Of a DNA stretch of 33,208 nucleotides, positions 1 through 33,208 are shown in pieces (position 1 is the stretch's first letter; each line of letters opens with the position of its first letter). Source of the DNA: Planctomycetota bacterium (GTDB taxonomy: Bacteria > Planctomycetota > Phycisphaerae > Sedimentisphaerales > Anaerobacaceae); NCBI GenBank assembly GCA_014384025.1, contig JACNGQ010000150.1:20202-53409 (forward strand). The letters run 5' to 3'. The position numbers and the translations under genes are program-made. Below the pieces are notes generated by a model. That model was not told the origin of the DNA and ran no database searches. It saw nothing but the letters and a program-made list of their open reading frames with translations.

Positions 1-80
1 GAGTTATCAGCTTTTTGGGCGGTTATACGGGGAACTCCATCCCCTTTAAATATACCGATAAATTACAACAATTTAATATG

Positions 81-108
81 TTGTCAAGTTCGAAAATTCC
101 GTTACAAT
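81..108 (+). promoter_or_regulatory. Candidate distal promoter for galM
   Basis: TTGTCA at 81-86 and TACAAT at 103-108 are separated by 16 bases, a good sigma-70-type match by eye. It lies about 125 bases ahead of the epimerase start. A second, better-matched pair lies downstream, so this one may be accessory or chance. The rest of 1-231 holds no convincing gene; a weak GGGG/CCCC hairpin near 29-48 could be the end of an upstream transcript. Confidence 0.35.
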
Positions 109-143
109 GTTCAAGGATACCCGAGCTATGGAAAATAAAATTT

Positions 144-172
144 TTGACAATTTATTTCACCAGCGGTATATT
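144..172 (+). promoter_or_regulatory. Candidate promoter for galM
   Basis: TTGACA at 144-149, a 17-base spacer and TATATT at 167-172 form a near-consensus sigma-70-type promoter. The predicted start of transcription is about 179, giving a leader of roughly 50 bases before the epimerase ATG at 232. A Shine-Dalgarno-like AGGGAG lies about 10 bases before that ATG. Confidence 0.55.
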
Positions 173-231
173 TCAAGATGGTTTTACAATTCATAAAAAC
201 TGATATAATTTCAGGCAGGGAGTAATAAAAG

Positions 232-1398
232 ATGAAGAAGAGATTTTGTCTTATATATGTTCTGGCGTTAACGGTTGTTTATATGCCCGGCTGCAAGAAG
301 AGAGCTCCGAAAGAACCGGAAATCACGCCCGAAGTTAAGAAGGAGGCAATACCAATGAGCGCTAATGAAGAGCCTTTCGGCCAGACACCCGACGGCAGGC
401 AAGTTGTTTTGTACACATTGACTAATCCCAGCGGTCTGACAGCCAGGATTACCAACTACGGCGCCATTCTGGTTTCGCTGGAGGTACCGGACAGGACGGG
501 GAGGCTGGATGATATAACACTGGGCTTCGATTCACTTGATGGATATATTAAGGTTCACCCCTACTTCGGAGCGACTGTCGGACGGTATGCCAATCGCATC
601 GGCAAGGCCCAGTTCACGCTCGACGGTGTCTTGTATAAGTTAGCCGCCAACAATGATGAAAATCATCTGCACGGAGGTACCAAGGGATTTGACAAAGCAG
701 TATGGAAACCCGTGGAGTGCCAGGCCGACAGCCAGAAAACATGGGTAAAGATGAGCTACATAAGTGAGGACGACGAAGAAGGATATCCCGGTAATATAGC
801 GTGTACAGTCACCTATACTCTGACAAAAGATAATGAGCTGAAGATAAGCTATGAGGCCGAGACAGACAAAACCACGATATTAAACCTGACGAATCACAGC
901 TACTTCAATCTTGCCGGGCAAGGAACAGGGGACATTCTGGACCACGAGCTAATGCTCAACGCCGACAAGTACACGCCGGTCGATGAAGGTTTGATACCTA
1001 CGGGCGAAATCAGAAACGTTACAGGTTCCCCGATGGACTTTACTTCATCTATGTCTATTGGCTCTCGAATCAAGCAGGTTGAAGGGGGCTATGACCATAA
1101 TTACGTACTCAACAGCGGCGGAGGTGCACTTGCTTTGTGTGCAGAGGTGTATGAACCAAGCAGCGGTCGAGTTATGACAATACATACCACCGAACCGGGT
1201 GTTCAGCTCTATACGGGAAACTTTCTGGACGGTACGTTAACAGGCAAAAGCGGCAGGGTGTACAATAAGCATTACGGGTTCTGCCTGGAAACTCAGCACT
1301 TCCCGGATTCGCCCAATAAGCCTGATTTCCCTACTGTTGTTTTGCTCCCGGGTCAAAAATTCACGTCCGAAACCGTGCACAAATTCTCCACACGATAA
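232..1398 (+). CDS. galM: Aldose 1-epimerase (galactose mutarotase), predicted lipoprotein
   Basis: This protein interconverts the alpha and beta anomers of aldoses such as galactose or glucose. The 388-residue product starts with a lipoprotein signal: MKKR, a hydrophobic stretch, then MPGC with the lipidated Cys at position 21. An acidic/basic linker follows, then a full GalM domain from about residue 45. Family landmarks are GRYANRIG (117-124), HLHGG (His147, matching the substrate-binding His96 of characterised GalM), NHSYFNLAG (221-229, general-acid His222) and CLETQHFPDSPN with the catalytic-base Glu353. Cytoplasmic GalM proteins are about 340 residues, so the extra length is the export signal and linker. 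A surface or periplasmic mutarotase fits uptake of sugars released outside the cytoplasm, in keeping with the sulfatase operon elsewhere in the window. It converges with the next gene. Confidence 0.92.
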   Translation: MKKRFCLIYVLALTVVYMPGCKKRAPKEPEITPEVKKEAIPMSANEEPFGQTPDGRQVVLYTLTNPSGLTARITNYGAILVSLEVPDRTGRLDDITLGFDSLDGYIKVHPYFGATVGRYANRIGKAQFTLDGVLYKLAANNDENHLHGGTKGFDKAVWKPVECQADSQKTWVKMSYISEDDEEGYPGNIACTVTYTLTKDNELKISYEAETDKTTILNLTNHSYFNLAGQGTGDILDHELMLNADKYTPVDEGLIPTGEIRNVTGSPMDFTSSMSIGSRIKQVEGGYDHNYVLNSGGGALALCAEVYEPSSGRVMTIHTTEPGVQLYTGNFLDGTLTGKSGRVYNKHYGFCLETQHFPDSPNKPDFPTVVLLPGQKFTSETVHKFSTR

Positions 1399-1443
1399 AT
1401 ATGGAGCCGGCGAGAGGTGACAGTCGAGAGATATGCTGTTATC

Positions 1444-2856
1444 TCAGGCCAGATAGATTTTGTCACCCGGGTTGATTTGTGGTATCTGATTTAGCTTTTC
1501 TTTGATGTCCTCTTTACAGAGCGCGAAGCCCGGGGCGATTTCAATTAAACAATCAATCGAACCATCCGGCTTTTTCGGAACGGTCAGACCCGCCGATTCG
1601 AGCCATGATGCAGCGCGGGCAACCATCATTTTTCTGGTGGTTCCAACGCTGTCAACACCTGTGGCATTTTTGGTGGGCGCAAATTCTTCGGGCCGGAGTG
1701 TCTCTAAGATTATCGACTTCGAAGCCAGCGGTACTGCGTCAAAAACAAAGCTCTCCAGTTTTACACCGTTCGGCTCAGCAGGTTCGAGAGGCTCTCCTCG
1801 CTCATCGACGTGCGGAATCTTTTTAAGTGCCCTGTGCAGGGGCAAAGAAAAACCATCGGCGTTTAGTCTCTCGGCGAAGGCGCGGTTTATGATGTGGATA
1901 GCGATACTGCCGAGTTTAAAGGTCAATGAGCCATCCGGGCTTCTTTTTTCGGCCAGCTCGTCAGGCAAATCGCTGTATTCGATTATGGTCAGCCTGCCGT
2001 CAACCAGACAGAAGTTGCCGACTTTTTCAAATGGTCCGGTTTTAATGACCGCTCTTGAAGACATCTCGGCGTTGTCGAGGGCGTGCAATCCGATAAAGAG
2101 AGGGTCGAAAATATTTATCAGAGGATTATCTACCTGAAAGTAGCTGATAAATTCGACGCCTCGTCTTTTCATATCTTCTATCGCCCCGCTTTGGTAAAGC
2201 GCCTTAAGGCTTCCGCCGTGTCCGTCCGGTGAGCAGCTCAGGTTGGCTTTGTCTGCCAGCAGTATCCTTCCGTCGGAGCTGAAATTGGGCATCGTTCCCT
2301 GCTGGAATATAAAGACATTCTTTTCGTCCAAGGCGTAATAGTTATTCGAGCGAAAAATCTCTTCAGTCCTTGCACGGTTCAAAGGGCTGGTCATGATATA
2401 CCATGGGCAGACTGTATTGTATTTTCTTGAAGCTGCGGCGATGTACTCGGCAAAGATTTGAAACAGCGTTTTATTTTTAACGGGGCTGATGGGAAAATCC
2501 CCCTTCGGGCCGTCGAATCCGAGCCTTGTTCCCTGTCCGCCCGCGACGACAAAAGCGGCGACTTTCCCCTTCCGTATCAGGTCCTTGCCTAATTTGACAG
2601 CTTCGGTGTACTTTCGCTTCTGCTTATTATCGGACGGCCCAAGGCTGTAAAAAGGTGCAGGAAGAATATCGCTGCTGATTGCTTCAGAAGCAGGTTTTTT
2701 GACATAATCAGCCACCCAACAATCTATTTTCGCAAGGTCAAGCCGGCGGATTTGCGCAAGCAAACGCTGTCTTTGAGGTGCATCCAACTGGTCCCAAAAT
2801 GCCAAAAGATGGCTCTGGCGGTGCTTTTTGAGCACATTTTTTATATTTTCGTACAT
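1444..2856 (-). CDS. UDP-N-acetylhexosamine pyrophosphorylase-like nucleotidyltransferase (UDPGP type 1 family)
   Basis: This 470-residue protein belongs to the eukaryotic-type UDPGP/UAP1 family, which makes UDP-sugars from UTP and a sugar 1-phosphate and is distinct from bacterial GlmU. The nucleotide-binding loop AGGQGTRLGFDGPKG begins at residue 105. SPDGHGGSLKAL, YFQVDNPL and ESFVFDAVPLA match the UAP1 pattern (APDGNGG, VDN, MEKFVFD), and the PEEFAPTKNA motif near the C-terminus matches EDEFSPLKNA of human AGX1. The family resemblance favours GlcNAc-1-P or GalNAc-1-P as substrate, but glucose 1-phosphate cannot be excluded by eye. The start ATG has only a weak AGAG ahead of it. It is divergent from the pseudopilin gene and shares the 2857-3365 intergenic region with it. 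Confidence 0.88.
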   Translation of the reverse strand: MYENIKNVLKKHRQSHLLAFWDQLDAPQRQRLLAQIRRLDLAKIDCWVADYVKKPASEAISSDILPAPFYSLGPSDNKQKRKYTEAVKLGKDLIRKGKVAAFVVAGGQGTRLGFDGPKGDFPISPVKNKTLFQIFAEYIAAASRKYNTVCPWYIMTSPLNRARTEEIFRSNNYYALDEKNVFIFQQGTMPNFSSDGRILLADKANLSCSPDGHGGSLKALYQSGAIEDMKRRGVEFISYFQVDNPLINIFDPLFIGLHALDNAEMSSRAVIKTGPFEKVGNFCLVDGRLTIIEYSDLPDELAEKRSPDGSLTFKLGSIAIHIINRAFAERLNADGFSLPLHRALKKIPHVDERGEPLEPAEPNGVKLESFVFDAVPLASKSIILETLRPEEFAPTKNATGVDSVGTTRKMMVARAASWLESAGLTVPKKPDGSIDCLIEIAPGFALCKEDIKEKLNQIPQINPGDKIYLA

Positions 2857-2957
2857 CTCTGTTGAGTACTCATATCCAAGATTTCGAGCTAAAAAGAGGG
2901 ATATTACACTATTTTTAATTTTTTATCAAGAAAGGCATAAAATTCGCCGAAATTTAT

Positions 2958-2986
2958 TTGACAGGGAAGCTGCCCTGTGTTACGAT
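2958..2986 (+). promoter_or_regulatory. Candidate promoter of pseudopilin-Hint gene 1, with palindrome in the spacer
   Basis: TTGACA (2958-2963), a 17-base spacer and TACGAT (2981-2986) predict transcription from about 2993. The spacer region contains the inverted repeat ACAGGG-AAGCTG-CCCTGT (2961-2978), whose first arm overlaps the -35 box. That is where a repressor operator would sit, although no regulator is known here. The predicted start lies about 5 bases before the inverted-repeat element at 2998. Confidence 0.5.
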
Positions 2987-2992
2987 TATAGC

Positions 2993-3365
2993 TGAAACAG
3001 GTAGGTTTGGAAAGTACTGTTATCATAATAAAAACCGTCATCATATTTGGTTCAAAATTTCATATCGAAAAACCGACCTGTCAGGATGAGGAATATTGAA
3101 GAGGCATTTTTACGGTTTGGCTGGGTACCTCAAATTAGCAGCTATGCTGGAAGTATGTAAATTCAAATGTGTAAACTCTGTTTTTTAACAGGTTGGACTG
3201 GCCGTTTTTAAGTAAACAACATTAACTCGAGGAGATTCGCATACGGAAGAGTGTTTAGTGTCCGGCGTTTATGTGGCAGTAAGCATTTATAAATTAAAAG
3301 TAAACCGAAGCGTATTTAAAAACGGTCTAATTTTGCGAATCCCAAATTAGAAAAGGAGAACAAAA
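2993..3365 (+). promoter_or_regulatory. Candidate structured 5' leader of pseudopilin-Hint gene 1
   Basis: There is no gene in 2857-3365. If the promoter at 2958-2986 is used, the mRNA has a leader of about 373 bases. It starts with an 83-base element with inverted-repeat ends (2998-3080), passes through blocks shared with the leader of gene 2 (GGTTTGGCT near 3114, CGTTTTTAAG near 3203, GTTTAGTG near 3251, TTAAAAACGGTC near 3316), and ends with a long-range stem. In that stem GATTCGCA (3234-3241) pairs with TGCGAATC (3334-3341), extendable by two G-C pairs past a bulged A. The Shine-Dalgarno AAGGAG (3353-3358) follows 10 bases later. The structure was paired by eye and is inferred; its conservation with the second leader is seen directly. 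Confidence 0.55.
2998..3080 (+). repeat. Leader repeat element, copy 1
   Basis: This 83-base element is bounded by CAGGTAGGTTT and AAACCGACCTG, which pair with a single A-G mismatch. The interior shares TATCATAAT, CCGTCATCATATT and TTTCATATCG with two more copies at 25390-25465 and 25216-25294. All three lie in the same orientation relative to a pseudopilin-Hint gene. Compared with the 25390 copy, the third base pair of the stem changes from C-G to T-A, a compensatory change that favours a paired structure. Confidence 0.7.
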
Positions 3366-4637
<1,272 letters not shown>

Positions 4638-4696
4638 GACGGCGTTTCGATACAGTCGTTTATAGAGCACAGATTATTCCTGCTTCGGTTGTTTAC

Positions 4697-4734
4697 AAGC
4701 GGCCTTATGCACAATCGCATAAGGCCGCTTTTTT
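4697..4734 (+). terminator. Rho-independent terminator of pseudopilin-Hint gene 1
   Basis: A perfect 13-bp stem AAGCGGCCTTATG (4697-4709) / CATAAGGCCGCTT (4718-4730) with an 8-base loop runs into a T tract (4729-4734). It lies 59 bases after the pseudopilin stop. The terminator of the second paralogue has a closely related stem (CGGCCTTGTG). Confidence 0.93.
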
Positions 4735-4769
4735 ATTGTGTGCGTCCGGGCGAGCATACTGGGCAGTTC

Positions 4770-4798
4770 TTGCAAAAAATCTTTCCTTTCGGTATTAT
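4770..4798 (+). promoter_or_regulatory. Candidate smpB promoter
   Basis: TTGCAA (4770-4775), a 17-base spacer and TATTAT (4793-4798). The expected transcription start is about 4805, which is the smpB ATG itself (4806), and no Shine-Dalgarno sequence is present. The mRNA would be leaderless or nearly so. The sulfatase operon promoter uses the same two hexamers and the same spacing. Confidence 0.55.
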
Positions 4799-4805
4799 AG
4801 TCGGG

Positions 4806-5291
4806 ATGGCAGCTAAATCACGAAAGGACAAGCATAAAGAAGGTCCTGTGGCAGTTAATAAAAAGGCCTACAGAAACTTCGAGCTTGTCGAGAAGTTCGA
4901 GGCCGGCCTTGGACTTCTCGGCACCGAGGTCAAGTCACTGCGGACAGGGACCGCCGACCTGAGCGGTTCGTACGCGAGGATCGACGGCGGGCAATGCTGG
5001 CTCGTCGGGGCAACAATTGCGCAGTATCAGCAGGCGGGTGTCAACCAGCATGACCCGGCGAGAAAAAGAAAGCTTTTGCTGCATAAATCAGAAATACACA
5101 AAATAAGAACAAAGCTCGAACAGCGCGGCTTTACCTTTGTTCCGCTGCGAATTTACTTCAACGACAGGGGCTATGCAAAAATAGAATTAGCTTTGGCCAG
5201 AGGTAAAAGGCAATACGATAAAAGAAAAACGATTACCGAACGCGATCAGAAGCGTGATGTCGATAGAAGCATGAAAAAATATCGAAGATAA
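4806..5291 (+). CDS. smpB: SsrA-binding protein SmpB
   Basis: SmpB binds tmRNA and delivers it to stalled ribosomes for trans-translation. From the ATG at 4806 the product is 161 residues, the family's usual length: MAAKSRKDKHKEGPVAVNKKAYRNFEL, then GLLGTEVKSLRTGTADLSGSYARI, the HDPARKRKLLLHKSEI motif, and a basic tail KRQYDKRKTITERDQKRDVDR. The open frame extends upstream to 4689, but that would put the start inside the preceding gene's terminator, and the extra 39 residues do not look like SmpB. The ATG lies about 7 bases after a good -10 box with no ribosome binding site, so initiation is probably leaderless. No tmRNA gene was seen nearby. It heads a short run with the DUF1844 gene (25-base gap) and trpC. 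Confidence 0.96.
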   Translation: MAAKSRKDKHKEGPVAVNKKAYRNFELVEKFEAGLGLLGTEVKSLRTGTADLSGSYARIDGGQCWLVGATIAQYQQAGVNQHDPARKRKLLLHKSEIHKIRTKLEQRGFTFVPLRIYFNDRGYAKIELALARGKRQYDKRKTITERDQKRDVDRSMKKYRR

Positions 5292-5316
5292 CAAGAATAT
5301 TCAGAGGGTTTAAGCT

Positions 5317-5709
5317 ATGGCCAAAGAGGAAAAGAAAGAAGAGAAAAAAATCATAGTCGATGAGGACTGGAAGGCAGAGGCGCAGAAAGAGAAAGAGATA
5401 TTAGCCGCGCAGGAAGAGGCCGAGAAGGAAAAGAAGCAGGAAGAAAAGCAGGCCCGCGGCCCTTTACCGGAGGGTAATTTTGCCGCATTGATCAGCATGC
5501 TCACCACGCAGTCACTGTTCGCATTGGGCCTGCTGCATGTGAAGGGTCAGGAAGAAAAGGAGCCGGACCTGGAGATGGCAAAATACCATATCGATATACT
5601 CGAAACCATCCAGGAAAAAACCAAAGGTAATTTAACTAAAGAGGAAGAAACCGTACTGACCAATACTCTTAATGAGCTTCGTATGGGCTATGTCAGGGTC
5701 GCAGGATAA
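5317..5709 (+). CDS. DUF1844 domain protein
   Basis: This small protein (130 residues) has two parts. Residues 1-48 are extremely rich in Lys and Glu and likely form a charged coiled coil or disordered tail. Residues about 49-128 match the DUF1844 family pattern: LPEGNFAALISMLTTQSLFALGLL, then DLEMAKYHIDILETIQEKTKGNLTKEEE and a closing TLNELRMGYVRV. The family is common in planctomycetes, deltaproteobacteria and acidobacteria and has no established function. GAGGG lies 8 bases before the ATG. It ends 5 bases before the trpC start, so the two are probably translated from one message. Confidence 0.9.
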   Translation: MAKEEKKEEKKIIVDEDWKAEAQKEKEILAAQEEAEKEKKQEEKQARGPLPEGNFAALISMLTTQSLFALGLLHVKGQEEKEPDLEMAKYHIDILETIQEKTKGNLTKEEETVLTNTLNELRMGYVRVAG

Positions 5710-5714
5710 GTACA

Positions 5715-6518
5715 TTGACAAACATATTAGACAAAATAATCGCCGACAAAAGACATGAAGTGCGCTCTCGAAAAGAAAAGACAAGTCTTGAGGAGCTCAA
5801 AGAGCAGGTCCGCGCAATGCCGAAGTGCCGGAACTTCTACAAGGCCATCACCAAACCCAACAGGCGTGGCATAAACGTTATCGCAGAGGTCAAAAAGGCC
5901 TCGCCATCTGCAGGTGTCATCCGTGAGGATTTCGAGCCTGTGGCGATTGCGCAAACCTACAAGAAATGCGGGGCCGACGCAATCAGCGTTCTTACCGATG
6001 AAAAATATTTTCAGGGTCGTCTCGAATTTATAAATCAGATACGCCGGGCGGTAGATTTACCCGTCTTGCGAAAGGATTTTATCATCGACCCCTGGCAGGT
6101 TTATGAAGCCCGCGCCGCCGGCGCCGACGCGATACTATTAATAGCAGAAGCACTAAAGCCCGGCGAACTGATGGACATGATGATAGCGGCTGCCGAGCTT
6201 ACGCTAACGGTTCTTCTCGAAGTTCACCGCGCCGATACGTTAATGGCTGTTCGAAGCATGATTGGTTTCCCTAAAAAAGGATACAGCGTTCTCGGAATCA
6301 ACAACCGCAACCTGACAACGATGCAAGTCGATTTGAACACGACGAGCCGATTAGCTGAATTTATTGACGACAAAAACGAGCTTGTCGCTGAAAGCGGGAT
6401 AAAAACGCGAGCCGATGTAGAAAAACTAAAGTCCGTCGGTGTAAGGGCAGTCCTGATCGGCCAGACGCTGTGTGAGCATCCTGACATAGAAGAGAAATTT
6501 GCGGAACTTTTCGGTTAA
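5715..6518 (+). CDS. trpC: Indole-3-glycerol phosphate synthase
   Basis: TrpC closes the indole ring in tryptophan biosynthesis, converting CdRP to indole-3-glycerol phosphate with loss of CO2 and water. The 267-residue single-domain (beta/alpha)8 protein shows the family residues in order: VIAEVKKASPS (Glu58, Lys60), LPVLRKDFI (catalytic Lys120), LLEVHRADTL (Glu169), LGINNRNL (Asn196) and VAESGI (Ser228). The start is a TTG at 5715 with AGGA 8 bases upstream; the N-terminus MTNILDKIIADKRHEV is typical of the family, which supports it. No other trp gene is in the window, so the pathway is dispersed in this genome. It converges with glnS at a gap of 53 bases with no clear terminator. Confidence 0.96.
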   Translation: MTNILDKIIADKRHEVRSRKEKTSLEELKEQVRAMPKCRNFYKAITKPNRRGINVIAEVKKASPSAGVIREDFEPVAIAQTYKKCGADAISVLTDEKYFQGRLEFINQIRRAVDLPVLRKDFIIDPWQVYEARAAGADAILLIAEALKPGELMDMMIAAAELTLTVLLEVHRADTLMAVRSMIGFPKKGYSVLGINNRNLTTMQVDLNTTSRLAEFIDDKNELVAESGIKTRADVEKLKSVGVRAVLIGQTLCEHPDIEEKFAELFG

Positions 6519-6571
6519 GGACTTACCAAGGGTATACAAAATCTTGACCGCAACGGGAAGTTACAATTTAA

Positions 6572-8275
6572 TTAACTTTCCTTTTGGGCTTTTTGTATTT
6601 TGGCCCACGTGTCACGCAAGCCTACCGTTCGATTAAATACCAGTTTGCCATCGGAGCTATCCGGGTCAACACAGAAATAGCCCAATCTTTCGAACTGGTA
6701 TCGGCTGAGCGGTGCAGCACCTATTAGAGACGGCTCAATCCGGCAGGAATTGAGGACCTGGCATGAGTCCGGGTTCAGGTTTGATTTGAAATCCTCACCT
6801 TCGGCTGTCTTGTCTGGATTTTCCTTCGTGAACAAATGGTCATACAATCTCACCTGTGCCTCGAGCGATTTGTCGGCTGAAACCCAGTGCAGCGTTGACT
6901 TGACTTTTCGCCCATCGGGGGCATCTCCGCCGCGTGTGGCGGGGTCATAAGTGCAGCGCAGCTCGACGATTTGGCCGTTCTGGTCCTTAATTACATCCTT
7001 ACAGGTGATGAAATACGCATATCGCAGACGGACCTCCCGGCCGGGCGCCAAGCGGTAAAATTTCTTCACAGGCTCAGCCATAAAATCATCCTGCTCAATA
7101 TACAGCTCCCGCGAGAAGGGGACTTTTCGCGTACCGGCGTTTGGGTCTTCAGGATTGTTAATGGCTTCAAGCTCTTCGACCTGGCCTTGCGGATAATTAT
7201 CAATGACCACCTTGAGCGGTTTTAGCACAGCCATCACCCGCGGCGAGGTTTTGTTTAAATCTTCCCGCAGGCAATGTTCCAGCATTGCGATATCGACTGT
7301 GCTGTTGAATTTGTTGACTCCGATGCGTCTGCAGAACTCGCGAATTGCCCGCGGTGAGTATCCCCGTCTTCGCAGGCCTGAGATGCTCGGCATACGCGGG
7401 TCGTCCCAGCCGCTGACGTGGTTTTCCTGCACGAGCTGCAGCAGCTTTCGCTTGCTCATTACGGTATATGTCAGATTTAGTCGTGCAAACTCTATCTGCT
7501 GTGGGTGATAGGCCGCAAGCTCTTCAAGGAACCAGTCATACAGAGGACGATGGTTCTCGAACTCCAGAGTACAAATAGAATGGGTAATTTTTTCGATGGA
7601 ATCTTCGAGCCCGTGGGCCCAGTCATACATCGGATAGATGCACCATTTATCGCCTGTGCGGGGATGCGCCGCGTGCAGGATTCGATACATAACCGGATCT
7701 CGCATATTAACGTTGGGGGATGACATGTCGATTTTAGCCCGCAGGGTGCGCGAGCCATCCGGAAATTCGCCTTTCTTCATCCGCTCGAACAGGTCGAGAT
7801 TTTCCTCGACGGAACGGCTGCGAAAGGGACTGTCTTTTCCCGGTTCGGTCAGAGAACCGCGATATTCTCTTGTCTGCTCGGCCGTAAGGTCACAGACGTA
7901 AGCACTGCCTTTTTTAATAAGCTCAAGAGCATATTCATACATTTGCTCGAAGTAGTCCGAGGCGTAATACAGATGCTCGTTCCAGTCCCAGCCAAGCCAG
8001 CGAACATCTTCTATTATGGAATCGATATATTCCTGTTCTTCCTTGACTGGATTGGTATCGTCAAAGCGTAAGTGGCAGAGGCCGCCCTTATTCTCGGCGG
8101 CGATGCCGAAGTTCAGACAGATACTCTTGGCGTGTCCTATATGCAGATACCCGTTCGGCTCCGGCGGAAACCGTGTTACGACACGACCATCCCATTTGCC
8201 GGTTTTCAGGTCTTCAGCCACAATCTGGCGAATAAAATCAAGATTAATATTTTCTTCTTTGTTAGGTTTTTCCAC
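6572..8275 (-). CDS. glnS: Glutaminyl-tRNA synthetase
   Basis: GlnRS charges tRNA-Gln directly with glutamine. The 567-residue protein carries the class I signatures: [15 protein letters not shown] (HIGH at 45-48) and VMSKRK (272-277) in place of KMSKS. FDDTNP and [16 protein letters not shown], typical of GlnRS, separate it from the bacterial GluRS also encoded here at 9305. The C-terminal beta-barrel anticodon-binding domain is complete ([25 protein letters not shown]). The start is GTG at 8275 with a weak GGGAAG upstream; the family N-terminus ([17 protein letters not shown]) supports it. It lies 59 bases downstream of the lgt-like gene on the same strand. Confidence 0.97.
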
Positions 8276-8334
8276 GGTTTATACTTCCCAATTTTAAAAT
8301 TCAATACACCAACATTATCAATGACGACAATTTA

Positions 8335-9102
8335 TCATATAGTCATTGACCCGTCCAGTATGTCGTCGCGAACAAAGTATCGCCAGAGGAAAAGGATGAT
8401 TATTGAAACACCGGCGGCAAGCAGGCAGATAAGCTGTGATAAAGTTAGTGGGCCTATGAATAAGTGGTGGTCGAAGTCGCCCCTGAAAAATTCCGTGACC
8501 GCACGTCCGGTTCCGTAGAGGGCCAGGAACCATAAAATCATTGATCCCCGCCATTTTTCATATTTCAATTTTTTGAAGACTACAATAATGCAGATAACAA
8601 CCAAGACTTCATAAATCTGTGTCGGGTGCAGCGGTACGCCAGCCGGTGCGCCCCGAGCGCCTTCAGGAAATGTTATCGCCCAGGGCATAGAGCATGCTTT
8701 GCCATAGCAGCAGCCGTTAAATAAACACCCAATTTTAGTAAATATCCAGGGGACGGGAATGGATATTGCTACCAGGTCAAGTGCCTCACATCTTTTTTTG
8801 GCTAAAATCAACACCAAGGGCACAGCCAAAATAAAGTACGCCAACATCCCGCCCCACACACCCCCCTGCATATAGTGTCTGATGCTCAACAGGGTCCGGA
8901 AGTCAAATTGTGTGTTTTGGATATCGTATAGTATCTTGGCTCCAACGGTCATACCTTCCATATAACAAATGCCAGCAACAATCCAGACACGGCGCCGGAG
9001 ACGCAGCCGTCTGGCTATAAAGTAACAAATCAAAAAATGACTAAAAATACTCAGAATGTACAGGATACTATATGTCGGTACCGGTCCGATTCGCGGGTAC
9101 AT
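8335..9102 (-). CDS. lgt: Prolipoprotein diacylglyceryl transferase family protein (variant active site)
   Basis: Lgt transfers diacylglycerol from phosphatidylglycerol to the lipobox Cys of prolipoproteins in the cytoplasmic membrane. The 255-residue protein has about seven hydrophobic segments and family landmarks: QGGVWGG (79-85), KIGCLFNGCCYGK (123-135), MPWAITFP, LHPTQIYE (159-165) and YGTGRAVTEFFRGD (Arg200, matching E. coli Arg239). Several E. coli key positions differ: His103 aligns with Gln79, Arg143 with Lys123, Asn146 with Cys126 and Glu151 with Cys131. The GC-x3-GCCYG form is known from Lgt-family members of deltaproteobacteria and planctomycetes, so this is probably the local version of the enzyme, though a paralogue with another acyl-transfer role is possible. 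GAGG lies about 9 bases before the ATG. It is divergent from gltX. Confidence 0.85.
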   Translation of the reverse strand: MYPRIGPVPTYSILYILSIFSHFLICYFIARRLRLRRRVWIVAGICYMEGMTVGAKILYDIQNTQFDFRTLLSIRHYMQGGVWGGMLAYFILAVPLVLILAKKRCEALDLVAISIPVPWIFTKIGCLFNGCCYGKACSMPWAITFPEGARGAPAGVPLHPTQIYEVLVVICIIVVFKKLKYEKWRGSMILWFLALYGTGRAVTEFFRGDFDHHLFIGPLTLSQLICLLAAGVSIIILFLWRYFVRDDILDGSMTI

Positions 9103-9237
9103 TTGTTTATCCTCATCAAGATTCAGCAGAAGATTTGTCTTTATTAAAATACTAAACTATTCGACAAATTAACAGGGGGAAATGTTTTTGAACCAGATTG
9201 CCAGCCGTACAAATATGCCGGTTCTCAGCCATAACTC

Positions 9238-9266
9238 TTGACAAACATCCCGGTATCACTTATCCT
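9238..9266 (+). promoter_or_regulatory. Candidate gltX promoter
   Basis: TTGACA (9238-9243), a 17-base spacer and TATCCT (9261-9266) lie 39 bases before the gltX ATG; a GAGG ribosome binding site is at 9294-9297. This probably drives gltX, the sugar kinase and thpR, and perhaps recA, since no other good promoter was noticed in the short gaps. Confidence 0.5.
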
Positions 9267-9304
9267 TCTTTTTTACTTATTTTCCCGAATTAACGAGGTT
9301 TATA

Positions 9305-11014
9305 ATGGTCGTAACACGTTTTGCCCCATCGCCAACGGGTTATCTGCATGTCGGCGGAGCACGTACAGCTCTTTTCAACTGGCTCTGGGCCAGACGGGCG
9401 GGCGGTACATTTATTTTGCGCATCGAGGACACAGACCAGAAGCGAAACACCCCGACGGCGGCCCAGCAGGTTATGGACGACCTGCGCTGGCTCGGTATCG
9501 AGTGGGACGAAGGGCCGGAAGCAGGCGGACCGAACGGGCCTTATCTGCAATCTCAGCGAATGGACATCTATGACAAATACATAAAACAACTGCTCGATGA
9601 AAAAAAGGCCTATTACTGTTTCGATACCGCCGAAGAGCTTGACGCGTTTCGTAAAGAAGCTGAAACTCAAAAAAAGTCCTTTTCTTATACGCGCCCCAAA
9701 GAATTCCCGGGCGAAAGCGATGTTGAAAAGGCCAAAGCTCAGGGCCGAGACGTAACGGTCCGCTTTGCCGTACCGCAGGACGTACCTTTGGTGATTACCG
9801 ACATTGTCCGCGACGAAATTACATTTGCGGCGAGTGAAATAGGCGACTTTATCATTCAGAAAAGCGACGGCTTTCCAACGTACAATTTTGCCTGCGTGGT
9901 CGATGACTATCTGATGAAGATTACGCACATTATTCGCGGCCAGGAGCATCTTATGAACACGCCGGGCCAGCAGGCACTATGGAAAGCCCTGTTCGGCGAT
10001 GCCCAACTACCGAAATACGCCCACATGTCCGTTACCGTCAGCGACACCGGTGGAAAGCTCTCCAAGCGCGAGCGTCCAAAGGCCCTTCGCAACGCAATTA
10101 AGACGATGCAGGATATTGAGACGGTTCGGGTAGGACAACAACTCTTACTTCCTTTGCCTGACAAAGAAAGTAAGAGTATACAGGATGATATTAAGACAGG
10201 AAAGCTTGCCGAGGTTGGGGGGATTGCCCCCGAAGAGCTTGATTCTTTTATTAAGGGCAAGACCACTCCTGATATGCCCGCTATTGGCGCGATGGCAGAA
10301 TACCTCGGTGTTGCTCTACCTGAAATTAATATTGTCGATTTCTTTAAAAGCGGCTATCTGCCCGAAACAATGGTTAATTTTCTTGCGCTTTTGGGCTGGA
10401 ATCCCGGTGACAATCGCGAGATTATGCCGATTGGCGAACTAATCGAATCCTTTGACCTTTCTCGCCTGAGCAAGTCCAACAGCCTGTTCGACCGTAAGAA
10501 GCTTCTGTCTTTTAATATGGAACATATGAAGATGACGCCGCCGGAGAAAGTCTTAGAGCATTTCAGGGCTTATCTGAAGGTCGTCAACTCTCCTGTAAAT
10601 TCCGCGGAAGATGAGCTTCTTTCAACAATAATAAAACTTTGCGAAGGAACAAGAACCTTAGTTGATATCGAGCGCAAAAGCAGATTTCTCTTTTTAGACA
10701 ACAACGAAATTCAATACGATGAAAAAGCGGTTAAGAAAATTCTGCTAAAAGGCGACGGATTAGCTGTTCTGGCAATTGTGCGAAAAAAACTCGCGGCGAT
10801 GGAGCAATTAACAGAGCAGGGGATCGAAGATATGCTTCGCTCGTTGGCGGAGGAAAAGCAGGCAGGCCTTGGTAAAGTCGCCCAGCCTTTGCGTGTAGCC
10901 ATTTGCGGGACCACGGTCAGTCTGCCAATATTCGAATCGGTCCAAATGTTAGGCAAAGAGAATACCTTAGCCAGAATAGATACCACACTGAAAAAATTTG
11001 CAGCGGAAAACTAA
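9305..11014 (+). CDS. gltX: Glutamyl-tRNA synthetase with internal insertion
   Basis: GluRS attaches glutamate to tRNA-Glu. The 569-residue protein has FAPSPTGYLHVGGART (HIGH-like HVGG at 15-18), the RIEDTD motif (39-44), RGQEHLMNTP and KLSKR (251-255). In typical bacterial GluRS the catalytic loop is followed within about 20 residues by the GYLPEALLNYLALLGW helix. Here the equivalent GYLPETMVNFLALLGW begins at residue 350, so about 80 extra residues are inserted at roughly 260-340. This explains the length excess over the usual 470-490. The insert is Lys/Glu/Pro-rich with several hydrophobic patches, and the frame is open throughout, so it is not an intein and not a frameshift. The C-terminal anticodon-binding domain is complete. 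It is followed after 18 bases by the sugar kinase. Confidence 0.96.
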   Translation: MVVTRFAPSPTGYLHVGGARTALFNWLWARRAGGTFILRIEDTDQKRNTPTAAQQVMDDLRWLGIEWDEGPEAGGPNGPYLQSQRMDIYDKYIKQLLDEKKAYYCFDTAEELDAFRKEAETQKKSFSYTRPKEFPGESDVEKAKAQGRDVTVRFAVPQDVPLVITDIVRDEITFAASEIGDFIIQKSDGFPTYNFACVVDDYLMKITHIIRGQEHLMNTPGQQALWKALFGDAQLPKYAHMSVTVSDTGGKLSKRERPKALRNAIKTMQDIETVRVGQQLLLPLPDKESKSIQDDIKTGKLAEVGGIAPEELDSFIKGKTTPDMPAIGAMAEYLGVALPEINIVDFFKSGYLPETMVNFLALLGWNPGDNREIMPIGELIESFDLSRLSKSNSLFDRKKLLSFNMEHMKMTPPEKVLEHFRAYLKVVNSPVNSAEDELLSTIIKLCEGTRTLVDIERKSRFLFLDNNEIQYDEKAVKKILLKGDGLAVLAIVRKKLAAMEQLTEQGIEDMLRSLAEEKQAGLGKVAQPLRVAICGTTVSLPIFESVQMLGKENTLARIDTTLKKFAAEN

Positions 11015-11032
11015 AAGGAGAAAAATACGGGA

Positions 11033-11938
11033 ATGTCATTATTAGTAACCGGCTCTATAGGGATTGATACAGTTAAGACACCTTACGGTGTGAGTGAGAA
11101 CTGTCTCGGCGGCTCTGCGATTTATTTCAGTATGGCGGCGAGCTTCTTCGCACCCGTCCGGTTCGTAGGTGTTATCGGGGCGGATTGCCCGTTTGATTTG
11201 GCAAAGGTATTTGCCGGCAGAGACGTTGACCTTACGGGCCTGGAGGTCCGAAAGCAAAGCAAAACCTTTCGCTGGGCAGGCACTTATCACGAAAATATGG
11301 ATGACAGAACCACGGATTCTACGGAACTAAATGTTCTCGCCGAGGCGCCGCCGAGTGTACCCGGGGAATTTAAAGACAGCAAATACGTTTTCCTTGCAAA
11401 CACAGCGCCAGCCCTTCAGCAGCAATTGCTCGAACAAATCTACGAGCCTGAGTTTGTCGCTATTGATACTATGAACCTCTGGATCGAAAACAACCTGGAT
11501 GACGTAAAAACACTTTTGAAAAAAATCGATTGTTTGATGATTAACGAAGACGAAGCAAGGATGTTGGCGGGTCAGAACAACCTGATTAAGGCCGGGGAAA
11601 TAATTTTGAATATGGGGCCGAGTATCGTGATTCTTAAAAAAGGCGAATCCGGCTCTATAACGTGTAATGCCAGCGGCGATAAATTTATTCTGCCCGCCTA
11701 TCCGGCGACAGACGTCAAAGATCCGACAGGCGCCGGTGACAGCTTCGCAGGCGGATTCATGGGCTGTCTGGCACAAAGCGGCAAAATTGATTTCGAGACG
11801 CTGAAGAAAGCGATTGCATACGGCACGGTGGCTGCCTCATTTTCTATTGCGGATTTTTCACTTAGCGGATTAACCTCCATAGACAGGGCCGATATCGACA
11901 GGAGATTTGAAACTCTGCGAAAACTGACAACTTTTTAA
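11033..11938 (+). CDS. PfkB-family carbohydrate kinase
   Basis: This is a ribokinase/PfkB-fold sugar or nucleoside kinase of 301 residues. The N-terminal substrate region has GSIGIDTV and CLGGSAIYFSMAASFF. The C-terminal PfkB signature DPTGAGDSFAGGF begins at Asp230, with catalytic base Asp236 and the anion-hole GAGD. LKKGESGSI (201-209) forms the usual nucleotide-binding strand-turn. The substrate cannot be read from sequence. It is 18 bases after gltX, with AAGGAG in the gap, and 14 bases before thpR, so it belongs to one transcription unit with them. Confidence 0.9.
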   Translation: MSLLVTGSIGIDTVKTPYGVSENCLGGSAIYFSMAASFFAPVRFVGVIGADCPFDLAKVFAGRDVDLTGLEVRKQSKTFRWAGTYHENMDDRTTDSTELNVLAEAPPSVPGEFKDSKYVFLANTAPALQQQLLEQIYEPEFVAIDTMNLWIENNLDDVKTLLKKIDCLMINEDEARMLAGQNNLIKAGEIILNMGPSIVILKKGESGSITCNASGDKFILPAYPATDVKDPTGAGDSFAGGFMGCLAQSGKIDFETLKKAIAYGTVAASFSIADFSLSGLTSIDRADIDRRFETLRKLTTF

Positions 11939-11952
11939 CCGGTAAAAGTCAA

Positions 11953-12519
11953 ATGCGAGTATTTATAGCAATAGATATCGACGAGCAAATCAGAAAGGGC
12001 TTAGGCAGGCTGCAAAACGAGATGCGCAGCAAAGTTGATATTAAAAAAGGCGATGTCAAATGGGTAAATCCTGATGTGATGCATTTGACTTTGAAATTCT
12101 TAGGTGAAATTAAAGACGTTCAGGCCGTAGATGTCTGTAAGATAACCCAAGAGGTCGCGAGCCGACACAAGAACTTCGAGCTGGAGGTGGAAACGGTCGG
12201 CTATTTCGGCGGCAGAAGTGCCAGAGTTTTATGGATTGGCACGGGACAGAACTGTGAAAATCTGCTACAATTACAAAGCGACCTTGAGCAGGAGCTGGCT
12301 TCGGCGGGCTGGCCCGTGGAAACAAGAAAGTTTTCCGGCCATCTGACTCTCTGCAGGGTGAGAAATTCAAAAGCAGGTGTTAAACTGGCGCAAATGACCG
12401 AAGGATACAAGGACTTTAAGCTCGGGACCGTATCGGCTGATTCTGTTTCGGTTTATCAAAGTCAGTTGACACCGAAAGGCCCCGTTTATACCGTGCTGGG
12501 AAATTATAAACTGCAATAA
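11953..12519 (+). CDS. thpR: RNA 2',3'-cyclic phosphodiesterase (2H family, LigT-like)
   Basis: ThpR hydrolyses RNA 2',3'-cyclic phosphate ends to 2'-phosphate and belongs to the 2H phosphoesterases. The 188-residue product begins MRVFIAIDID, as is usual for the family. It has both catalytic H-x-T-x motifs: HLTLKFLG with His44/Thr46, and HLTLCRVR with His130/Thr132. The length matches the family (about 180). No strong ribosome binding site is seen, which fits translational linkage to the kinase gene ending 14 bases upstream. recA starts 58 bases downstream. Confidence 0.93.
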   Translation: MRVFIAIDIDEQIRKGLGRLQNEMRSKVDIKKGDVKWVNPDVMHLTLKFLGEIKDVQAVDVCKITQEVASRHKNFELEVETVGYFGGRSARVLWIGTGQNCENLLQLQSDLEQELASAGWPVETRKFSGHLTLCRVRNSKAGVKLAQMTEGYKDFKLGTVSADSVSVYQSQLTPKGPVYTVLGNYKLQ

Positions 12520-12577
12520 TAAAATTAAGACAAAAAATATAAACCCATAAGCGAGATTAGAAACAGGAGAAAAACAA

Positions 12578-13651
12578 ATGGCAAAAACAAAAAGAATCCA
12601 GACAACGTCAAAAACATCAAAAGGCAAGATAGAGCGCCTGAAACCCCAGTCAACCGGCAAGGAAGACGCTCTGGAGCGTGTAATCGCACAGATAGAAAAG
12701 CAATACGGCCAAGGCGCGATTATGCAAATGGACGAGCACAGCTACGCCAAAATCGAGGGCATACCCACCGGCTCATTATCACTGGATTTAGCCCTCGGCG
12801 GTGTAGGCATCCCGCGCGGCAGAGTTACCGAGCTGTTCGGGCCGGAATCGTCGGGCAAAACGACACTGGCACTTCACGTTATCGCCAACGCTCAGCGGGC
12901 GGGGGGGATTGCGGCGTTCATCGATGCCGAACACGCCCTTGATACGACCTGGGCCAAAAGGCTCGGTGTAGATGTAAGCGCTTTGCTGGTCAGCCAGCCG
13001 GACACAGGCGAGCAGGCACTCGATATCACCGAGATGCTTGTAAGGTCCAATTCCGTGGATGTCATAATCGTTGACTCAGTCGCTGCACTGACGCCGAAAG
13101 CCGAGATCGAAGGCGAAATGGGTGACACGCACGTGGGACGGCAGGCAAGGTTAATGTCCCTGGCGATGCGCAAGCTGACCAGTATAATCAGCAAAAGCAA
13201 AACCTCCCTTGTTTTCATAAATCAAATACGCATGAAAATCGGCGTTATGTTCGGCAATCCAGAAACGACGCCCGGCGGAAAGGCGCTGAAATTTTACACC
13301 TCCATTCGAATCGACCTGCGGCGGATAACAACCATAAAGGACGCCACGGGCGCCGTCGGTTCGAGAGTAAGAGCAAGGGTGGTAAAGAACAAAATCGCAC
13401 CGCCTTTCCGTGATGCCGAGTTCGATATTATGTTCGACAGCGGAATCAGCTACGAAGGTGACCTGCTCGATTTGGCGGCCACTTGTGATGTCGTAGATAA
13501 AAGCGGCGCCTGGCTGAACTATGGTGAAATACGACTTGGGCAGGGCAAAGAAAATGCCAAAAAATTCCTGATCGAAAACAAGGATTTGTGCGAGGAAATA
13601 AAACATAAAGTCCTCGTCGCCAAAGGCTTAATTATTGAGACTGATGATTAA
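12578..13651 (+). CDS. recA: Recombinase RecA
   Basis: RecA forms filaments on single-stranded DNA for homologous recombination and triggers the SOS response. The 357-residue protein is complete. It has a Lys/Thr-rich N-terminal extension of about 25 residues, [19 protein letters not shown], Walker A GPESSGKT (88-95), [10 protein letters not shown] as Walker B, and the loop-2 segment [24 protein letters not shown]. There is no intein. AGGAG lies 9 bases before the ATG. The 58-base gap after thpR shows no recognisable LexA operator, so either recA is read from an upstream promoter or its SOS control uses a site not recognisable by eye. Confidence 0.98.
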
Positions 13652-13674
13652 TTAGCAGTTATTTCGAAAGGATT

Positions 13675-13692
13675 ATGAAGGAAAACCGCTGA
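13675..13692 (+). CDS. Possible five-codon leader ORF upstream of alaS
   Basis: ATG-AAG-GAA-AAC-CGC-TGA (MKENR) is preceded by AAAGGA 3-4 bases upstream and lies 32 bases before the alaS ATG. alaS itself has only a distant GGAG (15 bases). A mini-ORF could couple or tune alaS translation, but a sequence this short occurs easily by chance. Confidence 0.2.
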   Translation: MKENR

Positions 13693-13723
13693 GTAATTAT
13701 CTATGGAGTAAACGAAATACCAA

Positions 13724-16444
13724 ATGTCAAGTGCAAAGCAAATAAGAAGCAGCTTTATCGACTTTTTCAAAAACAAAGGCCATGAATTTGTCCCCAGCTC
13801 GCCCATAGTTCCCATCGGCGACCAGAGTCTGCTTTTTGCCAACGCGGGAATGAATCAATTCAAGGACATCTTCACCGGACTTACTCCTCCGGAGTATCCC
13901 AGAGTAGCAAACACTCAAAAATGTCTGCGTGTAAGCGGCAAGCACAACGACCTCGAAGAAGTCGGTAAAGACACTTATCACCACACCTTTTTTGAAATGT
14001 TAGGCAACTGGTCGTTCGATGATTATTTCAAGGCCGAGGCAATCCAATGGGCGTGGGAGCTTTTCACTAACGTTTGGGGAATCGAGCCGGGACGCCTTTG
14101 GGCGACGGTTTTTGCCGGTGACCGAACTGAGGGTCTGCCTGAAGACGAAGAAGCAGCAAACTTATGGACCAAGGTAACATCGATACCCGCCGAGAGGGTC
14201 CTTGCCTGCGGCAAAAAAGACAACTTCTGGGAGATGGGCGAGTCCGGCCCCTGCGGGCCGTGCAGCGAAATACACATCGACCTCGGTCCTGAGATGTGCG
14301 ATATGAAAAATGTACCGGGCCATAATTGCAAGGTCAACAGCGGCTGCGCAAGATACATCGAGTTATGGAACCTTGTTTTCATACAGTTCAATCGCCTGCC
14401 TGACGGCAAGCTGATACCTCTCAAGAGCAAATATGTTGACACCGGCGCGGGTCTCGAAAGAATCGTGGCTGTGCTGCAGAAAAAGCAGAGCAACTATGAT
14501 ACCGATTTATTTATGCCCATAATCGATTACACCGGTAGTATCACCGGCCACAAATATACATCGAAGCTCGGTAACAAAACAGACAACGCCTTTAGAGTAA
14601 TAGCCGACCATATTCGCTCGCTTGTCTTTTCGATAACCGACGGAGCGATCCCATCCAACGAAGGACGGGGATACGTGATTCGCCGCATACTCCGCCGGGC
14701 TTCGAGGTTCGGCAGAGAATTAGGAATGCACGAGCCGTTTTTGTCCAAGCTCGTTCCTGTAGTCGTCGATTGCCTTGGCGATACGTTCGGCGAGATAAGA
14801 GAAAGGGCCGACTACGTATCATCGGTAATCGAATCCGAGGAAGCGAGCTTCGGAAGAACGCTTGACAGGGGCATCGAAATTTTCAACAACGCCGCTAAAC
14901 GCGCACAAGAATCAATAAAGAAAATTATCAACGGCGAAGATGCTTTCCAGCTCTATGACACATTCGGCTTCCCCCTTGATTTGACAGAGCTTATGGCCAA
15001 GGAGCGCAACCTGAAGGTCGATACGGCCAAGTTTGAAGAACTAATGGAAGCCCAGCGGCAGCGGGCAAGGGCGGCCCAAAAAAATGATTCACTCGCGACA
15101 GCACTGACGGATACCGAATTACCGAGGACCGAAGATGTCCACAAATATCATACCAATAGCTGCCAGAGCAAGGTCATCGGCTGGCTTGACGACGGCGGCT
15201 TCAAGGACCAGGGCAGTATCGAAGCAGGTGCAGAGGTCTGCCTGATTCTTGAGGAAACCTGCTTCTATGCCGAGGCGGGCGGCCAGGTCGGCGATTGCGG
15301 TGTTATAGAATCGGACAATGCTAAATTCGTAGTCGAAGACACTGCAAAAATAGCCAACTGTATCATTCATCGAGGTAAAGTTGCCGAAGGTTCTTTCTGC
15401 CCGGGTCAAAACGTAAAAGCAATCGTAAGCAAAGACAGGGACGCAACAAAGAAAAACCATACCGCGACCCACCTGCTCCAGTGGGCTTTGCAGCAGGTGC
15501 TCGGTAAATCCGCAGCCCAGCAGGGCAGTTTTGTCGGGCCGGACTATTTGAGATTCGACTTTACCTGTCCCAAGGCTCCGACCGCCGAAGAGCTGAAAAA
15601 GGTCGAAGAACTGGCAAGAGAAAAAATCATATCCGACCTGCCGCTCACCTGGGTGGTAATGCCCAAAGAAAAGGCGCAACAAATGGGTGCAATGGCGCTG
15701 TTCGGTGAAAAGTACGGAAACGAGGTCCGGGTGGTGGCTATCGGCGCAGAGGGCCAGGACCAAATCGCTGACGCATTTAGCCGGGAATTCTGCGGGGGCA
15801 CGCACGTTGACAGACTCGGAGCTATCGGCGATTTTAAGATAATCAAAGAAGAGAGTATCTCCGCAGGTGTCCGCAGGATTACGGCACTGACGGGCTCGGG
15901 CCTTAACAGCTACTTCGAAAAGGCAAGTGACATTGTCGATGAGCTTTCGGCAGTTTTGAAAGTCCCCTCGGAGGGGCTGGTTGACAGGGTCGGCCAGTTG
16001 ATAAAGGAAAACAAAAAACTTTCGAAGGAACTAAAGGCGGCGGCAAAGGCGTCCGGCTCAGATGTTATGGCTGAGGCAAAAGAACTCCTTCAAAAATGCG
16101 AAAAGGCCGGCGAGACTTCCATAATAATCGGCCAACTGCAGGGAGCACAAATCGAGCAGGCGCGAGAGGCCGTCGATATGCTCAAAAAGAAGGCTAAATC
16201 GGCCGCTATTGTTTTGGGCTTCGGCGAGGGCAACAAGGCGACACTGCTTGCGGGTATGACCGATGATGTCATTAAGAAAGGTCTAAAGGCCGGGGACATC
16301 GTCAAGGAAACAGCCCCTATAATCGGCGGCGGGGGCGGAGGCCGGCCACAGATAGCACAGGCAGGCGGAAAAAATCCCGAAAAAATAGACGATGCTCTCA
16401 AAAAAGCATTAGAACTTATAAAAGAAAAACTGGCGAGTGCTTAA
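13724..16444 (+). CDS. alaS: Alanyl-tRNA synthetase
   Basis: AlaRS charges tRNA-Ala and clears Ser- and Gly-mischarged tRNA. The 906-residue protein is full length. It has the class II catalytic domain (RSSFIDFFKNKGHEFVPSSP, FANAGMNQFKD, GRGYVIRRILRRA), an editing domain with the zinc-binding HTATH (579-583) and CGGTH (690-694) motifs, and a C-terminal C-Ala domain with the glycine-rich GGGGGGRPQIAQAGG motif near the end. A conserved CGPCSEIH segment sits in the N-terminal part. The ATG at 13724 lacks a well-placed Shine-Dalgarno; GGAG is 15 bases away. It is followed after 41 bases by the first zinc-ribbon membrane protein. Confidence 0.98.
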   Translation: MSSAKQIRSSFIDFFKNKGHEFVPSSPIVPIGDQSLLFANAGMNQFKDIFTGLTPPEYPRVANTQKCLRVSGKHNDLEEVGKDTYHHTFFEMLGNWSFDDYFKAEAIQWAWELFTNVWGIEPGRLWATVFAGDRTEGLPEDEEAANLWTKVTSIPAERVLACGKKDNFWEMGESGPCGPCSEIHIDLGPEMCDMKNVPGHNCKVNSGCARYIELWNLVFIQFNRLPDGKLIPLKSKYVDTGAGLERIVAVLQKKQSNYDTDLFMPIIDYTGSITGHKYTSKLGNKTDNAFRVIADHIRSLVFSITDGAIPSNEGRGYVIRRILRRASRFGRELGMHEPFLSKLVPVVVDCLGDTFGEIRERADYVSSVIESEEASFGRTLDRGIEIFNNAAKRAQESIKKIINGEDAFQLYDTFGFPLDLTELMAKERNLKVDTAKFEELMEAQRQRARAAQKNDSLATALTDTELPRTEDVHKYHTNSCQSKVIGWLDDGGFKDQGSIEAGAEVCLILEETCFYAEAGGQVGDCGVIESDNAKFVVEDTAKIANCIIHRGKVAEGSFCPGQNVKAIVSKDRDATKKNHTATHLLQWALQQVLGKSAAQQGSFVGPDYLRFDFTCPKAPTAEELKKVEELAREKIISDLPLTWVVMPKEKAQQMGAMALFGEKYGNEVRVVAIGAEGQDQIADAFSREFCGGTHVDRLGAIGDFKIIKEESISAGVRRITALTGSGLNSYFEKASDIVDELSAVLKVPSEGLVDRVGQLIKENKKLSKELKAAAKASGSDVMAEAKELLQKCEKAGETSIIIGQLQGAQIEQAREAVDMLKKKAKSAAIVLGFGEGNKATLLAGMTDDVIKKGLKAGDIVKETAPIIGGGGGGRPQIAQAGGKNPEKIDDALKKALELIKEKLASA

Positions 16445-16485
16445 TCGATCGCTTATTCTGATTTCAATGCTCCGGAAAGGCAGGA

Positions 16486-17490
16486 TTGAAAGTGGGTGAG
16501 GCGGACCCTTTTGTTAGGTTTAACTGCGAAAACTGCGGGTATAAATCCACCGTCTCGGAAAGCTATGCAGGCAAAAACATTCGATGCCCTAACTGTTATT
16601 TCATAATCTTTATCCCTAAGGCAGAGAGCACGGGCACAACACAAACCAGCTCCAGATATTCCGACTATGATTCGAGCCTTTTGAATATCCAGGAACAAAA
16701 CATTCTCAAACATAGACAAATGTTCGAATATATCGCCTCCGAGCAGGCCGGCGAATCCGAAGATGAAGAACCGCCCAAAGAAACCGATCCCGCGGCCCTG
16801 CGCAAAGCCCCCTGGTTAATAGACATATTTCTCTATCCTTTCAATTGGCCGGGCCTGAAACATCTTGCGATTTTCATCTTAGTGCCCCCATTATTCAATA
16901 TCCTTGCGAGATTTCTTCCAGCCGTTTTTGTTTATCTTGTATTGATCGCTGGTTTTATTGTGAATACCCTCATTTTTCTGTACATATACTGGTATCTCGT
17001 CGAATGCGTTCGCGAAAGTGCAGACGGCTGGGTACGAGCACCACTAGGATTTGGGGGGCTTCCAACTTTAGGCGACATGTTCGGGCAAGTGGTAAATATA
17101 ATTGGCTGCCTCGCGGTTTTCTTTGCTCCATTTGTTATGTATATGCTGGTTGCCCAAAAAGCCGGCATAATTTTCTGGCTGTTACTAATCTCCGCCGTTT
17201 CCTTATATCCGATGGCTTTGTTGTCCGTTCTTATGCACGACTCAAGTCACGGTCTTAATTTTCATAAGTTTACCAAATCGATATCCAACACCTTTTTTCC
17301 ATACTGCGGCCTTGTCTTGTTTTTTGTTTTGACCGTTTTGTTAATCAGCTTAATTCCATTGGAAACGATGGAGTCGCCGCTTTGGAATTGTATCCGTCGT
17401 TTTGTCATTATATATGCAGCATTAATAGATGCTCACCTTTTGGGACGGTTTTACTGGCGGTATCAGGACAAACTTAACTGGGACCTGTAA
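16486..17490 (+). CDS. Zinc-ribbon membrane protein, tandem paralogue 1
   Basis: Function is not recognised. The 334-residue product starts with a zinc ribbon: Cys14-x2-Cys17 and Cys34-x2-Cys37 (FNCENCGYKS...IRCPNC), like the MJ0042-type finger found at the N-terminus of many planctomycete proteins. Residues about 45-105 are hydrophilic and acidic and include SRYSDYDSSLL. From about 108 (LRKAPWLIDIFLYPFNWPG) there are four to five hydrophobic segments, and it ends AHLLGRFYWRYQDKLNWDL. The ribbon probably faces the cytoplasm. The next gene is a clear paralogue with the same layout. The start is TTG at 16486 or GTG at 16492; GGAAAGG and AGGA precede them respectively, so the choice is uncertain. 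Confidence 0.82.
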   Translation: MKVGEADPFVRFNCENCGYKSTVSESYAGKNIRCPNCYFIIFIPKAESTGTTQTSSRYSDYDSSLLNIQEQNILKHRQMFEYIASEQAGESEDEEPPKETDPAALRKAPWLIDIFLYPFNWPGLKHLAIFILVPPLFNILARFLPAVFVYLVLIAGFIVNTLIFLYIYWYLVECVRESADGWVRAPLGFGGLPTLGDMFGQVVNIIGCLAVFFAPFVMYMLVAQKAGIIFWLLLISAVSLYPMALLSVLMHDSSHGLNFHKFTKSISNTFFPYCGLVLFFVLTVLLISLIPLETMESPLWNCIRRFVIIYAALIDAHLLGRFYWRYQDKLNWDL

Positions 17491-17610
17491 GGTGATAAAA
17501 AATAGTCAAAGCTAATTTCGGTTGAATAAAATCGTCTCCAAAGCGTCTTATCTAATAGAGCGGCTCTACAGCATTGCCGGTTTAAGAGCTGAAAAAAGGG
17601 AGACTTAAAA

Positions 17611-18639
17611 ATGGATGATGCGGACTCTATGATTAAGTTTCGCTGTGAAAACTGCGGCCAGAAATTCAGCGTTCACAAGAACAACGCAGGTAAAAAAGGC
17701 AAGTGCCCCAAATGCAAGAATATAGTTATTATTCCAGAGCTTGAAAGTACAAACTCAACTTTAAGGCAAGGTGATTCCGAAGAATCAAAAATCAACTCGA
17801 AATATTCTGCCTACGACTTATCTCTTTTGGCTATGCCGCAAAAAGACGAAACTCAAGAGCTGGCTCTTAGTCATACCGAGGCGGCCGCAGACAGCGACGA
17901 ATATAATCAGGAGCCTGAAGAAGAATCAGCGGAAGAAACCGCCGCTTTGCGCAGGCTGCCGTGGTTTGTCGATATATTTCTTTATCCGATAAGTACCTCG
18001 GGCCTTGTTAATCTGACAATTCTTTCTTTTTTACCTCGAATGCTGCCGCCATTGGGCCATCTTGATTATTGGATGCACCCACCACCTCTTTTAGTTGCAA
18101 TTATTGTACTCTTAGTAGGATACTTGATTTACTGCCTTTCAGATTGCATCCGCCACAGCGCCGGCGGAAATCGACGCGCACCGGATATTGAATTATCGCT
18201 GAGCATACTAATGAACGCTGGGGAGCTTATCTGGCTGATATTAAATACTTTTATTTGTGTTGCCGTCTGCGTCGGCCCATTAACGGCATATCTTATTATA
18301 ACCAAACAGGCAGACATATTCTTCTGGCTGCTGGTGACATACGGAGTCCTTTTTTTGCCAATGGTGCTGCTGGGGCTGGTTTTGTTCGATTCTCTTCGAG
18401 CATTAAATCCAATACTAATTATCGTTTCGATGCTTAACGTTTTTCTTCCATACTGTGGTCTGGTCCTGCTCTTTTTCGCAGTTTCCGGGCTCATAGCAAT
18501 TATGTTAGTAATTATGCCGCAATCCTTTATTATAAGTTACTTACTAAGCGTAGTCTGTATTTACCTGACAATGATAATGGCACATTTATTGGGTCGGTTC
18601 TGTTATAAATACAGTGAAAGACTCAACTGGGAAGTGTAG
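17611..18639 (+). CDS. Zinc-ribbon membrane protein, tandem paralogue 2
   Basis: This 342-residue protein of unknown function is the tandem partner of the gene ending at 17490. It has the same plan: zinc ribbon Cys12-x2-Cys15/Cys32-x2-Cys35 (FRCENCGQKFS...KCPKC), a Glu-rich linker (about 50-108, including SKYSAYDLSLL), then LRRLPWFVDIFLYPIS, four to five hydrophobic segments and an almost matching end AHLLGRFCYKYSERLNWEV. The two are clearly homologous but well diverged, especially in the linker and membrane segments. GGGAG lies about 10 bases before the ATG, and the 120-base gap from the first copy has no gene, so a local promoter is possible. It converges with hisD at a gap of 15 bases. Confidence 0.84.
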   Translation: MDDADSMIKFRCENCGQKFSVHKNNAGKKGKCPKCKNIVIIPELESTNSTLRQGDSEESKINSKYSAYDLSLLAMPQKDETQELALSHTEAAADSDEYNQEPEEESAEETAALRRLPWFVDIFLYPISTSGLVNLTILSFLPRMLPPLGHLDYWMHPPPLLVAIIVLLVGYLIYCLSDCIRHSAGGNRRAPDIELSLSILMNAGELIWLILNTFICVAVCVGPLTAYLIITKQADIFFWLLVTYGVLFLPMVLLGLVLFDSLRALNPILIIVSMLNVFLPYCGLVLLFFAVSGLIAIMLVIMPQSFIISYLLSVVCIYLTMIMAHLLGRFCYKYSERLNWEV

Positions 18640-18654
18640 TTTTTGGGAGGGATT

Positions 18655-19980
18655 TTAATCCTGCTGTCTTATCCTGACGCTTTTTGCGTGAGCGTCGAGG
18701 CCTTCGGCCTCAGCAAGGCGAATAATATCATCGGCGCTTTCGGCCAACATTTCTTTGTCGTATTCGATAATACTCGTTGACTTGATAAAATCATTGGCAC
18801 TTAAAGGGCTGAAAAATTTTGCGCTGATTCCCGTAGGCAGTGTATGGCTTGGGCCAGCCCAATAATCCCCCACTGCTACCGGACTATAATCGCCAATAAA
18901 TATTGCGCCGGCATTTTCAATCCTGTCTGCGATTTCCCTGCTTTGCTCACCGCATTGGATTTGTAAGTGTTCTGCTGTGAAATCATTAGCCTTTTCAATT
19001 AAGTCTTCCATGTTTGCAAAAACAGCAATGCCACTATGCGCTTTTAAGCATTCGATAGTTTCCTTAGAGCGATTTAACTGCTCAACCTGCTTTTTAAGTT
19101 CTTCAAATACCATACCTGCTACTTTCTGGGAAGTTGAAAACAAAAACGCGCATCCCGGATTATGTTCCGCCTGACTGAGCATATCAGCCGCTATCCATGC
19201 AGGATTGGCTTTTTCATTTGCTATTATCAAAACTTCACTTGGTCCTGCTATAGAATCAACGCCAACGGTCCCAAATACCAACTGCTTCGCTGTTTGTACC
19301 CATTGGTTACCCGGGCCAACAATTTTATCCACCTCCTTAATTTTTTTAGTTCCAAAGGTTAATGCTGCTACTGCCTGCGCACCACCGACTCGATAGACCT
19401 CATCAATTCCCAGTTCATGACATACCGCTAAAGTTACTGGGTGGATGCTGTTCTCATATCTTGGCGGCGATACTACGACTATCTCCTTCACACCTGCGAC
19501 CTGCGCAGGCACTGCACACATTATCACGGTAGATGGCAGTGGCGCCGACGCACCGGGCACACAAATACCAATCCGTTTTATTGGAGTATATTTTATCCCA
19601 GGATGCTGATTTTCTTTCTTGTTAGCTATAAAGATTTCTTTCTGATATTTACGAACATTTTTAATTGCTTGCTGAATCGATGCCAAAAGTTCAGGATTGT
19701 CTTTTCTAAGTTCTTTATGGGCTTTTTCTAAGTCTTCTTTAGAAATACGAAATTGCTCAGGTGTTAGCTTGACTTTGTCAAACCTCTCTGTGTATTCTGC
19801 CACTACTTCGTCTTTATCAACTTTATCAAGAATCTCTTCGACTTTTCGTCTGTTTTTGATATGAGGAGCACCCATGCCGAAGTGCGACAATCCAAACTTT
19901 GAGTTGAGAAATTCTTGCAACTTGTTTTGGAAGTCCGGCTGGGATGAAGAAATAAGGATTTTGTCGAGTTCGTGGGGCAT
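18655..19980 (-). CDS. hisD: Histidinol dehydrogenase
   Basis: HisD performs the last two steps of histidine biosynthesis, oxidising L-histidinol to L-histidine with two NAD+ and a zinc ion. The 441-residue protein shows the family markers: GICVPGASAPLPSTVIM, YRVGGAQAVAAL, VDKIVGPGNQWV, SIAGPSEVLIIAN, LSQAEHNPG and the catalytic FTAEHLQI (Glu-His pair). It closes with the usual GLDAHAKSVRIR. AAGGA lies about 8 bases before the ATG at 19980. It is the last gene of a minus-strand operon after acn, a LOG-family gene and a secreted hypothetical, 11 bases from its neighbour. No other his genes are present. Confidence 0.97.
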   Translation of the reverse strand: MPHELDKILISSSQPDFQNKLQEFLNSKFGLSHFGMGAPHIKNRRKVEEILDKVDKDEVVAEYTERFDKVKLTPEQFRISKEDLEKAHKELRKDNPELLASIQQAIKNVRKYQKEIFIANKKENQHPGIKYTPIKRIGICVPGASAPLPSTVIMCAVPAQVAGVKEIVVVSPPRYENSIHPVTLAVCHELGIDEVYRVGGAQAVAALTFGTKKIKEVDKIVGPGNQWVQTAKQLVFGTVGVDSIAGPSEVLIIANEKANPAWIAADMLSQAEHNPGCAFLFSTSQKVAGMVFEELKKQVEQLNRSKETIECLKAHSGIAVFANMEDLIEKANDFTAEHLQIQCGEQSREIADRIENAGAIFIGDYSPVAVGDYWAGPSHTLPTGISAKFFSPLSANDFIKSTSIIEYDKEMLAESADDIIRLAEAEGLDAHAKSVRIRQQD

Positions 19981-19991
19981 TTATTAGTCCT

Positions 19992-20948
19992 TTATCTTGC
20001 GAAGTTGCCGTGGCTGTAGACACGGGTTGCCCTATGCAGCAGCAGATAGTTTTCGCCTTTATACTTAGTCACAATACCTGCTATCTTAAACCGCACCGGC
20101 TCGGGAATCGCGGATTGTGTAAGTTCGGTCAGCTCCAGCGCTTCGCACGGCAGCAGCTTTAACGATACAGGCCGGACATTGCGGCCAAGGGCATCCAGAA
20201 TAAACACAAGCCGACCGTCTTTCTGTTTGACCAGAAATGCGCTCCTGTCGGCCAGGATGGAATCCTGCTCTAACACTATTTGTTTTGTCTTCGGTGTTCT
20301 TCTCGGAGTCGGGGGCCTGACAATCCTCCCGGCCTTGAGCCTTTCCATAATTTCCTTCGGCATGGCCAATAAATCGTTCGGCTCACTTACGGCGGGCTGC
20401 TCAGCTTCTTTTTCAGGTGTGCTTTGAATGTCTTCTTCTGGCTTTTGATCTGTTTGAGGCTGTCGTTGAATTATTGTACTAACGGGTAGAAAATGATTCG
20501 GGAATATAAAATTCCTGCCTTTGTATTTTGTAACCCAGCCTGAGAGCCTGTAAGTATTGGCAGAACGCTCGTTAACATCGGCAATCAACCTTTCCAGTGT
20601 TGTTGACGGCAACAGTTCCAACGTCGTCCCTGCAGAGGCTTTAACTCTTAAATCGTTCACGTCTTCGGCAAATTCATAGAGCCATCCATTCTCGCCGGAA
20701 ATAAGATTGAACCCGCGCTCGAGATGTGTCTTAGCATCGCTCGCTTTTTCGCTTTTGTCAGGCAAAGCTGTGGGAGTTATTTTACCATTAACACCCATTA
20801 GAACAAAGCCGTCCCACAGCAGATTTTCTCGCGGGGCCTCAGCGCCAAATCCCGATGCAACCGGGATTGCAACTAAAAAGGATACTAAAATAAAAATTGC
20901 CGGTTTCTTTTCCATATCAGATATTCTTGAATTACACATCATCAACAT
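19992..20948 (-). CDS. Secreted protein with an internally duplicated module, unknown function
   Basis: No function is recognised. The frame gives 318 residues. The start is uncertain: ATGs at 20948, 20942 and 20939 overlap the end of the upstream gene (TGATG), while the Met at 20915 gives a cleaner signal peptide (MEKKPAIFILVSFLVAIPVASGFGA, cut near Ala-Glu). The mature part contains two related modules. YRLSGWVTKYKGRNFIFP (133-150) corresponds to FKIAGIVTKYKGENYLLL (287-304), and each is preceded by an LELLPS- or LKLLPC-type strand. A proline- and acid-rich linker (about 163-225) separates them. This suggests a duplicated small beta domain in a periplasmic or surface protein. It sits in an operon between a LOG-family gene and hisD, with no obvious link to histidine synthesis. 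Confidence 0.72.
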   Translation of the reverse strand: MLMMCNSRISDMEKKPAIFILVSFLVAIPVASGFGAEAPRENLLWDGFVLMGVNGKITPTALPDKSEKASDAKTHLERGFNLISGENGWLYEFAEDVNDLRVKASAGTTLELLPSTTLERLIADVNERSANTYRLSGWVTKYKGRNFIFPNHFLPVSTIIQRQPQTDQKPEEDIQSTPEKEAEQPAVSEPNDLLAMPKEIMERLKAGRIVRPPTPRRTPKTKQIVLEQDSILADRSAFLVKQKDGRLVFILDALGRNVRPVSLKLLPCEALELTELTQSAIPEPVRFKIAGIVTKYKGENYLLLHRATRVYSHGNFAR

Positions 20949-21463
20949 TCATTAATCAATTTAATAACTTGCTGCGGCTCATCTGCTAATTTTACAAATC
21001 GGCTGCTGTCAGGGTCTTCTCTCGCAACCGAATCAACCAGCGACTTCCAGAATCCGCCTAAAAGTATAATCGGTTTGTCTGTTTTGAGAAAGCCCTTGTT
21101 TTTTAATTCCCAGACCTTCGCCAGTTCGAGCAGTGTTCCGGTTCCACCTGGCAGGACCACATAAGCCTGTCCCAATTGTATGAGCTTATCCAGACGCTCA
21201 TCGAGCGAGGTGGTAGTAACTTCACGGCTGATATATTTGTTGGGTCTGCTGTTCTTAAAAGCCGTGCACGTTACTCCGATTACTTCACCGCCTGCCTCAG
21301 ATGCTCCTTTGGCCGCTGCCAGCATCGTTCCGCCGTATCCACCGTTGGCGATAGTAAAGCCAGCCTGAGCCAGCAGCCTGCCTGTTTCGTATGCCAACTC
21401 ATAAGCCGAATCGCCTTCTCCGGCTTTGCTTGTCCCGAATATGGTTACTGTTTTTTTATCCAT
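20942..21463 (-). CDS. LOG-family protein (putative nucleotide 5'-monophosphate phosphoribohydrolase)
   Basis: LOG-family enzymes cleave nucleoside monophosphates to base and ribose 5-phosphate, and some release cytokinins. From the ATG at 21463 the product is 173 residues with a Rossmann-like fold: VTIFGTSKAGEG (6-17), GFTIANGGYGGTMLAAAKGA (35-54) and the signature PGGTGTLLEL (105-114, consensus PGGxGTxxE with catalytic Glu). The frame is open to 21547, but the extra N-terminus is unlike the family, and the ATG at 21463 overlaps the acn stop by 8 bases, typical of translational coupling. The bacterial substrate is not predictable from sequence. Its own stop overlaps the start region of the next gene. 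Confidence 0.88.
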   Translation of the reverse strand: MDKKTVTIFGTSKAGEGDSAYELAYETGRLLAQAGFTIANGGYGGTMLAAAKGASEAGGEVIGVTCTAFKNSRPNKYISREVTTTSLDERLDKLIQLGQAYVVLPGGTGTLLELAKVWELKNKGFLKTDKPIILLGGFWKSLVDSVAREDPDSSRFVKLADEPQQVIKLINEC

Positions 21464-23429
21464 TGGCCTTTTTGCGTGTGTAATTGAGAAGGCCGGCCGA
21501 CAGTAGAATCTCCCTGTCTCTTTCGGAAAGCTCCAGCTTGCCGACAAATTCGAATGAGCCGTCCGCTTTCACAATCTTAACCTCATCACTTGCCCTGATT
21601 GCTTCGAGCAGATTATCTATACGGAATTCGTCGCCACATTCGATTTTGTCATAGTCGGCCGGGTCGGCAAATTCTATCGGCACGATGCAGAAATTTATCA
21701 GGTTTGCCTTGTGGATTCGCTCGATGCTTTTTGCAATAACCACCCGTACACCAAGATACATCGGGCAAAGTGCGGCGTGCTCTCTCGACGAACCCTGGCC
21801 ATAGCTTTCGCCTGCTACGATGAGGCCGGCTATCGCTTTTTCCTTTAATTGAAGCGCCCGTTCGGCAAATGTCGGCTTGCCTTCTTCGTTGAAGCAATTG
21901 AAAACAACCTTTGCATATTCGGACACATTCGAGCGGAGTTTCAGAAAAGTGCCTGCGGGCATAATGTGGTCGGTGGTTATCTTCTGGCCGCACTTAATCA
22001 GTACCTGGCCTGTCAGCTTCTGCTGTAATGGTGCAGGAGACTCGGGTACTACAATCGTGGGCCCACGTAAAACCTCAGCTTTTGCCGCTTCGTCGTCACT
22101 CAATGGCTGCTCTATCATACTGTCATCAATAACGAATTCGTTCGGCAGTTCGATTTTCGGATATTCAGAGCCGAGCAATTCGGGCAAATCACAGGGGTCG
22201 GTAATTTTGCCCGTCAAGGCGGAAGCAACAGCCGTCTCCGGACTGACCAGGTAGGCCTTATCACCTTTTGTTCCGGTCCGCCCTGCAAAGTTCCTGTTAA
22301 AGGTCCGCAGGCTCACCACGTCATTCGCCGGCGAAAAGCCCTGCCCGATACAGGGCCCACAGCCCGATTCCAAAATCCGTGCGCCTGCTGAAAGCATATC
22401 CGCCAATGCACCGTTTTGTGCCAGCATATTCAGAACTTCTCTGCTGCCCGGAGCGATTGCACATTCGACCATATTATTTACATGCCGACCTTTTAATACC
22501 TTCGCGACCATCATTAAATCGGCAAAGCTCGAATTCGTGCAGCTTCCTATCACGACCTGGGCGGTTTCGAGGCCGGAGATTTCTCCGACTGATTTGATAT
22601 TATCCGGCGAAGACGGGCACGCCGCCATCGGCTCAAGCTCATCCAGATTTATTTCAATGACGCGGTCATATTCGGCATCCTCGTCAGCGGTCAGCGGCTG
22701 ATAATCATCACGGCGTTTTTGGGCGGAAAGAAACTTTTTCGTCTGTTCATCGCTGGCGAAGATGCTTGTAGTGACACCTAATTCCGCTCCCATATTTGTT
22801 ATCGTCGCCCGCTGCGGTACAGACAGCCGTTCGGCTCCGGATCCGAAATATTCGACCACCCAGCCAACGTTGCCTTTTGTTGTGAGGATGCTCAATAGCT
22901 TGAGGATGACATCTTTCGCAGCCACCCAGTCGTTCAATTGACCGCTCAGTTTGACTCCTAAAACTTTCGGGCATTTCAGATAAAACGGCCCTCCGGCCAT
23001 AGCCACCGCAACATCCATTCCGCCAGCGCCGATTGCCAGCATACCGATTCCACCGCCGGTCGGCGTATGCGAATCACTGCCCAAAAGAGTCGCGGCGGGT
23101 CTGCCGAAACGCTCTAAATGAACCTGATGGCAGATGCCGTTGCCCGCACGGGAATGATAAACGCCGCACTTTGCAGCTATCGTTTGCAGGTATAAATGGT
23201 CGTTATGGTTCTCCGGCCCGAAGCCGGCCATATTGTGGTCGATATAGCTGACCGATAAATCGGTTTTAACTTTAGCGGCCCCTATCGATTCGTACAGTAA
23301 AAAGGCCGTGGTTCCCGTGGCGTCCTGAGTAAGCGTCTGGTCAATACGAATGCCAATCTGCTCACCGGCGGCGAGCTTTCCTTCGATAAGGTGTTTATTG
23401 AGTATCTTGTAAGTAAGCGTTTGTCCCAA
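21456..23429 (-). CDS. acn: Aconitate hydratase
   Basis: Aconitase isomerises citrate and isocitrate through cis-aconitate, using a [4Fe-4S] cluster. With the TTG start at 23429 the product is 657 residues, the usual size of the compact bacterial aconitase type. A consensus AAGGAG lies 7 bases before this TTG, and LGQTLTYKILNKHL is the family N-terminus. The open frame continues to 23468 but has no such support. Cluster ligands are Cys297 (GSCTNSS), Cys357 and Cys360 (CGPCIG). GSDSHTPTGGGIGMLAIGAGG and GESYGQGSSREHAAL (swivel domain) are also present. A 3-isopropylmalate dehydratase is less likely because both domains are fused at full aconitase length. It heads the acn, LOG, hypothetical, hisD operon. 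Confidence 0.93.
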   Translation of the reverse strand: MGQTLTYKILNKHLIEGKLAAGEQIGIRIDQTLTQDATGTTAFLLYESIGAAKVKTDLSVSYIDHNMAGFGPENHNDHLYLQTIAAKCGVYHSRAGNGICHQVHLERFGRPAATLLGSDSHTPTGGGIGMLAIGAGGMDVAVAMAGGPFYLKCPKVLGVKLSGQLNDWVAAKDVILKLLSILTTKGNVGWVVEYFGSGAERLSVPQRATITNMGAELGVTTSIFASDEQTKKFLSAQKRRDDYQPLTADEDAEYDRVIEINLDELEPMAACPSSPDNIKSVGEISGLETAQVVIGSCTNSSFADLMMVAKVLKGRHVNNMVECAIAPGSREVLNMLAQNGALADMLSAGARILESGCGPCIGQGFSPANDVVSLRTFNRNFAGRTGTKGDKAYLVSPETAVASALTGKITDPCDLPELLGSEYPKIELPNEFVIDDSMIEQPLSDDEAAKAEVLRGPTIVVPESPAPLQQKLTGQVLIKCGQKITTDHIMPAGTFLKLRSNVSEYAKVVFNCFNEEGKPTFAERALQLKEKAIAGLIVAGESYGQGSSREHAALCPMYLGVRVVIAKSIERIHKANLINFCIVPIEFADPADYDKIECGDEFRIDNLLEAIRASDEVKIVKADGSFEFVGKLELSERDREILLSAGLLNYTRKKANG

Positions 23430-23458
23430 TTTTGAACTCCTTGAAAACCAAAACGCAC

Positions 23459-23487
23459 AGTCTAACATAAACAGAAGATTAAGACAA
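23459..23487 (-). promoter_or_regulatory. Candidate promoter for the acn operon
   Basis: On the minus strand TTGTCT (23487-23482), a 17-base spacer and TAGACT (23464-23459) lie 30 bases before the acn TTG. They sit between the terminator of the upstream pseudopilin gene and the acn ribosome binding site. Each hexamer matches consensus at four of six positions. Confidence 0.42.
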
Positions 23488-23531
23488 ATCCTATGTTCTG
23501 TTAAATGTTCTAATAATCACCACTTAACACT

Positions 23532-23565
23532 AAAAAACGGCCCTGTGCTCCGCCACACAAGGCCG
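23532..23565 (-). terminator. Rho-independent terminator of pseudopilin-Hint gene 2
   Basis: Read on the minus strand, CGGCCTTGTG (23565-23556) pairs with CACAGGGCCG (23547-23538) over an 8-base loop, with one G-T pair, followed by six T (23537-23532). It is 71 bases beyond the pseudopilin stop. The stem resembles the gene 1 terminator (GCGGCCTTATG), which implies the genes were duplicated together with their 3' ends. Confidence 0.9.
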
Positions 23566-23636
23566 CCCAGATAGAACAGAAAAGAAGGAACTGTCTCTAC
23601 GCAACCCGGTTATCTAACAAAAAATTGCTTTAAACC

Positions 23637-24914
23637 TTACCAATCTCGCACAATCACACCGTCTTTGCCTACAAAATATTGCTCTGAGCCGGCTACCTTA
23701 AGATTATAGACCTTGCCGACGAAAGGTAATGGTCTTTTTACGACGCTCTTAATCGCAATTGCACCTTTCAACGATTTGAGCTTCATACCGCTTTCCAGGT
23801 TCGGGGCAGCGACCCATTTTCCGGAATCGAGCATGAAGCGGTGTGCATCAACGACGCTGATACGATTTCCGTTTTCGAGCGTTATATCGCGACATACGAA
23901 TGAACCATGGTGCTCTTCGAGTTTTTCGATATGCCTGACTGTTGAGAGGCAGCCGACTGTCCTGCCTACGATAACTTTCGAGATTTGAACGAGTTCCCCG
24001 TTTATCCATACGGGTGTATCAGCAGGGAAACACCTGCCTTTTCCACCTTCACCATCGTGTACGAGGAACGAATCCAGCCTGTCAGTCGGCTCACTGACAT
24101 TAGCCCGTGGGTAGCCTCCACGCCGGATATCTCCGCCGTCCCAGTAAGTGTAAATGTTATCATCGTTGATGGCGCAGAATGGTTGTTTTTCGAAGTTCAC
24201 GTGGCTGTCCATGAACAAGACGTTTTGTCCATCTTCCTGGTGAGCAATGGCATTTCCGACATTGGTATATTCTTTGCCGCCATCAGGATTGTATGAAGTC
24301 AGCAGGTCTTGAGTTTTGGCTTCTGCCGCCGGGGACTTCATCCATGGATTCCTGTCCGCTGCTACTGCCATACCTGGTTCGCTTGATGTAGTCAGAGCGT
24401 ACAGGCCGTAAGGCAAATGGTAGGAGTAGCTGCAATGGTTTATTGACTCGGGGCCGAAGTCCCAGAGGTCGATAAGATCCAAGCCGGCCGCAGCGGGGTA
24501 ATCGCTCTGCTTGAATTCCGTTGTCCCGGAATCACCCTTGCAGATGAATGACTTGGGCGTTACCTCGGCGTACTTGACCAGAAGATAAAAACTGGACGTA
24601 ATAGTGGCCTGACCGCCGCTGCCGTTGGCGCCTAATCCGTAAGCGGCAAAGCGGTTGTCTTGCATCCAGCCATTAGCACCACCTAATGTACCGCCCCACT
24701 TGCTGTTTCTGCCGCCGGCACGCGGAAACTCATCCTCGTAATCGTTGGCGTAGATAAGCATTGCCTTGCCGATGCCGGACAGGTTCGTCCCGCAGACCAT
24801 TCGGAAGGCAATCTGCCTGACCCTCGACAATGCGGGCATTAAGATGCCCATCAACAGAGCTATGATCGCAATTACGACCAGAAGCTCAACTAATGTAAAA
24901 CCTTTGCGTTTCAT
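23637..24914 (-). CDS. Type IV pseudopilin with C-terminal Hint (Hedgehog/intein-like) domain, paralogue 2
   Basis: This is the 425-residue paralogue of the gene at 3366, in opposite orientation. It has the same prepilin signal (MKRKG|FTLVELLVVIAII), the same H-X9-DG-type pseudopilin body and a Hint domain from Cys295 to the end (131 residues). Hint landmarks are CFPADTPVWING, VVDAHRFML, SGKWVAAPNLESGM, VYNLKVAGSEQYFVGKDG and the ending VIVRDW. Differences from copy 1 are informative: the poly-proline linker is missing (EGGKGR-C), four residues are added after the first Hint strands, and the residue before Cys is Arg rather than Gly. The first Cys, the block-B His and the RD-aromatic end are kept, so the domain appears to be under selection. 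AAAGGAG precedes the ATG. A leader of about 550 bases lies upstream. Confidence 0.9.
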   Translation of the reverse strand: MKRKGFTLVELLVVIAIIALLMGILMPALSRVRQIAFRMVCGTNLSGIGKAMLIYANDYEDEFPRAGGRNSKWGGTLGGANGWMQDNRFAAYGLGANGSGGQATITSSFYLLVKYAEVTPKSFICKGDSGTTEFKQSDYPAAAGLDLIDLWDFGPESINHCSYSYHLPYGLYALTTSSEPGMAVAADRNPWMKSPAAEAKTQDLLTSYNPDGGKEYTNVGNAIAHQEDGQNVLFMDSHVNFEKQPFCAINDDNIYTYWDGGDIRRGGYPRANVSEPTDRLDSFLVHDGEGGKGRCFPADTPVWINGELVQISKVIVGRTVGCLSTVRHIEKLEEHHGSFVCRDITLENGNRISVVDAHRFMLDSGKWVAAPNLESGMKLKSLKGAIAIKSVVKRPLPFVGKVYNLKVAGSEQYFVGKDGVIVRDW

Positions 24915-25215
24915 TTTTTTTCTCCTTTAATTTTTCGGAGATTCGCGCGACCGACCGTTCTTAAGCACATTTTGATAATCTCTTTAATAACAATAAGTAC
25001 AATTAATTACCGGGCTCGTATTATGACAGTTCCTGTCAAAGTGTATCACACAGCACTAAACAACGTTTTTTGCGAATCTCCATTGTTCTGTTTTTTCGCT
25101 CAAAAACGATCGGTTCAAAACGAATTTATAAATTTGCCGGTAAGTTCCGCGCAGGCCAACCGCTGCACGTTCAAGGCTGCTCTTAGTTCAGTCGTGTAAG
25201 TGAGTTTCTCTGGAA

Positions 25216-25294
25216 GGCAGATTCGAGAGGTATGAAATAACAAGGCGAATATAATGACGACCTAAATTATAATAAGTATTTCAAACCTGTCTGC
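25216..25294 (-). repeat. Leader repeat element, copy 3
   Basis: Read on the minus strand, this 79-base element begins GCAGACAGGTTTGAAAT and ends CGAATCTGCC, so its ends pair imperfectly. It shares TATAATTT, GTCGTCATTATATTCGCCTT and TTATTTCATA with the copy at 25390-25465. A TATGAA box sits just upstream of it, so it may have its own promoter, as the other copies do. Confidence 0.7.
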
Positions 25295-25389
25295 TGAATC
25301 CTGTTTTTCATATCGGCGCAAAAACTGCGCGCAAAACTTTTCTCCTTTGAAAAACAAAAGCCAAACTGCGAAAGAACCTTTCTTCGAAT

Positions 25390-25465
25390 GGCAGGTTCAA
25401 GATATGAAAATAAGAAGGCGAATATGATAACGGCTAAAATTATAAAATAATTTCAAACCTGCCTG
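25390..25465 (-). repeat. Leader repeat element, copy 2
   Basis: Read on the minus strand, the element runs from CAGGCAGGTTTGA to TTGAACCTGCC. Its ends form an 11-bp stem with two wobble pairs, and AAATTAT-TTT-ATAATTT forms an inner hairpin. It starts about 5 bases after the predicted transcription start, the same placement as in leader 1. The gap to copy 3 is about 95 bases. Confidence 0.72.
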
Positions 25466-25555
25466 TCTCTATTTATTTATACGCCAAAGCAATTTATTTG
25501 TTTTTTAATTTCGACAAATTTCTTCTGTTTTCTGGAAAATTTATTTTTGAGACTG

Positions 25556-26995
25556 CTATATTCTTCCGGGCTCTCTTCTGCTGCTGCCTGCCATTTTTTT
25601 AGAAGAATCGCCCAGCTCCTGGCGCATTTTCTCAACAAGACCCAACAACCGTTCGACTACATCCGGGTATTGTGCAGAGACATCGTTTTGCTCGCCAATA
25701 TCATTTTCAAGGTCAAATAACGACTGATCGATTTTGCCCTGTTCATACTTAGCCGGCTGGCCGTCCGTGCCACCCTCGCGTCCGGCCAATGTACGGTAAG
25801 CATGCGGCAGGTGCAGTTTCCATTTTCCGCTACGGACCGCTTCGAGAGCATAGCCGCTATAATAAAAGAACGCTTCGTGTGGACTCTTTGCTCCGGGTCT
25901 GCCAGAAATCAAAGGCCAGATGTCCCTGCCGTCGATAGTATGAGCAGGCAATGCCGCACCTGTGAGTTTCGCAACCGTGGGCAGGATGTCCATCGTCGAA
26001 GCCGGCTCTTTGCAGACAGTGCCTGCTGGTATCCGGCCCGGCCAGCGCATAATGGTTGACTCTCTCTGGCCGCCATCGAATGTTGTGCCCTTGCCCTCAC
26101 GCAGAGGTTTGGCCGAACCGGCATGGTCGCCGTAGCTCAGCCACGGCCCGTTATCTGAGCTGAATATCACCAAAGTCTTTTTATCGATACCTAATCTTTT
26201 AAGTGTTGAGAGTATCTGTCCGGCCGACCAGTCGATTTCCATCATGACGTCACCATACAGACCCTGTTCGGATTTGCCTTTGAATTTGTCGGAGACAAAT
26301 AAGGGCACATGCGCCATCGAATGAGGAAGATACAGGAAGAAAGGCTTGTCCTTGTTCTTCTCAATGAACCGAACAGACCGCTCGGTGTACCATGTAGTAA
26401 GCTGCGTCTGGTTGGGATTATACTCGATGACTCTTTCGCCTTCGATAAGCGGCAAGTCGGGGTATCTATCGCTGGTCGGATGTTTCGGCCACATATCGTT
26501 CGAGTAAGGCAGGCCGAAGTAATCGTCGAAACCGTGCCGCATCGGCAGGAATTTGGGATGATGGCCAAGGTGCCATTTGCCGTAGCAGGCTGTAGCATAA
26601 CCGAGGGGTTTTAGAACCTCCGCGATAGTCTGTTCGCCGGAGCTTATACCAACTTTCGCGCTCGGACCGATTACATTGGGCAGGCTCACTCTCTGCGGAT
26701 AACAGCCGGTCATCAAAGCGGCCCGCGAAGGAGTACACGACGGCGCAGCAGCGTAGAAGTCTGTGAACTTCACACCTTCAGCCGCCATCCGGTCGAGATG
26801 GGGAGTTTTATATCCTTTGGCCCCGAAAACACCGACGTCTGCGTAACCAACATCATCACAGAATATGATAATAACGTTCGGCTGGTCTATGCCCGAAGCC
26901 TGCGTTAAAGAACTTTCACAGCCGTTCAGCGCAAGCGCCGCCGCTGTGAGGCCTGCTGTCTTTAAGAAATCTCGTCTGTTCAAATTATTGCTCAT
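25556..26995 (-). CDS. Tat-exported sulfatase 5 of the operon
   Basis: This sulfatase of the alkaline phosphatase superfamily hydrolyses sulfate esters, probably on a polysaccharide. The 479-residue protein opens with a twin-arginine signal NRRDFLK, a hydrophobic stretch and LNGC (Cys26), so it is a predicted Tat lipoprotein. [13 protein letters not shown] supplies the metal-binding Asp pair (47-48). [12 protein letters not shown] carries Cys87, the residue converted to formylglycine in the C-x-P-S-R motif. [12 protein letters not shown] and FSSDNGPW complete the active site. It resembles the first gene of the operon more than the others. The substrate cannot be read. It is the last of five genes, 34 bases after its neighbour, with AGGAG ahead of the ATG. 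Confidence 0.93.
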
Positions 26996-27029
26996 TGAAA
27001 AATCTCCTGTTATTCATTTTGTCTTTATA

Positions 27030-28601
27030 CTAATATCTACTATGGCCTTGTTGTTTATATTTTTCAAGCAGCTTCATAAGGCGCTCGGTTATTTCAGGGT
27101 ACTTGCCCCACAGGTCATTTTGTTCATAAGGGTCATCGCGCAGGTCATAAAGCTGCCCTGGAGTTCCGGATTCCGGTTTTTTTCCGCTTGGACGAACCCA
27201 GCCGCCGGACGTTTTTGTATCAAGTATCAACTTCCACTTACCCTGTCGTATAGAGAACACTCCAAACACAGAATGATGAACGATAGCAGGGCGAATCGGT
27301 TCATCAAGTTCGGTGCCTAAAAGAGCAGGAAGGATATTAAAGCTGTCCGGCCCGGCACCATCAGGCAGCTCGGCCTCCACAATAGCTGCGCTTGTTGCGA
27401 TCAGGTCGATCAGGCAGATCACTTCATTACTGGTACTGCCCGGTTTAATCTTTCCGGGCCAGCGGGCAAGGAAAGGAATACGATGGCCGCCTTCCCAGAT
27501 ATGCGATTTAGAGCCGCGTAACTTACCAGACGATTTATGATCATCTTGGCCGTGCCGGGGACCGTTGTCGCTTGTAACAATTAACAGTGTATTTTCCGTC
27601 AACTCCAGACGGTCGAGCGCATCAAGAATTTGACCCACACACCAGTCGGTCCATACAACCATATCGCCGCGTGCACCGTCCCCGCTGCGCCCTTTAACAA
27701 AATCCGGCGGCAGCCACGGAGCATGCGGCGAAGAAAGTGGTAGATATAAAAAGAACAGCGTGGAGGAATGTTTTTTACAATTTTTTTCCATAAATTCGAT
27801 GGCTTTGCCGGTAAATACCGTATCAACCTCGGTGACATCAAAACCATCCGCCACCCAGCCCGGACGGGGACGGTAGTCGGCATCGACACTTTTGTCTATC
27901 GGCATCATCTTGTTCGGTATCCCGACTGTATTTCTGTTCCGGATATAGCAAAACGGGCCGTCAATCGTCGAACAGGCCGCTGTAAAATATGCGTAATCAA
28001 AACCCAAATCCACGGGACCACCACTGACAGGCTTTGTGAAATCTACATTCATTCCCTTCTTAGGGTCTCCATCCTGCCACGAGCCATTAAAATATTTGCG
28101 CCCGTCTTTGGCATTACCCATGTAGCCGTTGTGTCGTGTCCAGCCTACTCCCAGATGCCATTTGCCGATACAGGCCGTTCTGTAACCTTGTTTTTGCAGG
28201 AATGAAGCAACCGTGGTTCGGCTCGGTTCTATCAGCGGATTGGTATAACCGCCAACAACGCCGCTTTTCAGCCAGGTCCTCCAACAGTATCTGCCTGTCA
28301 ACACACCGTAACGAGTGGGAGTGCAAACCGCCGACGGCGAATGGGCGTCCGTAAAGCGGACACCCTGTTTTGCTAACCTGTCAATATTCGGTGTGGGAAT
28401 CTTCGAGTCAACATTGTAGCACCCGACATCACCGTAACCCATATCATCGGCCATAACAAAGACAATGTTCGGATGCCTGGGAGTTTTGTAATTAACTCGG
28501 CTTGCAGCGCGAACACATCCCGGTATTGTTAATGCTGCCGCTCCAAAGCTCAGTGTCTTTAGGAAGTCACGTCGATTAACATTTGTTTTCTCAATGCTCA
28601 T
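27030..28601 (-). CDS. Tat-exported sulfatase 4 of the operon
   Basis: This 523-residue sulfatase starts at the ATG at 28601; a TTG one codon earlier is the only upstream alternative. Tat signal [21 protein letters not shown] gives a predicted lipid anchor at Cys29. VMADDMGYGDVG holds the metal-binding Asp pair. AVCTPTRYGVLTGRY has the formylglycine Cys93 in a C-x-P-T-R motif, and CIGKWHLGVGW and VTSDNGPRHGQDDH follow. The long segment with FDYAYFTAACSTIDGPF is a substrate-pocket insertion not found in the shorter members of the operon. The first residues of the signal ([16 protein letters not shown]) are the same as in sulfatase 2, which suggests duplication or signal exchange. The start is 7 bases after the stop of sulfatase 3, so translation is probably coupled. 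Confidence 0.93.
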   Translation of the reverse strand: MSIEKTNVNRRDFLKTLSFGAAALTIPGCVRAASRVNYKTPRHPNIVFVMADDMGYGDVGCYNVDSKIPTPNIDRLAKQGVRFTDAHSPSAVCTPTRYGVLTGRYCWRTWLKSGVVGGYTNPLIEPSRTTVASFLQKQGYRTACIGKWHLGVGWTRHNGYMGNAKDGRKYFNGSWQDGDPKKGMNVDFTKPVSGGPVDLGFDYAYFTAACSTIDGPFCYIRNRNTVGIPNKMMPIDKSVDADYRPRPGWVADGFDVTEVDTVFTGKAIEFMEKNCKKHSSTLFFLYLPLSSPHAPWLPPDFVKGRSGDGARGDMVVWTDWCVGQILDALDRLELTENTLLIVTSDNGPRHGQDDHKSSGKLRGSKSHIWEGGHRIPFLARWPGKIKPGSTSNEVICLIDLIATSAAIVEAELPDGAGPDSFNILPALLGTELDEPIRPAIVHHSVFGVFSIRQGKWKLILDTKTSGGWVRPSGKKPESGTPGQLYDLRDDPYEQNDLWGKYPEITERLMKLLEKYKQQGHSRY

Positions 28602-28608
28602 CAACTTT

Positions 28609-30321
28609 TCACTTGTTTTTTGACGACTTTTTTACGGGCCAAGGTTGAACAGCACATCTGGCGGCCCAGTTTTCATACATCGCCTTCAACTGTTCAAATG
28701 TCCGTGTATATTTTTGTGACAGGTCATTCAACTCGGTACGGTCGGCCTCAAGGTCATACAGCTCCCATTTGCCGGGATGTTTGGAGACCAGCTTCCACTT
28801 GCCTTTGCGGACGGCCCGGTTGCCCTCATGCTCCCAGTAAATTGCTTCGCGCTCAATGGGCTTATTGTCAAAGGCCGGAACCAAACTCCTGCCTTCCATC
28901 GGTATTATCCTGTTGCCCTTGTATTCGGAAGGATAGCTTGCTCCGGCAATATCAACACATGTGGCCATAATATCGATAAGATGTCCGGGCTGATGACGCA
29001 GTTTGCCCCGAGTCTTAATATGCTCGGGCCAGTGAGCAATCAGCGGCGTCGATATACCACCCTCATGCACCCAGTGCTTGTAAAGGCGGAAGGGCGTGTT
29101 GCTGGCATTGGCCCAGGCTTTGCCGTAGGCAATGTAGGAATCAGCTGGGCCCGGTATCACACCGTAACCGGTGCGCACGGGGCGCCCGTCACGCGTAACC
29201 TTCGGCTGCATATCAAGCTGCAGCTCATTTTTGTCCATAGGTTTCAATGGGATTCTTTTAGACGGGTCCGGTTTGACCTCGCCGCGGTTTCCGTATTCTT
29301 CGGCACAGCCGCCGTTGTCTGCCAAAAAGAAAACGAGCGTGTTCTCGAAGTCGTCCTTCCTCTTTAACTCCGAAACGATACGTCCGACACCCTGGTCAAG
29401 GCAATCGACCATCGCAGCATATACTTCCATACGACGCTGGAACCACTCTTTATTCTCAACCTCCTCCCAAGGTGGTACGTTTGTGTCGCGCGAGGTAATC
29501 TTCCAATCGCTCTTTACTATTCCCATTTTTATCATGCGCTTGTGTCGCTGGGCTCGAAGCGTATCCCAGCCCTGCGCATAGCGGCCCTTGTATTTGGCGA
29601 TGTCCTGCGGCAGCGCATGCATTGGCCAGTGCGGAGCAGTGAAAGGAACATACAGGAAGAACGGTTTATCCGTACTGTGCTCACGAATGAATTTGACGGC
29701 GTTATCAGCGATGGCATTCGTGTAATAAAAGTCTTCACTTTCAGGAGAGATCTGTGTATTGTCGCGGGTCAGCGAGCACGGATCGTAGAAACTGCCTGCG
29801 CCGTGAATGGTTCCGAAGAAGCGGTCGAATCCGCGCTGGCGAGGCCAGTTATGTTTCGGGCCTTCCGGCCCCCGGTACCTGGTGACGTGCCACTTGCCGG
29901 ACATATAAGTACTGTATCCGGCCTGCTTGAGCACCTCAGCAATGGTTACGCAGCGGTTGCTGAGGTCGCCGCGATAACTTTCATAACCTTTATCCTCCAT
30001 CATATGCCCGACGCCCGCCTGGTGCTGGTAAAGTCCCGTCATCAGCGAGGCCCTGGTCGGACAGCAGCGAGCCGTATTGTAGAACTGTGTGAAACGCACA
30101 CCACCTGCGGCAAGCTTGTTCAGATTAGGTGTATTGATTTCTCCGCCGTAACAACCTATGTCCGAATATCCCATATCATCGGCCATAATCAGAACAATGT
30201 TCGGGCGCTTTCGTGCAGCCGCAGCTAATCCGGAAGCACCACCGCACACTGGCATCACAAGCGAGGCCACTCCAAGACCCATAATTTTCAAAAAGTCACG
30301 GCGTTTGTATTGTTCATTCAT
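28609..30321 (-). CDS. Tat-exported arylsulfatase-type sulfatase 3 of the operon
   Basis: This is the largest of the five sulfatases (570 residues). The Tat signal is KRRDFLKIMGLGVASLVMPVC. The Cys at 26 is preceded by Val, not Gly, so lipidation is less certain than for its neighbours. IMADDMGYSDIGCYGGEI has the metal-binding Asp pair. TARCCPTRASLMTGLYQHQAGVGHM is the bacterial arylsulfatase (AtsA-like) form, with Cys86 expected to become formylglycine and Cys87 in the variable position. MSGKWHVTR and FLADNGGCAEEYGNRGEV follow. The GHM segment and long C-terminal part are typical of arylsulfatases acting on small or exposed sulfate esters, although a polysaccharide substrate is equally possible. 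It lies 26 bases after sulfatase 2. Confidence 0.93.
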   Translation of the reverse strand: MNEQYKRRDFLKIMGLGVASLVMPVCGGASGLAAAARKRPNIVLIMADDMGYSDIGCYGGEINTPNLNKLAAGGVRFTQFYNTARCCPTRASLMTGLYQHQAGVGHMMEDKGYESYRGDLSNRCVTIAEVLKQAGYSTYMSGKWHVTRYRGPEGPKHNWPRQRGFDRFFGTIHGAGSFYDPCSLTRDNTQISPESEDFYYTNAIADNAVKFIREHSTDKPFFLYVPFTAPHWPMHALPQDIAKYKGRYAQGWDTLRAQRHKRMIKMGIVKSDWKITSRDTNVPPWEEVENKEWFQRRMEVYAAMVDCLDQGVGRIVSELKRKDDFENTLVFFLADNGGCAEEYGNRGEVKPDPSKRIPLKPMDKNELQLDMQPKVTRDGRPVRTGYGVIPGPADSYIAYGKAWANASNTPFRLYKHWVHEGGISTPLIAHWPEHIKTRGKLRHQPGHLIDIMATCVDIAGASYPSEYKGNRIIPMEGRSLVPAFDNKPIEREAIYWEHEGNRAVRKGKWKLVSKHPGKWELYDLEADRTELNDLSQKYTRTFEQLKAMYENWAARCAVQPWPVKKSSKNK

Positions 30322-30347
30322 CTTTATTTCCCCGTCAAAATATATTT

Positions 30348-31658
30348 TTATTCTATAGAATCCAGAACGTCCTGAAGCTGTTTTCTTGCCGATGCAGCTT
30401 CCGGGCCGCTCGGATTCGGATTCTGCTCCATTGTGTCAGTAGGCACATCAAAAAGATTGCCATTACCATAGAGCTTCCATCGCTTGTCGCGGACGAATCG
30501 CACGGCCTCTTTCCTGCCGAGCCATTTGGGGTCATAGTGACAAAAAATCCATTTCCTCGGTTTGCCTTGTTTACCTCGAAGCTGAGGCAGGAAGCTTTGG
30601 CCGTCTATTATCATACCCTCAGGAGGTGAAGCGCCGGTCATCTCCGCGAAGGTCGGAACAAAATCACTGAAATCCACAAGGTCGCCGCAAACTTTCCCTG
30701 CCGGCACTTCGCCCGGCCATCTCGCTATGAGGGGAACACGAGTACCCGCATCGGTTGTATTGCCCTTATCCCCTTTGATAATCTGACCGTCTGACATTTT
30801 CGATTTAATGTCCTTGTTTGTACCATTGTCACCAGTGAATATCACGAGAGTATTGTCGCTCAGGCCAAGCTCGTCCACCCTGGCAACGATACGACCGACG
30901 ATTTTGTCCATATAGGTCACCATATCGGCAAAGTATTTATTGTCGTTCTTTTGCTTCTCTTGTTCCCAGTCCTGGCTGTCTGGCGTTGGAACAAAGGGAT
31001 TGTGAACAATAGCCATCGGGAAGTACAGAAAGAAGGGTTTTGCCTTATGGCGCTCAATAAAATCAATCGCATAGTCGCAGAAGACGTCGGGGCCGTATCT
31101 GCCTTCAAGGCCCTCAAGATTTCTGCCGTTTTGCACGACAACAGGGTCTTTGTAGCGCGAGCCTCTCTCCTTTACCTGCCAGAGACAATGTTCGTCGAAG
31201 CCGGCCTGCGCCGGCATGCTGCCTGCACCGCGAACCTCGGCGCTTTGGTTAACGCTGCCGTATAACTGCCACTTACCCACTACACAGGTGGCATAACCAC
31301 ACCCCTGCAGCAAATGCCCGAAGGTTTTCTGCTTCGGGTCGAGGACGCCAAAATTTGTGTAGTTGCGGAAGTTATACTGGCCGGTCATAATTTTGACTCG
31401 CGACGGCGTACAGAGCGGCTGCGAATAGCAGTGTTCGAACCGCATACCCGCTGCAGCCATACCATCGAGAACAGGCGTCTTATACGATGCGCTGCCGTAA
31501 CAGCCGAAACACTCGTAGCCGATGTCGTCGGCCATAATCAAAATTATATTGTGTCTTTTGCTTTTGCCGGGAGAAAAACCGGAAGCACCGCTGCACCCCT
31601 GTATCACCAACGCCGCTGCACCAAAGCTTAGTGTCTTAAGAAAATCCCGTCGGTTCAT
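30348..31658 (-). CDS. Tat-exported sulfatase 2 of the operon, with GKWQ motif
   Basis: This is the shortest sulfatase here (436 residues). It has a Tat signal [22 protein letters not shown] with lipobox Cys22, IMADDIGYECFG (Asp44-Asp45) and LCTPSRVKIMTGQ with the formylglycine Cys83. The motif that is GKWH in most family members reads GKWQ here (Lys129, Gln131), replacing a His that contacts the sulfate ester in characterised enzymes. FTGDNGTNKDI keeps the metal ligands. The substitution seems to define a subfamily rather than damage, because the rest of the site is intact. Neighbouring genes are 20 and 26 bases away. AAGGAAAG lies about 10 bases before the ATG. Confidence 0.92.
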   Translation of the reverse strand: MNRRDFLKTLSFGAAALVIQGCSGASGFSPGKSKRHNIILIMADDIGYECFGCYGSASYKTPVLDGMAAAGMRFEHCYSQPLCTPSRVKIMTGQYNFRNYTNFGVLDPKQKTFGHLLQGCGYATCVVGKWQLYGSVNQSAEVRGAGSMPAQAGFDEHCLWQVKERGSRYKDPVVVQNGRNLEGLEGRYGPDVFCDYAIDFIERHKAKPFFLYFPMAIVHNPFVPTPDSQDWEQEKQKNDNKYFADMVTYMDKIVGRIVARVDELGLSDNTLVIFTGDNGTNKDIKSKMSDGQIIKGDKGNTTDAGTRVPLIARWPGEVPAGKVCGDLVDFSDFVPTFAEMTGASPPEGMIIDGQSFLPQLRGKQGKPRKWIFCHYDPKWLGRKEAVRFVRDKRWKLYGNGNLFDVPTDTMEQNPNPSGPEAASARKQLQDVLDSIE

Positions 31659-31678
31659 AAATACTTCTTTCCTTTTAG

Positions 31679-33103
31679 TTACTTCTTCTCTATACGCTTT
31701 GCGAGCTGGTCTTCGCCGAGCTTTAAGCCTGCAAGATGCAGGGCCAACTCTTTGCGGATTTCAATTATAACTTCCGGATTGTCTTTGGATATATCATATT
31801 TTTCAGATGGATCATGTTCGAGATTATAAAGCAGCGGGGGATCGTGATACTCATCTTTCCCCTTACCATAAGCCAGCTTTGTTATGAAATGCGCCTTATA
31901 AGGGCCTTTGCGCGCCGCGTACAGTTTTGCGCCTCGATAATAGAACATATTTTTCCGGGGACTGGGTCCGGTCCCGAACAGAGCAGGTGACAGGTCCAGC
32001 CCGTCAACCACTCGGTCGGTCGGGACATTTGCCCCGGCCAATGTAAGGATAGTCGTATATATATCCATAGTCGAACCCATATCGTTCACAACGGCAGGTT
32101 TTATTTTGCCCGGCCACCACATAATACAGGGCTCACGCATACCGCCTTCGAAGGTACAGCCCTTGCCTTCTCTAAGCAGCCCCGCCGAGCCGCCGTGCTC
32201 ATTGAAGATAAGCCATGGGCCGTTGTCGGACGTAAAGACAACGAATGTATTTTCCGCCAGGCCCTCGCGGCGCAGCGTGCTTAGTATCTGCCCGACGCCA
32301 TAGTCAATTTCTTCAATTACATCGCCATAAAGACCTCGCAGGCTTTTGTCCCTGAACTTCTGCGAGACGAACAGCGGGACATGGGGCAGATTGTGAGCCA
32401 GATAAAGAAAGAAAGGCTTGTTTTTGCTTTTCCGTACAAACTTTACCGCCTCTTCTGTGTAGCGTTTGATAATTGTGTTCTGGTCGGCGGGACGCTCTAT
32501 GATTTCTTCGTCGCGCATAAGCGGGACATTAAAGTACTCGGTCTTCGGTTCAAGAAACGCCTGTCGTCCCTCTCCTCCGACGCGGTCCATATCGTTGCTG
32601 TACGGAATGCCAAAGTAGGAGTCGAAGCCGTTATTTGTCGGCAGATACTGCGGCAGATGCCCGAGGTGCCATTTACCGACACAGGCGGTCGCATAGCCTT
32701 CGTCCTTCAGGGCCTCCGCGATAGTAACTTCACTTTTCGGCAGACCGCCGGCCGAATCGGGGAACAGGACGCGCCGCTTATCGCTGCACATTCCGCTGCG
32801 AATCGGCAGTCTGCCTGTCAGCAGTGCCGCCCGGCTCGGTGTACAGACCGAAGCCCCGACATAGAAGTTCGTCCATTTCTGACCCTCGGCAGCCATCTTG
32901 TCCAGATTGGGAGTGCGAATCGTTGGGTGGCCATAGCATGCTAAATCACCATAGCCCATATCATCGCAAAATATGATAATGAAGTTTGGTTTTTTCTCGT
33001 TAGCCACGCCGGCATTAAAACTGGCGCAGCCGGGCAGGGTAAGTGAAACGGCCCCTGCGCTTAGAAATTTGATGAACTGTCGTCGATTAATTTGAGGTTT
33101 CAT
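31679..33103 (-). CDS. Tat-exported sulfatase 1, first gene of the operon
   Basis: This 474-residue sulfatase is first in the five-gene operon. The Tat signal NRRQFIKFLSAGAVSLTLPGC has lipobox Cys26. IIFCDDMGYGDLACYG has the Asp pair 47-48. [21 protein letters not shown] holds the formylglycine Cys87. CVGKWHLGHLPQYLPTNNGFDSYFGIPYSNDM and FTSDNGPWLIFNEHGGSAGLLREGKG match the arylsulfatase A/GALNS-like branch and closely parallel sulfatase 5, so those two are probably duplicates. AAGGAG lies 7 bases before the ATG and a good promoter is about 50 bases upstream. The exported, surface-anchored location fits removal of sulfate from polysaccharide before uptake. The exact substrate is unknown. Confidence 0.93.
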   Translation of the reverse strand: MKPQINRRQFIKFLSAGAVSLTLPGCASFNAGVANEKKPNFIIIFCDDMGYGDLACYGHPTIRTPNLDKMAAEGQKWTNFYVGASVCTPSRAALLTGRLPIRSGMCSDKRRVLFPDSAGGLPKSEVTIAEALKDEGYATACVGKWHLGHLPQYLPTNNGFDSYFGIPYSNDMDRVGGEGRQAFLEPKTEYFNVPLMRDEEIIERPADQNTIIKRYTEEAVKFVRKSKNKPFFLYLAHNLPHVPLFVSQKFRDKSLRGLYGDVIEEIDYGVGQILSTLRREGLAENTFVVFTSDNGPWLIFNEHGGSAGLLREGKGCTFEGGMREPCIMWWPGKIKPAVVNDMGSTMDIYTTILTLAGANVPTDRVVDGLDLSPALFGTGPSPRKNMFYYRGAKLYAARKGPYKAHFITKLAYGKGKDEYHDPPLLYNLEHDPSEKYDISKDNPEVIIEIRKELALHLAGLKLGEDQLAKRIEKK

Positions 33104-33155
33104 CGGAGGACTCCTTAACCGGTTTTTTTCTGTACACTACCTGTCACTTCACATT

Positions 33156-33184
33156 ATAATATCCGACCGGGAACAATCTTGCAA
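33156..33184 (-). promoter_or_regulatory. Candidate promoter of the five-sulfatase operon
   Basis: On the minus strand TTGCAA (33184-33179), a 17-base spacer and TATTAT (33161-33156) predict transcription from about 33149, some 45 bases before the first sulfatase ATG. The hexamers and spacing are identical to those before smpB. No operator-like palindrome stood out. Confidence 0.5.
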
Positions 33185-33208
33185 GGGTACAGACAATCGC
33201 TATTTGCA

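Follow-up and report, generated by a model that had tools for sequence, protein, structure and literature searches.

Two gene leaders in a 33,208-nucleotide stretch of DNA from an uncultured planctomycete (the window) carry an RNA hairpin element that, as far as comparative sequence evidence can establish, is a real and previously undescribed family. The element consists of a 9- to 12-bp stem that closes a 50- to 60-nt loop with three conserved UYAUA blocks. Its covariation, position, orientation, specificity, and gene content make it very probable that the element is a cis-acting mRNA-leader RNA of an order-wide export regulon. The best explanation overall, to which we assign a probability of roughly 0.6, is a family of cis-RNA hairpins in exported-protein mRNAs, with reading by a trans-acting protein as its more tentative step. 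The element probably lets the cell control the whole set of exported-protein genes together.

Element copies in the window and in the genome

A sequence-only reading of the window had reported three copies of ~80 bases, and all three were recovered at those places with limits set by a covariance model, R1. The model was built from 31 aligned copies that included the window copies and their relatives, so the scores below are high by construction. The copies and the genes that follow them are as follows.

2997 to 3083, + strand: element copy 1, left leader (R1, 79 bits; orthologous copies in sister genomes)
25385 to 25466, - strand: element copy 2, right leader, promoter-proximal first copy (R1, 76.7 bits)
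25211 to 25294, - strand: element copy 3, right leader, second copy (R1, 72.4 bits; tandem arrangement conserved in sister genomes)
3366 to 4637, + strand: pseudopilin-Hint gene P0001, left leader (Pfam N_methyl, E = 3.3e-8; PT-HINT, E = 2.5e-4, below the gathering cutoff)
23637 to 24914, - strand: pseudopilin-Hint gene P0002, right leader (Pfam N_methyl, E = 2.7e-8; PT-HINT, E = 5.4e-6, just below the gathering cutoff)

Copy 3 lies ~173 nt downstream of copy 2 and has no promoter of its own upstream. In a BLASTN search of the whole genome, these two copies matched each other (81% identity; E = 7.6e-12), and nothing beyond them rose above noise. BLASTN misses copy 1, which has diverged too far, but sister genomes carry relatives of it in the corresponding leaders, and these identify copy 1 as the same element. 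The sequence blocks said to be common to the copies do exist, though they vary. Copy 2 alone has CCGTTATCATATTC exactly, where copy 1 reads CCGTCATCATATTT and copy 3 reads TCGTCATTATATTC; an exact TTTCATATC occurs in copies 1 and 2.

R1 matched the ~6.7-Mb genome (an assembly of 448 contigs, with the window at C292:20202-53409) exactly four times, at the three window copies and at C8:18209-18289 (E = 1e-4). A second covariance model returned the same four copies, its next match having an E value of 0.9. The fourth copy precedes an 803-aa secreted beta-helix-type protein with a terminal Hint domain. The genome-wide count proposed in the sequence-only reading thus gives four copies, all at the 5' ends of genes and every one in sense orientation to its gene, as had been claimed for the window; scattered copies unrelated to genes were not seen. 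That reading had also considered a miniature mobile repeat (REP/MITE-like), which would fit the inverted ends and the repeat copies in the window. This option is refuted, and we leave it next to no probability: four copies per 6.7 Mb all sit in sense orientation at gene starts, they hold orthologous positions across genera and families, and the element is absent from the paralogous non-pilin loci tested.

Distribution across genomes

Relatives of the pseudopilin-Hint protein were present in 28 of 61 genomes searched. The DNA upstream of nearly all pilin-type relatives contained the element, either single or as a tandem pair, ~300 to 650 nt ahead of the start codon. Of the 89 genomes in the family, R1 found one to several copies in each of 74; weak matches came from a further three families within the order. 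The latter were independently confirmed by their gene context, as five of the six loci with a readable downstream gene precede pseudopilins. Across a phylum sample of 392 genomes, which included a few of the same order, R1 gave no match at an E value of ≤0.001 in the 391 others. An improved model, R2, gave 44 positives among 397 genomes of the class, all 44 within this same order of Planctomycetota; records of the relatives carry the names Planctomycetota, Phycisphaerae, and Sedimentisphaerales. The genomes are mostly incomplete MAGs, and filters were strict in searches covering more than 40 genomes; the copy numbers are therefore minimum values. Element positions are orthologous across many genera and across families.

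A covarying stem around a conserved loop

To describe the anatomy of the element, we aligned 121 matches to R1. The stem, P1, has the consensus AGGYAGGTTT / AAACCTGCCT; in copy 1 it reads ACAGGT.GGTTT / AAACC.ACCTGT around an AU-rich loop. P1 is 87.9% paired, with double changes in 9 of 11 pairs. Its covariation score was 0.278, compared with 0.172 in shuffled alignments and 0.04 to 0.09 when the stem was slid along the alignment. None of 500 shuffles reached the score, a count that is not a probability because the aligned sequences are related. The covariation among copies that the sequence-only reading had suggested looking for is therefore present in the stem. So is the change from T-A to C-G that it had noted in the third stem pair, which turned out to be recurrent (C-G in 65, U-A in 22, and U-G in 25 among 119 sequences). 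The asymmetry between G-U and A-C cells in P1 was modest (108 versus 70), because two positions tolerate A-C. In a structure-free scan of all column pairs, two P1 pairs ranked first (z = 7.9), and no covarying helix appeared within the loop. RNAalifold, run on the first alignment, kept just six outer pairs. Inner hairpins around blocks 1 and 2, taken from single-sequence folds, showed no covariation, and an AAAG..CTTT hairpin spotted by eye after the element was unsupported by RNAalifold.

The loop is rich in A and U and holds the blocks TTATYATAA, GYCATCATAW, and TTTCATAYC, each of which contains UYAUA. At least three TYATA motifs were present in 105 of 115 loops (mean, 3.07, versus 0.52 in shuffled loops). 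The spacing between blocks is variable, at 13 to 20 and 17 to 25 nt. At two loci (L064, 834 to 934, and L236, 382 to 489), small GC-rich hairpins are inserted between UYAUA blocks and the element is kept. The AU-rich blocks of the loop, being short, repeated, and single-stranded, could also serve as pairing sites for a trans-acting small RNA. Three repeated short A+U-rich sites make poor seeds, and we consider such a small RNA improbable.

Promoters and position in the leader

Upstream of copy 1, a promoter scan returned the following.

2958 to 2986, + strand: left-leader promoter, TTGACA-17 nt-TACGAT with a TG extended -10 (predicted start, ~2993)

Promoters of this sigma-70 type (TTGACA/TATAAT) were found close upstream of 73 of 96 first copies, compared with 3.7 expected in shuffled sequence. 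The criterion was at least 9 of 12 matches, with the promoter ending 6 to 24 nt upstream of the element (most often 9 to 11 nt), and most of these promoters had the extended -10 TG. With transcript 5' ends deduced from the promoter matches, the stem starts ~3 to 12 nt after the predicted transcription start. In the right leader, a TATAAA box resembling a -10 is suitably placed but no -35 is recognizable; its orthologues in the genus likewise have just a -10-like box. The earlier statement that the first copy begins ~5 nt after the start in both leaders therefore holds for the left leader and is weaker for the right one. Second tandem copies lie ~125 to 175 nt further into the predicted transcript, and the same scan found a promoter in none of 21.

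The position near the predicted start is what a 5' stabilizer would have, that is, a terminal stem that by itself shields abundant surface-protein mRNAs from 5'-end-dependent decay. The products are exported, and many are of structural type, which would also suit a stabilizer. This reading leaves unexplained both the sequence conservation of the three loop blocks and the internal second copies ~125 to 175 nt downstream, and we regard it as unlikely.

A different consequence of the same position would be a DNA operator or an RNA polymerase pause site in the initially transcribed region. Elements lie just after the -10, and block 1 is often TATAAT-like; taken as a -10 box in its own right, block 1 fits just part of the copies, and block 3 (CATATC/CATACC) is unfit as one. 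The 21 second copies sit well inside the predicted transcript without a promoter, and this favors an RNA over an operator at the promoter. Moreover, the compensatory changes pass through U-G, and the orientation to the gene is never inverted. We rate an operator or pause site as very unlikely, slightly below the small RNA, even with a promoter-upstream motif common to 37 of 72 promoters on its side; the site for a DNA-binding protein that the sequence-only reading had offered as one option is unlikely on the same grounds. The motif, TTTGNCGAAATT, precedes the -35 box of these promoters by ~10 nt (expected number, 1.35; in the window at ~2940 to 2957, + strand) and is perhaps an activator site or UP element.

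Genes downstream of the element

We read the genes downstream of 87 copies and counted each gene once. Genes were called simply from ATG to stop, and a product was taken as exported on the strength of its hydropathy and family. The distinct downstream genes encode 38 pseudopilins of the N_methyl type and 36 other proteins. A hydrophobic N-terminal segment is present in 33 of these 36, compared with 4 of 21 background window genes. Their families include right-handed beta-helix/choice-of-anchor Q, RCC1, alpha-2-macroglobulin, subtilase, VIT/VWA, GLUG, FG-GAP/DUF3160, and PEP-CTERM proteins, as well as transporter-like/spermine-synthase membrane proteins. Among the loci tested that carry a paralogous ectodomain gene with a non-pilin N terminus, none had an element match. 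The element therefore follows the leader and the export class, not the ectodomain or the Hint domain.

The sequence-only reading had tied the element to pseudopilin-Hint genes. The three window copies conform to this, but the gene downstream of the fourth copy is of the beta-helix-Hint type, and Hint is missing from most pseudopilins that have the element, so the association is not a general rule. A Hint-specific element was rejected: a simple C-terminal Hint pattern was found in 3 of 37 element-bearing pilins (a lower bound, as some loci are truncated), and many complete pilins and other proteins with the element have no Hint domain. In the present genome, all four copies do precede Hint genes, with the domain C-terminal in the two pseudopilins (3366 to 4637 and 23637 to 24914) and in the secreted beta-helix protein (C8:15555-15983). 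Elsewhere in the window, 25556 to 33103 on the - strand holds about five genes that share sulfatase-like repeated stretches (Pfam was applied to the first gene only).

A second RNA domain near the ribosome-binding site

An alignment (A5) of 56 pilin leaders, spanning PA through the ribosome-binding site, brought out a second domain that was absent from the sequence-only reading and is previously unreported. Two interleaved helices, PA (CCGACCGTTYTTRAG/CTTAAGAACGGTCGG) and PB (GGAGATTCGC/GCGAATCTCC), form a predicted pseudoknot that ends beside AAAGGAG. The same alignment places it in both window leaders.

3195 to 3357, + strand: left-leader pseudoknot, PA GGCCGTTTTTAA/TTAAAAACGGTC and PB GGAGATTCGC/GCGAATCCC, ending at the SD AAGGAG
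24923 to 25116, - strand: right-leader pseudoknot, PA ACCGATCGTTTTTGAG/CTTAAGAACGGTCGG and PB GGAGATTCGC/GCGAATCTCC

Double changes occur in 22 of 26 pairs, none of 500 shuffles reached the covariation score, and slid controls fell far below it. The inner pairs include 119 G-U and 24 A-C cells, an excess which indicates that the leader works as a sense RNA. By a simple motif test, the pseudoknot is present in 32 of 38 pilin leaders and in none of 36 non-pilin leaders. It has no Rfam match. An exact DNA pattern for part of it found nothing in the present genome, the pattern being too strict even for the window leaders. As read from these alignments, the pseudoknot shows the pilin leader to be a functional RNA and, lying beside the ribosome site, it is a plausible output domain of pilin mRNAs. 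In one tandem-element leader (L104, 1501 to 2161), the pseudoknot is eroded in its 3' halves, and a gene for a transporter-like protein follows in place of a pseudopilin gene, which may reflect leader decay or capture.

Proposed mechanism and its rivals

The sequence-only reading had listed an RNA stability or sensor element among its options, and this one gained support from the covarying stem, the predicted position at the mRNA 5' end, the conserved loop, and the second structured domain of the leader. We propose that the stem near the predicted mRNA 5' end would hold open a loop presenting three UYAUA sites, that a trans-acting RNA-binding protein common to the regulon would bind these sites, and that the bound protein would set the stability or translation of the regulon mRNAs together. 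A second, tandem copy would make binding tighter or more cooperative, and in pilin leaders the SD-proximal pseudoknot is a likely second control point. A repeated-motif test for a leader bound by an RNA-binding protein found several UYAUA copies in a loop without a covarying helix. A multivalent RNA-binding protein is suggested by the three short, near-identical motifs, which are unpaired and loosely spaced; the variable spacing and the tolerated hairpin inserts are easier to reconcile with short sites bound independently than with a rigid pocket. Protein binding at the UYAUA sites is the likeliest mechanism, which we put forward tentatively and with a putative partner. The conserved loop sequence could equally be an aptamer.

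The main rival is a new riboswitch class, with P1 and the conserved loop forming an aptamer for a small molecule or ion, often in tandem, that tunes the export/surface regulon. The predicted 5'-terminal position, the strongly conserved unpaired loop nucleotides, the tandem copies, and the occurrence of one element before many functionally related genes would all be at home in a riboswitch, and the documented control of pilA1 and adhesins by c-di-GMP offers a direct functional analogue (PMC6200980). The pseudoknot near the SD could be a riboswitch platform, but in pilin leaders only; no conserved expression platform adjoins the element, and none shared among the non-pilin leaders was found. The loop also lacks a conserved helix, its motif spacing is loose, and no Rfam riboswitch matched, c-di-GMP classes included. 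These points leave a riboswitch somewhat unlikely. A terminator/antiterminator switch working through a complement to the 3' arm of P1 was rejected: downstream complements to that arm showed no excess (4.34 versus 4.23), and the two window leaders contain no intrinsic terminator.

Taken at its widest, the hairpin would define an order-wide posttranscriptional export regulon. The hairpin would tag pseudopilin, beta-helix, RCC1, macroglobulin-like, subtilase, and PEP-CTERM mRNAs for joint control by an RNA-binding protein or a ligand, with the pilin pseudoknot gating the ribosome-binding site; we see the odds for this full picture as about even. An undescribed cis-RNA family very probably links unrelated exported-protein genes of uncultured planctomycetes into one regulon, and in the literature searched we found no earlier description of RNA-level control of surface proteins for these planctomycetes. 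The element could serve as bait with which to find a new RNA-binding protein or a second messenger that acts as its ligand, and the covariance model is ready for annotating the regulon in metagenomes.

Comparison with known RNAs

Searches against Rfam (cmscan of the window, of both leaders at an E value of ≤1, and of 20 related loci) returned nothing for the element, whether from riboswitch classes, c-di-GMP included, or from other families, and no description of it was found in the literature, which was partially covered. A fluoride riboswitch (RF01734; 41.3 bits) is present at 1 to 53 of the window (- strand), cut by the window edge.

Among leaders read by RNA-binding proteins, CsrA/Rsm recognizes GGA sites and TRAP recognizes GAG/UAG repeats. 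The element resembles them in having a repeated short motif in a 5' leader and, as proposed, one factor for a gene set; it differs in that its motif is UYAUA rather than GGA or GAG/UAG, lies at the predicted transcript 5' end, and is closed by a stem. The ompA leader, a 5' stabilizing stem-loop, likewise has its stem where the mRNA of an envelope protein begins, the position predicted for the element; the element differs in a loop sequence conserved from genus to genus and in its occasional internal duplication. With REP/MITE repeats the element shares its small size and inverted ends, but it is low in copy number, in sense orientation, and at a fixed location beside promoters. Rhodopirellula-1, listed for Proteobacteria and Planctomycetes among the 104 candidates of PMC2864571, is also a candidate structured RNA in Planctomycetes; the text of that paper mentions neither pilin nor signal peptide.

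The closest functional parallel may be with the c-di-GMP riboswitches (classes I and II), which control pilin and adhesin regulons, as for pilA1 and adhesins in Clostridioides difficile (PMC6200980), and which, like the element, are known in tandem arrangements (PMC4759541). Unlike these riboswitches, the element has a single closing stem, a large loop, no covarying internal helices, and no Rfam match. Like those of C. difficile, it is a predicted 5'-untranslated-region RNA found before pilin genes and several genes for surface or secreted proteins.
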